NCBI RefSeq assembly: GCF_003583365.1
Contig: NZ_QXED01000003.1
Coordinates: 310,001 to 374,000 of the forward strand
Source: Fibrisoma montanum
GTDB lineage: Bacteria > Bacteroidota > Bacteroidia > Cytophagales > Spirosomataceae
DNA: 64,000 bases
Direction of reading: 5' to 3'
Within the stretch, counting starts at the first letter, position 1, and each line of letters begins with the position of its first letter. Under the pieces are notes generated by a model. The model was not told where the DNA came from, did no database searches, and worked only from the letters and a program-made list of their open reading frames with translations. The translations under genes and the position numbers were made by a program. Shown in pieces: positions 1-64,000 of the stretch.

Positions 1-757
1 CTTTGTTTATAGTGAGGTTAACAGCGTTAACCTGTACGTTTTCTAAAGCCACAGGCGCCTGACCGACCACGAAGAGAATCTCTTTCACTTCGCCCTGCAG
101 CGCCACTACGTGGACGGCCTTTACCCGACCAAGCCCACGAATAGTCGCTTCCAGATCGAGCAATGGTGATGTTTTAAGCAGCAGGTGTTCGGCCCTGGCC
201 AGTACGCCGGAAAGTACCCCGGCGGCCAATACGTTTGGCACGCAGTCCTCCAGCCGGACCACCCGTCCACCCTGCTCATCCCGTCGGGCGGGATCCAGAT
301 AGACCCAGTCGGCTCTGCCGTCAAAATTCTGCAGAAACGCCAGTCCATCTTCGTTCAGCACCCGAACGTTGGTCAGGCCAAGCTTCGGCAGATTATGCGC
401 AGCCAGGGCCGCCAGTTCAGCCCGGTGTTCTACATACACTACCTGCTTCATGCGCTGGGCAAAGGCCCAGGTGTCGACTCCCATCCCGCCGGTCAGATCG
501 AGCAGGGTGTCCCCTGCCACCAGCGAGGCTTTGTACCGGGCCGTCTGTTCCGAAGACGCCTGCTCAACCGAAACCGTCGGCGGAAAAATCAGATCGTCGT
601 TTTCGTACCAGGCCGGCAGCTTGTCGCGGGCCTTCTGACGGGCCGAAATCTGCGCCACCAAAGGTCGGATATCCCCCTGACGAGGAGGCCGTAGCATCAA
701 TTGTCGGACATCTGCCGTTACGTTCTGCCTGATAAACTGCTGATCGTCAGGACTCAA
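1..757 (-). CDS. Class I SAM-dependent methyltransferase with THUMP-like family signature (partial)
   Basis: The gene runs off the left edge, so its C-terminal part is missing. The reverse strand reads an SAM-binding motif I (LDLTGGMGVDTWAF, about residues 86-99) and a VYLDPARR motif near residue 155, as in the Bacteroidota methyltransferases that carry a C-terminal THUMP-like domain. The substrate is not known from sequence; a nucleic acid, probably RNA, is likely by family. No ATG lies near the N-terminus. A TTG at 757 gives MSPDDQQFIRQNV, which resembles the usual start; an in-frame TTG further upstream at 778 is the alternative. It diverges from the SulP gene. Confidence 0.75.
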   Translation of the reverse strand, partial: MSPDDQQFIRQNVTADVRQLMLRPPRQGDIRPLVAQISARQKARDKLPAWYENDDLIFPPTVSVEQASSEQTARYKASLVAGDTLLDLTGGMGVDTWAFAQRMKQVVYVEHRAELAALAAHNLPKLGLTNVRVLNEDGLAFLQNFDGRADWVYLDPARRDEQGGRVVRLEDCVPNVLAAGVLSGVLARAEHLLLKTSPLLDLEATIRGLGRVKAVHVVALQGEVKEILFVVGQAPVALENVQVNAVNLTINK

Positions 758-811
758 ATGATTAGTTTCAGGAAACAATTAGAAAATGGTTAAAAATTTT
801 TAATCGTTCTT

Positions 812-819
812 TAATTTTG
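812..819 (+). promoter_or_regulatory. Bacteroidota-type -7 element for the SulP gene
   Basis: TAATTTTG matches the TAnnTTTG consensus of the Bacteroidota primary sigma factor. It lies 56 nt upstream of the SulP ATG, leaving a 5' leader of about 50 nt. The surrounding intergenic DNA is strongly AT-rich. No clear -33 TTG was found at the ideal spacing. Confidence 0.5.
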
Positions 820-875
820 TACATCGATCGTTTCCTTGTCGACGTTAATTTGGTTAACCCAACAGGTTATAACTC

Positions 876-2486
876 ATGCAATCTCCTAACCCTTTCCGCA
901 CCTTACAACAATACCGTGCGGCTTATCTGCGACAGGATTTTCCGGCCGGAGTATCGGTTTTTCTTGTTGCCCTCCCCCTTTGTCTGGGCATTGCCCTGGC
1001 TTCCGGAGCCCCGTTGTTTTCGGGCCTGGTTGCCGGGATGATCGGCGGAATTGTTGTCGGCCTGCTGTCGGGTTCCGAAGTCAGTGTCAGTGGGCCGGCG
1101 GCCGGCCTGGCTGTCATCGTGGCTGATGCCATTGCAAAGATAGGCTCTTACGAAGCGTTTCTGGCGGCTGTTGTGATCGCCGGCCTGATTCAGCTCCTGC
1201 TTGGGCTGCTCAAAGCGGGGCGGTTCAGCAGCTTTTTCCCGGATAGTGTCATCAAAGGCATGCTGGTTGCCATCGGGCTGGTTATCATCCTGAAGCAGAT
1301 TCCGCACGCCCTGGGGCGGGATAACGACTACGAGGGTGAGTTTGAGTTTGCCCAGCTGGCCGATGGTGAAAATACCATTTCGGAGATTTACCGGGCCATC
1401 GAAACAGCCAGCCCCGGCGCGGTGCTGATCAGTTCCCTGTCGCTTATTTTCCTGATTGTCTGGGAGCGAACGGCCGGGCGCAGCAACCGAACGTTTTTCC
1501 GCAACTTCCCCGGGGCGCTCGTCGTAGTGTTTATCGGCATAGCGCTCAACGAGTTTTTCCGGACCTCGATGCCAGCCTGGTACCTGGGCGATACGGCACA
1601 TCAGCACATGGTTCAGGTGCCGATCATCGCTGCCGGCAAAAGTCCGTTTTCGATTTTCGATTTCCCGGATTTCAGCGTACTGGCTAACCCGCAGGTCTAT
1701 TTCATCGGCATCACCATCGCGATTGTTGCCAGCCTGGAAACGCTGCTTAACCTCGAAGCCTCCGACCGGCTCGATACCCACCGTCGCGTGTCGTCGCCCG
1801 ATAAGGAGCTGATTGCGCAGGGAATTGGCAACACCCTGTCGGGATTGATCGGTGGTCTGCCGGTAACGTCGGTGGTAGTTCGGACGTCGGCCAACATCTA
1901 CAGCGGCAGCCAAAGCCGGGTTTCCGCTATTCTGCACGGCATTTTTCTGCTGGTGGCGGTGTTCCTCGGCGGGCCACTGCTCAATCTGATTCCGCTTTCG
2001 TGCCTGGCGGCTGTGCTGATTATGGTCGGCTACAAACTGGCTAAGCCGAAAGTCTTTGCCACAATTTATAAAGAAGGGCGTAATCAGTTCATTCCGTTTA
2101 TCATCACTGTACTCGGGATCATCTTTACGGACCTGCTCATTGGCATTGCCATCGGTTCCGTTGTGGGGATTCTCTTTGTCCTGTACACGAACTTCCAGTC
2201 TACGTTCAGTGTCGTTCGGGAAGAAAACAAGGTCTTGATTCTCTTTGAGAAAGATTTGTTCTTCCTCAGCAAACCCCAGCTCAAAGACGCCCTGCGGGCG
2301 CTGCGGCCGGGCGACGAGGTGATTGTTGACGGCAGTCGGGCGCAGTTCATCGATCACGATATTTACGCCATCCTGCAAAATTTCAAGGATACGGCCAAGT
2401 CGCAGGGCATTCACTACGAACTGCGTAATGTCGAATTGAACGTACGCCCGAAAAAGGCCGCCAAACTTGTTCCGGCCATCGATTAA
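876..2486 (+). CDS. SulP family inorganic anion transporter
   Basis: An inner-membrane anion carrier of the SLC26/SulP family, for sulfate, bicarbonate or related anions; the substrate cannot be told from sequence. The 536-residue protein begins with a short cytosolic stretch and the typical first helices (FPAGVSVFLVALPLCLGIAL), then a long run of hydrophobic segments with the GSEVSVSGPAAGLAVIV segment characteristic of the family. A short STAS-like cytosolic domain (about residues 440-520) follows the last helix. The compact STAS and overall length resemble bacterial BicA-type members. It is a single-gene unit ending in a strong hairpin shared with the convergent stress gene. Confidence 0.9.
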   Translation: MQSPNPFRTLQQYRAAYLRQDFPAGVSVFLVALPLCLGIALASGAPLFSGLVAGMIGGIVVGLLSGSEVSVSGPAAGLAVIVADAIAKIGSYEAFLAAVVIAGLIQLLLGLLKAGRFSSFFPDSVIKGMLVAIGLVIILKQIPHALGRDNDYEGEFEFAQLADGENTISEIYRAIETASPGAVLISSLSLIFLIVWERTAGRSNRTFFRNFPGALVVVFIGIALNEFFRTSMPAWYLGDTAHQHMVQVPIIAAGKSPFSIFDFPDFSVLANPQVYFIGITIAIVASLETLLNLEASDRLDTHRRVSSPDKELIAQGIGNTLSGLIGGLPVTSVVVRTSANIYSGSQSRVSAILHGIFLLVAVFLGGPLLNLIPLSCLAAVLIMVGYKLAKPKVFATIYKEGRNQFIPFIITVLGIIFTDLLIGIAIGSVVGILFVLYTNFQSTFSVVREENKVLILFEKDLFFLSKPQLKDALRALRPGDEVIVDGSRAQFIDHDIYAILQNFKDTAKSQGIHYELRNVELNVRPKKAAKLVPAID

Positions 2487-2531
2487 CTACAACAGGCCCC
2501 GGAACGTCAGGTTCCGGGGCCTGTTGTAGTT
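2485..2531. terminator. Bidirectional hairpin terminator, 21-bp perfect stem
   Basis: Arms 2485-2505 and 2511-2531 are perfectly complementary around a 5-nt loop. The hairpin overlaps the SulP stop codon and ends 10 nt before the stop of the convergent stress gene, so it can terminate both. There is no long T-tract on either side. Confidence 0.75.
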
Positions 2532-2540
2532 ACCTCCGTA

Positions 2541-3089
2541 TCAATGAAAGCCGTGTTGCTCCAGATAGCGTACATCATCGACGTCGCGGGCCTTCACCCC
2601 GATCAGGATTCCACCCTGTTTGATGCCGGATTCGTAGGTTTTAGCCCGTTCTTCCGGAATACCTGAGCCCACCAGCGCCCCGATGAGGCCGCCCGTAAGG
2701 CCACCGGCGCCCGCACCGGCCAGACCAGCCGCCAGCGGACCGGCCACGACCAGCCCCAGACCCGGCAAGAGCAGGTTGGTGCCGATGGCCGCAATAGCCG
2801 CAGCTACCGCTCCGACGGTGCCTCCGATGGCAGAACCAACGCCTGCTTTTTCCATCGCCTTATTTCCCAGATCAGTATCGTGTTGACTGTCGTGCCGGGC
2901 CGTAAAATGCCGGTCACGCGTTTCGTTAGACATCATCACGTTGATGTCCTTGTCGGAAAACCCGCGATCTTTCAACTTTTCGTACGCCCGGTCCGCGCTG
3001 TCGCGGTCGGTGAACAATGCCGTCATGACCCGGTCGGTCCGATCGGTCAGTGTCGAGCCAGACATGGTTTGGTTGGTGTAATCTGCCAT
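2541..3089 (-). CDS. General stress protein 17M-like (YflT domain) with glycine zipper
   Basis: A 182-residue protein with an N-terminal YflT/GSP17M-type domain (RVMTALFTDRDSADRAYEKL, residues about 21-60). A central Gly/Ala-rich hydrophobic segment of repeated GxxxG spacing follows (about 80-145), and the C-terminus returns to the first domain's fold theme (GGILIGVKARDVDDVRYLEQ). Family members are induced by heat, salt or envelope stress; their biochemical role is unknown. The glycine zipper suggests membrane insertion. A TACATTTT element about 20 nt upstream of the ATG is a reasonable -7 box. Confidence 0.8.
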   Translation of the reverse strand: MADYTNQTMSGSTLTDRTDRVMTALFTDRDSADRAYEKLKDRGFSDKDINVMMSNETRDRHFTARHDSQHDTDLGNKAMEKAGVGSAIGGTVGAVAAAIAAIGTNLLLPGLGLVVAGPLAAGLAGAGAGGLTGGLIGALVGSGIPEERAKTYESGIKQGGILIGVKARDVDDVRYLEQHGFH

Positions 3090-3263
3090 GGTTTTGTTGG
3101 GTTATGGTTGAAAAATGTACCAGCCACACATAAGCAGCTATAATTTCAACTCTATAGACTGACTCGTGTTTAGCAGAATTGACGGAACGGTATCAACACA
3201 TTACCATGCTTATCTGAAAGAAGCTTATCGACACGGTTTCTGGAAGTCGGCTGCAGAGGCCGT

Positions 3264-4772
3264 TCAGTAGCCTGAAGGGTTCATGAACGCATCGTCCGGC
3301 TTTTTCATGAAGTACGTCTCGAACGACGAGTGGTCCTTGAGCATGTACTGACGGGCTGTTCGTGCGCCGTCGTACATCTTCCCAAGGAAGTCAAAGGTGT
3401 TGGTGCATCCGTGGAGAAACGGCCGTTCGATGGTGTTGGCAGGCGCTGAAACAGGAAACTGCTCGGCGTAAAACTTGACAATGGCCAACGCATTCAAGCC
3501 AAACACTACTCCAAACAGGGCGTATCGGCGCCGGGTAAACCCTTCGCCCATTACCACCGCGCTGGCCACGCAAAACGACAGTACGCACATGGCGGCAATG
3601 CTGGCCCGCATCTGGAAATCGTTATAAACGCCAATTCGGTACAGAGGAATCAGGCAAAGCAACACCAGCGCCAGCCGGTAAAACCCCCGGCTAGTAGTCG
3701 GCAACCGTCGAACGAATGGCACCCACAGTAAAAAATTCCCTCCTACGTATAAGCCATAATACAGCGGCCACGCGGATACGCCCGTCTTCCAGATAAACAT
3801 ATTGGTCGACGGATTCTCCATCGCCTGGGTGCTGGTCAGGTACGACAGAACGGGTACAGCACTGGCAGCCAGTATCAGCAACGCCGGCATAACCTCCCGG
3901 CTTTTCAGAATCTTCAGGCGGTGGGGCCAGGCAGCAAGCACCATGAACGGAGCCAGCCCAACGGTCGCGAAAGGGCTCCAGAGCAACGTACCCAGGCCAA
4001 TCAGGACCATCTCTACGCTGCTCCAGGGCGAAAACCGAGGGTGCAGAAACAGTACGTAAAACACCCCGATGGCGGCCGGCAGCAGATGCTGGGGTGCCCA
4101 GGCAATCTGGTCTGAATAGGGTGTCATGGCGGTCAGCATAAACCCGTTCAGGTCAATGTAGTTGGGAGGCAGATGCTGCTCGACACCCAGCGCCCGCAGC
4201 GCCCGGATGATGAACCAGGTATCGCCAAACAACACCAGCAAACCGACCACCAGCCCCGCCCGACGGGGGGCCAGGGCCACGACCCAGCCCCACAGCAGGG
4301 TCAGTCCCAGCCACGACCACGCCAGCGACACGTAGCGGCCGCAGGCCAGTCCCCACCATTTGCAGAGCAACGACACCGGCAGGTAATAGGCCGTGTAGTA
4401 ACACAGGTAGGCCCTGTAGCGGTCGACATAAACAGGCCAGTCGTTCACGGCCAGGTCGTAGAACTTAAAATTGTTTGTCTGGTAGTCGAGCGTCTGGTGA
4501 TTAAACTCCCCAAACCCGAACACTACGGCCATGGCCAGGGCCAGCCCCCCGGCGCCAGCCACGCTGGATACGGGTACAGACGGCACCGTACTGGGATCGG
4601 TCCGTCTGATTCTGGTTACCGCCTGCCAGCCTACCCAGCCCAGCGCCAGCGCACAACAGCCGCCGATCAGCGGTTTAATCCAGGTAAGCAGAAATAAAAA
4701 CGTGGGAGCAACCAGATATGCAAGCGACACCACCCGCAACCAGGTGACGACCGGCGAAGACAATTTATTCAT
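3264..4772 (-). CDS. Polytopic membrane protein of unknown function
   Basis: About 502 residues with roughly ten or more hydrophobic segments spread over residues 15-440 and a hydrophilic C-terminal tail of about 60 residues (GKMYDGARTARQYMLKDHSS). I chose the ATG at 4772 (MNKLSSPVVTWL) over the upstream in-frame ATG at 4793 because it directly precedes the first membrane segment. The overall plan, many helices with large loops rich in Tyr and Trp, recalls GT-C-type membrane glycosyltransferases, but I see no Asp-Asp or other catalytic motif in the first loop and do not assign that function. It precedes the MpaB-type gene end by about 40 nt on the same strand. Confidence 0.7.
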   Translation of the reverse strand: MNKLSSPVVTWLRVVSLAYLVAPTFLFLLTWIKPLIGGCCALALGWVGWQAVTRIRRTDPSTVPSVPVSSVAGAGGLALAMAVVFGFGEFNHQTLDYQTNNFKFYDLAVNDWPVYVDRYRAYLCYYTAYYLPVSLLCKWWGLACGRYVSLAWSWLGLTLLWGWVVALAPRRAGLVVGLLVLFGDTWFIIRALRALGVEQHLPPNYIDLNGFMLTAMTPYSDQIAWAPQHLLPAAIGVFYVLFLHPRFSPWSSVEMVLIGLGTLLWSPFATVGLAPFMVLAAWPHRLKILKSREVMPALLILAASAVPVLSYLTSTQAMENPSTNMFIWKTGVSAWPLYYGLYVGGNFLLWVPFVRRLPTTSRGFYRLALVLLCLIPLYRIGVYNDFQMRASIAAMCVLSFCVASAVVMGEGFTRRRYALFGVVFGLNALAIVKFYAEQFPVSAPANTIERPFLHGCTNTFDFLGKMYDGARTARQYMLKDHSSFETYFMKKPDDAFMNPSGY

Positions 4773-4812
4773 ACAGTGACATTGGGGCCGCAAAAATAGC
4801 GGAACAAACCCA

Positions 4813-5730
4813 TTATTCGGAGCGATGGGATGTAGGCTCCCGGGTAGCTGCGTTCAGCATATGATCGGGACCGACCGCTTCAATGTCAGGGGCACCTTTC
4901 GGGTAATGGCGGAATGAGGTGTTGCGAATCAACGACGGATACGGTTTGAACGTCACCCAGCGCAGCGGCCATTTACGAACCCACAGCCCCATCCGCACCA
5001 ATCCGGATACCCAGCCGGGCGGACGTTGGTAACCGAAGGCCGCCAGCAATTTGTCGTTGAGCAGGGCGGCAAACACCGGCGGCACCAGCGGGTGCAGCAG
5101 CGACGGGAACCAGCGCTGCACGATGGCTACCGTAGCGTCGGCTATGCGCCGGTTGCTGGGGGCAAAGCGAACGTATTGCTCCTCATACGCTTCCATGAAT
5201 GATCGCAGGTCGTCGAGCCTTTCGGGCAGGTCGTGGAGGTGCATACGCCGGCCGACCTCCCGGAAGAACAGAAAAAGCGCCTGTTCTTCGGCCCCGGTAA
5301 GCTGGCGCCAGCCGTATTGATTAATCCATTCGATCGGGTAAAGCACGAACGTACCCAGCACAAACAGGTATTCGGCGTTATCGATGCGGTAATGGCCGTG
5401 AATGCGGTTCATGTGTGTGATGGCCCGCTGGCCTTTTTCACTGTCGTAGCCCGATTCCATAAATTCAGCAATCAGCCGGCTCGTATCGTCGTACCGTTTC
5501 TGACCATTTCGCTCAAACTCGCCGGTTTTTACCAGCAGCCCCGATACCCGCGGACTGGCGTACGTATGAAATAAAGCCAGCTCAAGGGCCCGGGTGATGT
5601 CGAAAGGAAATTCATAGGCGGTCAGCAGGTGTACAATCCGCTGGTGATCACGAACCGGGTCGAGCGATTCCAACTCCCGCCGAACCGCCGGATCACGAAA
5701 CAGCCCAAACCGCTTCTGGTAAACGTTCAT
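4813..5730 (-). CDS. Oxygenase MpaB family protein (DUF2236)
   Basis: A 305-residue protein matching the MpaB/rubber-oxygenase catalytic domain (DUF2236) in its usual length and order: an N-terminal RRELESLDPVRDHQRI stretch, the ALFHTYASPRVSGLL segment, and the central HMNRIHGHYRIDNAEYLFVL region holding the conserved histidines of the family. Related proteins are heme-dependent oxygenases, but the substrate here is unknown. It lies 40 nt upstream of the polytopic membrane gene in the same direction, so the two may be co-transcribed. AT-rich DNA upstream separates it from a divergent small lipoprotein gene. Confidence 0.8.
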   Translation of the reverse strand: MNVYQKRFGLFRDPAVRRELESLDPVRDHQRIVHLLTAYEFPFDITRALELALFHTYASPRVSGLLVKTGEFERNGQKRYDDTSRLIAEFMESGYDSEKGQRAITHMNRIHGHYRIDNAEYLFVLGTFVLYPIEWINQYGWRQLTGAEEQALFLFFREVGRRMHLHDLPERLDDLRSFMEAYEEQYVRFAPSNRRIADATVAIVQRWFPSLLHPLVPPVFAALLNDKLLAAFGYQRPPGWVSGLVRMGLWVRKWPLRWVTFKPYPSLIRNTSFRHYPKGAPDIEAVGPDHMLNAATREPTSHRSE

Positions 5731-5982
5731 GTTGAGTCAATACGTCATTTGTGAAAAAAAGAGAGCTTTCTCCCTTTTTGCAAACCTTGTCATTTAATGG
5801 TCCGGACGCAGATAATATGTTAAATGAGACTTAAATTAACCCATTTCTTAACCTTGAAGCAAGTTAAGCTGTGTAATATAAGTAAAACTTAAAGTCAACC
5901 TATTAGCGCCATTTGATTATTTAAATAGTCAATGTTCGTTATCTTACAGGCCCATTCCTTCGGTCAAGATTACTACATAATT

Positions 5983-6552
5983 ATGTTTTCCCGTATCGTA
6001 CATACACTTTGCGCTCTATTACTGATTTACGGATGTCGCTCTCAAGCTGAGCCGTTTGAAACCAAATTAGCGGGATATACCATTAACCTCCCTGTTACAT
6101 CAGGTGAAATACGAGCTAAATACCCCAATGCCAAAGAGTCCTTATTTGTGTATTTAACAGAGACAACATCAGACATGGATGTTGAATGGCGCTTTAACCA
6201 ATCAATTTATAATCCTAAAAGCCAAGCGTATGCCATTATAGTAACTCTTCGTAATAAAGCGCACCAAATGGACTCAATCCGCACAGCCCTTGAAGCGCAG
6301 TACAAAAAACCCTTTGAGCCTTTGCTCACACCTAAGCATCTAGGTAAATATGAGTATTACGAAAAAGATTCAACGTTGGGTGTTTTACAGGTTAACGAGC
6401 ATGTTCAGTTGTCTATTCATCGGCGTAAGATTTGGCCTCTGAGTGGGTATCAATACACCAAAGACGTAGTTGTCTCTATTTGTTACGGGCTTACAGATGA
6501 ACAGAAAGAGCGGTTTGCTATGAAGCAGGGTGATATTCAGCCACGCGATTAA
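5983..6552 (+). CDS. Small predicted lipoprotein, unknown function
   Basis: About 189 residues. The ATG at 5983 gives MFSRIVHTLCALLLIYGC, a lipoprotein-type signal peptide with Cys as the acylation site; an in-frame ATG at 5932 would place 17 hydrophilic residues before it and is less likely. The mature part has no motif I recognise. The gene is clearly lower in GC than its neighbours and uses more AT-ending codons, which suggests recent acquisition. It ends 20 nt before the convergent DUF1080 gene. Confidence 0.65.
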   Translation: MFSRIVHTLCALLLIYGCRSQAEPFETKLAGYTINLPVTSGEIRAKYPNAKESLFVYLTETTSDMDVEWRFNQSIYNPKSQAYAIIVTLRNKAHQMDSIRTALEAQYKKPFEPLLTPKHLGKYEYYEKDSTLGVLQVNEHVQLSIHRRKIWPLSGYQYTKDVVVSICYGLTDEQKERFAMKQGDIQPRD

Positions 6553-6572
6553 CAATAACTTACATAGCTTCC

Positions 6573-7304
6573 CTACAACGGCCTTACTTTCAGATTGCGG
6601 TACCAGACCGTACTGCCCCAATCCTGTAAACCAATATGGCCGGCCAGGGTTCCCGAACCAATCGGGGCGGTTTTCAACGGGCTTTTCGCCAGGCGCTGCT
6701 TCCAGTCGGCCGACGTCAGGTCGTGTTCCTGCACCAGAAACCCGTTAATAGATACGGTGAACTGCTTTCCTTTCCGGATTACGTGCACCTGGTTCCATTG
6801 GCCAACCGGAGCCGACTCGCGAAGCCGGGCGTTGGCGACGCCGAAGAAATCGCCGGCCCGGTGCATGTTCTCGGCCGCACCCTCATAGATCGCATCATCG
6901 AGGATTTGTAGCTCCAGGCCGGAGTCGTGCATGTGTTTGTACGTCGGCGATTCGGTGACGAAAAAGAAAATGCCGCTGTTGGCCAGCCGGCTGACTTTCC
7001 AGTCGGCCTTGAATTCAAAATCGCCCGCAAACGAAGCGTTCGTGATGATATCCCCTCCGTCTTTGGCTTTATTTCCTAACCGGACCGGTACGTCCAGCTT
7101 GATGGCCCCCTGTTCTATGCGCCACGCCTTACCAACGCCTTTGCCGAGGTACGCATGCCAGCCGGTCAGGTCTTTACCGTTGAAGAGCAGTTTCCAGCCC
7201 TGCTGCCGCTCCTGGGCCGACAGGGTATTGACGGACTGGGCCTGCGCAGCAAACAGGCTACCTACGATGGCGTAGAAGACGACGAAGCGAACGATGTTAA
7301 TCAT
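6573..7304 (-). CDS. DUF1080 (3-keto-disaccharide hydrolase-like) secreted protein
   Basis: A 243-residue secreted protein. The start at 7304 gives a signal peptide (MINIVRFVVFYAIVGSLFAA). The mature part carries the DUF1080 hallmarks GWKLLFNGKDLTGWHAYLG near its N-terminus and VWYRNLKVRPL at its end, a concanavalin-like beta-sandwich. Some members hydrolyse 3-keto-glycosides; here the substrate is not defined. No sugar gene adjoins it: the next gene upstream is the ABC transporter permease, about 70 nt away on the same strand. Confidence 0.85.
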   Translation of the reverse strand: MINIVRFVVFYAIVGSLFAAQAQSVNTLSAQERQQGWKLLFNGKDLTGWHAYLGKGVGKAWRIEQGAIKLDVPVRLGNKAKDGGDIITNASFAGDFEFKADWKVSRLANSGIFFFVTESPTYKHMHDSGLELQILDDAIYEGAAENMHRAGDFFGVANARLRESAPVGQWNQVHVIRKGKQFTVSINGFLVQEHDLTSADWKQRLAKSPLKTAPIGSGTLAGHIGLQDWGSTVWYRNLKVRPL

Positions 7305-7376
7305 ACGAATAGAGAAGACGGGTATCTGGCATAAAGCGATCCGGGAAAGCAGCCTACTCAATGCTTTGGGGATAAA

Positions 7377-8936
7377 CTAGCCGGTTTGCAGGTAGCGGAC
7401 CAGATCGGAGATGGTACGAATCCCCAGCATTCGGGCCTGCTCCCGGCGCATCATCAGGCAATAGCTGTTGCCAAACCCCAGCGGTTTCAGCCAGGACAAG
7501 CCGTGTTGCCGGCTAAAGGCTGTTTTAACGAACGAATACACCGAATCCGACTGCATGGGAAGCTGCCGCAACGTAGCGGCCGGGGGCTGAAGGATTACCA
7601 GCAGTCCGGTTCCTGTATATTCCGGGTAGAGGTCCAGCGCCCCCGTACGGAGCGCGTCGAAGCAGATCTGCGTGCCGCCAAGTCCCGTACGGGTGGCTAC
7701 CCGAAGGCTGGTTTGCCCTTCAATGAGCTGCCGGTACATCTCGGCCAGGATGTACTGCTCGGTAAACACTTTGGAACCCAGCACGATCGTCGCCGTGCGA
7801 TTGCCGGGCGAGGCTGGATTCCATAAGCCGTTCGCTTTCAAAAAATCACGCGCAATGGTTTCCGGCGATTCGTGGCGGTAGTCAGCCCGGTAGTTAAGCG
7901 TTGTCATGACGGTATCCGTCAGCCTACCCGCCAGCCGATTCAGCACGGCTTCCAGCTCAGGGTGTCGTTTCAGTGTCGCCTGTCGTACCACCGGAGCCGC
8001 ATCGTAGGGCGGAAACGCATGGCGGTCGTCGTCGAGCACGACCAGGTCATACGCCTTGATCCGGCCGTCGGTCGAATAGCCGCTGATGATATCGACCTGT
8101 TTGCGGTGAATGGCCTCATACATCAGGTTCTGGTCGATCAGTCGTGGTGTCAGCTGCAGACCGTACGTCTGCCGGAGGCCCGGATACCCATCGGCTCGTC
8201 CGTAGAATTCGTGCGCAAAGCCGGCCACCAGCCTATCGGACTGTGACGGCAGCAGGTAAAATCCCGACAAAAGTGGCAGCAGGCCTGCAAACACCAGCGC
8301 CCCTACTCGCAGCCGGCGGGCGGGCAGCCGCTGCATCCGGGCCAGCCCCAGATCAAAACCCACCGCCAGCAAAGCCGCCGGTATGGCTCCGGCCAGAATC
8401 ATGTTGACGTTGCTGAGGGCAATCCCCCCGAAAATAAACTCCCCCAGTCCACCGGCCGCTACGTAGGCCGCCAGCGTGGCCACTCCCACGTTAATGACGG
8501 TAGCCGTCCGGATGCCCGCAAACAGTACCGGCAGGGCCAGCGGCAGTTCAACGTTGACCAAAATCTGCCGGTCGGTCATGCCAACACCTCGGGCGGCATC
8601 CCGCACGGCCGGACTTACTTCCTGAATACCGACGTAGGTATTGCGGATGATAGGCAGCAGGGCGTACAGAAACAGGGCTACCAGGGCGGGCCCAACGCCA
8701 ATACCCAGCAGAGGAATCAGAAAGCCCAGCAAGGCCACACTCGGCACGGTTTGCAGCACCCCGGCCACACCCAGCACCCCCGACGCCAGCCGGGGACGAC
8801 CCGCGATCAGAATCCCGAGGGGTACGCCGACCAGCAACGCCAGCAACAGCGAAATAAACGTCAGGCCGATGTGGGTAATCGTTTGTTCGAGTAGTTTATC
8901 GGCCTGCTCGCGCACGAACGTAAAGAAATCTGCCAT
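7377..8936 (-). CDS. Osmoprotectant-type ABC transporter permease fused to a circularly permuted substrate-binding domain
   Basis: A 519-residue fusion for uptake of a quaternary amine or similar osmolyte. Residues 1-200 are an OpuCB-like permease (TFISLLLALLVGVPLG, EVSPAVRDAARGVGM). A further membrane helix (about 211-230) leads to a periplasmic OpuCC-like domain. That domain is in swapped order: the half usually found second (AGFAHEF, SGYSTDGRIKAYDLVVLDDD, FPPYDAAP; residues 236-372) comes first, and the half usually found first (IVLGSKVFTEQYILAEM, GLGGTQICFDAL, DLYPEYTGTG; 383-515) follows. The start at 8936 (MADFFTFVREQ) lies 16 nt after the ATPase stop, so the two form an operon. Confidence 0.9.
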   Translation of the reverse strand: MADFFTFVREQADKLLEQTITHIGLTFISLLLALLVGVPLGILIAGRPRLASGVLGVAGVLQTVPSVALLGFLIPLLGIGVGPALVALFLYALLPIIRNTYVGIQEVSPAVRDAARGVGMTDRQILVNVELPLALPVLFAGIRTATVINVGVATLAAYVAAGGLGEFIFGGIALSNVNMILAGAIPAALLAVGFDLGLARMQRLPARRLRVGALVFAGLLPLLSGFYLLPSQSDRLVAGFAHEFYGRADGYPGLRQTYGLQLTPRLIDQNLMYEAIHRKQVDIISGYSTDGRIKAYDLVVLDDDRHAFPPYDAAPVVRQATLKRHPELEAVLNRLAGRLTDTVMTTLNYRADYRHESPETIARDFLKANGLWNPASPGNRTATIVLGSKVFTEQYILAEMYRQLIEGQTSLRVATRTGLGGTQICFDALRTGALDLYPEYTGTGLLVILQPPAATLRQLPMQSDSVYSFVKTAFSRQHGLSWLKPLGFGNSYCLMMRREQARMLGIRTISDLVRYLQTG

Positions 8937-8952
8937 GCTCGCTGTGCTCGTT

Positions 8953-9684
8953 TTACAATAGTCGGTGCGGTGTTTCGTCCAGAAAATCCCGCACAAAGTC
9001 ATTGGCAGGTCGCTGCAGCAACTCATCCGGCAGTCCGATCTGCACGATACGTCCCTGGTCCATGAGGGCAATGCGGTCGGCCAGTTCGAGGGCTTCGCCG
9101 ACATCGTGCGTAACAAGCACGACGGTGGTTTCGCGCAATTCGTTCAGCCCGAATACTTCGCGCCGGACGTGTCGGCGGGTGAAGGGGTCCAGGGCGCCGA
9201 ACGGCTCATCCATAAGCACCACGGGCGGACGGGCCGCTAAAGCCCGGGCCAGTCCGACCCGCTGCCGCTGCCCCCCGCTCAGTTCGGCCGGGTAGCGATT
9301 CAGCATATCGGCGGGCAGCCGGAGCCGGTCGGCCAGCTCGCGCGTGCGCTCCCGAATGGCGGCCTCATTCCAGCCGAGCAGGTTCGGTACGGTTGCTACG
9401 TTCTCGGCTACTGTATAATGCGGAAACAGGCCCCCATCCTGGATAACGTAGCCGATGCTCCGGCGCAGGGTGGGACCATCCTGCTGCCGAACATCAACCC
9501 CATTTACGACGATTGACCCGCTGGTGGGGTCAATCATCCGGTTAATCAGCCGCAGGGTCGTGGTTTTTCCGCTGCCACTGGTGCCCAGCAGCACCAGCGT
9601 TTCGCCGTTGGCTACGGCAAACGATACGTCGTTTACAACCAGCTGGTTACCATACTGTCGGGATACGTTCCGAACGGTGATCAT
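8953..9684 (-). CDS. ABC transporter ATP-binding protein, osmoprotectant (OpuCA/ProV-like) type
   Basis: A 243-residue ATPase that energises the permease fusion downstream. It shows Walker A GTSGSGKTT (about residues 34-42), the Q-loop region IGYVIQDGGLFPHYT, the ABC signature LSGGQRQRVGLARAL, Walker B VVLMDEP and the switch His in VTHDVGEAL. The FPHYTVAENV and TRRHVRREV wording is characteristic of glycine betaine/choline importers. It lacks the C-terminal CBS pair found in OpuCA, so the ionic-strength sensing of that protein is not expected. Confidence 0.9.
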   Translation of the reverse strand: MITVRNVSRQYGNQLVVNDVSFAVANGETLVLLGTSGSGKTTTLRLINRMIDPTSGSIVVNGVDVRQQDGPTLRRSIGYVIQDGGLFPHYTVAENVATVPNLLGWNEAAIRERTRELADRLRLPADMLNRYPAELSGGQRQRVGLARALAARPPVVLMDEPFGALDPFTRRHVRREVFGLNELRETTVVLVTHDVGEALELADRIALMDQGRIVQIGLPDELLQRPANDFVRDFLDETPHRLL

Positions 9685-9686
9685 CG

Positions 9687-9968
9687 CTACGGTTCCACCC
9701 GCACGCCTTTCCAGAAGGCAACGCGGTCTTTAATCTCGCTGGCGGCCGGCTTGGGGTCCGGATAGTACCAGGCGGCATCCGGGTTTGTCTTACCGTCGAC
9801 GGTCAGGGTGAAGTACGAGGCCAGTCCTTTCCAGGGGCAGGTCGTGTGCGTGTTACTATCCGTCAGGTAATCGCTGTTGACGGCCTCCCGGGGGAAGTAA
9901 TGGTTTCCTTCCACCACAACGGTATCGTCGCTTTCGGCAATGGTGGTGCCGTTCCAGATCGCTTTCAT
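9687..9968 (-). CDS. DUF427 domain-containing protein
   Basis: A 93-residue single-domain protein with the family features KAIWNGTTIAESDDTVVVEGNHYFP cut into its usual motifs: an N-terminal WNG, a central HTTCPWKGLASYF and a C-terminal DRVAFWKGVRVEP. Its function is unknown; the fold is a small beta-barrel-like domain. The stop codon lies 3 nt upstream of the ABC ATPase start, so it is the first gene of a three-gene operon, an association I cannot explain functionally. Confidence 0.85.
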   Translation of the reverse strand: MKAIWNGTTIAESDDTVVVEGNHYFPREAVNSDYLTDSNTHTTCPWKGLASYFTLTVDGKTNPDAAWYYPDPKPAASEIKDRVAFWKGVRVEP

Positions 9969-9983
9969 GGTTTTTGACGTGTT

Positions 9984-11954
9984 TTACGGTAAAACCTGAA
10001 CTTCAACCAAAGAGTTATCGTAAACCCGGTGCGTGGCCTTCTGAAAATCGGCCGCATCGGCTTTATAGATGTTGTCGACGTATTTCTGCGGGTTGCGGTC
10101 GATGAGCGGGAACCACGTACTCTGCACCTGAATCATCACCCGGTGGCCTTTTTTGAACGTATGCAGCACGTCCTGCAGACGAAAATTTACGTCGGTTACC
10201 TGCCCCGGTGTAAATGGCTCCGGTTTTTCAAAGCTGTTCCGAAACCGGCCCCGCATCACCTCCGACCGCACCATCTGCTGGTAATTGCCGAGCGTAATGT
10301 TTTTGTTCGGCAGGTACGGATGATTGGGTTCGTCGGGCGGATACACATCAATGAGCTTCACGACCCAGTCGGCGTCGGTACCGGTGGTGCTGACTTTCAG
10401 TTTCGCCATAATTTCTCCCCCCAGCGTCAGGTCCTCGGTCAGGGGTTCGGTCTGGAACGTCAGCACGTCGGGCCGGCGCCCCGCAAACCGCTGGTCTTCC
10501 GACATGTAGTTGAACGGTGTAAACCCGAGCGTTGTCGTGATGTCCTCCGTATACGGCACGGGCTTCATCGGGTCGCTGATAAATTCCGAAAAAGCAGCAC
10601 TGCCGGAATTGGCTGTTGACGGATCAGACGTACCCTCTGACCGAGACAACCGGCCATCGCCGGCCAGGCGGAAGGTTAGCGTCCGGGCGTTGGCAGCGGG
10701 CCACTTATCGAAGGTTTTCCATTCTTTGCGACCCGTATCGAAGAGATACGCTTCGGGCAGGCCCGTTTTGCCGTCGCCGGGCCCCTTCAGGAAGTGATTG
10801 AAAAATCGGGCTTCAATGTTCCGCTGGTAGAACGTAGCGATGCTGTCGCCGAAATAGATGTTGCTGTGCAGCGTATGCCCCGTTTCCCGCGACCACCGCC
10901 CGTGTCCGAACGGCCCCATCACGAGCGTGTTATACGTCCCGGCGTTGTTCTTTTCCAGCGTTTTGTACACGTTCAGGGGACCGTACAGGTCTTCGGCATC
11001 GAACCAGCCTCCGACCGTCATCACGGCGTGTTTGACGTTCTTCAGGTGCGGCAGGATAGACCGTTTCTGCCAGAACTCGTCGTAATTCGGATGATTGATC
11101 GTTTCCTGCCAGAAGAAGTTATCGCTGTAGTATTTGTTGGCGTTTTTGAGGGGTCCCAGGTCATACTGCCACTGGAAACCGTCTTTCGACCCCGTGTTGA
11201 TCATTTCCGACGCGAACCAGGCCGTGGTTGTAGGCTTGGGGTGCTGCACGCCAAACACAGGATACGTGAACAGATACGCCTGAATGAAGGCGCCGTTGTG
11301 GTGAAAATCATCGAAGAAGAAATCGGAGACGGGGGCCTGGGGCGACGACGCTTTCAGGGCCGGGTGGGCGTCGGGCAGGGCCGCGGCCGTGTAAAAGCCG
11401 GGGTAGCTGATGCCCCACTGTCCTACCCGACCGTTGTTGAACTTGACGTTTTTCAGCAGCCACTCGATCGTATCGTACGTATCGGAGCTTTCGTCTGGCG
11501 AACCCGCCCCCGTGGACGCAGCCGCTGTGGACACAGCCGCAGCGGACGCTTTCCCTTTCTTCCGGGCGGCCGTGGCTGGTGGATCGGGCAGGTTTGGGGT
11601 CATGTTCGTCCAGGTCCCCTCCGACATGTATCGACCCCGAACATCCTGGTACACAAAGATATACTTATCCTGCTCAAGTGTGGGCGACGGTCCCAGGCGA
11701 TTAGCGTACTGATCAGGACCGTAGGGCGCAATACTATAGCAGGTCCGCTGCATCAGAAACGGGTATTTGTTTGTTTCTGACGCATCCTTCGGCACGTACA
11801 CGATGGTGAACAGCTTCGTGCCGTCGCGCATCGGAATCTGGTGCTCGTATTTCTGATAATTGTCCTTGACGAAGGTATTAACCACCGGATTCGGCTGGGC
11901 CAGCGCCGTCAGGCTCAGCAGCCCGACCAGCAGCGTAAGTAATCGGAAACGCAT
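9984..11954 (-). CDS. CocE/NonD family hydrolase (X-Pro dipeptidyl-peptidase-like)
   Basis: A secreted serine hydrolase of about 656 residues. The ATG at 11954 gives a signal peptide (MRFRLLTLLVGLLSLTALAQ); the open frame continues upstream without coding character. The alpha/beta-hydrolase nucleophile is in WGISYPG, the acid and base regions are GGWFDAEDLYG and GPFGHGRWSRE, and a C-terminal jelly-roll (PepX_C) domain begins near DVLTFQTEPL. Family members cleave X-Pro peptides, acyl esters or glutaryl-cephalosporins, so specificity is open. A low-complexity Ala/Ser insertion (about residues 130-155) interrupts the N-terminal part. Confidence 0.9.
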   Translation of the reverse strand: MRFRLLTLLVGLLSLTALAQPNPVVNTFVKDNYQKYEHQIPMRDGTKLFTIVYVPKDASETNKYPFLMQRTCYSIAPYGPDQYANRLGPSPTLEQDKYIFVYQDVRGRYMSEGTWTNMTPNLPDPPATAARKKGKASAAAVSTAAASTGAGSPDESSDTYDTIEWLLKNVKFNNGRVGQWGISYPGFYTAAALPDAHPALKASSPQAPVSDFFFDDFHHNGAFIQAYLFTYPVFGVQHPKPTTTAWFASEMINTGSKDGFQWQYDLGPLKNANKYYSDNFFWQETINHPNYDEFWQKRSILPHLKNVKHAVMTVGGWFDAEDLYGPLNVYKTLEKNNAGTYNTLVMGPFGHGRWSRETGHTLHSNIYFGDSIATFYQRNIEARFFNHFLKGPGDGKTGLPEAYLFDTGRKEWKTFDKWPAANARTLTFRLAGDGRLSRSEGTSDPSTANSGSAAFSEFISDPMKPVPYTEDITTTLGFTPFNYMSEDQRFAGRRPDVLTFQTEPLTEDLTLGGEIMAKLKVSTTGTDADWVVKLIDVYPPDEPNHPYLPNKNITLGNYQQMVRSEVMRGRFRNSFEKPEPFTPGQVTDVNFRLQDVLHTFKKGHRVMIQVQSTWFPLIDRNPQKYVDNIYKADAADFQKATHRVYDNSLVEVQVLP

Positions 11955-12024
11955 ATCAAACGGGTTATTTTCCGCAAGGTACAATCTGTCCCCGTTTTTT
12001 GCTACGTTCGCCGAACCAATGATT

Positions 12025-13644
12025 CTACTTACAATAGGCCTCCAGCCGTACTTTAAAAACCCACTGCGCTTTATCGAGCAGGTATTCATTTTGCCGGTAC
12101 GGCCAGCTCGCTCCCCCGTCTGTACTGGCCCGCAGGTCGTAGGTCCGGCCCTGCTTCAGCTTATACGATGTTATGCTTCGCTGGGTCCGGGTCAGCGTAA
12201 CCAGTTCGCGCCAGTTATTTTTGCCGGATTCGCTGTATTGCGTCCGTAGCTGGGCGGGCAGAGCGGCTTCGTTCAGCGTCATGCCTTTCGGACACGAAAA
12301 CTGAAAATCCAGCTTCATGGCCGGCGGTACGGGCAGTGTCCCCAGGTTGATCTGTACCGGCGTTACGTCGCAGGAGGTACCCACCGCCGATTCGGCGATC
12401 AGTCCGCTTTTCGATCCCTTGCCCCAGGCATCCGTTTCGTCGAACACCCGCAGTGTCAACCGCCGGTTCCGGGGTTGGGCGGTAATGGGGATCTGAGCCC
12501 CGTCGTTGGCATTGGCATAAAACGTACTGGCCACCTGCCCGGTTACGGCATCTACCACCTCACACCGATAATTGACATCCACGTTCTTTAGTTTACTGCT
12601 TACGCTGAAGATTGGCCCTACCTCACAGATGCTGTCGGCCCAGGCCACCACGTAGGTTCCCGCCGTCAGTACGTCAGCCTGGTATTCCAGTTTCCCAGTC
12701 TGCTGATTCAACACAACGACGCCCGGCTTCTCCTGTCGCCAAAGGCCTGTCAATGCATCAAAACTGAACAGCGGAATAACGTCACCCGCGCGAACGGTTC
12801 GTCCGGCCTGCGGATGCTGCATTGCGGGATTCAGCTCCATCGTCCAGCGCACCGGCTGCGAGAAGCTACGGGCCAGCTGGTATTGTTTGTTATACGCTTC
12901 AATGGTGATCGAACCGGCCAGCGACGAAACACGCATCAGCCCCAGCGATTGCGAACCGGCCGTCAGGGGCATAACGTTCTGCATCAATCCGCCACCCGGC
13001 ACCTGAGCCGTAGCATTGCCGCTGCGGGTATCTGTATGTACCAGACTGATTGCCAGCTCTCCGCCCACGGCCTGCCCGTCGCGGTCGGTTAGCCGGGTCC
13101 CCATCGGCAACGTAAGGCTGGCGTTATCAACCTTTCCCGACTGTGCGGGCGTGGCGAGGGTAAATGTTGTCGTGAGGGAGCCATCCGTTCCGGCGCGACC
13201 GGCCGCAAGTTCTGCCGAAAGCGTGGTGGGCGGCTGGGGTAGGTTTATAAACCGAACCGTACGCACCTGACGATTCAGGCTGTTCATCACGACCGGCTGC
13301 ACTACCGGTAAATAGCCTTCCGATTCAAGAACGACTGTAAACCGCAGGGGCTGCTGCGCGGTGGGCGTCGACTGGGGCGCAGCGGCCAGCAATAGAACGC
13401 CATCCGCGTTGACCTTATAGCGGTTGGTGTTCAGCGTCGTAACCATACGCGAGGCATCCGGTCCGGCCAGCTTCACGCTGATCTGTTTTGGCAGCGGTTT
13501 GCCCGACGGCTCGACTACCCGTAGCTCCACCACACCCTGCGTAATGGGATCTTTAAACCCCAGTTGAACCCCATCAATGGGATTTTTGCAGGCATCCGTC
13601 AGAAAAGGAAGGAGGCACAATACGTACCTTTTTAAGTATTTCAT
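12025..13644 (-). CDS. Large predicted lipoprotein, unknown function
   Basis: About 539 residues. The ATG at 13644 gives MKYLKRYVLCLLPFLTDAC, a signal peptide with an imperfect lipobox. The mature protein looks all-beta, with CarboxypepD_reg-like wording early on (VELRVVEPSGKPLP) and several Ig-like stretches (GTYVVAWADSICEVGP). It probably sits on the cell surface or outer-membrane inner leaflet. No enzymatic motif is visible. A terminator-like hairpin stands just upstream, so it is transcribed separately from lutB. Confidence 0.65.
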   Translation of the reverse strand: MKYLKRYVLCLLPFLTDACKNPIDGVQLGFKDPITQGVVELRVVEPSGKPLPKQISVKLAGPDASRMVTTLNTNRYKVNADGVLLLAAAPQSTPTAQQPLRFTVVLESEGYLPVVQPVVMNSLNRQVRTVRFINLPQPPTTLSAELAAGRAGTDGSLTTTFTLATPAQSGKVDNASLTLPMGTRLTDRDGQAVGGELAISLVHTDTRSGNATAQVPGGGLMQNVMPLTAGSQSLGLMRVSSLAGSITIEAYNKQYQLARSFSQPVRWTMELNPAMQHPQAGRTVRAGDVIPLFSFDALTGLWRQEKPGVVVLNQQTGKLEYQADVLTAGTYVVAWADSICEVGPIFSVSSKLKNVDVNYRCEVVDAVTGQVASTFYANANDGAQIPITAQPRNRRLTLRVFDETDAWGKGSKSGLIAESAVGTSCDVTPVQINLGTLPVPPAMKLDFQFSCPKGMTLNEAALPAQLRTQYSESGKNNWRELVTLTRTQRSITSYKLKQGRTYDLRASTDGGASWPYRQNEYLLDKAQWVFKVRLEAYCK

Positions 13645-13687
13645 AAACTTAATAATAACATTAACGTCATTAATAAGTATAAATGTA

Positions 13688-13718
13688 AATAAAAAGCCCA
13701 TTCATTAGGCTTTTTATT
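13688..13718. terminator. Hairpin with A/T-rich flanks upstream of the lipoprotein gene
   Basis: Arms 13688-13698 and 13708-13718 (11 bp) pair around a 9-nt loop. The A5 and T5 runs at the base make it an intrinsic terminator in either direction. It blocks read-through from lutB into the lipoprotein gene. Confidence 0.6.
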
Positions 13719-13759
13719 ATTCTAAATCAGTAGGGAATAGTTGGTTATCTGTTCAAAGT

Positions 13760-13813
13760 AATAAACCCGGTGCTTGGCATTGAACTGCTTCAATGCCAAG
13801 CACCGGGTTTATT
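13760..13813. terminator. Long hairpin, 25-bp perfect stem, downstream of lutB
   Basis: Arms 13760-13784 and 13789-13813 are exact complements around a 4-nt loop. The stem ends in an AT-rich foot (AATAAA/TTTATT). It lies about 90 nt after the lutB stop and is probably the end of the fucose/lactate transcript. Confidence 0.65.
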
Positions 13814-13827
13814 GCATATATGGCTAT

Positions 13828-13887
13828 GGGGCGCCTGACAGCGGTGGGTGCAAGTTCTGAACCTGCTCCACTGCTATCAGCCGCCCC
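13828..13887. repeat. Imperfect inverted repeat after lutB
   Basis: Arms 13828-13847 and 13868-13887 match at 17 of 20 positions around a 20-nt loop. It is a second hairpin directly next to the 25-bp stem and lies between it and the lutB stop codon. Confidence 0.55.
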
Positions 13888-13903
13888 GTAGCCGAACTAT
13901 GTG

Positions 13904-15268
13904 CTACATCTGCGTTTTAGCGTACCAGTCGCGGAAACTCTCCTTAGGCGGTTCAGGAAGTTCGCGGGCAATGGCCCAGGGATTCAGTTTACCGTTGTGG
14001 CTCAACGCGTGAGGTGTCATAGCCAGCATTTTACGAGCCACCCGACCTAATCGGGCGTACACGGCAGGCCGCGCCAGCACGGCAGCCAGACCTTTCATAC
14101 CCAGCCGTTTACCTGCGGGCATAGCATTAGCCTGCCCAATCAGTTGCCGCCACTTGTAAAGCTGAACGTGAATGTCAATTTTCACCGGGCACACGTCCGA
14201 ACACGAGCCGCAGAGCGTCGACGCAAACGGCAGCGAACTGTGTTTTTTAAGGTCGATGTTCGGCGACAGAATCGCTCCGATCGGGCCGGGCACGGTGAAG
14301 TCGTAGCTATGGCCCCCACTCCGCCGGTACACGGGGCAGGTGTTCATGCAGGCTCCGCACCGGATGCACTTGAGCGAATTTCGAAAATCAGGACGGCCGA
14401 GCTGGGTCGTACGACCATTGTCGACCAGCACGATATGCAGCTCCTGACCGGGTCTTGCCTTGTGAAAATGGCTGGTGTAGGTGGTCGATAGCTGCCCAGT
14501 AGCCGAACGGGCCAGCAGGCGCGTAAAGACGCCCAGGTGTTCAAGTTTTGGAATCACTTTCTCGATACCCATGCAGGCGATGTGCACCGGGGCCAGGGTC
14601 ACACCCAGGTCGGCGTTGCCCTCGTTGGTGCAGACCACAAACCCACCCGTTTCGGCAATGGCGAAATTAACCCCCGAAATGGCTACGTCGGCCGCGACGA
14701 ACTTCGCCCGCAGGTGTTGCCGGGCCGTTTCGGTCAGGCGCTGCGGATCGCTTTCGCCCTCGGGCGTGCCGAGGTGCTCGTGAAAAATCCGGCCCACATC
14801 CTCCTTTTTGAGGTGAATCGCGGGCATGACGATGTGGCTCGGCGGTTCGTTCGTAAACTGGATAATGCGCTCTCCCAGGTCCGTATCCACGACCTCGATG
14901 CCGTGCTGCTCCAGAAACGGGTTCAGGTGGCACTCCTCGGTGAGCATGGACTTACTTTTCACGATACGCTGCGCCTGGTGCTGCTGGATAATGCGCAGCA
15001 CGATTTCGTTGTGTTCGCGAGCATCGGCAGCCCAATGCACCTGAACACCGTTGGCCTGTGCATTTCGCTCAAACTCCTCCAGATACACATCCAGACGGCT
15101 CAGCGCGTGCTCCTTAATCTGCGACGCCATCTCGCGCAACTGCTCCCATTCGGGCAGCTGGTAGGTTTGGCGGTCGCGTTTCTGGCGGATAAACCACAGT
15201 GCCTGATCGTGCCAGGTGGTGCGGTCTACATCGGCCGTAAAGCGTTCGGCGGCTTCGGGGTGGGTCAT
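13904..15268 (-). CDS. lutB: Lactate utilization iron-sulfur protein LutB
   Basis: A 454-residue subunit of the LutABC L-lactate oxidising complex, cytosolic side. Residues about 60-290 are the LUD domain. Two 4Fe-4S clusters follow, in CIRCGACMNTCPVYRR and LCGSCSDVCPVKIDIH. The C-terminus is the DUF3390-type tail ending GKLNPWAIARELPEPP. The start at 15268 (MTHPEAAERF) fits family length. LutA is upstream on the same strand but is separated from it by a regulator/membrane-protein pair; no lutC is present in the window. Its place downstream of L-fucose genes suits a pathway that releases L-lactate. Confidence 0.92.
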   Translation of the reverse strand: MTHPEAAERFTADVDRTTWHDQALWFIRQKRDRQTYQLPEWEQLREMASQIKEHALSRLDVYLEEFERNAQANGVQVHWAADAREHNEIVLRIIQQHQAQRIVKSKSMLTEECHLNPFLEQHGIEVVDTDLGERIIQFTNEPPSHIVMPAIHLKKEDVGRIFHEHLGTPEGESDPQRLTETARQHLRAKFVAADVAISGVNFAIAETGGFVVCTNEGNADLGVTLAPVHIACMGIEKVIPKLEHLGVFTRLLARSATGQLSTTYTSHFHKARPGQELHIVLVDNGRTTQLGRPDFRNSLKCIRCGACMNTCPVYRRSGGHSYDFTVPGPIGAILSPNIDLKKHSSLPFASTLCGSCSDVCPVKIDIHVQLYKWRQLIGQANAMPAGKRLGMKGLAAVLARPAVYARLGRVARKMLAMTPHALSHNGKLNPWAIARELPEPPKESFRDWYAKTQM

Positions 15269-15460
15269 AGGCTATATGATCTTAGGCTTTAACTTGCTCA
15301 ATGATGTTCTGCACGGACCGGCGCACACCGGCCAAAACGTTTCGTTACCACGAATCGGCTTCGTTACTATGCTGCTAAATCGAATGCCAGATCTCTTTAT
15401 CTAACACCTGTGTTTCAGGATCGATTCCCCTGCAGTTCTGTTTTCAGGAGTTCGACCCGA

Positions 15461-15661
15461 TTAATCCATTTCTTCCAGTTGAAAGACAGCCTCTACCGGC
15501 TGCCCAAACACACGCGCAATTTTCAGGGCCAGGATCGTCGACGGAACGTAGCGTCCGGTTTCAATCGAATTCACGGTTTGTCGACTCACTCCGATTCGGT
15601 CAGCCAGTTCCCCCTGCGATAAGTTATGCTCAGCCCTACATACCTTGATGCGGTTTTTCAT
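15461..15661 (-). CDS. Small helix-turn-helix (Xre-type) transcriptional regulator
   Basis: A 66-residue protein that is only an HTH_3 domain: SQGELADRIGVSRQTVNSIE is the helix-turn-helix, followed by ETGRYVPSTILALKIARVFG and the short tail FQLEEMD. This is the YgzD/YozG-like class that often pairs with a small membrane protein. Its start overlaps the stop of the membrane-protein gene by 4 nt, so the two are translationally coupled. TTTGACA-type repeats upstream of the pair are candidate operators. Confidence 0.88.
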   Translation of the reverse strand: MKNRIKVCRAEHNLSQGELADRIGVSRQTVNSIETGRYVPSTILALKIARVFGQPVEAVFQLEEMD

Positions 15662-16125
15662 AAGGCCAGCACCCGACTGTTTTTCAACATCAACAACCGA
15701 AACCGGATCACAAACACCAGCAATACGGTAAACATGTTATATATCATAACATCCAGAAACCGGGTTCCGTGAATCACCAGGATAGCGACGGTTAAAATGA
15801 TGTAATTGACATACACGCTCCATTGCAGGCATTCCAGCCGCAGTTGACTAACCATTTCGTCTTCAATAGTTTCCCGCGAAAAACCAATCATCATCAAACC
15901 GGCGATTATGCCCACAGCCGCGAGTTCATCCGTCAGGTTAATCTCATCGACTTCAAAAAATACCGAAAGGCTACCTTTGGCATGACCCGTTTGTCGCAGC
16001 ACTATCGTTAAAAAATCAAAATAGAACTCGCCATACATTGCGGCAATACCCAGTACGACACAAGGAACTAAAATAATCCAGCCAATCAGGCGGTACCGAT
16101 GCGGAAATAACCACTGCGTTTTCAT
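15658..16125 (-). CDS. Four-helix membrane protein paired with the HTH regulator
   Basis: About 155 residues with four predicted membrane helices (around LIGWIILVPCVVLGIAAMY, LAAVGIIAGLMMIGF, YVNYIILTVAILVI and MFTVLLVFVIRF). I chose the ATG at 16125 (MKTQWLFPHRY). The pairing with a tiny HTH protein is a recurrent two-gene module in which the membrane protein may control the regulator; that role is inference. Its GC is lower than that of the flanking lut genes. It sits between lutA and lutB and leaves no sign of a disrupted gene. Confidence 0.7.
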   Translation of the reverse strand: MKTQWLFPHRYRLIGWIILVPCVVLGIAAMYGEFYFDFLTIVLRQTGHAKGSLSVFFEVDEINLTDELAAVGIIAGLMMIGFSRETIEDEMVSQLRLECLQWSVYVNYIILTVAILVIHGTRFLDVMIYNMFTVLLVFVIRFRLLMLKNSRVLAL

Positions 16126-16193
16126 TTGACATGTAAAGTTTATTTGACACACAAGTATCAAATTTATTTTACTATTTGTCAAGCAAACTTTAC
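16125..16193. promoter_or_regulatory. Cluster of TTTGACA-type repeats upstream of the HTH module
   Basis: TTTGACA occurs at 16125-16131 and 16143-16149, TTTGTCAA at 16175-16182. A 9-bp inverted pair, GTAAAGTTT (16133-16141) and AAACTTTAC (16185-16193), encloses them. The AT-rich stretch separates lutA from the module and is the natural place for its promoter and an autoregulatory operator. Confidence 0.45.
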
Positions 16194-16933
16194 AATTTAT
16201 TTTCAGCGGTCAGAATTTCCGCGACGTGCATAACCCGGACAGGCAATTTTCGTCGCCGGACAATCCCCTCCATATGCATCAGGCACGACATATCGCCCCC
16301 CGTGATGACCTGCGCCCCGTGTTCGACGTGATCCTGTACGCGATCCTGACCCATTCGGGCCGATACGGCTGCTTCCGTTATGCAAAACGCTCCGCCAAAT
16401 CCGCAGCACTCATCGTAGCGTCCCAGATCGACCAGTTCAAGCCCTTTTACCTGTTTCAGCAGCCGGCTGATCTGCCCATCGCGCACCGGTGTCTGCTCCG
16501 AATCGGTAGCCAGCCGGAGGCCCCGCTGACCGTGACAGCTTAAATGCAGCCCCACGCGGAACGGAAATTCGGCCTCAATGCTGGTGATCCCCAGTACGTC
16601 GGTCAGGAACTGCACCAGCTCGAAGGTACGTTCGCGCACGTGCTGAACGGCGGGGGTTTGCTCGATGATGTTAAAGTGCTTCCGGACGTGGTATACACAA
16701 CTGGCCGATGGCGCGACGATGTAATCATAATCGGCGAATGTCCGGACGTAGTTGTGGTACACCGGAATGGAATCCTGTTCGCAGCCGGCGTTGGCCATTG
16801 GTTGCCCACAGCAGGTCTGCTGCATGGGAAAGGTCGCCTGAACCCCCAGTTTTTCCAGTAACCTCAGCGTTGCGATGCCTACCTGCGGGTAGAACTGATC
16901 TACGTAGCAGGGAATGAATAATGCGACGTTCAT
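16190..16933 (-). CDS. lutA: Lactate utilization Fe-S oxidoreductase LutA
   Basis: A 247-residue protein with two CCG domains, the hallmark of LutA/GlcF-like subunits. The first has FIPCYVDQFYP and QTCCGQPMANAG; the second has HLSCHGQRGLRL and YDECCGFGGAFCI. It transfers electrons from L-lactate oxidation together with LutB. The ATG at 16933 starts MNVALFIPCYVDQF and fits the family; a longer reading begins in non-homologous sequence. It follows the endonuclease-like gene and a 16-bp repeat patch on the same strand. Confidence 0.92.
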   Translation of the reverse strand: MNVALFIPCYVDQFYPQVGIATLRLLEKLGVQATFPMQQTCCGQPMANAGCEQDSIPVYHNYVRTFADYDYIVAPSASCVYHVRKHFNIIEQTPAVQHVRERTFELVQFLTDVLGITSIEAEFPFRVGLHLSCHGQRGLRLATDSEQTPVRDGQISRLLKQVKGLELVDLGRYDECCGFGGAFCITEAAVSARMGQDRVQDHVEHGAQVITGGDMSCLMHMEGIVRRRKLPVRVMHVAEILTAENKL

Positions 16934-17000
16934 ACAGAAGCGCGGGTTTCGACCGCTTAAAATTTTCACTTTCGGGCTGCTGCCGAATCGCCGGCCACCA

Positions 17001-17041
17001 GACCGCCGGATCGCCGAACCGTCGGACCGCCGAACCGTCCG
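17001..17041 (-). repeat. Tandem copies of a 16-bp GC-rich unit after the EEP gene
   Basis: About two and a half imperfect copies whose reverse strand reads GGTTCGGCGGTCCGAC. The core CGGCGGTCCGAC is shared with the four-copy array at 56993-57056. The patch begins at the base after the stop codon of the endonuclease/exonuclease/phosphatase gene. Confidence 0.6.
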
Positions 17042-17824
17042 TTATTTCAGTTGATACGTTGCCACCACCGGATAGTGATACGACGTATTGTTATCTTCAA
17101 TGACGCGGTAACTGAGCGGTTTCAGTGGCCCGCCCGGCTGCGTTAGTATGTAATCCGTCCGGCTGCCCATGTCCGGAAACGTAATGGCATCCGACTTCCG
17201 GCCCGCATCGTACCAGCGGCCCAGCAGGGGCTCCACGGCCTTGTGATCGGGATGGGCGTTCAGATCACCCGCCCAGATCACCGGCTGAATGCTCGGTTCC
17301 AGCAGAGCACTGATCGTTGCCGCCTGCACCCCCCGCCCAACTTCCGAGCGGTCGTCGAGCCGCGTGGTGCAGAACCGAACCGTCTTTTTGCTGGGCAGTT
17401 CGACATACGCACACAGCAACACCCGGGGGTCGGTCAGGTCAGGATTTGGCAGTTGGATCAGTTGCTGGGCAATGATCGGATATTTTGATAAGATAGCTAA
17501 CCCGTACCCTCCTGCTTCGGCATTCGCTTCTTTTCCGAACACCGCTTTCAGACCGGTCAGGTAACTCAGCTGAGCCGCCTGGTTTTTACCTAAACTGCTG
17601 GCGGTGGCGCTGTCTACTTCCTGCAAAGCCACCAGATCGGCACCCGTCGTGCGGATCAATCGCCCAACCTGAATCAGATTGGTTCCTCCGCGCTGGCTGG
17701 TGCCGTGGTGTATGTTGTAGGTCATTACGGTCAGTTTCTGGCCTGCAACGCCCGTAATCGACACGAGCCAGACCAGTAGGCTTATCCATCCGTGGGTCAT
17801 AGTAACGGTGATTGATTTCATCAC
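17042..17824 (-). CDS. Secreted endonuclease/exonuclease/phosphatase family protein
   Basis: A 260-residue protein with an N-terminal signal peptide (TMTHGWISLLVWLVSITGVA) and the EEP catalytic elements in order: VMTYNIHHG, DLVALQEVDS, the GGYGLAILSKYPI core, WAGDLNAHPD and the final SDAITFPDMGSRTDYIL. The family cleaves phosphodiester bonds in nucleic acids or removes phosphate from lipids and sugars; secretion points to an extracytoplasmic substrate. It lies between the mutarotase and lutA in the catabolic run, and its link to fucose metabolism is unclear. The start may be 17824, 17821 or the ATG of MTHG. Confidence 0.85.
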   Translation of the reverse strand: MMKSITVTMTHGWISLLVWLVSITGVAGQKLTVMTYNIHHGTSQRGGTNLIQVGRLIRTTGADLVALQEVDSATASSLGKNQAAQLSYLTGLKAVFGKEANAEAGGYGLAILSKYPIIAQQLIQLPNPDLTDPRVLLCAYVELPSKKTVRFCTTRLDDRSEVGRGVQAATISALLEPSIQPVIWAGDLNAHPDHKAVEPLLGRWYDAGRKSDAITFPDMGSRTDYILTQPGGPLKPLSYRVIEDNNTSYHYPVVATYQLK

Positions 17825-17865
17825 CTAATAACTCGTTATTGGTCCGAAACAGTTTGAAAACCGGG

Positions 17866-18192
17866 CTATAACGTAAAGATTCGCTGCATGATCAACCATT
17901 TCTCGCCGGGTTTCGCCAGGGGTAAAGCCTGCTGATACCGCCACATCAGGTCTTCCCAGGCCTGCACCTTTGGGTTAGCAGCATCCAATTGCGCTTTCTG
18001 CTCAAACGAAAAGGTTTCATCGGTTTCCATAACCATGAACAGCCGGTTACCCAGGCGGTAGATCTCCATACCGGTAATACCCGCCGACCGAATGCTGTCT
18101 TCAATCTCGGGCCAGATCTGCTTGTGGTGCTGTTCGTATTCGGCGATCAGCGCCGGGTCGTCTTTCAAATCAAGGGCCAGTGCGTAACGCAT
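17866..18192 (-). CDS. L-rhamnose/L-fucose mutarotase family protein
   Basis: A 108-residue protein of the RhaM/FucU-like PF05336 family, complete and of normal length. It interconverts the alpha and beta anomers of 6-deoxy-L-sugars. Family residues are seen in YEQHHKQIWPEIEDSIRSAG and GNRLFMVMETDETFSF, including the catalytic-region His residues and the C-terminal WRYQQALP. With FucP, a dehydrogenase and a lactonase nearby on the same strand, L-fucose is the likely substrate, though L-rhamnose cannot be excluded. Confidence 0.88.
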   Translation of the reverse strand: MRYALALDLKDDPALIAEYEQHHKQIWPEIEDSIRSAGITGMEIYRLGNRLFMVMETDETFSFEQKAQLDAANPKVQAWEDLMWRYQQALPLAKPGEKWLIMQRIFTL

Positions 18193-18194
18193 TG

Positions 18195-18357
18195 AAGTTG
18201 GTTGGTAGGTTTGTAGTTGGTTGGTTTGTGGTTTGTGGTTGATCGGTTTGTGGTTGTTTGGTTTGTAGTTTGTGGTTAATCAGTTTGTGGTTATTCAGCA
18301 CCTGTGTGTTAACGAACCACAAACCACGAACAACAAACCGATCAACCACAAACCTGT
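18195..18357. repeat. GT-rich repeat-built inverted repeat
   Basis: A run of GGTTTGTGGTT-like units with the complementary run on the other side. Arms 18230-18255 and 18329-18354 match at 25 of 26 positions. It fills the whole gap between the MBL-fold gene and the mutarotase gene. Confidence 0.7.
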
Positions 18358-19479
18358 TCAAAACCCCCACCACCGCTTCTGCGGGTATGTTTTTCCAACC
18401 ACCACAGGTTCGCCGATCATGGGCGTAGTGACCGTTACGTTCAGTTCGCCGGCTTTTTTCAGCACCCGTTCGACCGGTTCGGTCCAGGGGTGGAGGGCCA
18501 GGGTGAACTTTCCCCAGTGTACTGGCATCAGCACGTTTGCCCGCAGATCGACGGCCGCCTGCACGGTTTCTTCCGGCATCATGTGAATGAATGGCCACTG
18601 AACATCGTACTGTCCGGCTTCGAGCAGGGCCAGATCGAAAGGACCGTATTGATCGCCAATCTCCTTAAAATGTGGTCCGTAGCCCGAATCGCCCCCCAGG
18701 AACAACGTATGCGAGGGTGCCTGAAGGACGAAGGCGGTCCAGAGGGTTTTTCCGTTGACCAGCCCGCGCCCGGAAAAGTGCCGTGCCATAACCGCCCGGA
18801 GGGTCAGTCCGCGCCCGGCGGGTCCGCCCTCCCCCCAGTCGTATTCGTGGATGGCCGACTCCGGAACGCCCCAGCGAGCCAGGTGCGCGCCAACGCCGAG
18901 GGCCGTGTGAAACTGCCTGGCTTTAGGAATCAGCTTCAGGATGGTATCGTAGTCGAGGTGATCGTAATGATCGTGCGTAATGACAACCACGTCAATCGCC
19001 GGCAGATCATCGACCGTGTAAACGTTCGACCCCGGGTAGCTTTTCGTACCCAGCACGGAAATCGGCGAAGGACGGTCGCTGAACACCGGATCGACCAGGA
19101 TCGTCTGCCCCGCCACCTTGATCAGGTACGACGAGTGACCGAACCAAACGAGTACCGGGTTTGCCCCCGCCGAATCGGCCTCCAGGCGGCTCAGATCGGT
19201 TTTGACCGACGGCAGTGGCTTAGTCGGTTCCCGATTTGCCACGGGCCGCAGGTATTTCATCAGGAGCTGCCAGTACGATACGCCCGGTGCCATCATCGAC
19301 GTTTCGATGGGATAGCGAAAATGCCCATCCCGATAATTCGCCGACCGGCCAATTCGTGTCAGCCGGTCGCCGGCGGGCGTTGCTCCAAACGTAGCCAGTT
19401 GCAGGACCAGCACGGTCACAACGGCTAACACGGCAATCAATCCGAGGAATACGTACATACTTCGTCGCAGCAACCGCAT
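18358..19479 (-). CDS. MBL-fold metal-dependent hydrolase (NAPE-PLD/UlaG-like)
   Basis: A 373-residue protein with an N-terminal membrane anchor (MYVFLGLIAVLAVVTVLVL) and a metallo-beta-lactamase fold. The metal-binding motif THDHYDHLDY lies near residue 167, GHSSYLIK and LVDPVFSDRPSP precede it, and LFLGGDSGYG and the MPVHWGKFTLALHPW tail follow, as in N-acyl-phosphatidylethanolamine phospholipase D-like enzymes. UlaG lactonases share the fold, so a lactonase role in sugar catabolism is possible but not shown. It lies 11 nt after fucP in the same operon. Confidence 0.85.
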   Translation of the reverse strand: MRLLRRSMYVFLGLIAVLAVVTVLVLQLATFGATPAGDRLTRIGRSANYRDGHFRYPIETSMMAPGVSYWQLLMKYLRPVANREPTKPLPSVKTDLSRLEADSAGANPVLVWFGHSSYLIKVAGQTILVDPVFSDRPSPISVLGTKSYPGSNVYTVDDLPAIDVVVITHDHYDHLDYDTILKLIPKARQFHTALGVGAHLARWGVPESAIHEYDWGEGGPAGRGLTLRAVMARHFSGRGLVNGKTLWTAFVLQAPSHTLFLGGDSGYGPHFKEIGDQYGPFDLALLEAGQYDVQWPFIHMMPEETVQAAVDLRANVLMPVHWGKFTLALHPWTEPVERVLKKAGELNVTVTTPMIGEPVVVGKTYPQKRWWGF

Positions 19480-19490
19480 CGTTTATTCGC

Positions 19491-20870
19491 TTACACGATC
19501 GGAGCCCGTTCAACATCCGCTGCCCGGGTTCGGTACCCCTGTGCCGCGTAAAACACAATGTATGCAAAGCAGACCAGCGGTACCAGCAGGGCATACATCG
19601 GTCCACTGGCAAACAAAGCCCCGGCCACCAGCGGCAGCAACGCGCCCCCAACGATGCTCATAATCACCAGCGACGACGCCAGCTTCGACTCCACGCCCAG
19701 GCCTTTTGTGGCCAGCGCGAAGATGGTCGGGAACATAATGCTCTGGAAGAAGTACGTAAAGCTCAACGCAATGACGGCGGTTACGCCACCGGCCAGCATC
19801 GCCAGCAGCACCATCGCCACAGCTCCGGCGGAGTAGATCGTCAGCACTACGTTGGGCCGCATGCGCGTCATCAGCGACGTACCGACAAACCGCCCCAGCA
19901 TGAACAGCACCAGGGCAAACGATGCGTGAAAGCCCGCAATCTGCGTGGGCGACAGGTCGGTTGGCGAACCGGTCAGCGCGTTGATTGCGTTCATGTATCC
20001 TTCGGCCAGCCCCCAGTGGCCTTCGCGGGAGAGGTCAAGCTTCAAATCAACGAAGTAGCCCCAGAGCGTAGCCTGCGCTCCAACGTTGACAAACTGCGCA
20101 ATGATGCCCAGCGTCAGGTGGCGGTGACGAAACAGACTCGTAATGGGTATATCCCCGGCAGCCTGCTCTTCCTCAGCGCCAACTTCGGGCATTTTTGTAA
20201 TGGCAAACAGCACGGTTACGAACGCGATAATCAGCCCGATGATCAGATACGGTCCCTGAACGGACAGAGCTTCCTGCACCCGTATCGCTTCGGCCTGCGC
20301 TGCGGGCATGGCATTCAGCAGTTCCGGCGTGTATTCCGTCTTGGAGAAGATGAAGAGCGCCCCAATGATTGGCCCCAGAATGATGCTGATGCCATTGAAC
20401 GACTGCGAGAAATTCAGTCGCCATTCCGACTTGGCCGGATCGCCGAGCACCGTTACGTACAGGTTGGCGGCCGTTTCCAGAAAGGCAATGCCGCAGGCCA
20501 TCGTAAACAGGGCAAACAAAAAGAAACTGTACACCCGGGCTTCGGCCGCGGGGTAGAACAAAAACGCCCCACCCCCGTAAAGTACCAACCCAAACAGGAT
20601 GCCGCGCTTGTAGCCGAACTTACGCATGACGTACCCCGCCGGCAGGGCCATAAAAAAATAACCCAGATAAAAGGCGAAATCAACGATTCCGGCCTGAAAA
20701 CGGTCCAGGTCGAGGGCAATCTGAAACTGCTTGATCAGCGAACCGTTCAGGCTGTTGGCCAGCCCCCAGAGAAAAAACAGGCTGGTGACGAGCGCAAAGG
20801 CGATGCCGAAGCTGCCGGTATTCTCGCCGGATTTAAGTCTGACGTTATCGGTTGTGGGTCCGAGGGGCAT
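19491..20870 (-). CDS. fucP: L-fucose:H+ symporter (FucP-like MFS permease)
   Basis: A 459-residue inner-membrane carrier with 12 predicted helices. The N-terminus shows the FucP-type FALVTSLFFLWGLANSLNGSLIKQFQ and DLDRFQAGIVDFAFYLGYFF wording split by the first loop, including the periplasm-facing Asp region that couples proton movement. The GYKRGILFGLVLYGGGAFLF signature and VGAQATLWGYFVD also match FucP/GluP-type carriers. Sugar specificity within this family varies, but the neighbouring mutarotase, lactonase and FAH-type genes favour L-fucose. A TACATTTA element about 30 nt upstream of the ATG may be its -7 box. Confidence 0.88.
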   Translation of the reverse strand: MPLGPTTDNVRLKSGENTGSFGIAFALVTSLFFLWGLANSLNGSLIKQFQIALDLDRFQAGIVDFAFYLGYFFMALPAGYVMRKFGYKRGILFGLVLYGGGAFLFYPAAEARVYSFFLFALFTMACGIAFLETAANLYVTVLGDPAKSEWRLNFSQSFNGISIILGPIIGALFIFSKTEYTPELLNAMPAAQAEAIRVQEALSVQGPYLIIGLIIAFVTVLFAITKMPEVGAEEEQAAGDIPITSLFRHRHLTLGIIAQFVNVGAQATLWGYFVDLKLDLSREGHWGLAEGYMNAINALTGSPTDLSPTQIAGFHASFALVLFMLGRFVGTSLMTRMRPNVVLTIYSAGAVAMVLLAMLAGGVTAVIALSFTYFFQSIMFPTIFALATKGLGVESKLASSLVIMSIVGGALLPLVAGALFASGPMYALLVPLVCFAYIVFYAAQGYRTRAADVERAPIV

Positions 20871-21001
20871 AAGTAGCGGGTTTGGAAAAGGTAAATGTAC
20901 AGGTTTTGTCGTTCGGCTGACGGTTTTGTATGGGTGGCGTCAGGTAATGTGGGGTGAGTTCTGCACCCGGCTTCACCCAACCTGGCCCCGAATTCCCAAG
21001 C

Positions 21002-21787
21002 TCAGTCCGTTATCGCCCGGTCGAGGTGGGTATAGCCCCCGTCGACGTGCAGCAGCTGCCCCGTCGTGTGGCTGGATCGGTCGGACAGCAGAAACGCTAC
21101 GGCATTAGCAATCTCTTCGGTAGTCGTCATGCGTCGTTCCAGCGGAATTTTCGAGACAATCTGTTGTAGTTTCTTATCCGGCTCCGGCAGCGTTTTAATC
21201 CAGTTCGCGTACAGGGGTGTCCAGCTTTCGGCCACAATGACACTGTTGACCCGGATGCCGTACGGCAGCAGTTCGACCGCCCATTCGCGGGTCAGCGCGT
21301 TCCGCCCCCCGTTGGAAGCCGCGTAGGCGGAGGTATTTCCCTGACCGGTTTCGGCCACCTTGGAACCGATGTTGACGATAGATCCCTTCGATTGTTTCAG
21401 GGCAGGCAGAACGTGGTGGGCCATCAGGTAGTAATGCACCAGGTTTTTGTGCAGCGACGCCATGAAGTCTTCGTAATTGCCCTGTTCCAGGCCGACTCCG
21501 TCGTTCACTCCGGCGTTGTTTACTAGCCCGTCGATCCGACCGAAATGAGCCAGTGTTTGTTCAACGGCCCGTTTGCAGTCGTCCGGCCGGGTGAGCTCAG
21601 CCACAAACTGGTGCGCTTTTCCACCCGACGCCTGAATGGCATCCACAACCTGCTGATTGTCCGCTTCATTCCGGCCAACAATAACGGGAATAGCCCCCTC
21701 GGCCGCCAATACGGTACTGATGCCCTCACCAATGCCTTTGGCACCGCCCGTAACCAGAATAATTTTGTCCTCTAGGTTTAAGTACAT
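21002..21787 (-). CDS. SDR family oxidoreductase, candidate L-fucose dehydrogenase, with an atypical YxxxN motif
   Basis: A 261-residue classical-length SDR. The cofactor motif TGGAKGIGEG is at residues 13-22, NNAG at 90-93, the catalytic Ser at 142 (GSKVAETGQG) and Tyr at 155. The usual catalytic Lys is Asn159 (YAASNGG). The C-terminal HTTGQLLHVDGGYTHLDRA is normal. In this locus it could oxidise L-fucose to the lactone or 2-keto-3-deoxy-L-fuconate to the diketo acid; I cannot tell which. The ATG at 21787 (MYLNLEDKII) was chosen over an upstream frame extension that overlaps the lactonase gene. About 50 nt separate it from that gene. Confidence 0.85.
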   Translation of the reverse strand: MYLNLEDKIILVTGGAKGIGEGISTVLAAEGAIPVIVGRNEADNQQVVDAIQASGGKAHQFVAELTRPDDCKRAVEQTLAHFGRIDGLVNNAGVNDGVGLEQGNYEDFMASLHKNLVHYYLMAHHVLPALKQSKGSIVNIGSKVAETGQGNTSAYAASNGGRNALTREWAVELLPYGIRVNSVIVAESWTPLYANWIKTLPEPDKKLQQIVSKIPLERRMTTTEEIANAVAFLLSDRSSHTTGQLLHVDGGYTHLDRAITD

Positions 21788-21839
21788 GCACGACAGGCTT
21801 GCACCTGTTTTTAAACGGTTAAAATTGCTTACTGAACGG

Positions 21840-22664
21840 CTACAGCCGATAAAACCTGACGGCGTTGGCTCCGAACACCTTCGCCCGAACCTCATCCCCC
21901 CAGGGAATGACGTATTCCTCAATCAGCGTTTTGACCTGGGTGTAGTTGGCCGCTACCAGACAGACCGGCCAATCTGACCCGAACATCAGCCGATCAGGGC
22001 CGAAGTGCTCAAAAGCTGCATCCAGATACGGAAAAAAGTCTTTCTTGCTCCAGTTCTGCCAGTCGGCTTCCGTAACCAGGCCCGATAACTTGCAGTACAC
22101 GTTCGGCTGCCTGGCAATCTCGGCCATGAAATTCGACCATGTATTGATCCGCTGTTCACTGATGCGCGGCTTTGCCAGGTGATCGATCACAAAGTTGACT
22201 TCCGGCACGGCCCGTACCAGATGCAGCGCGGATTTAAGCTGCTGCGGATAAATCAGGATGTCGTACGTCAGGTCGAATGCCGCCAGTTGCCGGATGCCCC
22301 GGATTACGTCCTGCCGCGTCAGGAAATCGTCGGGTTCAGCCTGGGCTACGTGCCGGAATCCCTTAATCTCCTCATACAGCGAAAAGGCTTCCAGCCGCTC
22401 GTAGATGGTCTCGGCCCGCAGATCGACCCAGCCAACCACCCCCCGGACGATGTCGTAGGACTCAGCCATTTTCACCAGAAACAGCGTCTCGGCCTCCGAT
22501 TGGTCGGCCTGAACCGCTACGCAGCCGTCGATGCCGTTCTCGGTCAGGATCGGCTCCAGATCGGCCGGCAGGAAGTCGCGCCGGATGGCGGCCATCTCGT
22601 CGGTAATCCACGTATCCCGCTCGGGGTCATAGAACCAGAAATGTTGATGCGCGTCGATGGTCAT
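21840..22664 (-). CDS. Amidohydrolase family protein, probable L-fuconolactonase
   Basis: A 274-residue TIM-barrel amidohydrolase of the COG3618 type. The metal-binding HxH is at the N-terminus (MTIDAHQHFW), followed by WVDLRAETIYERL, the FVIDHLAKPRI strand, YCKLSGLVTEAD and the late Asp in MFGSDWPVC. These features match L-fuconolactone and related sugar lactone hydrolases; the predicted step is L-fucono-1,5-lactone to L-fuconate in the cytosol. It lies between the FAH-type and SDR genes on the same strand. Confidence 0.88.
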   Translation of the reverse strand: MTIDAHQHFWFYDPERDTWITDEMAAIRRDFLPADLEPILTENGIDGCVAVQADQSEAETLFLVKMAESYDIVRGVVGWVDLRAETIYERLEAFSLYEEIKGFRHVAQAEPDDFLTRQDVIRGIRQLAAFDLTYDILIYPQQLKSALHLVRAVPEVNFVIDHLAKPRISEQRINTWSNFMAEIARQPNVYCKLSGLVTEADWQNWSKKDFFPYLDAAFEHFGPDRLMFGSDWPVCLVAANYTQVKTLIEEYVIPWGDEVRAKVFGANAVRFYRL

Positions 22665-22757
22665 ACAAGAAAGGGAGGAAAGGAGAAAGGGAGGAAAGGA
22701 GAAAGGGAGGGCACCGAATGCGGTTACTCTTCTCCCCTTTCCTCCCTTTCTCCTTTT
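22665..22757. repeat. Purine-rich repeat-built hairpin A
   Basis: Tandem AAAGGAGAAAGGGAGG-like units form the left arm. A perfect 21-bp pair lies at 22679-22699 and 22736-22756. It fills the gap between the lactonase start and the FAH-type stop. Two similar elements occur near 42.4 and 54.9 kb. Confidence 0.75.
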
Positions 22758-23612
22758 TCAATGATAACTAACTGCGGTTTGGCGCTGTTCGCCCAGGCCC
22801 TCGATGCCCAGTTCCACGACGTCGCCGGGCTGGAGGAAGCGCTGCGGTTTGAGTCCCATGCCTACGCCCGCCGGGGTACCCGTTGAAATCACATCGCCCG
22901 GCAGCAGGGTCATGAACTGGCTGATGTAGCTGACCAGGGTCGGTACGTCGAAGATCATATCGTCGGTGTTGGAATCCTGCAGCCGTTCGCCGTTGAGCGA
23001 CAGCCACAGGTGCAAGCCGTTCGGGTTGGGTACGTCGTCTTTCGTGACCAGATACGGCCCCAGGGGCGCAAACGTATCTGCGCTCTTGCCCTTTACCCAT
23101 TGACCACCCCGTTCGAGCTGGAAAGCCCGCTCGCTGTAGTCGTTGTGAACGGCGTAGCCGGCGATGTAATCCATCGCGTCATCAAGCTCAACGTAAGTGG
23201 CTTTTTTGCCGATAATGATGGCCAGTTCCACCTCCCAATCCGTTTTTTCCGAGCGTTTTGGAATGATAACCTCATCGTTCGGACCGACCAGTGCCGTCGT
23301 GGATTTAAAGAACAGGATCGGTTCGGCGGGTGGTTGCGCGCCGGTTTCGGCTGCGTGTTTGGCGTAGTTTAAGCCGACACAAATAAGTTTGGAGGGCCGC
23401 TTGACGCACGGGCCAAAGCGGGTATCGGGCGACACGTCCGGGCAGTGCTGCGCGTGACTTTCCAGCCAGTGGGCCAGTCGTTCGGGACCGTTGGAGGCAA
23501 AGAAGGTTTCGTCGTAGTCTTCACCGAAGTGGGTGACATCAATGTGTTGTCCGGTAGGTAATACCACGCCGGGGTGTTCGTGGGAAGGAGCGCCGAAGCG
23601 GAATAGTTTCAT
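22758..23612 (-). CDS. Fumarylacetoacetate hydrolase family protein, probable 2,4-diketo-3-deoxy-L-fuconate hydrolase
   Basis: A 284-residue FAH-family C-C hydrolase. The N-terminal domain starts MKLFRFGAPSHEHPG; the catalytic domain has CVGLNYAKHAAE, the metal-binding DWEVELAIIIG and VHNDYSER, KSADTFAPLGPYL and STGTPAGVGMG. In oxidative 6-deoxyhexose pathways such enzymes split a diketo acid into pyruvate and L-lactate, matching the downstream lut genes. The start at 23612 was chosen because the longer frame has no homology-like sequence. It is the first gene of the minus-strand catabolic run. Confidence 0.88.
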   Translation of the reverse strand: MKLFRFGAPSHEHPGVVLPTGQHIDVTHFGEDYDETFFASNGPERLAHWLESHAQHCPDVSPDTRFGPCVKRPSKLICVGLNYAKHAAETGAQPPAEPILFFKSTTALVGPNDEVIIPKRSEKTDWEVELAIIIGKKATYVELDDAMDYIAGYAVHNDYSERAFQLERGGQWVKGKSADTFAPLGPYLVTKDDVPNPNGLHLWLSLNGERLQDSNTDDMIFDVPTLVSYISQFMTLLPGDVISTGTPAGVGMGLKPQRFLQPGDVVELGIEGLGEQRQTAVSYH

Positions 23613-23677
23613 ACTATAGAAAGGTATCTGCCCGGAAAAGTAAGGATTTGGCAAATTATAACCATACGAATCAAGTG

Positions 23678-23869
23678 TCAGGCCCATTTACAAATAAATA
23701 AAGCCAGTTCATCCGTCCCTTCACCAGGTTTATCGCTCAGCGTAGTTGGCCGCCCTTCGGGATAATTTCGGGACTGGCTGATGCCCCACTCATTTTTCTC
23801 TTTAACCAGGAAATACAGATGCCTTTTCTTTTCGGCTGACCAGCTGACCACCAGGATAATGGCTATCAT
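23678..23869 (-). CDS. Small hypothetical protein or gene remnant
   Basis: A 63-residue reading frame with plausible protein character (hydrophobic start MIAIILVVSW, then a charged part ending ELALFICKWA). A stop lies five codons upstream. No family is recognised. It could be a real small protein or the end of a decayed gene. It is in an AT-richer intergenic zone between a long hairpin and the fucose run. Confidence 0.3.
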   Translation of the reverse strand: MIAIILVVSWSAEKKRHLYFLVKEKNEWGISQSRNYPEGRPTTLSDKPGEGTDELALFICKWA

Positions 23870-23926
23870 TTCAGGCAGCTGTTACCTGGCTGAAATCTCG
23901 TATGATCAAGGCTGGTTTATATGGCA

Positions 23927-23987
23927 ATAGTGGTGAAAACGGGAAGAGTCAGGTTTGAAACCTGACTCTTCCCGTTTTCACCACTAT
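23927..23987. terminator. Very long palindromic hairpin, 30-bp perfect stem
   Basis: Arms 23927-23956 and 23958-23987 are exact complements about a single central G, a 61-bp near-perfect palindrome. It lies downstream of the low-GC gene pair on the minus strand and is probably its terminator. Confidence 0.7.
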
Positions 23988-24051
23988 CATCCGGATGTTA
24001 ACCGGTCAGGTGCAGTAAATAGTCCTAACTCCGGCGGTTTTTTTCTTTCAT

Positions 24052-24162
24052 CTATTGATCGAATTTATCAATCAGCCTGGTGTTGAACCTGGTGCGAAGT
24101 AGCTGGTCGTACGCCGGCAAATCCTTTATTATCAAAAACATCTGCAGGGTTTCGATCCCCAT
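24052..24162 (-). CDS. 36-codon reading frame overlapping the preceding stop codon
   Basis: The ATG at 24162 shares one base with the stop of the upstream gene (TAATG), an arrangement that allows re-initiation. The peptide, starting MGIETLQMFLIIKDLPAYDQ, has ordinary composition and no recognisable family. It may be a short coupled gene or a fragment of a lost one. Confidence 0.25.
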   Translation of the reverse strand: MGIETLQMFLIIKDLPAYDQLLRTRFNTRLIDKFDQ

Positions 24163-24845
24163 TACTTGTTGAAAACGATCTGCCCGCAGGAAACTTCCTG
24201 CGAACCAAAAGGGTCTATGCTCATTCTATAAAAAAGGTCTTGTCCTTTTGCGAAAAGTCCGGCTCGTACGGGGCCATTATCAGGGGTATAACTGAGCATT
24301 ACGACATAAAAAAGACACGCTTCCTTGGGATTAAGCGTTCGTTGAAACCTGGTCGGTTTATTGAAGCTTGTATCTAAAAAAGATACTAAATCAGCTGTCT
24401 TATACCCATAGTTATACAATGATTGCCTGTCAAGCGTCATTGCGTCTGGAGGTAGTAATAATTTAAAGTAAGAGTTCGGTACGGAGGAAATGGCGAATGA
24501 ATCGGCAGGAAAATTAATTGTTAGTTCTACCGGGGTAGCCGTTTCGTTGATAACCCGAGTCCAGAATATGCCAAATCCATGCGTTTTTCCGCTAAAACTA
24601 GTGTATCCCCTCCTTCCATTAATAGCTACTCCACCTTTAGGGTAACTGTTTTGTATGATTAGGCGCCTACCGAAAGAATCAGTATACTCATGCTTCGTGT
24701 GAACATACCGTTCATCAGGTCCGGGAGAAGTGAATAGGTCGTTGATTACGGACTTGACAGTGTCTTTTGGAAGGTCTGGTTTATTCTGTCCTCCACAGAA
24801 CGTGCGAAAAACAACCGTTAAGAATAAAGCATATATGAATTTCAT
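24162..24845 (-). CDS. Secreted protein of unknown function
   Basis: A 227-residue protein with a signal-like N-terminus (MKFIYALFLTVVFRTFCGGQ); Cys17 could be an acylation site but the lipobox is poor. The mature part is beta-rich in appearance, with a central GFGIFWTRVINETATPVELT segment. No family is recognised. Its GC is well below that of the surroundings. It starts 7 nt after the stop of the next upstream gene, with which it forms a two-gene operon. Confidence 0.65.
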   Translation of the reverse strand: MKFIYALFLTVVFRTFCGGQNKPDLPKDTVKSVINDLFTSPGPDERYVHTKHEYTDSFGRRLIIQNSYPKGGVAINGRRGYTSFSGKTHGFGIFWTRVINETATPVELTINFPADSFAISSVPNSYFKLLLPPDAMTLDRQSLYNYGYKTADLVSFLDTSFNKPTRFQRTLNPKEACLFYVVMLSYTPDNGPVRAGLFAKGQDLFYRMSIDPFGSQEVSCGQIVFNK

Positions 24846-24852
24846 ACTTTAC

Positions 24853-25395
24853 TTAACAGCCGCCTTTGCGAGGGACACGTTTATACAACATTTTACCATC
24901 TCGTTCAACTAGGTTGAGCGAGATGATTGGATATGCATACTTGGGCGCATGCAATACGCTATGGCTTCTTATGACTATTTTGTCGTTAACCTTCAGGCTA
25001 TGCAATTGCTGCAATTCATCAGACTTTTCCGGTCCATAACCAAGAATATAATCATCACCATCAATCCTGACCATCAGTCCGAAACCTAACCGTGAGCCTG
25101 GCGGAAGAGAAAGAGAGGTGACAACAGCCTCCATATTGGTAAAAGCCTTTATATGCTTCCTTATTTTAGCTTCACTGGCATATACTTTTTTACCTGCGGG
25201 AGATGCTTCCCATTTTTTGTACAGTATCCCATCAGGGGTAGCCTCCCATTTTTTCAATGCAGCTTTCCTTTCAGCCGCAGAGGGTGGTGTTGAAGGTGAC
25301 TTTTCAGCCGCTTCATGTGTACGTTCACGATTGGCAAATACGAGTCCGCCTACCACAACCAGTGGTAAGATCAGCGCAAAAATGATTTTCTTCAT
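24853..25395 (-). CDS. Membrane-anchored or secreted protein with duplicated KKWEAxP motif
   Basis: A 180-residue protein with an N-terminal hydrophobic helix (MKKIIFALILPLVVVGGLVF) followed by a charged linker. A short internal duplication, KKWEATPDG then KKWEASPAG, lies at about residues 48-68. The remainder has a small beta-domain appearance ending KMLYKRVPRKGGC. No family is recognised. It is the first gene of a low-GC pair and is followed after 7 nt by the next gene. Confidence 0.6.
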   Translation of the reverse strand: MKKIIFALILPLVVVGGLVFANRERTHEAAEKSPSTPPSAAERKAALKKWEATPDGILYKKWEASPAGKKVYASEAKIRKHIKAFTNMEAVVTSLSLPPGSRLGFGLMVRIDGDDYILGYGPEKSDELQQLHSLKVNDKIVIRSHSVLHAPKYAYPIISLNLVERDGKMLYKRVPRKGGC

Positions 25396-25691
25396 TTTTT
25401 CTGTAGGTTTAATTAAAATGAATCATTATCCTGAAAAATCAGATGCATGTAGGCGTTCTTTTTTTCAAGGATGTCAACCACTGCGGTGAGCAGCAAAGCT
25501 AAAAGGTTCTATTCTGTCGTCTGTTAATGACCTGTAAAACAATGTTAACGAAACGTAAAAGCGGCTCACGAAAAGCCTACGGAACGGACCGGGCTCCAAA
25601 ATGGATGAATTCGGCGGCCTCGAAACAGAAAAGCAGTAATTGACAAAAGGGCGAACGTCGTTTTTTAGTAAACTTGGTAAACTTCTGCCCT
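25396..25691. other. Intergenic region between divergent genes
   Basis: About 300 nt, AT-rich, holding the divergent promoters of the low-GC pair and the VCBS lipoprotein gene. A TTGAC at about 25640 and a TAGTAAACTTGG stretch just before the VCBS gene could be part of its promoter, but neither matches the consensus well. No gene or structured RNA was recognised. Confidence 0.3.
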
Positions 25692-26867
25692 ATGAAACGT
25701 ACCGCCTGCTGGTTGATCGGCTCACTGCTGAGTGCGGCCTGCATTACGCCCGCCCCAACTGCCCTGACGTTTTCCGACGTGTCGAAGACGAATCTGCCCC
25801 TGCTCGACCTCACCAATAATTCCATGGATGTTGAGCCCCTGGACGTTGACAAAGACGGCGACCTCGACCTGATCATTGCCTCCGAGTTCCGGCCAAACGT
25901 CATCCTGCTCAACGACGGAAAAGGTGTTTTCACGAGCGGAACCAAAGGTCGGCTGCCAACCAAAAACCACGATCATGAAGACATTGCCCTGGGCGATTTT
26001 GACCGGGACGGGGATACGGACCTGATTTTTGTAAGCGAGGACGATAAAATTCATGAATATTACCTGAACGACGGCAAAGGGGTGTTTCTGGACGTAAGCG
26101 ATCAGTTCCCTGTGCAGTGCATCAGTAATGCCGTTGTGGCTGGCGATTTCGATCAGGACGGTGACCTCGACCTGATTATGGGCAACGACGGGCAGGATTA
26201 CTTCCTGGCCAACGACGGTAAAGGCCGGTTCACGAACGAGTCGACGAGCCGGATGCCGGTCGATCAGGACGTAACCCAGGACGTTGAAGCCGCTGATATG
26301 GACAAGGACGGGGACCTGGATTTGATTTTCGGCAACGAAGATGACAACAAGCTCTACCTCAACAACGGGAAAGGTACGTTTACCAACGCAACCACCGGAC
26401 GGCTCCCAATCACGCCCGGTACCGAAGAAACCCGCAAGGTGGACCTGACCGATGTGGATGGCGACGGGGATCTGGATGTCCACTTTTCCAACGTTAACTT
26501 CCGGCGCACCAAGAACCCCGCCAATCGACTGCTGATCAACAACGGCAAGGGCGCCTTCACCGACGAAACCGCTCAACGGTACAAAGCAACCAACGACCTG
26601 AACACCGCCGATGCGCAGTTTGCCGATCTCGACGGCGACAAAGACCCCGATCTGGTGCTGGCAAACATATTTGGCACTGCCGGGCCGCAGGTCCTGATCA
26701 ATAATGGAAAGGGGGTGTTCTCGGAGCAAACCAAAACGTACCTGCCCGAAGGCGTCGGTCGGGAAGCCATCTCGGTCGAAATAGCCGACGTCAACAACGA
26801 CGGCCTCCCTGATCTTTACTTTGGCATTTTTCGCGATACGGACGTACTGCTGCTGGGAAAGCGGTAA
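25692..26867 (+). CDS. Surface lipoprotein with seven VCBS/FG-GAP repeats
   Basis: A 391-residue lipoprotein: MKRTACWLIGSLLSAAC is a signal peptide with a good lipobox. The mature part is seven repeats of about 50 residues, each with a Ca-binding DxDxDGDLDL loop and a closing NDGKGxFT turn, which should build a seven-bladed beta-propeller. The seventh repeat (VEIADVNNDGLPDLYFGIF) is the shortest. Such propellers bind ligands or cell surfaces; no catalytic part is present. It converges on the Gfo/Idh/MocA gene across a short hairpin. Confidence 0.88.
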   Translation: MKRTACWLIGSLLSAACITPAPTALTFSDVSKTNLPLLDLTNNSMDVEPLDVDKDGDLDLIIASEFRPNVILLNDGKGVFTSGTKGRLPTKNHDHEDIALGDFDRDGDTDLIFVSEDDKIHEYYLNDGKGVFLDVSDQFPVQCISNAVVAGDFDQDGDLDLIMGNDGQDYFLANDGKGRFTNESTSRMPVDQDVTQDVEAADMDKDGDLDLIFGNEDDNKLYLNNGKGTFTNATTGRLPITPGTEETRKVDLTDVDGDGDLDVHFSNVNFRRTKNPANRLLINNGKGAFTDETAQRYKATNDLNTADAQFADLDGDKDPDLVLANIFGTAGPQVLINNGKGVFSEQTKTYLPEGVGREAISVEIADVNNDGLPDLYFGIFRDTDVLLLGKR

Positions 26868-26868
26868 T

Positions 26869-26896
26869 TTCCGGCCCAGCAAGCGCCTGGCCGGAA
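26869..26896. terminator. Short bidirectional hairpin between convergent genes
   Basis: TTCCGGCC (26869-26876) and GGCCGGAA (26889-26896) pair around a 12-nt loop, between the VCBS stop and the stop of the convergent oxidoreductase gene. Confidence 0.5.
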
Positions 26897-26898
26897 CA

Positions 26899-28008
26899 TC
26901 AGGCCCGCAGATCAATCGCTACCTTCCGGCCGGTTTCGGCGGCTTCCAGAATCGCCCCAATGAGCTTCATGTCTTTCCAGCCTTCTTCGCCGGAAGCCTC
27001 GGGTTTCTGCTTCGTCAGTACGCTCTGTGCAAACGCATCCAGCTGCGCCACCTGCTGATACCGGGGCGATGGTACGTTCATGGCTCCCCGGCTGGTGATT
27101 CCCTGCGCACCAGTGGCGTTGTAAGATGGGTCCAGTTTAAACCAGCCCCGCTCGCAGGTTACGTACAGCCGGTCGACGTAGGACGAGTAGGTCGTGCTGC
27201 AATGCGCCAATGCCCCGTTGGGAAATTCAAACTGCCAGAACACCGTTTCGTGCACATCCTTGAAATGCACTTTGTCGAAGGTATAGGCCTGCGCCGTCAC
27301 GCTGATCGGGTCTTCGTTGAGAGTTCGGCGTGCCCCCTGAATCGCGTAGACCCCTAAATCCATGATGGCCCCGCCCCCGCCGATTTTCTTATCCAGCCGC
27401 CACGAACCCGGTCCCGGTACGGTAAACCCAAGCCCCGACTCGATTACTTTTACGCCCCCGAACTCCTTTCCGGCCGCCAGTCGGCGCATTTCCAGGTGGT
27501 GGGGTTCAAAATACAGCCGGTAGCCCACCGATAGCTGAACGCCCGCCTTTTCGCAGGCCATAATCATCTGCCGCGCTTCGGCCGCATTCATCGCCATGGG
27601 TTTCTCGCAGATGACGTGCTTGCCGGCCTGAGCGGCCCGGATCGTGTATTCGGCGTGCAGGAAATTAGGCAGCACAACGTAGATGATGTCGATGTCCGGG
27701 TTGTTCCGAATCTGGTCGAATGTCTGGTAGTTGTAAATATTTTTGGCAGGGATGCTGTATTTCTCCGCCCACGTTTTTGCCTTGTCCGGCGATCCGGTTA
27801 CGATGCCGGCGAGGTAACAGCCCTGCGTTTCCTGCAAGGCAGGAGCCAGTTGATTGGTGCTGTAGTTACCCAGCCCGACCAGCGCAATACCCAGCTTTTC
27901 GGGAGCCGGCTGCTGGCGAGCCAGCAGATCAGACGAGGGCAACAGCAAACCACCTGCCGACAGGGCGAGCGTTTGCAGCGATTGGCGACGGGACATGGAC
28001 GGTGTCAT
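26899..28008 (-). CDS. Tat-exported Gfo/Idh/MocA family oxidoreductase
   Basis: About 369 residues. The N-terminus has a twin-arginine signal (MSRRQSLQTLALSAGGLLL), so the folded NAD(P)-bound enzyme is probably exported to the periplasm. The Rossmann motif is GIALVGLGNYSTNQLA, followed by the family EKP motif (VICEKPMAMNAAEARQM) and the C-terminal beta-sheet domain with GGGGAIMDLGVYAIQGAR. Its substrate is unknown; related exported enzymes act on sugars or glycosides. I place the start at 28008 (MTPSMSRRQ); 27996 is equally possible. Confidence 0.88.
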   Translation of the reverse strand: MTPSMSRRQSLQTLALSAGGLLLPSSDLLARQQPAPEKLGIALVGLGNYSTNQLAPALQETQGCYLAGIVTGSPDKAKTWAEKYSIPAKNIYNYQTFDQIRNNPDIDIIYVVLPNFLHAEYTIRAAQAGKHVICEKPMAMNAAEARQMIMACEKAGVQLSVGYRLYFEPHHLEMRRLAAGKEFGGVKVIESGLGFTVPGPGSWRLDKKIGGGGAIMDLGVYAIQGARRTLNEDPISVTAQAYTFDKVHFKDVHETVFWQFEFPNGALAHCSTTYSSYVDRLYVTCERGWFKLDPSYNATGAQGITSRGAMNVPSPRYQQVAQLDAFAQSVLTKQKPEASGEEGWKDMKLIGAILEAAETGRKVAIDLRA

Positions 28009-28648
28009 GGGCAAACAGGTTGAGTCTATGAACAATAGGACAAAAAAATAGAACAAACCGTGACTAGTCACTACCGTTCATCACAAAGTCTCAGGTGTTA
28101 CCCAGATCCGGCATTTCGTAAAGATCACTCAGGAACAAAGCTGGGGCGAATGCCGGTCGAAACCACGCCCAACCGGGTACTGACTATACGTATCGGCACA
28201 TCCCATAAATGTGCATAAAGAGTCATCTTTCTTAAAAAAAGAGAAGTTTTTATCTATTTGAGGGCATAAAATAGCTCGGTTTAGGCCAATACTAACTGTA
28301 TTTTGACATTTATTTGGTTTTCGCTTATCTGTATTTTATGTTTGATTTATTGGACAATACCGGTAACAATATATACAGTTCAAAATCTTTCAGATGGCTT
28401 CTTTTTTGGCAAATAGATTTTGCTTCACAGCGTACAACAGCCATTTTGTCCGTGGCAAAACCCACTGATGCGTATTCATCCCAAACCCTAGCCTGATAAC
28501 TGCCTATGCGTAGATAACCGAAGAAATTTGAAGAAGTCAACGGTGGGTCCAGCACCGTTGACCAGTAATTCCCGATCTGCAATGCACCCCGAGCGGGGTG
28601 TCAGGAATGCTTTTGCCCTATTTGTGTCGAACAAAAACGCCTGAAGTT
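28009..28648. other. Long intergenic region upstream of the SusC operon
   Basis: About 640 nt with no convincing gene. One exact TAnnTTTG match (TATGTTTG, 28337-28344) could be a promoter about 300 nt before susC. Two hairpins stand closer to the gene: a 9-bp stem at 28537-28545/28553-28561 and a 6-bp GC stem at 28585-28590/28595-28600. They could belong to the susC leader or end another transcript. The length leaves room for a regulatory RNA, but I see no recognised class. Confidence 0.4.
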
Positions 28649-31600
28649 ATGAAAAATATCTTACACACCGAGCGTTCGCACGTTCTTGGAAGATATACCC
28701 TGTTTTCACTTCTCTTTACTGCCGCGCTACCTGCTGCGCTGGCCCTGCCAGACGATGACCGGAACGGATCGTCACACCTAAGCCCTGCTTTCCGGATGAA
28801 TACCCGTGCGGTCCTATCAACCGCGGCTGACATTACGGTACGTGGTACCGTTACCGACGAGAAAGGCGAAGGCCTGCCCGGCGTCAACGTTGTCGTCAAA
28901 GGCTCGACCCGCGGCAGCACGACCGACGCCCAGGGGAAGTTCACCATCAACGTACCGGACCAGGGTGCCAGCCTCGTGTTTTCATTCGTGGGGTACAAAA
29001 CCCAGGAGGTCCCGGTCACGTCGGCCTCCAGCGTAACCGTCAAGCTGATTGCCGACGACCAGTCGCTCGATGAGGTGGTGGTAGTTGGATACGGTACCCA
29101 GTCACGGGGAACGGTTACCGGTGCGGTGGGGTCGGTCAAAGCCGACGAGATCATCCGCACACCGGCCGTTGCTACGTCCAGCGCCCTGGTTGGCCGCGTT
29201 CCGGGGATTACGGCCCGGCAACCCGACGCCCGGCCGGGTGGTGGCACCAACATCCAGATCCGGAACATGGGTTCGCCCCTGTTCGTTATCGACGGCATCG
29301 TAGCCGATGCCGGTCAGTTTAATAACCTTGGTATTAACGATATTGAAAACATTTCCATTCTGAAAGACGGCTCTGCCGCCATTTACGGCCTTCGGGCAGC
29401 CAACGGGGTTGTACTCGTCACCACGAAGCGCGGGAAAGCAGGCCAGAAGCCGGTCATCAGCCTGTCGGGGTACTACGGTCTGCAAAACTTCACGCGCTAC
29501 CCCCGCCCGGCCAACGCCTATCAGCACGTTCGCGCCCTGGCCGAATCCGACCAGAACCGGGGCATTCCGACGACCATCACGCCGGATGAACTGGCCAAAT
29601 GGCAGGCCGGTACCGAAAAAGGCTTCCAGAGCTTTGATTATTACGATATGGTGATGCGGCCAAACGTTCCGCAGTGGTACGTGAACAGCAGCGTATCAGG
29701 CGGCTCCGACAACGTAACCTACTACGTATCAGCCAGCCACCTGAGCCAGGACGCCCTCATCCGGGATTATCACTTCAAGCGGAGTAACTTCCAGGCCAAC
29801 GTAGATGCGGGTCTGAGCAAGAAACTCCGGATTGGTACGCAGATCAGCGGGCGCATCGAAGACCGGTTTCAGGTGGGTGTACCGGGGCTGGACGATTACT
29901 TCAACCCGTTCCTGAGTATCTTTTCGATGTGGCCCACCGAGCGGCCCTACGCCAACGATAACCCGAATTACATCAACCAGACCCATAACGTAAACGTTAA
30001 CCCGGCCACCTACAAGAAGGAAGTCACGGGCTACATAAACGAATACTGGCGGGCCGTCAAAGCCAACTTCACGGCGCAGTACAATTTTGATTTCGGGCTG
30101 AACGTGAAGGGAACGTACTCGTACAACTTCTCCAACTTCGACTTCGACGGGTTCGAGTACACCTACGATGCGTACACCTACGACCCTAAAACCGACGCCT
30201 ACAACGTAGTGCCGGGCGGGGGTAACCAGAACCCCTGGCGCGAACGGCGGAAACGGAACATTGTCGACCGCTTCATGCAGTTGCAGGCCACCTACAACAA
30301 GCAGTTCGGCGACCACGGTCTGTCGGCAGTGGGTGCCTACGAGCGCTACGACACCGACAACAAGTACCTGGTGGTGCATACCGTGCCGCCCAACAACTAC
30401 ATTCCGCTGATGTCGTTTGCCAACCAGGATCTGCTGATCGACGAATGGAACGTAACGGCCCGGGCGGGCTACATCGGCCGGGTTAATTACAACTACAAGC
30501 AGCGGTACCTGGTCGAAGCGCTGGGTCGGTATGATGGCTCGTTTCTGTTTGCACCCGGTCGTCGGTACGGGTTCTTCCCCGGTGCATCCCTGGGCTGGCG
30601 GCTGAGCGAAGAGCCGTTTTTCAAGGGAAAATTCAACAACGTGATTAGTGAACTTAAGTTGCGGACCAGCTACGGCCGTACGGGTAGTGACCTGATCAAC
30701 GACGCCTTCATTGTGGCCCCGTTCAGCTACCTGCCCGGCTATAACTTCCTGCAGGGCAGCGCGATCTTTAACGGCAACTACGTGATTGGTGTCCGCCCCC
30801 GGGGTCTGCCCATCACGACGCTGTCGTGGGTAACGAACGTATCGACCAACGTAGGGGTTGATTTTGGCCTCTTCGGCGGCAAGATTTCCGGTCAGTTCGA
30901 CGTGTTTGAGCGCAAACGCAAAGGACTGCCGGCGGCTCAGTACGACGTGCTGCTCCCCAGCGAAGTGGGCTACACGCTCCCCAACGCCAACCTGAACTCC
31001 GATGCCATCCGCGGCCTGGAGGGCGCACTGTCCTACAGCGGCAAGGCCGGCGAGTTTACGTACACGATTGGCGGCAACGCAACCCTGGCGCGGCAGCGGA
31101 GCCTCGACATCTATAAGCCCCGCTTCGGCAACTCGTGGGATCAATACCGCAACTCCGCCGTCGACCGCTGGTCGGGCATCAACTGGGGCTACCAGGTCGT
31201 CGGCCGGTTCCAGTCGCAGCAGGAGATCGACGACTACAGGGTGGATAACGACGGACAGGGCAACCGGACCATGCTCCCCGGCGACTTCATCTATAAGGAC
31301 GTTAACGGCGACGGTATCATCAACGGATTCGACGAACGGCCCATCGGGTATGCTGAAGGTGCTACGCCGTACTTCAACTACGCGTTCAACGGCACGCTGG
31401 GCTACCGGGGCTTTACGGTGCAGATCGACGTAGTGGGGGCTGGTTTGCAAACGTTCCGGCGCGAAGTGGAACAGAAGATTCCGTTCCAGAACAACGGTAC
31501 GTCACCGGCTTACATCTTCGAAGACCGCTGGCACCGGGCCGATCCGTTCAATCAGGAAAGTCCGTGGATTGCCGGTACGTATCCGGCCGTTCGGAAGGAT

Positions 31601-31876
31601 AGCCCCAGCCACGTGAACTACAGCCGCCGGAGCGACTTCTGGGTGACCAACGTACGCTACCTGCGCCTGCGCAACTTCGAGGTGGGCTACAACATTCCCA
31701 AGCCGTTCCTGAGCAAGTTGGGGGTGTCGGCCATGAAAGTGTACGTCAACGGCACCAACCTCATTTCGTTCGACAACCTGAAAGCCATCCAGGTTGACCC
31801 CGAAATTTCGTCGAACGGCGCACTGGTGTATCCTCCGCAGCGCCTGTACAACGCTGGTTTTGCGATGAGTTTCTAA
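28649..31876 (+). CDS. SusC/RagA family TonB-linked outer membrane protein
   Basis: A 1075-residue TonB-dependent transporter for oligosaccharides. After the signal region comes a CarboxypepD_reg-like domain (VRGTVTDEKGEGLPGVNVVV), then the TonB box region (LDEVVVVGYGTQSRG), the plug (SALVGRVPGITARQPD, ILKDGSAAIYGLRAANGVVL) and the 22-strand barrel ending AGFAMSF with the terminal Phe expected for outer-membrane insertion. It imports the products bound by the SusD partner. The ATG at 28649 (MKNILHTERS) was chosen. With a GH43 arabinanase in the same run, arabino-oligosaccharides are the likely cargo. Confidence 0.95.
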   Translation: MKNILHTERSHVLGRYTLFSLLFTAALPAALALPDDDRNGSSHLSPAFRMNTRAVLSTAADITVRGTVTDEKGEGLPGVNVVVKGSTRGSTTDAQGKFTINVPDQGASLVFSFVGYKTQEVPVTSASSVTVKLIADDQSLDEVVVVGYGTQSRGTVTGAVGSVKADEIIRTPAVATSSALVGRVPGITARQPDARPGGGTNIQIRNMGSPLFVIDGIVADAGQFNNLGINDIENISILKDGSAAIYGLRAANGVVLVTTKRGKAGQKPVISLSGYYGLQNFTRYPRPANAYQHVRALAESDQNRGIPTTITPDELAKWQAGTEKGFQSFDYYDMVMRPNVPQWYVNSSVSGGSDNVTYYVSASHLSQDALIRDYHFKRSNFQANVDAGLSKKLRIGTQISGRIEDRFQVGVPGLDDYFNPFLSIFSMWPTERPYANDNPNYINQTHNVNVNPATYKKEVTGYINEYWRAVKANFTAQYNFDFGLNVKGTYSYNFSNFDFDGFEYTYDAYTYDPKTDAYNVVPGGGNQNPWRERRKRNIVDRFMQLQATYNKQFGDHGLSAVGAYERYDTDNKYLVVHTVPPNNYIPLMSFANQDLLIDEWNVTARAGYIGRVNYNYKQRYLVEALGRYDGSFLFAPGRRYGFFPGASLGWRLSEEPFFKGKFNNVISELKLRTSYGRTGSDLINDAFIVAPFSYLPGYNFLQGSAIFNGNYVIGVRPRGLPITTLSWVTNVSTNVGVDFGLFGGKISGQFDVFERKRKGLPAAQYDVLLPSEVGYTLPNANLNSDAIRGLEGALSYSGKAGEFTYTIGGNATLARQRSLDIYKPRFGNSWDQYRNSAVDRWSGINWGYQVVGRFQSQQEIDDYRVDNDGQGNRTMLPGDFIYKDVNGDGIINGFDERPIGYAEGATPYFNYAFNGTLGYRGFTVQIDVVGAGLQTFRREVEQKIPFQNNGTSPAYIFEDRWHRADPFNQESPWIAGTYPAVRKDSPSHVNYSRRSDFWVTNVRYLRLRNFEVGYNIPKPFLSKLGVSAMKVYVNGTNLISFDNLKAIQVDPEISSNGALVYPPQRLYNAGFAMSF

Positions 31877-31895
31877 TCAACAAATGACTGTACCG

Positions 31896-33746
31896 ATGAA
31901 TCGTTTTCATAAATACCTCTCGATTAGCCTGCTGACTCTTAGCCTGTCTGCCTGCAAGGAAGACTTTCTCGAGCGCCAGCCGCCTAATATTATTCTCGAA
32001 AGCCAGGTCTGGAACGACAGCCGGATGATCACGGGCCTGCTGGCCAACTATTACGATCGGCTGCCGGCCCACACCCAGATCGATATTGGCTGGACGGAGT
32101 TTGCGGCCTACGACGAAGCCATGTGGTCGGGCAACAACGACGGCCCCAACAACATCATTTCCTACGGGTTTGATCGCTGGCGGTTGTGGGATTACGGTCT
32201 GATCCGGGACATCAACCTGGCGCTGGAAAGCATCGAAACCAAGAGTACGGCGCTGTCGGCCGCTCAGAAGGCTCAGTTCTCGGCCGAGTTCCGGTTCCTG
32301 CGGGCGTACACGTATTTCGAGCTGGTGAAACGCATGGGGGGCGTTCCCATCATCACCAAGCAGCTCATCTACGACTTCAGTGGCGATCCGTCGTCGCTGC
32401 AGTTTCCGCGCAACAAGGAAGTTGAGGTCTACGACTTCATTGCCAGCGAACTGGACGCGATCAAGAACGACCTGGGTAACGCCGGCAGCAACACCCGCGC
32501 CAACAAGTTCACGGCCATGGCGCTGAAAAGCCGGGCGATGCTGTATGCCGGGTCCATTGCGAAGTACAACAGTCGCATGGGTGCCCCCATTGCAACCCCG
32601 GGCGGTGAGGTTGGCATTCCGGCCAGCCGGGCGCAGGAGTACTACACCAAGGCGCTCGAAGCCGCCAAAGAGGTGATTGCGGGGCCGTATTCGCTCTACC
32701 GCGCCAACCCGATCCTGGGCGAAAACTTCTTTGAAGCCATCACGAAGAAAATCAACAACCCGGAGATCATCCTGGCGAAGGACTTCCTGACGGCCAAGGA
32801 CAAGCGGCACGGCTTCAGCTACGACAACATCGCCCGCAACATCCGGGAGGATAACCTGTCGTCGTCGAACATCACACCGGTGCTGAACCTGGTCGAAGAC
32901 TACGAATACCTCGACGGCAGTTCGGGTGAGCTGAAAATCCGCACCCCCGACGACCGGGATTACATCTACTACGATAACCTCAGCGGTCCGTTTGCCAACA
33001 AGGACGCCCGGCTCTACGGTACGGTCATCTACCCGGGTACCAGCTTCAAAGGCCAGGAGGTGCAGATTCAGGCGGGGGTAGCGGTCTGGAATGCCGCCAG
33101 TAACAACTACCAGTTTGTCGAAGGCAACACCCTGGGCTCGCTGCATACAGACGGCAGGCTGCTGACGGGTAGTTCGGGGCCGCAGCGGTCGCAGACGGAA
33201 GTGTCGAATACCGGCTTTTACCTCCGCAAGTACATCGATCCTACCCCGCTGTCGAGCACGCGCGGTATCCGGAGCGATATGTGGTGGGTACGGTTCCGGC
33301 TGGGCGAAATCCTGCTGAACGCTGCCGAAGCCGCCTTTGAAATCGGCCAGACCGCCGAAGCGCTGACGTACGTGAACCGCCTGCGCGAGCGGGCCGGTTT
33401 CCCCGCCAACAGTCTGAGCAGCCTGACGCTCGCCCGCATTCAGAACGAACGCCGGGTTGAGCTGGCGTTTGAGGACCACCGCGTGTGGGACCTGATGCGC
33501 TGGCGCATTGCCCACGAGGTCTGGAACGGCAACCCGACCAATCCGGAAGCGATGATGTACGCGCTGTACCCCTACCGGGTGATCCGTCCCGGCGACCCGG
33601 CCCGCGACGGCAAGTACATCTTTGTCAGGCTGGTAGCGCCCCGTTTCCGGGCTCCGCGCCTGTTCCAGATGGGCAACTACTATTCGTCCATCGACCAGGC
33701 GGTTATCAACAACAATCCTAAAATCGTTCGCAATCCCTTCCACTGA
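31896..33746 (+). CDS. SusD/RagB family glycan-binding lipoprotein
   Basis: A 616-residue surface lipoprotein that caps the SusC barrel. The signal peptide ends in LSAC (MNRFHKYLSISLLTLSLSAC) and is followed by the SusD-like EDFLERQPPN. TPR-like helices carry AQFSAEFRFLRAYTYFELVK, and the C-terminal RagB part has RLGEILLNAAEAAFE and ERRVELAFEDHRVWDLMRW. The start may be the ATG at 31884 or 31896; the second gives the more usual n-region. It begins about 20 nt after the SusC stop. Confidence 0.95.
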   Translation: MNRFHKYLSISLLTLSLSACKEDFLERQPPNIILESQVWNDSRMITGLLANYYDRLPAHTQIDIGWTEFAAYDEAMWSGNNDGPNNIISYGFDRWRLWDYGLIRDINLALESIETKSTALSAAQKAQFSAEFRFLRAYTYFELVKRMGGVPIITKQLIYDFSGDPSSLQFPRNKEVEVYDFIASELDAIKNDLGNAGSNTRANKFTAMALKSRAMLYAGSIAKYNSRMGAPIATPGGEVGIPASRAQEYYTKALEAAKEVIAGPYSLYRANPILGENFFEAITKKINNPEIILAKDFLTAKDKRHGFSYDNIARNIREDNLSSSNITPVLNLVEDYEYLDGSSGELKIRTPDDRDYIYYDNLSGPFANKDARLYGTVIYPGTSFKGQEVQIQAGVAVWNAASNNYQFVEGNTLGSLHTDGRLLTGSSGPQRSQTEVSNTGFYLRKYIDPTPLSSTRGIRSDMWWVRFRLGEILLNAAEAAFEIGQTAEALTYVNRLRERAGFPANSLSSLTLARIQNERRVELAFEDHRVWDLMRWRIAHEVWNGNPTNPEAMMYALYPYRVIRPGDPARDGKYIFVRLVAPRFRAPRLFQMGNYYSSIDQAVINNNPKIVRNPFH

Positions 33747-33755
33747 TCTGAGACC

Positions 33756-34427
33756 ATGAAAGCGATCCTTTATAGCCTCCTCGTCGGCACGGTTATGCTG
33801 GCCGGATGTGAAAAAGACAACTTCGAGCCGCCAAAATCAACGTTGACCGGTCGGGTGGTGTACGACAATCAGCCGGTGGGTGTCCGCACGAACGGCGTTC
33901 AGCTGGAGTTGTGGCAGCCGGGCTTCCAGCTGTTCACCAAAATTCCGGTGTACGTAGCGCAGGACGGTTCATTCTCGGCTTCCCTGTTCGATGGCGACTA
34001 CAAGCTGGTGCGGCTGCGGGGCAACGGTCCCTGGGTTGACAATACCGACACGATCAACGTTCAGGTGCGGGGAGCCGCCACGGTCGACGTGCCGGTGCTG
34101 CCCTACTACGTGATTCGCAACGAAAAGTTCCAGCGCAGCGGCACAACCCTGACCGCGACCTGCCAGGTGGCGCAGGCCACTACGGGCCGGGCGGTGGAGC
34201 GGGTCACGATGTACGTCGGCGCAACCCAGTTTGTGGACATCAACAACAACGCCGGTCGCGTCGACCTGACGGGGGCCGCTCTGGCTGACCTGAGCAAGCC
34301 CCTCGCCTTCTCAATGGCGGTGCCGGGGTCGCTGGTCGGCAAAGGTTACTTCTACGGCCGGATCGGTGTCAAAACGGTCGGCGTTGCCGAAATGCTGTAC
34401 ACGCCCGTGATGAAAATCGCGCAGTAA
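33756..34427 (+). CDS. DUF3823 domain lipoprotein
   Basis: A 223-residue lipoprotein (MKAILYSLLVGTVMLAGC) with the DUF3823 pattern: an N-terminal transthyretin-like domain (LTGRVVYDNQPVGVRTNGV, LFDGDYKLVRLRGNGPW) and a C-terminal beta-domain ending MLYTPVMKIAQ. Genes of this type follow susD in many Bacteroidota loci, and the protein is probably an accessory surface glycan-binding subunit. It begins 10 nt after the SusD stop and is followed by a hairpin. Confidence 0.88.
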   Translation: MKAILYSLLVGTVMLAGCEKDNFEPPKSTLTGRVVYDNQPVGVRTNGVQLELWQPGFQLFTKIPVYVAQDGSFSASLFDGDYKLVRLRGNGPWVDNTDTINVQVRGAATVDVPVLPYYVIRNEKFQRSGTTLTATCQVAQATTGRAVERVTMYVGATQFVDINNNAGRVDLTGAALADLSKPLAFSMAVPGSLVGKGYFYGRIGVKTVGVAEMLYTPVMKIAQ

Positions 34428-34436
34428 GCCGTTTCG

Positions 34437-34470
34437 AACCGGATGACAGCCAGTTCGCTGTCATCCGGTT
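34437..34470 (+). terminator. Hairpin after the DUF3823 gene
   Basis: Arms 34437-34450 and 34457-34470 (14 bp, perfect) surround a 6-nt loop, and a short T-rich stretch follows. It could partly terminate the SusCD transcript before the GH43 gene and so set the ratio of transporter to enzyme. Confidence 0.6.
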
Positions 34471-34528
34471 TCTTCTATCCACCCAAACCCTTTCCTCCCT
34501 ACGTCGTTCACCAACCGCACGCGTTGTC

Positions 34529-35494
34529 ATGTCCAGAATTATCATCTGCCTGCTGGTAAGCCTGCTCTGGTGTGTCCTGAGCCCGGCAAAAGCGCAGGAG
34601 GGCGGCTTCACCACCCACGATCCGAGCACCATACAGAAGGAAGGCGGTACGTACTGGTACTTTTCGACCGGCAACGGTATTCAGACCGTCAGTGCCACCG
34701 ACCTGCGGAGCTGGACCGTCAGCAAGCCGGTCTTTGACAAAGGCACCTGGCCCGGCTGGATCGACAGCACCGTGCGGGGCTTCAAAGGGCATTTCTGGGC
34801 CCCCGACTGCATCCGGATGAACGGCCGATACTACCTCTACTACTCCTGCTCCACGTTCGGCTCGGCGGTGTCGGCCATCGGCGTTGCTACGTCGCCAACC
34901 CTCAACCCACAATCGCCGGACTACCGGTGGACCGATCAGGGCGTGGTCGTTACGTCGAAAGTCCGGACGGACATCAACGCCATCGATCCCGGCCTGCTGC
35001 GCGACACCGACGGCCGGGTGTATCTGGTCTACGGTTCGTTCCACGGCGGTATCGGAGCCGCCGAACTCGATACGCTGACCGGCAAGCTCAAGGGGGGTAC
35101 GACCGTCAAAACCGTAGCCGGTGGTCGCCAGTCCGACTGGGAGGCCCCCGCCCTTGTGAAAGAAGGCAACTACTATTACCTATTTGTCAATAACGGCCTC
35201 TGTTGCAAGGGTTTGAACAGCACGTACTACATCGTCGTGGGCCGGTCAACGAATCCGCTCGGTCCATTCGTGGACAAATCAGGGCGCGATTTAACGGCGG
35301 GGGGCGGCACGCTGGTGCTCCGTACCGAAGGGCAGTACATCGGTCCCGGTCACGTCGGGCTGTTACGTGAGGGAGGCCGTAACCTGGTGTCTATCCATTA
35401 CTACGACGCCGAAGACAAAGGGCGATCCAAATTCAGTCTGCGCAGACTTTCGTTTCGGGACGGCTGGCCGGTGCTGGAGCGGGACATGTACTGA
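34529..35494 (+). CDS. GH43 family secreted arabinan endo-1,5-alpha-L-arabinosidase
   Basis: A 321-residue secreted glycosidase with a signal peptide (MSRIIICLLVSLLWCVLSPAKA) and a five-bladed propeller. The expected catalytic acids are visible: Asp31 (TTHDPSTI, general base), Asp153 (NAIDPGLLRD, pKa modulator) and Glu205 (DWEAPALVKEG, general acid). GHFWAPDCIRMNGRYYLYYS is the arabinanase signature. It should cut the alpha-1,5-arabinan backbone into oligosaccharides for the SusC/D pair just upstream. Confidence 0.92.
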   Translation: MSRIIICLLVSLLWCVLSPAKAQEGGFTTHDPSTIQKEGGTYWYFSTGNGIQTVSATDLRSWTVSKPVFDKGTWPGWIDSTVRGFKGHFWAPDCIRMNGRYYLYYSCSTFGSAVSAIGVATSPTLNPQSPDYRWTDQGVVVTSKVRTDINAIDPGLLRDTDGRVYLVYGSFHGGIGAAELDTLTGKLKGGTTVKTVAGGRQSDWEAPALVKEGNYYYLFVNNGLCCKGLNSTYYIVVGRSTNPLGPFVDKSGRDLTAGGGTLVLRTEGQYIGPGHVGLLREGGRNLVSIHYYDAEDKGRSKFSLRRLSFRDGWPVLERDMY

Positions 35495-35599
35495 GGTGTG
35501 CGGCCAGCGCGGAGATAGCCTTACTCCGGTAGTGGGATCTGCTGAGCTGGGCAGCCCCCCGACGCCCATACGCCTTATTGTTAAGAGCATACCGCACGG

Positions 35600-35851
35600 C
35601 TAAAGCACGTCTTTCCTGGCGTCAAGTTCTTTCTTTATTTCCTTTAAATGATTCAGGTTCAGGAACACGATGGGCAGTAAGCCGAAAGGCATAATGATAA
35701 ACGCATTAAAGCCTTTCTCGAAGGCCATAACAATTCCCATAACCAGCAGTAAAAGCAGCATGCCGGCAAGCGTACCTGTCACTACTTTTACCGTCTTCTC
35801 CTGCTTGAGCAAGGCTTCGCTACTCATTTCATTCAGGTTCTTACTTTTCAT
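35600..35851 (-). CDS. Small two-helix membrane protein, paralogue 1
   Basis: An 83-residue protein: a polar N-terminus (NEMSSEALLKQEKTVKVVTG), two membrane helices (GMLLLLLVMGIVMAF and IIMPFGLLPIVFL) and a charged end (KEIKKELDARKDVL). It is clearly related to the proteins at 37950-38201 and, more distantly, 37476-37739. Function unknown. A TACGTTTA element 15 nt upstream of the ATG may be its promoter. All three paralogues and the TPR gene between them are AT-richer than the flanks. Confidence 0.75.
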   Translation of the reverse strand: MKSKNLNEMSSEALLKQEKTVKVVTGTLAGMLLLLLVMGIVMAFEKGFNAFIIMPFGLLPIVFLNLNHLKEIKKELDARKDVL

Positions 35852-35949
35852 TTGATTCGTTTAGGTTAAACGTATGGGTTGCGAACCGGGCTTTGCGTTT
35901 ATCACAGCAACGCCGGCATGGGCATTCCATTCCAGACGGCCCTAGTGGT

Positions 35950-37290
35950 TCAGATTGAATGACGTTTCAGCGTATTTTGAAAATCCTCCCGTTTTCGCAA
36001 ACGCTGCCAGCGCGAATCGGTCTGATAAGCCTGCGCGGACACGGCGGCTGATTTTTGCGGACTCCGTAACGCTTTACCCAAATGCACAACAGCCAGCGAA
36101 TCGTTGCCCTGAATGCTGTATAACTCGGCCAGTGAGTCCCAGTAGTCACCAACGTCGCCCACCTGATAAATAACTCTCCACAGGGCCTCATCGGCTTTCT
36201 TGTAGGTCTTCTGACTCATATAGGCGTAGGCCAGGGCATTATTCAGGGGAGGGCTCAGTTTCTGTTCCATATGGTTACGCTCTACGAGGTCGATGAGTGA
36301 TTTGAAATCATTCTCGTTGGCATAAAATCCAGCCAAATACATATTGGCAGTCTGAGCTAGATTGTTTGACACGTCGGGAAGGCCCGGCTCACTGACTTTA
36401 CGCATATTTTCGACGAACAACCGTTTGTTGTTTCGGGTCGTTGCCGGGTCTGCCCTGGCGTAATAGACCAGGTACATATAGATTTCTCCCCGGGTGTAAA
36501 ACACTGATTTATCGTTCGGGAACCCCTTAGCGAGGCTATCAGACCAGGCATGGGCTTCCTCATAATTCTGGCTATTCAAGGCAACGGCAACCGAGGTCAG
36601 ATAGAACGTATAATCGTTCATCAGTTCCCGGTGTTTCTTTATATACGCATACACTTTGTTAACCATGACGGTATCTTTCCTGGCCATGTAATACGTAACC
36701 AACGCTTTTGGCGACCGCACCTTCATAATTTCCATGGCTGCTTTATGAATCAGGTGTTGGGCAGGTTCATTCCGTCTGATGGTCAACGGCTGCGTGATCT
36801 GGTCCGTAACCTGTATCGCTACGGTTTGGGTGGAGTCGCTGAGCGTTACGTAGCCGCCGATGCTTTTATCTTTCTTGCCCAGGAAGACCAGAATGGATTT
36901 GGTAATAGCTCTGAGATTAAACCCTTCAACGGAAAGCTCATTCAACAACTCGGTGTTATCCGTATTACTGCCGACCAGAGATTCGTCCCTGGCAAACACA
37001 CCGTTCATGATGTTGTCAATCTCATCGAGAATGGCTTGTTTAACCACTTCTCCGCTGTACCCCTGTTCTACCCAGGCGGGCGGCACTTTAAAATCCTGGA
37101 CGTAGAAAATGTTTCTCTTGTATTCTTTCCGGAGGTAAACGCTAAACGCAATAAAGAGCGTGAGCCACAACAGTTTTACGCCAACCCCAAACCACTTTTC
37201 GAACAACTCGAGCCACGCTAATCGCTGAATCTGCTTTAAAAATGATTTAAGACGTCCGGACTGAACAGTAGACGAAGGATTTGCTTCCAT
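35950..37290 (-). CDS. Membrane-anchored TPR-repeat protein
   Basis: About 446 residues: a cytosolic N-terminus, one helix (LLWLTLFIAFSVYLRKEYK, about residues 40-58), then a long domain. The first half (about 60-210) mixes alpha and beta elements (FNLRAITKSILVFLGKKDKS, VTLSDSTQTVAIQVTDQI). The second half is TPR-like helices (NALAYAYMSQKTYKKADEAL, SIQGNDSLAVVHLGKALRS). It may recruit partners at the membrane; no catalytic motif is seen. The ATG at 37290 (MEANPSSTVQ) was preferred to the one at 37323. It is flanked by the three small membrane paralogues. Confidence 0.7.
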   Translation of the reverse strand: MEANPSSTVQSGRLKSFLKQIQRLAWLELFEKWFGVGVKLLWLTLFIAFSVYLRKEYKRNIFYVQDFKVPPAWVEQGYSGEVVKQAILDEIDNIMNGVFARDESLVGSNTDNTELLNELSVEGFNLRAITKSILVFLGKKDKSIGGYVTLSDSTQTVAIQVTDQITQPLTIRRNEPAQHLIHKAAMEIMKVRSPKALVTYYMARKDTVMVNKVYAYIKKHRELMNDYTFYLTSVAVALNSQNYEEAHAWSDSLAKGFPNDKSVFYTRGEIYMYLVYYARADPATTRNNKRLFVENMRKVSEPGLPDVSNNLAQTANMYLAGFYANENDFKSLIDLVERNHMEQKLSPPLNNALAYAYMSQKTYKKADEALWRVIYQVGDVGDYWDSLAELYSIQGNDSLAVVHLGKALRSPQKSAAVSAQAYQTDSRWQRLRKREDFQNTLKRHSI

Positions 37291-37475
37291 TCCAGAGAAG
37301 AGTAACCAGCTAAAACTCCTCAATATACGAAAGAATTAGCCCTGTATGCCGATAATACCGGCCGATTTTTACGTACCAACCAGATTCCGGGAAGTGGCCC
37401 AACGAGCAGTTCCCCGTTCCGGCGGGTTCGCCCAGAGGAGCCGGCTAACGACCGGGCGGCTAACTGCCGGGATAA

Positions 37476-37739
37476 TTAACGAACGGTATTCCTACGACTT
37501 AATTCCGCCTTAATGCTTTTCAGTCTTTTCGAGTAGCTGGACCCAAGTAGAAACGGCGCAATCAGCAACAAAACAGTAAGGATAAAACCACCCTGGTGGG
37601 TAGCCGACCAAACCGCTACGCCAATAACTGCACCAATGAGCACGGCCAGTGGAATTGTGGTTCTTTGTGACGTTAATTTTTTCTGTTCTGCCACCAATTC
37701 GTCACGAGTCATTTTGCTGTGGTCTTTACCTGAAAGCAT
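37476..37739 (-). CDS. Small two-helix membrane protein, paralogue 2 (divergent)
   Basis: An 87-residue protein with the same layout as its neighbours: a polar N-terminus (MTRDELVAEQKKLTSQ), two hydrophobic helices (IPLAVLIGAVIGVAVW and FILTVLLLIAPFLLGS) and a basic tail (SIKAELSRRNTVR). The longer open frame starting at 37895 is non-coding in character, so I use the ATG at 37739. Identity to the other two is low outside the ends, but the N- and C-terminal patterns align. Confidence 0.65.
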   Translation of the reverse strand: MLSGKDHSKMTRDELVAEQKKLTSQRTTIPLAVLIGAVIGVAVWSATHQGGFILTVLLLIAPFLLGSSYSKRLKSIKAELSRRNTVR

Positions 37740-37949
37740 ACCGATATCCAGGGTGATAAAACTATTAATTGGCCACGTATTTATTGGGTCGCTTGGGAGG
37801 TCAGAATGGATGTCCAGTCTTTCCGGTTGGGGGCGTTCCCTGTGCTGACCGAGTCGCTTGACTGAACGGACGTACCAGCACCTTTTACGCACCAACGTTC
37901 TTAACCGGCGAGCGACCCGTCACCGGAGGCTGACTCACACGAAGCGAAG

Positions 37950-38201
37950 TCAAAGCACGTGATTTCGCGTTTGTAATTCCTTCCTGACAGCTTTCACATC
38001 AGCTATGTTCATAAATACAACAGTGGAAAGTGAGAGAGGGATGATAAGCAGGGGAAGGCCAATGGTGAACTGATCGTTGAAGCATAAAAACAGGGCTGCA
38101 ATCAATAGCACCGTGAGTAAACCGGCAAGCGAAGCCGTTACGACTTCTGTTGTTTTTTTCCGTTTGAGCAAAGCCTCATCGCTCATCTCCTGAATTTTCA
38201 T
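37950..38201 (-). CDS. Small two-helix membrane protein, paralogue 3
   Basis: An 83-residue protein closely related to paralogue 1. It shares the start EMSDEALLKRKKTTEVVTAS, two membrane helices and the end DVKAVRKELQTRNHVL. Function unknown. It is followed upstream by a 24-bp perfect palindrome. Confidence 0.75.
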   Translation of the reverse strand: MKIQEMSDEALLKRKKTTEVVTASLAGLLTVLLIAALFLCFNDQFTIGLPLLIIPLSLSTVVFMNIADVKAVRKELQTRNHVL

Positions 38202-38235
38202 GCAGTTAATTTAATAAAATAAATAAAATACCGTA

Positions 38236-38259
38236 TCGGGCGACAGGCCTGTCGCCCGA
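38236..38259. repeat. Perfect 24-bp palindrome
   Basis: TCGGGCGACAGG is followed at once by its reverse complement. It lies between the third small membrane gene and the NAD(P)-binding gene, both on the minus strand, and is probably the terminator of the latter; a dyad operator is the alternative. Confidence 0.6.
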
Positions 38260-38339
38260 AAAGCCGCCACGTGGAGCTGCCACAGCGCACTCATCCACTA
38301 AATTACCTGCCTGGATTCTAACAGATTCTTTATTCCGAA

Positions 38340-38960
38340 TTAATAGGCAACGGCGATAGCTTTTTGCCAGTTAGCCTGAGTGTCAAGTTGATCCAAGATG
38401 CAATTCGCCAGATCAGCCCGCGAAATCTTATTCGCATGGTCCAACTCACCCGATGAACCCACCCGATATTGACCCGTTCGCTTCCCATCGAAAAGGAATG
38501 ACGGACGCACAATCGTCCAGGCTAAACGGCTCTCTCGTATCGTCTGCTCCATATGCCGCATATCGTCGTAGATATTCTTGAGCAGTGGCTTAATCAGCCA
38601 AATGTAAAACAGGGGCCCAACCGGTTTGTCCAGAACACCGACACTGGTAAGGCAAATCAACCGCTGAACGCCAGCTTTATCCATTTGATCGACAATATTG
38701 CGGGCTGACTCGCGGTAAAACGTCATAGGTTTCAGGCTGTTCTTCCCAATAACTGACAGCACAGCGTCCTGATGCTGAAGTGCGGGAGCGAATGAATCCG
38801 GCTTCATAACATCACCGGTTACCGTGCGCAGTCGCGCATGGGTTAGCGTGAAGGCTGCGGGACGACGAACAATCGCCGTTACCTCATGGCCTTTGTCAAG
38901 GGCTTGTAGGATCAGTTCGCGGCCTGTTCCGCCCGTGGCCCCAAAAACAGCTATTTTCAT
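38340..38960 (-). CDS. NAD(P)H-binding protein (atypical SDR)
   Basis: A 206-residue Rossmann protein of the NAD(P)H-binding type (NmrA/SDR_a5-like). The start at 38960 gives MKIAVFGATGGTGRELILQA with the GATGGTG dinucleotide motif. VTAIVRRPAAFTL, DAVLSVIGKNSLKP and LICLTSVGVLDKP follow, and LAWTIVRPSFLFDGKRTGQY is the substrate-side region. Related proteins reduce flavins, biliverdin or quinones, or act as redox sensors. The specific role is unknown; no partner gene is adjacent. Confidence 0.85.
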   Translation of the reverse strand: MKIAVFGATGGTGRELILQALDKGHEVTAIVRRPAAFTLTHARLRTVTGDVMKPDSFAPALQHQDAVLSVIGKNSLKPMTFYRESARNIVDQMDKAGVQRLICLTSVGVLDKPVGPLFYIWLIKPLLKNIYDDMRHMEQTIRESRLAWTIVRPSFLFDGKRTGQYRVGSSGELDHANKISRADLANCILDQLDTQANWQKAIAVAY

Positions 38961-39074
38961 GATGACCTGTTGAGTAATTGGCTGGCTACCAGCCTCCATT
39001 GGACCGACTGTATTTCGGGACAGGCCGCTTATCGAGGGTAAGCCTATCCAAGCGACACGAGTTATCCGCCCAGC

Positions 39075-39491
39075 CTACAGCCTGAGCTTCCCGTAGCTGT
39101 TATTATAGAGTTTCCCCTCCTTCGGGTGGGTAAATTTCAAAGCTGGCCAGATAGTGTTTATGCTTAAATTCTTACTTTCTACAAGGCCATACTCGTAGCC
39201 TATTTCAATTACTTTGGTTAGCTTGAGATCAGTTCCTTGCCGGCCTGCCTTGGGCCATGACACCCAAAGCATACCCGTTGCCCTTAGATGGTTTTTGAGC
39301 ATGGCGAACTGCTCGTGCATTTCTTGCTGATTTGTAACAAAAAGGTGGATGTAGTCGAAACTTCCATCAAGCGTTGTCTTAACGTCAAGATCGGGCAACT
39401 CCATTGCTGTTATGGCTTCCGTAGGAGCATTGATGAACAGAGAACTACTCCCCGGTTTAATACCCATTTTGGATGAAACAGATTTCGTCAT
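39075..39491 (-). CDS. DUF3052-like protein
   Basis: A 138-residue protein resembling the DUF3052 family: KMGIKPGSSSLFINAPTEAI at the start, FDYIHLFVTNQQEMHEQFAM in the middle, and GMLWVSWPKAGRQGTDL with EIGYEYGLVESKNLSI at the end. Family members are cytosolic and of unknown function. The ATG at 39491 was preferred to a GTG at 39497. It is AT-richer than the genes on either side. Confidence 0.75.
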   Translation of the reverse strand: MTKSVSSKMGIKPGSSSLFINAPTEAITAMELPDLDVKTTLDGSFDYIHLFVTNQQEMHEQFAMLKNHLRATGMLWVSWPKAGRQGTDLKLTKVIEIGYEYGLVESKNLSINTIWPALKFTHPKEGKLYNNSYGKLRL

Positions 39492-39616
39492 GCTCACTGC
39501 TTGTCGAATGCTCGTTTTAGATCGATCTACCAGGCAAAACCGGTTCAGTCGTTACCTTGTTTAGACTGCGTACCATCTCCGCCGGCATGTACTGACAACC
39601 AGCTGAGCACAACCCC

Positions 39617-39664
39617 AAAAACAAAACGACGGATATCTGCGCAGATATCCGTCGTTTTGTTTTT
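39617..39664. terminator. Perfect 24-bp-stem palindromic terminator of the DEAD-box gene
   Basis: The 48 bases 39617-39664 are their own reverse complement, with A- and T-runs at the ends, so the structure is an intrinsic terminator in both directions. It abuts the helicase stop codon at 39665. Confidence 0.8.
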
Positions 39665-41266
39665 TTACTCAGCCACCGCTACCGGCTGCGGCCCAGCTTC
39701 GGGCCGGTCGCCTTTGGATCGATTCCGGCGTTTTTTTCGGCGCTTGGGCTTATCCGCTACGTCTCCGCTGACGTTCAAGACCGGATCGCCGGGCAGCGGT
39801 ACGCCCGCTTCCGGGATAACGGCCAGGGGCGTTCCTTCCGGACGAGGCTTACGGCCGTTACGGCGTCGTTTGTTGTTCCGCTTGCGCTCTGTTGCCTGTG
39901 GTTGTTCGCCGTCCAGAACGGGCTGTGCATCGGTTGTTTCCACCGCGAGGGCCTCCCCGTTATGCCCGGCGCGTTCCTGACCACGCGAACTGCTACGCCG
40001 TGCCCCGTCCTCCCGGCCACTGCTGCTACCGCGGCCATTACTACTGCGGTTATCTCCGCGACGACCGTCACTACGACGGCCGTCGCCACGGCGGCTACCG
40101 TAGCGCTTCGGATCAAATATCGGCGCTTTACCTAAGCCCAGATCTTCCGTAATAGCCAGTTTGTCGACCGCCCGTTCAATCAGCCGCTCGATCTTCACCA
40201 CCCGCTGCTGGTCTTCGTCGCTGATAAACGTAATGGAGGTTCCGGTGGTGGCGGCCCGGGCCGTCCGGCCAATCCGGTGTACGTAGTCTTCGGCATCGCG
40301 GGGAATGTCGTAGTTCACTACGTGCGTCAGGTTGTCGATGTCGATTCCACGCGACAATACGTCGGTGGCGACCAGGATTGGAAACTTGCGGTTTTTGAAA
40401 TCCCGCAGCACAATCTCGCGGTCTTCCTGCTCCAGATCGGAACTGATGCCGCGCGATTCGTACCCTAACTTGCTCAGCGCCCGCACAATACTACCCACCT
40501 CCGATTTACGCGAGGTAAACAGCACCATGTTCTGCACCGGGGTCGGGCTGTTCTGAATCAGATGGGCCAGCAGAGGAAGTTTCTGGCGGTCGTAGGCCAG
40601 GTAAAACTGTTGATCGATGCCCGCAGCCGGTTTTGATACGGCCAGCCGGATTTCGGCGGGTTCCTGCAGGATCTGCTTTGAAAACTCGCGGATTTTGTTC
40701 GGCATGGTAGCCGAGAACAGCAGCGTCTGGCGCTTGACCGGCAACTTCCGCACGATATTCAGAATGTCGTCCGAAAAGCCCATATCGAGCATTTTGTCGG
40801 CTTCGTCGAGTACCAGGTAATCCAGTTTATCGAAGCTGACGTAGCCCAGCTGCATGTGGGCAATGAGCCGGCCGGGTGTCGCGATGATGATATCGGCGCC
40901 CGTTTCGAGGGCTTTGCGCTGTTTGTCCCATTCGTCGCCTTTGCTACCACCGTAGATAGCAATACTGGTCGCTTCCACGAAGTAGCCGAAGCCCTCTACC
41001 TGCTCGTCGATCTGTTTGGCCAGTTCACGCGTCGGGACCAGAATCAACGTACTGGTGTGATCATGGTCGGCGTGCGAAATCCGGTCGAGGAGCGGAATGA
41101 GGTAGGCGGCCGTTTTGCCCGTACCCGTCTGGGCGCTGGCAATCAGGTCTTTGCCTTCGAGAATCAGGGGGATGGCCTGCTCCTGAATGGGCGTGGCCTG
41201 CTGATAATTCATAGCCTGCACACCAGCGAGCAGGTCGTCATGAAGATTAAATTCGGAAAATGTCAA
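39665..41266 (-). CDS. DEAD-box RNA helicase (RhlE-like) with basic low-complexity tail
   Basis: A 533-residue ATP-dependent RNA helicase. Motifs in order: the Q motif around NYQQATPIQEQAIP, motif I AQTGTGKT, Ia PTRELA, Ib TPGRL, II DEAD, III SAT, and in the second domain VATDVLSRGID and VHRIGRTARA. From about residue 400 the tail is rich in Arg, Gly and Ser (RRGDGRRSDGRRGDN) and ends in Lys/Arg clusters (KPKRRKKRRNRSKGD), as in cold-adaptation and ribosome-assembly helicases. It diverges from the histidine operon. Confidence 0.93.
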   Translation of the reverse strand: MTFSEFNLHDDLLAGVQAMNYQQATPIQEQAIPLILEGKDLIASAQTGTGKTAAYLIPLLDRISHADHDHTSTLILVPTRELAKQIDEQVEGFGYFVEATSIAIYGGSKGDEWDKQRKALETGADIIIATPGRLIAHMQLGYVSFDKLDYLVLDEADKMLDMGFSDDILNIVRKLPVKRQTLLFSATMPNKIREFSKQILQEPAEIRLAVSKPAAGIDQQFYLAYDRQKLPLLAHLIQNSPTPVQNMVLFTSRKSEVGSIVRALSKLGYESRGISSDLEQEDREIVLRDFKNRKFPILVATDVLSRGIDIDNLTHVVNYDIPRDAEDYVHRIGRTARAATTGTSITFISDEDQQRVVKIERLIERAVDKLAITEDLGLGKAPIFDPKRYGSRRGDGRRSDGRRGDNRSSNGRGSSSGREDGARRSSSRGQERAGHNGEALAVETTDAQPVLDGEQPQATERKRNNKRRRNGRKPRPEGTPLAVIPEAGVPLPGDPVLNVSGDVADKPKRRKKRRNRSKGDRPEAGPQPVAVAE

Positions 41267-41368
41267 GGTGCAGCACGTGTTAGTGAAGTATAGCTGACCT
41301 ACTTTCCTCAGTCAGCAACCGTCGCAATCGGATCACCGATTGATTATGACAAATATACCAAAATCTTC

Positions 41369-41376
41369 TATATTTG
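41369..41376 (+). promoter_or_regulatory. -7 promoter element of the histidine operon
   Basis: TATATTTG is an exact TAnnTTTG match. Only 4 nt separate it from the leader peptide ATG, so transcription should begin at or next to that codon. Confidence 0.6.
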
Positions 41377-41380
41377 CCGC

Positions 41381-41440
41381 ATGAATTCCCAACAGACTGA
41401 CGCTACTTTCTTCCGACATCGTCATCATCATGGCTGCTAG
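41381..41440 (+). CDS. Histidine operon leader peptide
   Basis: A 19-codon frame, MNSQQTDATFFRHRHHHGC, ending in TAG 126 nt upstream of hisG. Codons 13 and 15-17 are His, four His in five codons. Such a run upstream of hisG is the classic sign of translational attenuation: ribosomes stall when charged histidyl-tRNA is scarce and the downstream operon is then expressed. The peptide and its place are seen directly; the regulatory mechanism is inferred. It has no Shine-Dalgarno sequence and may be translated from a leaderless start. Confidence 0.8.
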   Translation: MNSQQTDATFFRHRHHHGC

Positions 41441-41566
41441 GCCATCTTTCCTCTTCGTTTGACTCGTTGGTCCGTCTGTTTCCTGTATTTTTACCGTTCC
41501 ATTGTCCCGATTGCCGACGCTGTAGCTGATTGATTCAGTCAGTTATCGTCCTTTTCAACCTGAATT

Positions 41567-42427
41567 ATGTCTTCCGTACTACGCATTGCCCTGCAAAAAT
41601 CCGGTCGGCTGAGCGAAGATTCGTACCAGCTTTTTAAAGAATGTGGTATCCGCTTCGACTACGGCACTGGTAAGCTTAAATCCATCTCGTCGAATTTTCC
41701 GGCCGAATTCCTGTTCCTGCGCGACGATGATATCCCCGGCTACGTCGAAGATGGCGTGGCGGATCTCGGCATCGTCGGCGAAAACGTGGCCGTCGAAACC
41801 GCCCGCCAGGTGGCCACTGTCCATAAATTAGGCTTCTCGAAATGCCGCCTGTCAATTGCCATTCCCCGCGGCACCGATTGGGGTGGTCTGAGCGATCTCG
41901 ACGGCAAAAACATTGCGACGTCCTATCCTAACCTCCTCGGCAGCTACCTCGCCGATCAGGGCGTCCAGGCTACTATTCACGAGATTAGCGGCTCGGTTGA
42001 AATTGCGCCTAGCATTGGCCTGGCCGAAGCCGTCTGCGATATTGTCAGTTCGGGCAGTACGCTGCTGAGCAACGGGCTGAAGGAGGTTGAAACGATTTTC
42101 CGGTCTGAAGCCATCCTGATCGCCAATCCGCAGATGAACGACGACCGGCAGGCGCTGACCGAGCAACTGCTGTTCCGGATCAAAGCCGTACAGGCCGCCA
42201 AAAACAACAAGTACATCGTCCTGAATGCCCCGAACGAGGCCATTCCGCAGATTTCGCGGTTACTGCCGGGGATGAAAGCGCCGACTGTTATGCCCCTGGC
42301 CACCGAAGGCTGGAGTTCCGTGCATTCGGTTATCAACGAAAATGCGTTCTGGGAAAACATCGAAGCCATCCGCGCTGCCGGTGCCGAAGGCATTCTGGTT
42401 ATCCCGATTGAGAAAATGATCAATTAA
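41567..42427 (+). CDS. hisG: ATP phosphoribosyltransferase, long form HisG
   Basis: First enzyme of histidine synthesis, joining ATP and PRPP. The 286-residue length is that of the long (HisG_L) form, with a C-terminal ACT-like regulatory domain for histidine feedback (about residues 210-286, ending EGILVIPIEKMIN). The catalytic part starts LRIALQKSGRLSEDS; the PRPP-binding loop is DIVSSGSTLLSNGLKE. It needs no HisZ partner. A purine-rich hairpin separates it from hisD. Confidence 0.95.
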   Translation: MSSVLRIALQKSGRLSEDSYQLFKECGIRFDYGTGKLKSISSNFPAEFLFLRDDDIPGYVEDGVADLGIVGENVAVETARQVATVHKLGFSKCRLSIAIPRGTDWGGLSDLDGKNIATSYPNLLGSYLADQGVQATIHEISGSVEIAPSIGLAEAVCDIVSSGSTLLSNGLKEVETIFRSEAILIANPQMNDDRQALTEQLLFRIKAVQAAKNNKYIVLNAPNEAIPQISRLLPGMKAPTVMPLATEGWSSVHSVINENAFWENIEAIRAAGAEGILVIPIEKMIN

Positions 42428-42520
42428 TAAAGGAGGAAGGGAGAAAAGGAGGAAAGGGAAAGGAAGCTTTGCGCTTCAATTCCTTCCCTCCCTTCCTCCT
42501 CTCCTCCTTCCTCCTTTCCT
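42428..42520. repeat. Purine-rich repeat-built hairpin B
   Basis: GGAGGAAGGGAGAAAAGG-like units on the left side and the complementary pyrimidine run on the right side pair around a short GC-poor loop. It fills the hisG-hisD gap. The composition and layout match elements A and C. Confidence 0.7.
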
Positions 42521-43810
42521 ATGCAAATCATCCCTTTCCCCACCCGCGCCGAATGGCCTGCGTTGCTGGCCCGGCCAGTGCAGTCGAGTGCGCAGATTGA
42601 ACAGGTGGTTGCGCCTATTCTGCAACAGGTCCGCAGCCAGGGCGACAAGGCCCTGATCGAGCTGGCCGCCCGCTTCGATAAAGTTGATCTCGCCCAAACG
42701 GGTCTTGCCGTATCGCCCGACGAGCTGGCTGCGGCCGAGAGCCAGTTGAGCGACGACCTGAAAGCCGCCATCCGGCAGGCGTATCAGAACATCCGGACGT
42801 TTCATGAAGCGCAGAAACAGGCGGTCGAGAAGATCGAGACCATGCCGGGGGTTACGTGCTGGCGCCGTAGTGTCGGCATCGAAAAAGTTGGCATCTACAT
42901 TCCGGGCGGCACGGCTCCGTTGTTCAGTACTGTATTGATGCTGGGCGTACCGGCGCAACTGGCCGGCTGCCGTCAGATCGTACTGTGTTCGCCGAGCAAC
43001 CACCCGGCCATCTACTTCGCGGCTTCATTGGTGGGCGTTACGCACGTGTTCCGCATCGGCGGGGCGCAGGCGGTTGCCGCCATGGCCTACGGAACGCAGT
43101 CGGTTCCGCAGGTGTACAAGATTTTCGGGCCGGGCAACCAGTACGTAACGGCCGCCAAAATGCTGGTCGCCAAAGAGGGCGTTGCGATTGACATGCCCGC
43201 CGGACCGAGCGAAGTGGCCATTTACGCCGACGATACGGCCGTGCCGTCGTTCGTCGCGGCCGATTTGCTGTCGCAGGCCGAACACGGGGCCGACAGCCAG
43301 GTGCTGCTCGTGTCAACGAGCAAAAAACTGGTCAGCACGGTCAATCTGGTGCTGGATACGCAAATGAGTCGGTTGCCGCGTCGCGATCTGGCGGCCCGGG
43401 CGATCGACAACAGCAAAGCCATTCTGGTCGACACCGCCGACGAGGCCATTGACCTGCTGAACGCCTATGCGGCCGAGCACCTGATCCTGAGCGTAGCCGA
43501 CGCCGAAACCGTCGCCGAACGGATTGTGAATGCCGGTTCCATTTTCTTGGGTAATTATACCCCTGAGTCAGCGGGGGATTACGCGTCGGGCACGAACCAT
43601 ACACTACCAACCAACGGCTTTGCCCGGGCCTACAGTGGCGTATCGCTGGACAGTTTCGTGAAGAAGATTACCGTACAGAACATCACGCCCGAAGGCCTTC
43701 AGGTGCTCGGTCCGGTGGTCGAAGCCATGGCTGAAGCCGAGTCGCTGGAGGCCCACAAACGGGCCGTGAGTCTGCGGCTGGCGGCATTGGCCGAGCAGGT
43801 TACGGACTGA
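42521..43810 (+). CDS. hisD: Histidinol dehydrogenase HisD
   Basis: A 429-residue zinc-dependent enzyme that oxidises L-histidinol to L-histidine in two NAD steps. Family hallmarks: VGIYIPGGTAPLFSTVLML, the AQAVAAMAYGTQSVPQVYKI region, GPGNQYVTAAKMLV, the zinc-ligand segment LLSQAEHGADSQ and the C-terminal PTNGFARAYSGVSLDSF. Length and start are normal. The stop is 30 nt before the toxin-antitoxin pair on the same strand. Confidence 0.95.
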   Translation: MQIIPFPTRAEWPALLARPVQSSAQIEQVVAPILQQVRSQGDKALIELAARFDKVDLAQTGLAVSPDELAAAESQLSDDLKAAIRQAYQNIRTFHEAQKQAVEKIETMPGVTCWRRSVGIEKVGIYIPGGTAPLFSTVLMLGVPAQLAGCRQIVLCSPSNHPAIYFAASLVGVTHVFRIGGAQAVAAMAYGTQSVPQVYKIFGPGNQYVTAAKMLVAKEGVAIDMPAGPSEVAIYADDTAVPSFVAADLLSQAEHGADSQVLLVSTSKKLVSTVNLVLDTQMSRLPRRDLAARAIDNSKAILVDTADEAIDLLNAYAAEHLILSVADAETVAERIVNAGSIFLGNYTPESAGDYASGTNHTLPTNGFARAYSGVSLDSFVKKITVQNITPEGLQVLGPVVEAMAEAESLEAHKRAVSLRLAALAEQVTD

Positions 43811-43839
43811 TTTTGTTATATTGGTAAAAACAGAAAATT

Positions 43840-44079
43840 ATGAGCCAGTTATTGATTGAAATAGATACGCCGGAAGACGAAGCGCTGCTGCTGCGTCTGC
43901 TTCCGAAGCTCAACGCCCGTGTTATACCTCAGCCTCAACCGGAAGCCTCTAAACCATCTTTTGTGGACATTGCCGAACAAATCGCTGCCCTGGGTGGTGT
44001 TACTTCATTCGGTGATCCATCCGAGTGGCAACGTAAAATTCGTGGTTGGGATCGGGTTCTGGATGGGCGTGAGGAATGA
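43840..44079 (+). CDS. Probable antitoxin of a PIN-domain toxin-antitoxin pair
   Basis: A 79-residue protein with a VapB-like plan: an N-terminal strand-helix (LLIEIDTPEDEALLLRLLPK), a flexible Pro-rich middle and an acidic/aromatic C-terminus (DPSEWQRKIRGWDRVLDG) suited to wrapping the toxin. It overlaps the toxin by 4 nt. A TATATTGG box 16 nt upstream may give the pair its own promoter. GC is lower than in the his genes. Confidence 0.7.
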   Translation: MSQLLIEIDTPEDEALLLRLLPKLNARVIPQPQPEASKPSFVDIAEQIAALGGVTSFGDPSEWQRKIRGWDRVLDGREE

Positions 44080-44459
44080 TTTTAGACAGTAATATCATCA
44101 TTTATTTTGTCGATCCAGCGTATGCTAAGTTACGAGCTTACCTGCGTGAACGGGAAACTACACTTCATGTTTCCTTGATATCCAAATTAGAGGTTTTAGG
44201 TTATCACAAGCTCAAGGCTACTGATAAAGTTGAGTTGGAACGCTTGCTGGGTGCAGCCTCTATATTGCCTATAACTGATGATGTTGTTGACGAAGCTATT
44301 CGTTTGCGCCAACAACGTAAACGGTCCATCGGGGACTCGATCATCGCGGCTACTGGCCTGCTCTATAACTTGCCCGTGCTGACCAACAACATTGACGACT
44401 TCATTGACATTCCGGGCTTACAAGTCATTGCGTTAACCAGCCTATTGACCCCTTCATGA
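44076..44459 (+). CDS. PIN-domain toxin (VapC-like ribonuclease)
   Basis: A 127-residue PIN domain. The acidic metal-binding residues are in place: Asp4 (MILDSNIIIYF), Glu39 (SKLEVLGYH), the Asp in RSIGDSIIAATGL and the final Asp pair in LTNNIDDFIDI. VapC-type enzymes cleave specific RNAs when the antitoxin is lost. It overlaps the antitoxin start region by 4 nt and the following deformylase-like gene by 4 nt, so all three are coupled. Confidence 0.85.
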   Translation: MILDSNIIIYFVDPAYAKLRAYLRERETTLHVSLISKLEVLGYHKLKATDKVELERLLGAASILPITDDVVDEAIRLRQQRKRSIGDSIIAATGLLYNLPVLTNNIDDFIDIPGLQVIALTSLLTPS

Positions 44460-44977
44460 AACACCTTGCCGACCTGCTGCTGCTGGGCGACCCGCGCCTG
44501 TACGAAACCTGTGAGCCAATCCGTCAGGAAGAACTTCCGCTCGTAGCGGGCTGGGTAGCCGACCTGCACAACGTGATGGAGGAGATTCGGGCGACATACC
44601 AGTTTGGCCGGGGTATTGCGGCTCCGCAACTCGGCATCATGAAACGGCTGTTTTACCTCAATGTGACCGGGCCGGGCCACGCTGGGCCGCAGGTCATTAT
44701 CAATCCGGAGATTGTGCAGGCCAGCGACGAGATGAACGAGTTGTGGGACGACTGCATGAGCTTTCCGAACCTGCTGGTACGCGTCAAACGACACCGCAGC
44801 CTGACGCTCCGTTACCGCGATGAGCATTGGCAGGAACACACCTGGACCGTAACCGACTGGGCCATGTCGGAGTTAATTCAGCATGAGTACGACCACCTGA
44901 ACGGCGTCCTCTGCACCATGCGGGCCATTGATCCCCAATCGTTTCGCTGGCGACCCACGCCTACGCAACCCCTATGA
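44456..44977 (+). CDS. Peptide deformylase-like protein
   Basis: A 173-residue protein with the three deformylase motifs: GRGIAAPQLG (Gln58), DDCMS in place of EGCLS (Cys100), and IQHEYDHLNG (His143, Glu144, His147). The metal ligands Cys and two His and the catalytic Glu are therefore present, but motif II is altered. It may be a second deformylase or an enzyme of other specificity, rather than the housekeeping Def. It overlaps its neighbours on both sides by 4 nt. Confidence 0.85.
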   Translation: MKHLADLLLLGDPRLYETCEPIRQEELPLVAGWVADLHNVMEEIRATYQFGRGIAAPQLGIMKRLFYLNVTGPGHAGPQVIINPEIVQASDEMNELWDDCMSFPNLLVRVKRHRSLTLRYRDEHWQEHTWTVTDWAMSELIQHEYDHLNGVLCTMRAIDPQSFRWRPTPTQPL

Positions 44978-45507
44978 CAGTTGATACTACGTTAGTTTTT
45001 GACCTCCTCTCAGTAGCGGATGCTCCCCTACTGGCCGACGTAGCCCGGCGAGCCTACACCGACCATTACCTGCATCTGTGGCACGACGGTGGGGCCTGGT
45101 ATATGGAGCGGTGCTTTACCCCGGCCGTACTGCAACGCGAACTGGACAATTCCAACGCCCGCTTTTACCTCGTTCGGCAGCAGGGGCAGGCAGTCGGTTT
45201 CTTTAAACTGAACCTCGACCAACCGCTGAAAGGTCAGGAAACGGTTAACGCCATGGAGCTGGAACGTATCTACCTGAGTAAGGACGTAACGGGACAGGGC
45301 ATCGGTAAAGCCGTGCTGACGTTTGTGGTTGATTATGCCCGGCAGTTGGGTAAGGAGTTGATCTGGCTCAAGGCGATGGATACGAGCCACGATGCCATTG
45401 CGTTTTACGAGCGAATGGGTTTCGTCGTCTGCGGCACCGACCGGTTGACGTTCGATGTCATGAAAGAGGACGTGCGGGGCATGGTGGTAATGCGCAGGCC
45501 CCTTTGA
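44974..45507 (+). CDS. GNAT family N-acetyltransferase
   Basis: A 177-residue acetyltransferase. The acetyl-CoA-binding motif A is KDVTGQGIGKAVLTFVVDYA, preceded by NAMELERIYL, and motif B is HDAIAFYERMGFVVCG. The substrate cannot be inferred; small molecules or protein N-termini are both possible. Its start overlaps the deformylase-like stop by 4 nt. Confidence 0.85.
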   Translation: MTVDTTLVFDLLSVADAPLLADVARRAYTDHYLHLWHDGGAWYMERCFTPAVLQRELDNSNARFYLVRQQGQAVGFFKLNLDQPLKGQETVNAMELERIYLSKDVTGQGIGKAVLTFVVDYARQLGKELIWLKAMDTSHDAIAFYERMGFVVCGTDRLTFDVMKEDVRGMVVMRRPL

Positions 45508-45580
45508 CAGTATTGCAGTGTAATAACTACGCCAACCCTATTGACACTCACGCATGTAATGGGCCGTATTAAACACGGCG

Positions 45581-45588
45581 TAAATTTG
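45581..45588 (+). promoter_or_regulatory. -7 promoter element directly before hisC
   Basis: TAAATTTG is an exact TAnnTTTG match, 7 nt before the hisC ATG. A GCCGT-N7-ACGGC dyad (45563-45579) stands immediately upstream of it and could be an operator. hisC may therefore have its own, possibly leaderless, transcript. Confidence 0.55.
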
Positions 45589-45595
45589 TAGCACA

Positions 45596-46732
45596 ATGTT
45601 TAATTTACAATCCCTTCTCCGTCCGCACATCCTGACGCTGACCCCTTACTCCTCGGCCCGCGACGAGTACACCGGCAAGGAAGGTGTGTTTCTGGACGCC
45701 AACGAAAACGCCCTCGGTTCCACTACCGACTCGGGCCAGTATAATCGCTACCCGGACCCGTATCAATGGGCCATCAAAGAACGGTTGGCCCCTATCAAAG
45801 GCGTGCGCCCGGAGCAGATTTTTCTGGGCAACGGCTCCGACGAACCCATTGACCTGCTCATCCGCGCTACGTGCCAACCGGGACAGTCCGACGCTTCGGC
45901 CGACAATATCATCATCATGCCCCCCACCTACGGTATGTACGAAGTGTCGGCGACGATCAACGACGTTACGCTGGTTAAGGTACCGCTGACAGCTGCTTTT
46001 CAGCTCGATACGGATGCAGTACTGGCCGCCATTACGCCCGGAACGAAGATCATCTGGATTTGCTCGCCCAACAACCCGACCGGCAACCTGATCGATCCGA
46101 ACGCCATCCGGACCATTCTGAACGCGGCCAGTCACGCGCTGGTGGTCGTCGATGAAGCCTATATTGATTTTGCCGAAACAGCTTCCTGGACGAGTGAACT
46201 GGACAATTACCCGAATCTGGTCGTGCTGCAAACCTTCTCGAAAGCCTGGGGACTGGCTGCGCTTCGGCTGGGCATGTGCTTCGCTTCGGAAGAGTTGATC
46301 CGGGTGCTGAACAAGATCAAACCCCCGTACAACATCTCGGCCCCTACCCAGTCGCTGGCTCTGGAAGCGCTGGACCACGAACGCGAAAAAAACGAGATGG
46401 TCGCTCAGATTCTGGCTGACCGGCAGGTTTTAGCCGAAAAACTACTTTCTTTGCCCATTGTGCAGCACATTTACCCGTCGGATGCGAACTTCCTGCTGGT
46501 ACGCTTCACCGACGCAAAAGCGGTGTTCGAGTACCTGATCAACCGGCAGGTGATCGTGCGTGACCGCTCGAAGGTGAAGCTGTGCGAAGGCTGTCTGCGC
46601 ATCACCGTAGGAACGCCGGATGAGAACGAGCGGCTGCTGACGGAGCTGCGTCAGTACAACGGTCCCACAACGCCGGATGTATCGGCGCATACCGGCTCCG
46701 TTACGCATCCCGAACCCGTGTCGAATGCCTGA
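45596..46732 (+). CDS. hisC: Histidinol-phosphate aminotransferase HisC
   Basis: A 378-residue PLP enzyme converting imidazole-acetol phosphate and glutamate to histidinol phosphate. Family motifs include LDANENALGS near the N-terminus, FLGNGSDEPIDLLIR, SPNNPTGNLI, VVVDEAYIDFAE, and the PLP-binding Lys in LQTFSKAWGLAALRLG. The last 25 residues extend past the usual end. It lies downstream of an unrelated block of four genes that separates it from hisD. Confidence 0.95.
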   Translation: MFNLQSLLRPHILTLTPYSSARDEYTGKEGVFLDANENALGSTTDSGQYNRYPDPYQWAIKERLAPIKGVRPEQIFLGNGSDEPIDLLIRATCQPGQSDASADNIIIMPPTYGMYEVSATINDVTLVKVPLTAAFQLDTDAVLAAITPGTKIIWICSPNNPTGNLIDPNAIRTILNAASHALVVVDEAYIDFAETASWTSELDNYPNLVVLQTFSKAWGLAALRLGMCFASEELIRVLNKIKPPYNISAPTQSLALEALDHEREKNEMVAQILADRQVLAEKLLSLPIVQHIYPSDANFLLVRFTDAKAVFEYLINRQVIVRDRSKVKLCEGCLRITVGTPDENERLLTELRQYNGPTTPDVSAHTGSVTHPEPVSNA

Positions 46733-46784
46733 ACTTCGCCGGAGGCTGAGTATCCAACAACTGAATGAGTACGTTTTCCAGGCT

Positions 46785-47321
46785 ATGAGAAAAATTGGTC
46801 TATTTCTACTGCTGATGTCGCTGGGCTGGCTCGGCGCCACCAACCACGCCCAGGCCCAATACAACAACTGGTCGGTCGGCTTCCGCATCGGTGAACCGTC
46901 GGGGGTGAACGTCCGGAAATACTTTGGCGAAAATCACGCGTTCGACCTGAACATCGGGACGTACGGTGGCCTGTACGGCAATAACCGGGCGTACCGGGCT
47001 GGTCGCTATAAAAGTGTGGGTCTGGCCGTTCAGGGGCATTTCCTCTGGCATACGTCGTTCGGGTCGAGCCAGACGTTCCGGGGCTACTACGGCTTCGGTG
47101 GGCAGATCGGCTCCCGGCGCTACTACCCCGACCGGCTGGCCTATGTTAACGAGTTTGAAAGCACGATTTCGCTGGGCGGTTCGGGCGTGGCCGGTCTGGA
47201 AATTTTCCCGGCCAGTAAACCCTATTCGTTCTTCCTGGAAACCGGCCTCTACGTCGAAGTGCTGCCCGCTCCGTTTTTCCTGAACCTGCAATCAGGGGTG
47301 GGCCTGCGGTATAATTTTTAG
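46785..47321 (+). CDS. Outer-membrane beta-barrel protein, unknown role
   Basis: A 178-residue protein with a signal peptide (MRKIGLFLLLMSLGWLGATN) and alternating-residue strands typical of a small barrel (WSVGFRIGEPSGVNVRKYF, YGFGGQIGSRRYYP, GVGLRYNF). It ends in Phe, the outer-membrane insertion signal. No family is firmly recognised. The ATG at 46785 is chosen because the signal peptide starts there. It follows hisC closely, with no evident functional link. Confidence 0.75.
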   Translation: MRKIGLFLLLMSLGWLGATNHAQAQYNNWSVGFRIGEPSGVNVRKYFGENHAFDLNIGTYGGLYGNNRAYRAGRYKSVGLAVQGHFLWHTSFGSSQTFRGYYGFGGQIGSRRYYPDRLAYVNEFESTISLGGSGVAGLEIFPASKPYSFFLETGLYVEVLPAPFFLNLQSGVGLRYNF

Positions 47322-47373
47322 GGAAGGAGGAAAGGGAAGAGAGGAGGAGAGAAACCGTTTTTTTATACAGTAG

Positions 47374-47467
47374 GGTCTGACGGTACGTCTGACCCTTTTT
47401 CTGCGTAAAAGCCACAGTGACCAACGCGTAGAAAAAGCTGAGAAAGGGTCAGACGTACCGTCAGACC
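47374..47467. repeat. 25-bp inverted repeat with 44-nt loop
   Basis: Arms 47374-47398 and 47443-47467 are perfect complements. Each arm contains the near-palindrome GGTCTGACGGTACGTCTGACC. It lies between two convergent outer-membrane protein genes and follows a purine-rich patch (47322-47355). Confidence 0.65.
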
Positions 47468-47495
47468 TGAAACGAACCTCGGCTTACTCCTCCCC

Positions 47496-48725
47496 TTAAA
47501 ACGACTCCCCGGTGAAGATGTAGAAGCCGGTGCCTTCGCGGGTGAAGCCAACGTCGAAACGGAGGAATACGTCTTTCTTCGGATACAGGAAATAGCGCAG
47601 CCCGACGCCACCGGAGGGGCGAACGTATTTAAACTGCAGCTCACGCGGGCGATTGGCCACCGCACCGGCCGCCACAAACGCAGCCGCACCGAATCGTTTG
47701 CTGAACGGAAACGGCAGCAGTCGGTATTCCAGTTGCGTGGCTACGTAGTTTTTGTCGCGGTACCGACCGGCGTAGTAGCCCCGCATGATGATCTCACCGC
47801 CCATCAGGGCCAGTTGGTTGAATGGCACACTGCCGTTCTGAAACATCCCCACAGCCTGCCAGGCCAGCACCTGGGTTTTACCGATGGTTTTATACAGTCG
47901 GGTGTCTATGTTAAGCGTCCCGAACGTCAGCGAACTGCCCAGAGCCCGGTGGTAGCGCAGGTAGGCGATCTCGCCAAAAGCACCTTTGCGGGCATTCAGC
48001 GCGTTATGTCGGCTATCGTAGACCAGGCCCACACCAACCCCGAAATTTGCTGATCCCCGCCCGCCAATGGGAATATCGTAGGCAAGATTGTCGGGCTGAC
48101 GGAACCGGACGTTGCTCAACCGCTGAAAATCGATTTCAATGCCACCAAACAGATTAGGAACAATACGGTGCAGCGCCCGTTCCCGGATCTGGATGTTGCC
48201 GGCTTCGACCGTAGCCGGTTCCCGCATAGCAACGCCGGGACCAATGCCGTAGTAGAGCAACGGAAACTGCTGAAACCGCGCCCGGCCCAGAAAGTACCAT
48301 TTGTCTTTGTCGGTGTACAGATTGTGGTCGATGTTCAGGCCGTATTGCCCCATCAGCGTTACAAACCCAAAAGCCTGCGCTTCGCTGAGCCGATTTAGTT
48401 CGTAATCGTTCTTGGCGTGGTACAGATACAGCGCCGACAGCCCCACCTCAATACTGGTTTCGGGAGCATAGCTCAGGGTTGGATACACCAGAAAGCGCGG
48501 CTTTGCCGGTGAAGCCGTGTCATTAATGATTTTTCCCGCCATGGTCTGAACCCAGCGCCACGGACCAAACCGCGATTGGGCCAGCACCTTTTCGGAGGAA
48601 AAGAGCAGCAAAAACAGCAAGGCTGAGAAGGAAACCTGGCCTGGTTGGATAAGCGTAGTCAATTGGTGTGACGGTGAATTATTTTCAACTACAGTATAAC
48701 ACAATATCGACCCGGTTGATTGCAT
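47496..48725 (-). CDS. BamA/TamA-like outer-membrane surface antigen (barrel domain only)
   Basis: About 409 residues with the D15 barrel of the BamA/TamA superfamily and no POTRA domains. The barrel reads FLVYPTLSYAPETSIEVGL at the start, DSRHNALNARKGAFGEIAYL in the middle, the GGEIIMRGYYAGRYRDKNYV loop that holds the conserved RGY/RGF motif, and ends FTREGTGFYIFTGESF. An ATG at 48725 begins a frame with a long n-region; a TTG at 48662 gives a more normal signal peptide. It is divergent from the UvrD-type gene. Confidence 0.82.
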   Translation of the reverse strand: MQSTGSILCYTVVENNSPSHQLTTLIQPGQVSFSALLFLLLFSSEKVLAQSRFGPWRWVQTMAGKIINDTASPAKPRFLVYPTLSYAPETSIEVGLSALYLYHAKNDYELNRLSEAQAFGFVTLMGQYGLNIDHNLYTDKDKWYFLGRARFQQFPLLYYGIGPGVAMREPATVEAGNIQIRERALHRIVPNLFGGIEIDFQRLSNVRFRQPDNLAYDIPIGGRGSANFGVGVGLVYDSRHNALNARKGAFGEIAYLRYHRALGSSLTFGTLNIDTRLYKTIGKTQVLAWQAVGMFQNGSVPFNQLALMGGEIIMRGYYAGRYRDKNYVATQLEYRLLPFPFSKRFGAAAFVAAGAVANRPRELQFKYVRPSGGVGLRYFLYPKKDVFLRFDVGFTREGTGFYIFTGESF

Positions 48726-48752
48726 AACTTGGCATTTTGCCTGATTTCGCCG

Positions 48753-48760
48753 TATTTTAG
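48753..48760 (+). promoter_or_regulatory. Candidate promoter of the UvrD-type helicase gene
   Basis: TATTTTAG resembles the -7 consensus and has a TTG 21 nt upstream (48729-48731), the spacing expected of Bacteroidota promoters. The ATG is 29 nt downstream. Confidence 0.4.
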
Positions 48761-48789
48761 CCATTCGCAGGTGGCAACGTTCCTCGCAC

Positions 48790-51700
48790 ATGTTCAAAAT
48801 CTATAGCTCCTCCGCCGGTTCGGGAAAGACGTACACGCTGACCAAAGAGTACCTGAAACTGGCACTCCGCCCCGGGCAGCGCGACGATTACTTCCGGCAT
48901 ATCCTGGCCATTACGTTTACCAACGCGGCTGCCAACGAAATGAAAAACCGGATTCTGGAGCGGTTGCAGGACATTGCCGGTGGGAAAGAACTGCCTTTGC
49001 TGGACGATCTGGTGCAGGAGATTCAGGGCATTGTACCCGGCACCGACGCGTTTACTATCGCGAAAAACGAACTGCGAAAAAAAGCCGGTGATGTTTTCCG
49101 GACCATCCTCCACCGCTACTCCGATTTCTCCGTAACCACCATCGACTCGTTCACGCAGCGGGTGGTGATGGCCTTCACCGACGAACTGGGGTTCCCGTAT
49201 TCGTTTGACGTGGAAATGGACACCGACGAGGTGCTTGAACTGGCCATCGATAACCTGATCGAAAAAGCTGGTACGGAAGAGATGGATGAAATCACCACCA
49301 TCCTGAGCGAATACTATACCCACACCGCCACCGAGGGAAAAAGCTGGAACCAGCTCCCGGATCTTCTCCGGGACTTTGGCCGCAACCTGACCTCCGACCA
49401 GTTTTATGAAGCCGTTAATGCCGCTCAGGAATTATCACCGGGTGCCGTACGGGCCATCCGGGCTCAGTTAATGCGGCATAAAGAACAGTTCGAGGCCGAT
49501 ATTGTGGCCGTTGGTCAGAAAGCCTGGACTTTGATTACAGACGCGGGTCTGAGCGAAGCCGATTTTAAAGGAAAATCAACGAGCGTAGCGTATTATTTTA
49601 AAACGATCTGTCAGAAAGACTTTCAGAAAGAACCAACCGCAACCCACCGTAAAATTATCGATGGTAATGACTGGTACGATAAGAAAACGCCCAGGCCAGT
49701 CGCGGAATTAATTGATCAGATCAGCGATCAGCTTTGCGACTGCTTCCATCAGATCGAAGCCATCCGGACGGAACGGCAGACGCAGGTTGCGCTGTTCGAA
49801 TGCCTGCTGCCTCACCTCCAGAAACTCGCTCTGCTAAAACAGATGCGGCTGGAATTTGATGAACTGCTGCGCAAAGACGGACGGGTTCATATTTCCGAAT
49901 TCAATAAAAAAATCCTGTCGATTGTCGCTACGGAGCCCGTGCCGTTTCTGTACGAGCGACTCGGCACCAAGTTCAACCACATCCTGATCGATGAATTTCA
50001 GGATACCTCGCGGCTGCAGTTTGCCAACCTGATGCCCCTGATCGAAAACGCCCTGGGTGCGGGGCATTTTAACCTGGCCGTAGGCGACGGTAAACAGGCA
50101 ATTTACCGCTTCCGCGGGGGGGATATGGACCAGATTGTAGCTCTGCACCGGAAAAACCTGGAGGGACTCAAACAGGCTCATAACCCAAACTCATGGACCG
50201 CCGACCGGATCGATATGATCGCGGATCATCTGAACAGCGAGGTGTTGGGAACGAACTGGCGAAGTGCGCAGCCGATTGTGCAGTTCAACAATCAGTTTTT
50301 TGAGTTTACCGCCCGGCGATACGAAACCGATCACCCAAAAATTGCGGACGTATTTGATCCGGCGCAGGAGTTCCACCAGGAACCGTCGCCCAAAGCCCGG
50401 GCCCTCGGCCACGTGCAGATCGACTTCGTGGCTAAAAACGAAGACGAAGGACTGGACCTGACCGCGGCCATGCTCGACCGGACGATGGAGTACCTGAAGC
50501 GCGCCCTGGCCGATGGATATCAATACGGCGATATCGCCATTCTGACGCGTAAGAAAGCCCACGCCAAAGCCCTGGCCAATGAGCTGAACGCCCGCCGGAT
50601 ACCGCTGGTTTCGGCCGATTCGCTGTCGCTGGAGTTTTCCGATCCCGTCAAGTGGCTCGTAACGCTCATGGAGTTACTGCAGCGTCCGGATCAGCAACTG
50701 CTGCGCTACGAACTGTTGTACCTGTTTCACCGCGTTATTCGGGGTATCTTTCCCGACGACAAACTGACGGAAGAGCTACGTGCCATCGCCAACAACGACG
50801 ATGTCTCGGTGCTGTACGATTACCTGGCCGCACAGGGTTACCCACTCGATCCCTACGCGCTGGGACAGCTCAATCCCTACGAGCTCGCCGAGCGGCTGAC
50901 GGCCCAGTTCCGGTTGTTTGAGCGGACAGAGCATAACCCCTTCCTGTTCCGCTTTCTCGATGAAGTGCTGACCTTCAACCAAAAGCAAAGTGGCCACCTC
51001 AGTGATTTTCTGCTGTACTGGGAAACCGTCCAGGGAAAGGTATCAATTGGCGAGGGTGAGTCGCGCCAGGCCGTCAATATCCAAACCATCCACAAAGCGA
51101 AGGGGCTTGAATACCCGGTCGTGATCATTCCGTTCGCCAACTGGCAGGTGACGCCCAACCACGACAGCATGATCTGGCTGGACCTGTCGGCCATCCGTAC
51201 CGACGCGCTGACCCACGAGCACGCCCCCGGTCAACTCGCCCGGTTGCTTCACGCGCCCGCCTTTACGACAGCCAGCCTTAAACAGACACCTTCGGCCGTG
51301 TCGGCACAGTATGATGAAGAAATGACCCGTACGTTTCTCGAGAACATGAACCTGCTCTACGTGGCCTTTACCCGTCCAACTGATCGGCTCTACGTGATCA
51401 GTGAAGCTAAGGACTTCAGTAAAGGACCAACGAACACCGTCAGCCACTGGTTGCATGCGTTCCTGAACAGTTCGGAAGTGGCACAGGCCTGCGGTTGTAC
51501 GTGGCACGAGGGACAGAGTCGTTACGTGCTCAGCGAATGTTTTGAGGTGTTTACGCACCGCCAAACGGAGACCCAAACTGACGAAATCAGCCTCGACGAA
51601 ATCATCAGTGGTCACCGGGGGCAGGACTTACAGCTGCGCCGGCAGGCCGAACGTGTTTTCGACGTAGCTACCTTCGAGCGTACCCGCGAGCAGGACCGTA

Positions 51701-52110
51701 AGCTCTGCGCGGCACTGAGCCTGATCAAAGGACCGGAGTCGACCGAAAAAGCCCTGCGTCAGCTTGTCAGCGAAGGGGTTGTGCGGGCATCCGAACGGGA
51801 TCTGCTCCGCAACCGGCTAACCCAGGTCATTACCCACCCGGAACTGGCTTCCCTCTTCGACGCATCGCTCCGTATCGATACCGACCGTAGTATTCTGAGT
51901 AAGCAACACCTGCACGGTGCCCCCCACCGGGTTGTGCACCAGCCCAACGGCAGCCTGACGCTCGTGCAGTACCAGAGCTTACCCCCCACCGATGACCACA
52001 CCCGCACCCTTCGGTACTTTACCCGGCTTTACCGCGACATGGGCTATCCGGATGTAGAAGGCAGATTGGTCTATCTGGCCGATACGCCCAACGTAGTGCG
52101 GGTCGTTTAA
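48790..52110 (+). CDS. UvrD/AddA-type superfamily I helicase with degenerate nuclease tail
   Basis: A 1106-residue helicase for double-strand break processing or repair. Walker A is SAGSGKT (residues 8-14); AITFTNAAANEMKNRI, HILIDEFQDTSRLQF (motif II), GDGKQAIYRFRGG (III), TIHKAKGLEYPVV (V) and LLYVAFTRPTDRLYV (VI) follow. The C-terminus aligns with the PD-(D/E)XK nuclease domain of this family, but the catalytic positions read PHRVV (His1046) and LVQYQSL (Gln1060, Gln1062) instead of Asp and Asp-x-Lys. No AddB partner is adjacent. The stop shares a base with the next gene's ATG. Confidence 0.92.
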   Translation: MFKIYSSSAGSGKTYTLTKEYLKLALRPGQRDDYFRHILAITFTNAAANEMKNRILERLQDIAGGKELPLLDDLVQEIQGIVPGTDAFTIAKNELRKKAGDVFRTILHRYSDFSVTTIDSFTQRVVMAFTDELGFPYSFDVEMDTDEVLELAIDNLIEKAGTEEMDEITTILSEYYTHTATEGKSWNQLPDLLRDFGRNLTSDQFYEAVNAAQELSPGAVRAIRAQLMRHKEQFEADIVAVGQKAWTLITDAGLSEADFKGKSTSVAYYFKTICQKDFQKEPTATHRKIIDGNDWYDKKTPRPVAELIDQISDQLCDCFHQIEAIRTERQTQVALFECLLPHLQKLALLKQMRLEFDELLRKDGRVHISEFNKKILSIVATEPVPFLYERLGTKFNHILIDEFQDTSRLQFANLMPLIENALGAGHFNLAVGDGKQAIYRFRGGDMDQIVALHRKNLEGLKQAHNPNSWTADRIDMIADHLNSEVLGTNWRSAQPIVQFNNQFFEFTARRYETDHPKIADVFDPAQEFHQEPSPKARALGHVQIDFVAKNEDEGLDLTAAMLDRTMEYLKRALADGYQYGDIAILTRKKAHAKALANELNARRIPLVSADSLSLEFSDPVKWLVTLMELLQRPDQQLLRYELLYLFHRVIRGIFPDDKLTEELRAIANNDDVSVLYDYLAAQGYPLDPYALGQLNPYELAERLTAQFRLFERTEHNPFLFRFLDEVLTFNQKQSGHLSDFLLYWETVQGKVSIGEGESRQAVNIQTIHKAKGLEYPVVIIPFANWQVTPNHDSMIWLDLSAIRTDALTHEHAPGQLARLLHAPAFTTASLKQTPSAVSAQYDEEMTRTFLENMNLLYVAFTRPTDRLYVISEAKDFSKGPTNTVSHWLHAFLNSSEVAQACGCTWHEGQSRYVLSECFEVFTHRQTETQTDEISLDEIISGHRGQDLQLRRQAERVFDVATFERTREQDRKLCAALSLIKGPESTEKALRQLVSEGVVRASERDLLRNRLTQVITHPELASLFDASLRIDTDRSILSKQHLHGAPHRVVHQPNGSLTLVQYQSLPPTDDHTRTLRYFTRLYRDMGYPDVEGRLVYLADTPNVVRVV

Positions 52111-52997
52111 TGCAACTTTATCAGTTTACCGTTCTCACTTTCAAGTTGATACACAAACCCAGTTTTGTTCTGTTTTCCTGGCTGACGATTCAGTCAGTCG
52201 CTGGTGTAGCTCAATCTACGGCGCCCGCTACGTCTCCCTACCAGCTCCGAACGGGCCGCGAAGTAACCTTGCTGGGCGTGGGGATAGCGGCCGGCACCAC
52301 CTCGCTGATTCTTGAACAACGGGTTGCCCCACTCACCCCGGATCAGGTCCGGGCGCTCGACCGAGCATCGGTCCCCGCCTTCGACCGGGGCGCTACCCGC
52401 AACTACAGCCTCACCCTCGACCGCATCAGCGACGTAACGCTGGCCGGCAACGGAGCCATTGGGGGTGCACTGGTTCTGGGAACCCGTCCGATGCGTCAAA
52501 ATTTCAAGACCATTGCCGTGATGTATGCAGAAACGTTCATCTTGGCGAACGGATTGCAGCGTTGCATGAAGAACCTGACGCAGCGAACCCGGCCGTTTGT
52601 GTACAATCCGGAGGCCCCCCTCGATGAAAAACTGGTTCGGGATGCCCGGCAGTCGTTTTTCTCCGGCCACTCAACCAACGCCTTCGCGACGGCCGTGTTT
52701 ACCGGCGAAATCTTTCGGCATTATTTTCCGCAGTCGCGCTGGAAAGCGGCCGTCTGGGGCGGGTCATTTGCGCTGGCAGCCACGACTATGATCCTGAGCT
52801 ACGAGGGAGGCCGGCATTTCCCAAGCGATATTCTGGCGGGGGCTGTTTTTGGCTCGGTCGTGGGTTGGGGCATTCCCAAACTCCATGAGGTACGTACCGG
52901 TAATCGTTCAGCCTGGGTTCGTCAACTGGACGTTCAACCGTGGAGCACTGGCCAGGCTACGGGCGTTTTTGTACGGTGGACGCCGGTTTATCCGTAA
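52110..52997 (+). CDS. PAP2 family phosphatase, first of a tandem pair
   Basis: A 295-residue membrane or secreted PAP2-type phosphatase. Its motifs are KNLTQRTRPF (KX6RP-like), FFSGHSTNAFA (PSGH-like) and SYEGGRHFPSD, in which the Arg six residues before the last His is replaced by Ser. The N-terminal part holds TGREVTLLGVGIAAGTTSLI. It overlaps the helicase stop (TAATG). About 50 nt downstream lies a paralogue with the same layout. Confidence 0.82.
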   Translation: MQLYQFTVLTFKLIHKPSFVLFSWLTIQSVAGVAQSTAPATSPYQLRTGREVTLLGVGIAAGTTSLILEQRVAPLTPDQVRALDRASVPAFDRGATRNYSLTLDRISDVTLAGNGAIGGALVLGTRPMRQNFKTIAVMYAETFILANGLQRCMKNLTQRTRPFVYNPEAPLDEKLVRDARQSFFSGHSTNAFATAVFTGEIFRHYFPQSRWKAAVWGGSFALAATTMILSYEGGRHFPSDILAGAVFGSVVGWGIPKLHEVRTGNRSAWVRQLDVQPWSTGQATGVFVRWTPVYP

Positions 52998-53041
52998 GTT
53001 TGTACCCTACCATTTCATTACCTCACCACCCGGTTCTGATC

Positions 53042-53914
53042 GTGACCATTCGCTGGCTTACCTGTTCGTTAATTCTGACGCTTCAAACACTGGTCGGTTT
53101 CGGCCAGGTTGCCGCCGATTCAGCGGGTACGCAGCAGCCGACCGGCCGCTTGCCCAACCCCTATGCCCTGAGCTGGAAGGTAGATGGAATCCTGCTCGGA
53201 ACGGCGGCTGTTACGGGGCTTACATCGTATCTGCTGGAACAGCAGGTGACGCCCTATACCGTAGCCGACCTGAGCCGGTTTGACCGCAGTCAGGTGAATG
53301 CGTTCGACCGGGGCGCTACGTACAACTGGTCGCCCGGAGCGTTCCGGATCAGTGACCAGGCCCTGACGGGTAATTTTGTTGCCACCGGCCTGATTGCGCT
53401 GCCGGTGCTGTTTCGACATAAAGGCTGGGCGACCGTACCGCTTATGTACATTGAAGTGCTGGCCGTACCTACGCTGTTTCAACAGACCGTCAAGAACATC
53501 GCCCTCCGAACCCGGCCGTACGTGTATAATCCCGGGGCTCCCCTGGAACCCAAGCTTGTTGCCAACGGGCGGCAGTCGTTTTTTTCCGGCCACGCTGGTA
53601 CCGCCTTTGCGTCGGCGGTGTTTGCCGCCGAATTATTCAGGCAGTATTACCCGAACTCGAAACTTAAACCCGTCGTTTGGATAGTAATGCTGGGGCTGGC
53701 GTCAACCACGAGCTACATGCGATACGCGGCCGGCTACCACTACCCCAGCGACATTCTGGCCGGAGCCGCGCTGGGGTCGTTTCTGGGCTGGGGCATCCCG
53801 AAGTGGCACGAAGTCAGAAACCGGCCGGGACTGGGTCAACGGATGACCATTCAACCGTGGCATACTGGGCAGGCGAGTGGGCTCAGCATGCGCTTATTGC
53901 TTGATTCTCGCTAA
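53042..53914 (+). CDS. PAP2 family phosphatase, second of a tandem pair
   Basis: About 290 residues. The open frame extends upstream to 52940 without homology-like sequence; a GTG at 53042 gives a signal peptide (VTIRWLTCSLILTLQTLVGF). The three PAP2 motifs are intact: KNIALRTRPYVYN, FFSGHAGTAFAS and MRYAAGYHYPSD, with the Arg six residues before His. The pair arose by duplication: both share the YLLEQ/TLILEQ, FDRGATYNWS and GRQSFFSGH blocks. Substrates may be undecaprenyl or lipid phosphates. Confidence 0.82.
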   Translation: MTIRWLTCSLILTLQTLVGFGQVAADSAGTQQPTGRLPNPYALSWKVDGILLGTAAVTGLTSYLLEQQVTPYTVADLSRFDRSQVNAFDRGATYNWSPGAFRISDQALTGNFVATGLIALPVLFRHKGWATVPLMYIEVLAVPTLFQQTVKNIALRTRPYVYNPGAPLEPKLVANGRQSFFSGHAGTAFASAVFAAELFRQYYPNSKLKPVVWIVMLGLASTTSYMRYAAGYHYPSDILAGAALGSFLGWGIPKWHEVRNRPGLGQRMTIQPWHTGQASGLSMRLLLDSR

Positions 53915-53919
53915 TTTTG
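53912..53919 (+). promoter_or_regulatory. -7 promoter element directly before metF
   Basis: TAATTTTG is an exact TAnnTTTG match that starts at the stop codon of the upstream PAP2 gene. It ends 5 nt before the metF ATG, so the message would start at or near that codon. Confidence 0.5.
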
Positions 53920-53924
53920 CACCA

Positions 53925-54884
53925 ATGACGAAGATTACCGATCATATCCGCAACGCCAACGGCAAACCCATTTTTTCGATTGAAGTCATACCGCCGGTTA
54001 AGGGCGATACGCTGAAAAATCTACTGGACAACATCGAGCCGCTGATGGCGTTCAAGCCACCGTTCATCGACGTAACGTACCACCGCGAGGAGTACATCGA
54101 ACGACCCCTGCCCGACGGCACCATCCAGAAAATCGTTACCCGCAAGCGCCCCGGAACGGTCGGTATCTGCTCGGCGATCATGCACAAGTTTGGTGTAGAT
54201 CCTGTACCGCACGTCCTCTGTGGTGGCTTCACCCGCGAAGAAACCGAGGATTTTCTGGTCGACCTGCACTACCTCGGTATCGACAACGTACTGGTGCTGC
54301 GGGGCGATCCGGCCAAGCCGTTCAATACGTTCAAACCGAAAGACAACGGGTATTCCTACGCCAGCGAACTGGTCGAGCAGGTTGCCAACATGAACAATGG
54401 GGTGTACCTCCACGAAGAAGACACCGCCCTGTCGCCCAGCGACTTCTGCATTGGCGTGGCCGGCTACCCGGAAAAACACTTCGAAGCCGTCGACCACGAG
54501 ATCGATTTTCAGTACCTGAAGCAGAAAATTGATAAGGGGGCAGACTACATCGTCACGCAGATGTTTTTCGATAACCAGAAGTACTTCGACTTCGTCGGGA
54601 AATGTCGGCAGGCGGGCATCACGGTGCCTATCATTCCAGGCCTGAAACCGCTCAGCACCCGCAAGCAGCTTCAGGTGCTCCCCCGTATCTTCCACCTTCA
54701 GATGCCCCCGGACCTTGTCACGGCCGTTGAAGCGTGCGAGAACGACCAGCAGGCCCGGCAGGTTGGCATTGAGTGGTGCATTCAGCAATGCCGCGAACTC
54801 ATAGCCGCCGGAGCGCCCGTCCTCCACTTCTACACGATGGGCAAAGCGGACAATATTGCAAAGATTGCGAAGGAGGTGTTTTGA
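53925..54884 (+). CDS. metF: Methylenetetrahydrofolate reductase MetF
   Basis: A 319-residue FAD enzyme that reduces 5,10-methylene-THF to 5-methyl-THF for methionine synthesis. Family features are FSIEVIPPVKGDTLKNLL, the TYHREEYIERPLPDG region, GICSAIMHKFGVDPVPHVLC, NVLVLRGDPAK (FAD site) and DFQYLKQKIDKGADYIVTQM. The start at 53925 (MTKITDHIRNANG) is preferred to the longer frame, which overlaps the PAP2 gene. A purine-rich hairpin follows the stop codon. Confidence 0.93.
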   Translation: MTKITDHIRNANGKPIFSIEVIPPVKGDTLKNLLDNIEPLMAFKPPFIDVTYHREEYIERPLPDGTIQKIVTRKRPGTVGICSAIMHKFGVDPVPHVLCGGFTREETEDFLVDLHYLGIDNVLVLRGDPAKPFNTFKPKDNGYSYASELVEQVANMNNGVYLHEEDTALSPSDFCIGVAGYPEKHFEAVDHEIDFQYLKQKIDKGADYIVTQMFFDNQKYFDFVGKCRQAGITVPIIPGLKPLSTRKQLQVLPRIFHLQMPPDLVTAVEACENDQQARQVGIEWCIQQCRELIAAGAPVLHFYTMGKADNIAKIAKEVF

Positions 54885-54976
54885 AGGAGGAAAGGAGGAA
54901 GGGAGAAGAGGAGAAAAGAACTTCAACCCTTCTTTCCTCCCCTTCCTCCTTTCCTCCCTCTCTTCCCTTTCCTCCC
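54885..54976. repeat. Purine-rich repeat-built hairpin C
   Basis: GGAGGAAAGGAGGAAGGGAG-type units on the left pair with CCTTCCTCCTTTCCTCC-type units on the right. It fills the space between metF and the convergent trehalase gene and could terminate both. Confidence 0.7.
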
Positions 54977-56617
54977 CTATTCCTTCCCTTCCTTCAGCAG
55001 CCGCAGCAACACGCCGTTTGTCCAGCCGAAGCCGTCCTGCAACGGGTATTCGCCCCCTTTGGCTGCGGCCGTGCTGATGACATCGTATTTCTCCACCATT
55101 TTTCCGGCGGCTTTGTAGACCCGCAGGTTTTCGGTTACCCAGTTCAGTTTGACCTTATTGGCCAGTTCGGTCTGGTTATAATTACGCAGCCCCTGAATGG
55201 CCAGCCATTGCAGCGGAGCCCAGCCGTTGGGCGCATCCCACTGCTCACCGGTGCGCACGAGCGTAGTGGTCAGACCGCCCGGTTTCAGGAAATCGCGCTG
55301 CAGGATTTTGGCAACGCCCTGCGCCTGCTGGGGTGTGGCCACCTTAACAAACAGGGGGTAAACGGCCGCCAGTGAATAGACCGTAGCCTGCCTGCGGGCC
55401 ACGAAATCGTAGTCAAAGAAAAACTGACGGCGCTCGTTCCAGCAGTACTTCTGGATTGCGTCGCGCCGTTGCTGCGCCAGCAGCAGGTACATCTTTGCCC
55501 GTCGCTGATCGCCTTTCAGCCGGTAGCCCTCGGCCAGCGTTCGTTCCAGATTGACCAGCAGGCTATTCAGATCCACCGGAATGAAATCGGTGGTGTGAAT
55601 AGTTCGTAGATTTTTCCCATCGCGAAACCACCGGCTGCTGAAATCCCAGCCCGATTCAGCGCCTGCCCGGAGGTGACGGTACACAGCTCCCGCTTCTTTC
55701 TCATTCCGGTTCAGGTTTTTCTCAACCAGGTTGTAATCTTCCTTGTACGACTCGGGGCGGGGCGTTTCGCGGTCGTCGTAATACCGGTTCAGATAAACGC
55801 CCTCCGCCAGCCGCACAACCCGCCGAAACGTTGGGTTTTGCTCCGTCAGCTGTGCCTTGCCATGCATCCAGAAGTTATATTCCTGCTGCAGATACGGCAG
55901 GTAATTGACCAGCACCCGCCGGCCCTGGGTTTCGCTCAGCAGATTGACCATGAACGAAAAAAACGGCGGCTGCGACCGCCCCAGAAAGTACGTCCGGTTG
56001 CCGTTGGGAATAAACCCGAACGTACGGATCAGATAAGCAAAATTATCGACCATGTTCCGGATCAGGTCCGTTTTCCCCGAGGCCTGAAGCCCCAGCATGG
56101 TAAAATAGCTGTCCCAGTAGTAGATTTCGCCGAAACGCCCCCCGGGCACTACGTATGACTTGGGCAGCGGAATCAGCGAGCCGGCCTGACGTGCCCCCGC
56201 CACACCGGGCCGGGTTAGCACCGGCCAGAGGTCGATGATGTGCTGCTGCGCCGATTGTCCGGCCTTGCTGGTATAGCCCGATGCGGGTGTGATCGGTAAG
56301 GTAAAATGCTGCTCAACAAAGGTCTTCAGATTGAAATCACGCCGTTGTCTGGCTTTTTCATAATTGGCCAGAATGGTGGCGGGCGGAAACTTGGGTGTAC
56401 AATCCGCGAATGTTTTTGAGTCCGGAAACACGGATTTGAGCTGAACGTCTTTGAATAAGTTGCCAAACTGCTGATCCGGACTCTGCCAGGACTGTCCCGA
56501 CCGGGCCGGACTCATCTTTGTCTGCCCGGTTTGCGGAGCAGTTTGCCCGGACGAAACCGGAACCAGTCCAAAAAGAAGTAGTGTAATCGACCAGAAACGC
56601 TTTTCTATTCCTTTCAT
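54977..56617 (-). CDS. Secreted trehalase, GH37 family
   Basis: A 546-residue glycosidase that splits trehalose into two glucoses. The signal peptide is MKGIEKRFWSITLLLFGLVP. The two trehalase signatures are intact: PGGRFGEIYYWDSYFTMLG and QWDAPNGWAPLQW; the C-terminus has GGEYPLQDGFGWTNGVLLRL. A periplasmic location is likely. The gene is monocistronic, convergent with metF, and its 5' side faces the prophage junction. Confidence 0.93.
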   Translation of the reverse strand: MKGIEKRFWSITLLLFGLVPVSSGQTAPQTGQTKMSPARSGQSWQSPDQQFGNLFKDVQLKSVFPDSKTFADCTPKFPPATILANYEKARQRRDFNLKTFVEQHFTLPITPASGYTSKAGQSAQQHIIDLWPVLTRPGVAGARQAGSLIPLPKSYVVPGGRFGEIYYWDSYFTMLGLQASGKTDLIRNMVDNFAYLIRTFGFIPNGNRTYFLGRSQPPFFSFMVNLLSETQGRRVLVNYLPYLQQEYNFWMHGKAQLTEQNPTFRRVVRLAEGVYLNRYYDDRETPRPESYKEDYNLVEKNLNRNEKEAGAVYRHLRAGAESGWDFSSRWFRDGKNLRTIHTTDFIPVDLNSLLVNLERTLAEGYRLKGDQRRAKMYLLLAQQRRDAIQKYCWNERRQFFFDYDFVARRQATVYSLAAVYPLFVKVATPQQAQGVAKILQRDFLKPGGLTTTLVRTGEQWDAPNGWAPLQWLAIQGLRNYNQTELANKVKLNWVTENLRVYKAAGKMVEKYDVISTAAAKGGEYPLQDGFGWTNGVLLRLLKEGKE

Positions 56618-57055
56618 GCGGTAATCTTTACGGTACATACAACATACCGGTTGATCAACTTGTTTTTACCCACTCAAAACGTCATTTCGCAACGAATTCA
56701 GTCTAATTCGTAAACCGGCAGCGGGCGAATGTCTTCGTTTTTTCGTTACTGTATGGAAAGGGCCGCTGTCTCTGCGCAGGAAGGCATGCCCGGGTTTCCC
56801 TTGTCTGAACAGTCTGTTTCCTTGTCCGGTCGCTTAAATTTTGTTAAATATAAATGCCCTTTACAGGGAATCAGAGGGCTTTTATAAATCATGGGGTCAC
56901 GTTTGGGGTCACTGGCCCTGTGCAATCAGCACAAAAAAGCCCGGCACTAGCAGCGTCGGGCTTTCGCTATCCACACCTAAAAACAAACCACCGCATCGGC
57001 GGTCCGACGCATCGGCGGTCCGACGCATCGGCGGTCCGACGCATCGGCGGTCCGA
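56618..57055. other. Junction region between the trehalase gene and the prophage
   Basis: About 440 nt. It holds the trehalase promoter (AT-rich near 56840, TTAAATTTTG), a direct repeat GGGGTCAC-N4-GGGGTCAC (near 56894-56913), a hairpin (56936-56964) and the 16-bp repeat array. It is the likely chromosomal end of the prophage, but I cannot name the attachment site without the other end. No integrase or tRNA is seen here. Confidence 0.45.
56936..56964 (-). terminator. Hairpin terminator next to the endolysin gene
   Basis: AAAGCCCGGC (56936-56945) pairs with GTCGGGCTTT (56955-56964), one G-T wobble, around a 9-nt loop, with an A-run before it. For a minus-strand transcript this gives a T-run, so it probably ends the prophage late message. 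Confidence 0.6.
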
Positions 57056-57056
57056 T
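56993..57056 (-). repeat. Four tandem copies of a 16-bp unit after the endolysin gene
   Basis: Unit GCATCGGCGGTCCGAC, copied four times without spacers; the last copy has one change and overlaps the endolysin stop codon by one base. The core recurs at 17001-17041. Confidence 0.8.
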
Positions 57057-57580
57057 CATTGCATGACTTCGTATATCTGCTTGCCGTTTCGCCAGATCAT
57101 TTTTAGCACTTGACGCCGGTTAGCTTCCTTACTCCGATACCCGATGTGTACCCAGGCGGCATTGCCCCGGCTGTCTGGATTCTCCAGAATTAACTGGTCG
57201 AAGTCCAGATCGGCCCGGACGTAGGCGAACACCGTATTATTTGAAATTGTCTTTAGTCCATCGCAGTCGATATCCACTGCCTGACCCAGCATATGCGCCG
57301 ACGTTTTACTACCACCGATGGCTTTGTTCAGGGCCGGACTTCGATAAAAACTGGTAATGGGTAACTTGCCAAAGCGGTCGAAGAGGGGCACGATGACGTT
57401 ATGATACGTGCGGACCATGTTGCCGTAGTGTTCAGAGGTGGGCACGTTGGTGATTCCCTTCCGGATGGCCGTGGCTGATTTTATGGCTTCCCGGAACGTG
57501 AGGTACGCACCGAAATCGGGAAACAGATCGGCTACGCGACCCTCACCCAGAAAGTCAGCGGCCATATCCAGATCACTCAT
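57056..57580 (-). CDS. Phage endolysin, peptidase M15 family
   Basis: A 174-residue zinc peptidase of the M15_3 (D-Ala-D-Ala carboxypeptidase/endopeptidase) type. The zinc ligands are His96 and Asp103 in SAHMLGQAVDID, and His145 in WVHIGY. TSFYRSPALNKAIGG precedes them. There is no signal peptide, so export must be by the holin. It overlaps the preceding membrane-protein gene by 4 nt and is the last gene of the prophage late run. Confidence 0.88.
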   Translation of the reverse strand: MSDLDMAADFLGEGRVADLFPDFGAYLTFREAIKSATAIRKGITNVPTSEHYGNMVRTYHNVIVPLFDRFGKLPITSFYRSPALNKAIGGSKTSAHMLGQAVDIDCDGLKTISNNTVFAYVRADLDFDQLILENPDSRGNAAWVHIGYRSKEANRRQVLKMIWRNGKQIYEVMQ

Positions 57581-58179
57581 TTCTTACGTCGTTTTAGGTC
57601 CTGCTTAATCGCTTCCTGATTCTCCAGCCCCTTTTGCTGGTTACGGATCACAGTCGAGTCGGTAGCCCGTTCGTGATGCTTCAGATCGTTCAGTTCGCTA
57701 CGCAGGGATTTAACCTCGTTGCGAAGCGACTTGACCTCATCGGCCATGGCCTGTAGTGCTTCCGAGAATCCAACCTGCACCCGTTGGCCTTGCTGTTGCC
57801 CCTGTAGATAGGCAACCACCGTGGTCAGGATCAGCATAAAGGCCAGTCCCCTACCCAAATCCATCAGCGCGTCCTGGCGTTTTTCCAGCTCAGCCGCCCG
57901 CTGCTCAGGACTATACGTGTCCGGAACGGGGCGTTGGTAGTAGCTGAGCACAACACCACCCAGCATCAGGGCTGTAAACGTTGCGAAGGTTTCCCAGGGC
58001 CAGGGATTGAGCCGGGGCGCTATGAACCCGAACGCTGACAGCCCACAGCCGAGCATACCGACATAAATTGCCGTTTTCCACACACGCCCTTTATCAGGCG
58101 GAGCCAGCAGCAGCATCCCGTATTGAAACAGGGATGACAGGCTAACCAAAACGAAAGGGATAAGCATCGCGTTGTTCAT
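57577..58179 (-). CDS. Prophage membrane protein with coiled coil (lysis module)
   Basis: A 200-residue protein with three or four membrane helices (LIPFVLVSLSSLFQYGMLLL, TAIYVGMLGCGLSAFGFIA, FATFTALMLGGVVLSYY and GRGLAFMLILTTVVAYL). A charged coiled-coil tail with a repeated EVKSLRNEVKSLRSELNDL heptad pattern follows. Position between the holin and the endolysin suggests a lysis helper, perhaps holin- or spanin-like; the family is not recognised. Confidence 0.65.
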   Translation of the reverse strand: MNNAMLIPFVLVSLSSLFQYGMLLLAPPDKGRVWKTAIYVGMLGCGLSAFGFIAPRLNPWPWETFATFTALMLGGVVLSYYQRPVPDTYSPEQRAAELEKRQDALMDLGRGLAFMLILTTVVAYLQGQQQGQRVQVGFSEALQAMADEVKSLRNEVKSLRSELNDLKHHERATDSTVIRNQQKGLENQEAIKQDLKRRKK

Positions 58180-58181
58180 TG

Positions 58182-58553
58182 TTAAGTCTTGTCATCATCC
58201 GTTGAGTTGTTGTTATTCCGGGTCATCTGGTACGCCTTCCACAACCGCTGCACGAAGTCGCCAAAGTTTGCGCTTTCATCGAAGTACTTTTTCAGCAGAC
58301 GCAGGCCCTTTTCGGCCGGTATGCTGACCAGAAACCCCGCAAAGGCGACCACCAGCACGTTCCAGTGGTTCGACAGGGCAAGCATCGCCAGCAGGCCCAC
58401 GAAGACAATCGCGGCAAACTGCGAATACAGCCGCTGTAGGAGCGAGTAGTTTTCTCGGTTCTTCGTGTTGACAAACTGGAAACCGGCACCCACAAATATG
58501 AAAAACAGCACAAAAGCGAAGTCAACCGGTCGCACGGCTCCAGGCAATTCCAT
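58182..58553 (-). CDS. Putative phage holin
   Basis: A 123-residue protein with two or three membrane helices (VDFAFVLFFIFVGAGFQFV, FAAIVFVGLLAMLALSNHW, LVVAFAGFLVSIPAEKGL) and a charged C-terminus ending NNNNSTDDDKT. The size and place beside the endolysin fit a holin. I use the ATG at 58553 (MELPGAVRPV) in place of the longer TTG frame from 58631. Confidence 0.65.
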   Translation of the reverse strand: MELPGAVRPVDFAFVLFFIFVGAGFQFVNTKNRENYSLLQRLYSQFAAIVFVGLLAMLALSNHWNVLVVAFAGFLVSIPAEKGLRLLKKYFDESANFGDFVQRLWKAYQMTRNNNNSTDDDKT

Positions 58554-58664
58554 AACGTTTTCTCGATCTCTTAGCAGGTTAGGCAAATTGCCCGGTTGTA
58601 GGTGGCCGACGTGGCCCGGGTGGATAGCCAAAGCGGGTGGTCCAATGGACCACCCGCCCGGAAG

Positions 58665-59261
58665 TTAAATCGGTGCCAGGATGCGGGTCTCTTCGCACTT
58701 GGCAGACCATTCGATGGTGACCTGCCAGCGGTGGGAAATCTCGGTACCACTGACGATGCCGTAGGTGGGTTTGATGACCGCTTCGATGAAGGTGCCACCG
58801 CCCGCGCCGGCCTTCATGCCGTATATGTGCTTACCCGAGCGGTAGGCAAACAGCACGTTGCCGTTGCACTGCAGGGCCGTCATCAGCTCGTACATCTCAT
58901 CCGAGTCGTCTTCCAGCACCAGCGTCACCGTGCGGGTCGAGCGGCCCAGAATCGATGAGGAGCCGCCCCGGGTCGTCTTGTAGTTCAGGGTCGCTATTGG
59001 CTTCTCGCCGTCGACCACCTTGAAGTGGCGGATCGGGTGGGGAATTGCCGTCGGCGTCGATTCGGGACCGCCGGTGTTGGTCAGTCGGGGCGTCCAGCTG
59101 GCGGCTAACGTGGGATCAGCTTCGAGCGCACCGGCCCGGTCGGTGAAGAAAATCTCCGAAATCAGCTCATCGTTAAAGACTTCGCAGTGATCAGGAATGA
59201 CCGGCATGGACCCCTCAACGCACAGGTCATCGCTGCATTCAGGGCAAAACAAGTTAGTCAT
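58665..59261 (-). CDS. Prophage protein with N-terminal Cys cluster, unknown function
   Basis: A 198-residue protein in the tail region. The ATG at 59261 gives MTNLFCPECSDDLCVEG, a possible small zinc site (CxxCxxxxC). The rest is beta-rich (TATVT-like strands RTVTLVLEDDSDEMYELMTA and THRWQVTIEWSAKCEETRI). It could be a tail or head-decoration protein; no family is recognised. Confidence 0.6.
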   Translation of the reverse strand: MTNLFCPECSDDLCVEGSMPVIPDHCEVFNDELISEIFFTDRAGALEADPTLAASWTPRLTNTGGPESTPTAIPHPIRHFKVVDGEKPIATLNYKTTRGGSSSILGRSTRTVTLVLEDDSDEMYELMTALQCNGNVLFAYRSGKHIYGMKAGAGGGTFIEAVIKPTYGIVSGTEISHRWQVTIEWSAKCEETRILAPI

Positions 59262-59373
59262 GTGTGAAACGGGGTTATGCCGGGCTATCTCCCGACGTGT
59301 GAACAAATATAAATACTATTTACAAGCGTACAATATGTTTGATAAACGTATTCTAAACCAAACGGTTCAGCCC

Positions 59374-60363
59374 TCAGCAGTCCAGGGGCGTCAGCACCGC
59401 TGCCCCCGAGGTACCGGCCGGTACGTCCACCAGACAGGCCGATCCGTTCTGGGCCGTGCCCGCCTTCACGCTCGTCCCCAGACTCGATACCGGCATGACC
59501 ACCTCGATCGTAAAGGCTCCGTAGTCGGTGGGTGTAATCCGGGGTTTGGCTTCAAACGACAGTGCCTGCACCGAGCGCAGGATCGAGCCGTCACCGTTCA
59601 GATAACTCACCTCGAAGACTTTGTGCAGACCGGCCATGCTCAGCGCATCGGCTACACTTTCGCTGGCATCCTCGATGCGGAGCGTCCAGACTTTGCGCAC
59701 CTGCCCACCGGTCTTTTCGTCGCCCGAGCGCTCCTCGATTTCTTCGTAGGTAGGTCCCGTCAGCTCACCCTCCACCAGAAAGCGCTGCTGAAACCCGTAG
59801 GAGCCGTACAATAAATCACCAATCCGGGTGTCGTTCACCATGCGGATTTCCAGCAGATCGCAGAAACCGCACTTGACGGCGAAGGGAGCCGAGTAAGCCG
59901 GGCCGATCTTGAGCCGGTAGACGCCCTCGGAAAGGGAGCGCAGCGCGCCCGTGCCCCACTCCATGATCGGCTCGCCAATGTTGATAATATAAAGCGTGTT
60001 GCCGTCGGTCATCCTGAACAGCGTGGCTTGCCAGCCGCCCCGGTCTTCGCCCGTATCGGCATCGACAAAGTTGCCCCCATCGACGCACCAGGGCGAACTC
60101 TCCAGATCATCCGGCATGGGTACGGCCAGCACGAACGGCATGAGGTAGTTGGGCCGCGAGATCGGTACGCCCGCCCAGCGCTCCCACCCCTGCCCGGTGG
60201 GTCGACACGAGGCCAGCAGCGCCGGGTTCTGGGCGAAGGGCATGGCCGCTCCGCCTACGCCCTGCAGGCCGTCACCGCCCGGTTCGGGTAAGGTCGGTAG
60301 CTCGGGAGCCGCGGCCCGGTCGAAGGTAAAATCAAAGGTGTAGTCAAAGGTCGTTAGGGCCAT
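59374..60363 (-). CDS. Prophage tail-region protein, unknown function
   Basis: A 329-residue protein of beta-rich appearance with several Gly/Asp turns. It starts MALTTFDYTFDFTFDRAAAP and contains the central IINIGEPIMEWGTGALRSLS and YGSYGFQQRFLVEGELTG. By order it follows the 623-residue gene and probably is a tail-tip or baseplate component. No family is recognised. About 110 nt of AT-richer DNA separates it from the next gene downstream. Confidence 0.6.
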   Translation of the reverse strand: MALTTFDYTFDFTFDRAAAPELPTLPEPGGDGLQGVGGAAMPFAQNPALLASCRPTGQGWERWAGVPISRPNYLMPFVLAVPMPDDLESSPWCVDGGNFVDADTGEDRGGWQATLFRMTDGNTLYIINIGEPIMEWGTGALRSLSEGVYRLKIGPAYSAPFAVKCGFCDLLEIRMVNDTRIGDLLYGSYGFQQRFLVEGELTGPTYEEIEERSGDEKTGGQVRKVWTLRIEDASESVADALSMAGLHKVFEVSYLNGDGSILRSVQALSFEAKPRITPTDYGAFTIEVVMPVSSLGTSVKAGTAQNGSACLVDVPAGTSGAAVLTPLDC

Positions 60364-60375
60364 ATCTCGCGGGGG

Positions 60376-62247
60376 TTAGTCACATCCGTAAACGGTTAAT
60401 TTGCCGGGCAGTTCATAGGTACCACAGTTGCCATCGGTGTAGATAATCATTTCCTGATTCGTCAGCACGAGGGTCGGGTCACCGCTGCAGTAGGTCTGCT
60501 CATTGTAGCGGGACACCTCCAGTCCCGCTGGTGCGCATTCGCCCTCGCCACCACCACCGCCATTGCCACCACCGCCACCGCCATCGCCCGGATCCTGCGG
60601 GTCTACGACCGTCACCTGACAGCGGCTACCGGCCAGCACGTCGAGGGTGATCGTATCGGCTACGGGATCGAAGCTGATCTTGGCCAGTTTGGCCAGCTCG
60701 AAGCGATTCGTGCGGACGTAGCCGTCGAGATTGATAGGAAAGTCCGCGCAGCAGACCGGCACGGTAATGCCCTCCTGCCTCCGCGTGGGCTTTAGCTCCA
60801 GCATGGCCATCTGCAAACCCGGGGCTACCGAGCCGTCGGCTTTTTTGATGGCATTCACCCGGCCGGCCGAAAAGCCTACGCCGTGGCGGTGGTAGTCGAG
60901 CATGAGCATGGCCGCCGACTGAAAGCCGTTCAGCCCCAGCCCCACGTCGAGGGCATAGTCCTTGTAGGTTTTGATGGAAATGTCGCGTACCAGTTCGTAA
61001 CCCAGCCCGGGCGTCATGGCCAGCTCACCCAGAAAGATCGCTTCGTCGGGTACCGACTCGGGGTATTTGTAACCGGCCAGCAGGTCGGTGTAGATGCGTG
61101 AGGCCGTGCGGGTATTGGTTTTGACCTGGCCTTTGTCGTCTCTGACTACGCACTGATCTGTGAAGAGAATATTACCCTGGCGGAATTCGCGCACGTCGCT
61201 GCTGGCATTGTTGGCAATGACCAGCTCCTCCACCGCGTAGAGCTCATCCAGATCAACGCTTTCGTTGTTGGCTTTGGCCAGATTTTCCGGGAACTTCAGC
61301 AGGTTCAGCGTCACGCGGCCGCGCCGGACGTAGCTACGTTCGGCAAACCAGCTGTAGTGCTCTAAACGCAGTAAGCCCGTCTCGGGATCGATGATGTGCC
61401 AGACGTTGTGCAGGGCTTTTAATTCCTCCAGCATCTCTTTCAGGGTCACCACCAGCTTGACGGCCGGGGTAACCGACGCCGGGCGTTTGGCGTCCGAGCC
61501 GGCCATGATGATCCACATCAGGTTGGGGCGCTTGGTGACCGGGTTCACCGGCAGCGTATAGAAGTCGGTTTTCAGAATCTGGGCCAGCCGCCCCGCCGGG
61601 GTGCCGTAGGTGCTATCGACCAGCAGTTTGGTCAGCATCGGTACCAGCGGGTAGCCCTTGGGGTACAGATGCAGCTGGGAGGTGGGACCCGTGCCGATGT
61701 TGTTGCCGTCGGGCAGCTGGAGTACCATCTGACCGGCCGGGTTGGGCTTGAACTGAAAGTAGTCGCCGTAGGACGCGTAGAAGAGCTGCGCCGGCGGCAC
61801 GGCTGTGCTCGCGCCCGGGGCCAGCAGGTTGATCGGTGTTTCCCAGACCCTATACAGCGCGTCGTAGCCATCGCGCGGGTTCACGCTCTGCACCTCGGCT
61901 TTGCAGTCGACGTGGTTCCAGCGAACGGCCGCCATGTTGAAGTACCCCTGCCAGAGCAACTGATCGGTGACGGGGTTGCCTTCGTCGTCCACCGTCCCGG
62001 CGCAGGTATTGGTAAACACGCGCAGGTTGATTTCCACGCAGCAGGGAAAGCGCTCGTGCTGGGTATACAGCCAGCGGTAGTCATCGCCCGAGAGCGTGAC
62101 GTTGCCCTGCAGTTTGGTGCGGTAGTAGAGCTCACCCGACTGGCGTTCACTGGCGAATTTCCAGTCGGCCTGACCCGCTTCGACGCGCCGGACCTGGGGC
62201 ACGCTGGCGTCGAGCTGGGGCAGGGTGATTTCGACGATTAGTTTCAT
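60376..62247 (-). CDS. Large prophage tail-tip/baseplate-type protein
   Basis: A 623-residue protein directly after the tape measure, the position usual for distal-tail or tail-hub proteins of siphophages. The N-terminus starts MKLIVEITLPQLDASVPQVR; the middle has QLLWQGYFNMAAVRWNHVD and a long mixed region. Near residue 560 a glycine-rich linker leads to a small Cys-containing C-terminal domain (ECAPAGLEVSRYN, QTYCSGDPTLVL). The start overlaps the tape-measure stop by 4 nt. Its function is inferred from position. Confidence 0.65.
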   Translation of the reverse strand: MKLIVEITLPQLDASVPQVRRVEAGQADWKFASERQSGELYYRTKLQGNVTLSGDDYRWLYTQHERFPCCVEINLRVFTNTCAGTVDDEGNPVTDQLLWQGYFNMAAVRWNHVDCKAEVQSVNPRDGYDALYRVWETPINLLAPGASTAVPPAQLFYASYGDYFQFKPNPAGQMVLQLPDGNNIGTGPTSQLHLYPKGYPLVPMLTKLLVDSTYGTPAGRLAQILKTDFYTLPVNPVTKRPNLMWIIMAGSDAKRPASVTPAVKLVVTLKEMLEELKALHNVWHIIDPETGLLRLEHYSWFAERSYVRRGRVTLNLLKFPENLAKANNESVDLDELYAVEELVIANNASSDVREFRQGNILFTDQCVVRDDKGQVKTNTRTASRIYTDLLAGYKYPESVPDEAIFLGELAMTPGLGYELVRDISIKTYKDYALDVGLGLNGFQSAAMLMLDYHRHGVGFSAGRVNAIKKADGSVAPGLQMAMLELKPTRRQEGITVPVCCADFPINLDGYVRTNRFELAKLAKISFDPVADTITLDVLAGSRCQVTVVDPQDPGDGGGGGGNGGGGGEGECAPAGLEVSRYNEQTYCSGDPTLVLTNQEMIIYTDGNCGTYELPGKLTVYGCD

Positions 62248-64000
62248 ACGCGGGGTGGGTCCTGAAGGCTGGTATGGTTGCCGTCAATAACGAGTATCTT
62301 GCCGTTAGCCAGTGGCACAATCTGCTTACCGGGTTTGGTGTTGCGTTTGATTTCGGCCAGCTCCCGGCTCATGCCGTCGATGCGACCCTCCAGCCGGCTG
62401 AAGTCGTAACCGGCCGGGGTCGTAGCCGTGGCCAGCTGTTTAGTGACCACATCGGGCAGACCGAACCCCCGGGCCATGAGCGCGGCAAACGCCCGCCGGG
62501 GATCGTCTTCGTTCAGCGCGTCGAGCACCTCGTGGTACTTCTCCGAACTCTTCGCATTGGTTACCCATTCGCCCCGCTCGACTTCGATATCGGTGCCGTC
62601 GATGCGGTGACCACCCCGCTCGTGGGTGCGGCCCGACAGGGGAATCCGGCCCCCTTCGCGAAGTTGAGTAATAGCTTTCGCCCGGGCTTTGACCGATGCG
62701 ATCGTGCCGATGATGGTGGCGATGGCCCCGAGCGCGAGAATAATGCCCACGAAGGGAATCTTGCCGTAGGTTTTAAACATCTCCGTGATGGCCACGACGG
62801 TGTTGGATACCGTCACGGCGTTGTTGGAGACCTGAGCCGCCAGATCGAGCACCTGCTGGGTAGCCAGGGCTTTGCGCCGTACGGCTTCCTCTTCGGCTTT
62901 CTGACGCTTCAGGTCTTCCAGTTCGGCCCGGCGTAGCTTGAGGTTGTTGGCCGCGCCTTCTCTGTCGCGTTCCTCTTCGACGCGGACCTGTTCTTCTTTG
63001 GCCTGAATCTGCTGATCCAGCAACCGGATGCGTTCTTCGCTGGCCTGAATGATGAGCTGGGTCGTTTCCTGCACCACCCGCGATACCTGATCGACGGCCT
63101 GTAAAAAGAGTTCCCGTTCGGTTTCATCTTTGAAGCTCTTACTGATACCCAGCAAATCCCAGATGTCGCGATTCGCCGGGCTCAGCAGTTCAATCTCCTT
63201 ACGCTTATCCTTCAGGGCCTTTACGTACGCTTCCAGGCGCTTAATCTCTGGCGTGTTGGCAATGTTGGCCTGACCTTCCAGCGCTGATATCTGCGACTCA
63301 CCGGAATAGATTTGCGCGTCGAGCGTATCCAGCTCGTTACGTTTGGCAAATTGCGTACCGGTCTGGTCATCCCCTTTCCGGCGAAGCTGAATGTTGGAGA
63401 TGGCAATGGACTCAATGTCGCGCTGACCCCGGATGATCTGATCAAAGACCAGATCGCGCCGTTCGCGGGCCTGTTGTTTCACCAGGGCGGCATACTTGCC
63501 CGCGTTCTTTTCTTCAGCGGCCAAGAGCTTTTCCCACTTTTCATCGAACGCGGCCAGCTCCTCACTGTTACCCAGTTTGACGTAATCCAGCCGGGCGTTC
63601 TGGTACTGGTTGTACATTTCGGCATACTTGCCCGCATTCTGCTCCTCACTGGCTAAGATTTCCGCCCACTTGTTATCAAACAAAGCCAGCTCCTGTTCGG
63701 CCGTTCCGCGCAGGGTGTTCAGCAGTTCCCGCTCCTCACGGATGCGCCGGACCCGAATCTGCCGGTCCGCTTCGACGTCGACGGCATTTCGACGCTGCTC
63801 AAACTGCCGGGCAATGTCCGGCGCGTTCTTTTCAAGCGATACCGACTGATCGGCGACGACCTCACGCTTACCCGTCAGCGGATTGATGCGGGTCTTATTG
63901 GATGCGGCCAGCTGAAGTAACTTTTCAAACTTCACCCGTTCGGCATCGACTTCGGCTTTGTCGAGCCGGGCCTTTTCCAGAATGTAGGCTTCGCCGTCTT
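62244..64000 (-). CDS. Phage tail tape measure protein (C-terminal part, runs off the window)
   Basis: The reading frame is open to the window edge, so at least 585 residues are seen and the N-terminus is missing. The visible part is a long coiled coil (rich in Glu, Arg, Gln), with two near-repeats, ELALFDNKWAEILASEEQNA and ELAAFDEKWEKLLAAEEKNA. Then come a hydrophobic helix (VGIILALGAIATIIGTIASV) and the Gly-rich end REGGRIPLSGRTHERGGHRI, typical of tape-measure C-termini in Bacteroidota prophages. It sets tail length. Confidence 0.8.
   Translation of the reverse strand, partial: DGEAYILEKARLDKAEVDAERVKFEKLLQLAASNKTRINPLTGKREVVADQSVSLEKNAPDIARQFEQRRNAVDVEADRQIRVRRIREERELLNTLRGTAEQELALFDNKWAEILASEEQNAGKYAEMYNQYQNARLDYVKLGNSEELAAFDEKWEKLLAAEEKNAGKYAALVKQQARERRDLVFDQIIRGQRDIESIAISNIQLRRKGDDQTGTQFAKRNELDTLDAQIYSGESQISALEGQANIANTPEIKRLEAYVKALKDKRKEIELLSPANRDIWDLLGISKSFKDETERELFLQAVDQVSRVVQETTQLIIQASEERIRLLDQQIQAKEEQVRVEEERDREGAANNLKLRRAELEDLKRQKAEEEAVRRKALATQQVLDLAAQVSNNAVTVSNTVVAITEMFKTYGKIPFVGIILALGAIATIIGTIASVKARAKAITQLREGGRIPLSGRTHERGGHRIDGTDIEVERGEWVTNAKSSEKYHEVLDALNEDDPRRAFAALMARGFGLPDVVTKQLATATTPAGYDFSRLEGRIDGMSRELAEIKRNTKPGKQIVPLANGKILVIDGNHTSLQDPPRV

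Follow-up and report, generated by a model that had tools for sequence, protein, structure and literature searches.

The locus and its parts

The window, by which is meant the whole 64,000 nucleotide stretch of the Fibrisoma montanum genome analysed here (contig NZ_QXED01000003.1, positions 310,001 to 374,000), carries on its minus strand a gene running from 8936 to 7377, which encodes 519 amino acids in a single open frame with no internal stop and with the stop codon within these coordinates. An earlier note, made from the letters of the window, had placed the gene correctly at 7377-8936 and had described it as an ABC permease fused to a circularly permuted osmolyte-binding domain; the fusion is borne out, the permease family BPD_transp_1 lying at residues 37-210 with the binding domain after it. 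The features are:

7377..8936, minus strand: whole gene, ABC permease plus circularly permuted OpuAC-family binding domain (one open frame; Pfam BPD_transp_1 and OpuAC)
8322..8936, minus strand: permease domain, residues 1-205 (PF00528 at 37-210)
8253..8321, minus strand: extra helix, residues 206-228 (helix seen in the predicted model)
7821..8234, minus strand: block L2, residues 235-372 (match to EgtUC chain 138-275; lobe limits D1 and D2 as given in the text available of PMC9732360)
7791..7820, minus strand: junction where the former C- and N-termini are joined, residues 373-382 (gap between the two EgtUC matches)
7392..7790, minus strand: block L1, residues 383-515 (383-514 match EgtUC chain 7-134)
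8953..9684, minus strand: partner ABC ATPase, 243 amino acids (PF00005)
6573-7361 and 9984-12089: flanking open reading frames in the window

In the predicted model the permease domain (residues 8-203) superposes on OpuA 7ahd_B with Z 21.7 and 2.3 Å over 196 aligned residues. The helix at 206-228 would be a membrane anchor preceding the binding domain, and in the 57 aligned sequences a spacer of 9-10 residues leads from it to the conserved AGF of lobe 2. Block L2 holds the greater part of lobe 2 together with hinge strand 2 and the C-terminal portion of lobe 1. Block L1 holds the N-terminal portion of lobe 1 together with hinge strand 1 and the initial segment of lobe 2, and ends near TISDL. 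The junction between the blocks is about ten residues long, and in 55 of the 57 aligned sequences the stretch 369-385 is 16 or 17 residues long.

The stop codon of the ATPase gene lies 16 bases ahead of the permease start, and the best NCBIfam match of its product is the ProV subfamily, under the cut-off; no CBS domain was seen among its Pfam matches to E 0.01. Among the 80 loci of relatives, 71 have a homologue of the ATPase, scored in 69 cases as upstream on the same strand. The Fibrisoma ATPase is short: counted from its Walker A GKTT, 205 residues remain, where the median for the 71 relatives is 279, and the eight shortest relatives' ATPases shown (199-206 residues from Walker A) all come from Fibrisoma or Spirosoma loci.

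Swapped halves and the position of the cut

The reversal of the two halves within one intact frame, as the earlier note had read it, is found by two kinds of sequence comparison. With phmmer against EgtUC (9egi_A), query residues 235-372 pair with chain 138-275 (i-E 2.8e-35) and query residues 383-514 with chain 7-134 (4.7e-21); in Pfam the best OpuAC stretch, 235-367, corresponds to profile 114-256, and a whole-genome profile scan matched OpuAC profile positions 114-257 before 1-113, an order other than the profile's own. These half-to-half matches are far above chance and the swapped order is real. At 210.6 bits against a curated cut-off of 21.2 the domain belongs to the OpuAC family (PF04069), and its 121.6 bits for OsmF (NF049931) lie below that family's curated cut-off of 400 bits.

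Where exactly the chain has been cut can be read on the EgtU numbering, which is the chain index plus 229 (checked by K13 = K242, F64 = F293 and Y112 = Y341, in agreement with the paper). The lobes of EgtU are given as D1 = 233-331 plus 445-506 and D2 = 341-432, with the linker between them (PMC9732360). The new ends map to EgtU 363-367 and so lie 22-26 residues inside D2, that is lobe 2, and not at the inter-lobe hinge where the cut had been thought to fall, the linker being earlier, between 331 and 341. Because the cut is this far inside lobe 2, both inter-lobe strands (by the EgtU map at about residues 483-491 and 301-312) stay continuous and covalent, and the altered hinge that had been proposed finds no support. 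A shift of the tether to the second lobe does follow, in that the chain now enters the binding domain through lobe 2.

Predicted fold and the likeness to OpuAC

AlphaFold2 with 57 sequences returned a full-length model with pLDDT 88.0 and pTM 0.76, and a model of the binding domain alone with pLDDT 90.3 and pTM 0.87, in which the permuted halves form a single two-lobed domain, as the reading in the earlier note requires. A VIA-align search with the latter placed four B. subtilis OpuAC entries on top, all collinear, with Z 18.2-19.6 over 240-245 residues and rmsd 3.8-4.4 Å, the best row (2b4m_A) relating model 4-285 to chain 11-272 with 242 aligned, Z 19.6 and 3.8 Å. The rows after OpuAC are other two-lobed proteins with Z 9.6 or less; EgtUC, AfProX and the isolated L. 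lactis OpuAC lie outside the best 50 rows, which is not evidence of their absence. Foldseek agrees on OpuAC; its alignments to EgtUC, AfProX and OpuCC-type chains extend over no more than 133-147 columns, with identities of 34-46%. The model thus matches OpuAC collinearly in both searches, and EgtUC and AfProX by halves in Foldseek, and the swapped halves are predicted to rebuild one two-lobed domain, in an order already seen in OpuAC.

The B. subtilis OpuAC structures (2b4l, 2b4m, 3chg and 5nxx) thus share the linear lobe order and have nearly the same ends. They differ in other respects: identity over the structural match is 12-14%, the ligand is held in a Trp prism where the Fibrisoma protein has a Tyr cage, and OpuAC is lipid-tethered to the membrane and not permease-fused (PMC2861598). 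A circular permutation among betaine-binding proteins is already in print, since CPSARST (PMC2395249, 2008) lists such relations among 2b4l, 1r9l and 1sw1.

A search with the whole model gives as its top row the L. lactis OpuA 7ahh_A (11-513 to 88-534, 377 aligned, Z 23.7, 5.1 Å), so that part of the L. lactis OpuA binding domain also aligns in order; the permuted-domain profile has a weak hit to L. lactis OpuA (E 0.042, profile 46-140 to chain 152-244), which would mean the conventional order. Residue numbers would suggest that the B. subtilis and L. lactis OpuAC are mutually permuted; this is at odds with the published comparison and no claim is made of it. The two proteins are reported to be 44% identical and superposable at 0.98 Å (PMC2861598).

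Occurrence and origin of the permuted order

Within the family a match was obtained in 106 of 222 genomes. All but one of these, 105 in number, run in the order of the permuted protein, one of them from residue 58 on and one with an in-frame stop; the exception, G118, keeps the normal block order. A phylum sample of 392 genomes, each at least 90% complete and four of them shared with the family sample, gave matches in 90: 23 permuted, 34 with the order L1-L2-permease (26 of them read as single open reading frames, the remaining ones assigned from coordinates), and another 33 which, among the matches listed, have weak permease matches. At the level of named loci, all 80 that were kept out of 178 have the permuted order, and they span Fibrisoma, Spirosoma, Larkinella, Hymenobacter, Pedobacter, Mucilaginibacter, Chryseobacterium and Flavobacterium together with metagenome-assembled genomes. 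That an assembly or frameshift artefact exchanged the two halves is a practically negligible prospect given the recurrence of one order at this scale with a conserved pocket, and an artefact was rejected on the prevalence of the swapped order across family, phylum and named loci.

In-frame stops were seen in the permuted copies G112:C3:133105-134691 and G301:C1:109237-110775 (TGA and TAA) and in a conventional copy, L146 of G118 (TAA); these copies possibly represent decay or sequencing error.

Other arrangements of the same blocks occur. The conventional binding domain sits on the N-terminal end of the permease in 28 open reading frames (L133-L139, L147-L165, L143 and L170). The permease-L1-L2 fusion, which is the EgtU arrangement, was met in five open reading frames, in this survey only on plasmids of other phyla. 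Outside the phylum no permuted order was present in the 12 plasmid records examined (40 of 792 records listed, with matches in 3 or 4 pieces), and one plasmid record with 60-80% identity lies outside the records listed. None of the solved PDB chains matched by sequence has the permuted order; by best stretch, 26 of 27 PDB binding-protein sequences pair the first block with the second half of the chain, and one pairs the second block with the first half. None of the titles listed by literature searches, among open-licence PMC papers, tells of a permuted F-III domain fused to a permease, which is weak evidence. A duplicated domain is the usual intermediate of a permutation, and no open reading frame in the fetched loci has more than one L1 or L2 block.

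In a concatenated tree of 63 representatives the 24 permuted ones form one clade (UFBoot 99). FastTree recovers this clade from the concatenated and the binding-domain alignments (0.994 and 0.888) and does not recover it from the permease alone, where one must go up to a clade of 55 of the 63 tips to include all 24 permuted ones. A single permutation event in a Bacteroidota lineage is the simplest reading, with the root and the sister group of the clade not settled by the trees. The low identity to OpuAC suggests further that this event may have been separate from the one in OpuAC.

The converse can be argued, namely that the permuted order is ancestral and held in common with B. subtilis OpuAC, in which case it would be the conventional F-III proteins that arose by permutation. 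Shared linear topology and nearly identical ends speak for it, and yet identity to OpuAC is 14%, whereas for conventional F-III proteins it is 34-46% across the half that matches, a search to E 10 with the permuted-domain profile gives no B. subtilis OpuAC, and the permuted representatives sit as one clade among conventional ones, with the reservations on root and permease tree already given; on balance an ancestral permuted order seems improbable. As for how unusual the order is, the earlier expectation of an exception stands only in part, because the order is the norm in a large Bacteroidota clade and occurs in B. subtilis OpuAC as well, though at that 14% identity.

The binding pocket

Pocket residues were placed by the EgtU map and counted over the 57 aligned sequences. 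E243, R247, D249, Y287, Y311, T422, Y440, N490 and Y492 are each kept in 57 of 57, T443 in 55 and K389 in 53. An F-III cage with its Asn base is present, EgtU Y341, Y419, Y443, F/Y293 and N339 corresponding to Y492, Y287, Y311, Y440 and N490, and K389, T443 and R247 correspond to K242, T296 and R379, which in EgtU hold the ligand carboxylate (PMC9732360).

The EgtU specificity positions are another matter. G244 and F293 of EgtU are F391 and Y440 here in all 57 aligned sequences, so the EgtU pair is lacking; among 24 wider permuted representatives 22 have F and 2 have Q at the first position, the second being Y in 24, and all 28 L1-L2-permease relatives have F and Y. Losses of affinity in EgtU are reported as about 100-fold for G244F and 500-fold for E375Q, and a table shows about 10-fold for F293Y (PMC9732360); given the G244F and F293Y costs, binding of ergothioneine could be weak, or glycine betaine or choline may be the ligand instead. 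The Glu E375, which contacts the ligand imidazole in EgtU (PMC9732360), is E243 here, and a Glu is found there in 24/24 permuted, 27/28 L1-L2-permease, 5/5 permease-L1-L2 and 3/6 separate-gene representatives.

EgtU (EgtUBC) of Streptococcus pneumoniae and its relatives is similar in being a single chain of permease and binding domain with an ATPase partner (PMC9732360), features that the Fibrisoma gene and its neighbour share; it also gives the best PDB sequence matches, with the same carboxylate residues and the same cage except for Y440 in place of F293. It differs in its conventional lobe order, in being tethered by lobe 1, and in the two specificity residues. The L1-L2-permease fusions of the same phylum have the same three blocks, a permease 43-57% identical where aligned and, with few exceptions, the same cage and carboxylate residues, and differ in that the binding domain is N-terminal and unpermuted.

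Neighbouring and co-occurring ergothioneine genes

In 39 of 80 loci the permuted gene has homologues of both egtB and egtD as neighbours (by BLAST clusters, in flanks fetched to at most 3 kb); in the other 41 the pair was not found within such flanks. One cluster representative of each was annotated, EgtB scoring 549 bits (cut-off 360) and EgtD 288 bits (cut-off 290.9). Examples of such neighbours are L102:868-2049 and L110:5695-6678, the 39 loci falling between L067 and L111. An FAD/NAD(P) oxidoreductase accompanies the gene in 28 of the 80 (e.g. L087:601-2016) and a class V aminotransferase homologue in 19 (e.g. L089:6703-7542, minus strand), and these neighbourhoods are apparently ergothioneine clusters of Bacteroidota. 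On a Liquorilactobacillus plasmid (L140:1482-4496) an NAD(P)/FAD-dependent oxidoreductase comes after a conventional fusion with its ATPase, which recalls the Bacteroidota neighbour. F. montanum itself, the source of the window, has egtB and egtD above cut-off and adjoining each other on another contig.

Across genomes of the family an egtD homologue is found in 100 of 105 with the permuted gene against 18 of 117 others, with no egtD match found in five permuted genomes. In the phylum sample, after six weak matches were dropped, egtD is found in 23/23 permuted and 32/34 L1-L2-permease genomes and in 80 of 335 with neither fused architecture. For 15 of the 23 it is no more than 6 kb from the permuted gene. 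Many of the egtD matches score slightly below the curated cut-off, the genomes above it numbering 66/222 in the family, 113/392 in the phylum and 17/23 in permuted phylum genomes; one of 14 control genomes has a sub-threshold match. All these are genome counts and not phylogenetically independent events. The co-occurrence of the transporter with an egtD homologue, and the frequent egtB-egtD adjacency, are new here and a more useful lead than the permutation, and they make the 'osmolyte-binding' function first given to the domain doubtful.

A probable permuted single-chain importer

The gene is best read, and we think this probable, as a permuted single-chain ABC importer of the EgtU/OpuC type, likely to serve ergothioneine or a related betaine. 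It would supply the membrane and binding parts of the importer, the circularly permuted binding domain being fused to the C-terminal end of the permease, and would act in import as a homodimer with the neighbouring ATPase. The chain would pass from the membrane into lobe 2 and on to lobe 1, through the joined old termini, and back across to end in lobe 2. With the aromatic cage and the two crossings of the hinge preserved, the domain should open and close around a trimethylammonium ligand, probably ergothioneine, hercynine or a similar betaine, as its relatives do, although its tether is on lobe 2 and not on lobe 1. A symmetric permease dimer may well tolerate a tether on either lobe, because a binding domain can dock on it in two poses that a turn of 180 degrees interconverts. 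Similarly a cut after the strand-helix past the first crossing would regenerate the type II topology with the lobes exchanged, and may be tolerated because the lobes of type II binding proteins are pseudo-symmetric, the argument drawing on the general type II strand order.

The same permuted importer could instead serve ordinary osmoprotectant uptake (glycine betaine, choline or carnitine), the egt link then reflecting shared ancestry or chance. The F (or Q) and Y at the specificity positions, shared with 28 of 28 L1-L2-permease relatives, fit that idea, as does the set K389, T443 and R247, the equivalents of the carboxylate-holding residues of EgtU. However the egtD adjacency (39/80 loci, 15/23 phylum genomes) and the 23/23 co-occurrence are against it, as is the lack of a CBS domain among the ATPase matches; the retained E375 equivalent (24/24 permuted against 3/6 separate-gene) counts only weakly, the glycine betaine binder AfProX having an analogous Glu (PMC9732360). 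Plain osmoprotectant uptake is on these grounds rather unlikely, and the ergothioneine-linked importer is preferred.

More tentatively, and at somewhat less than an even chance, permutation at the pseudo-twofold point may have happened more than once, in the OpuAC lineage and independently in the F-III lineage, with Bacteroidota using L1-L2-permease and permease-L2-L1 for one job, the recovery of ergothioneine or a precursor alongside their own biosynthesis. An ergothioneine-linked importer across Bacteroidota is pointed to, where SpEgtU homologues are described as nearly exclusively in Firmicutes (PMC9732360). The same three blocks, with a similar pocket, occur in three linear orders and form a natural matched set with which one can ask how the tether and the lobe of attachment affect substrate delivery in single-chain ABC importers. 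Tethering has been raised before as a possible reason for permutation, by the authors of work on Tp0684 (MglB-2) of Treponema pallidum, likewise a natural circular permutant among binding proteins and membrane-tethered; it differs in being a lipoprotein of the Type I (cluster B) sugar-binding fold, in which the permutation adds a fourth crossing (PMC4990184).
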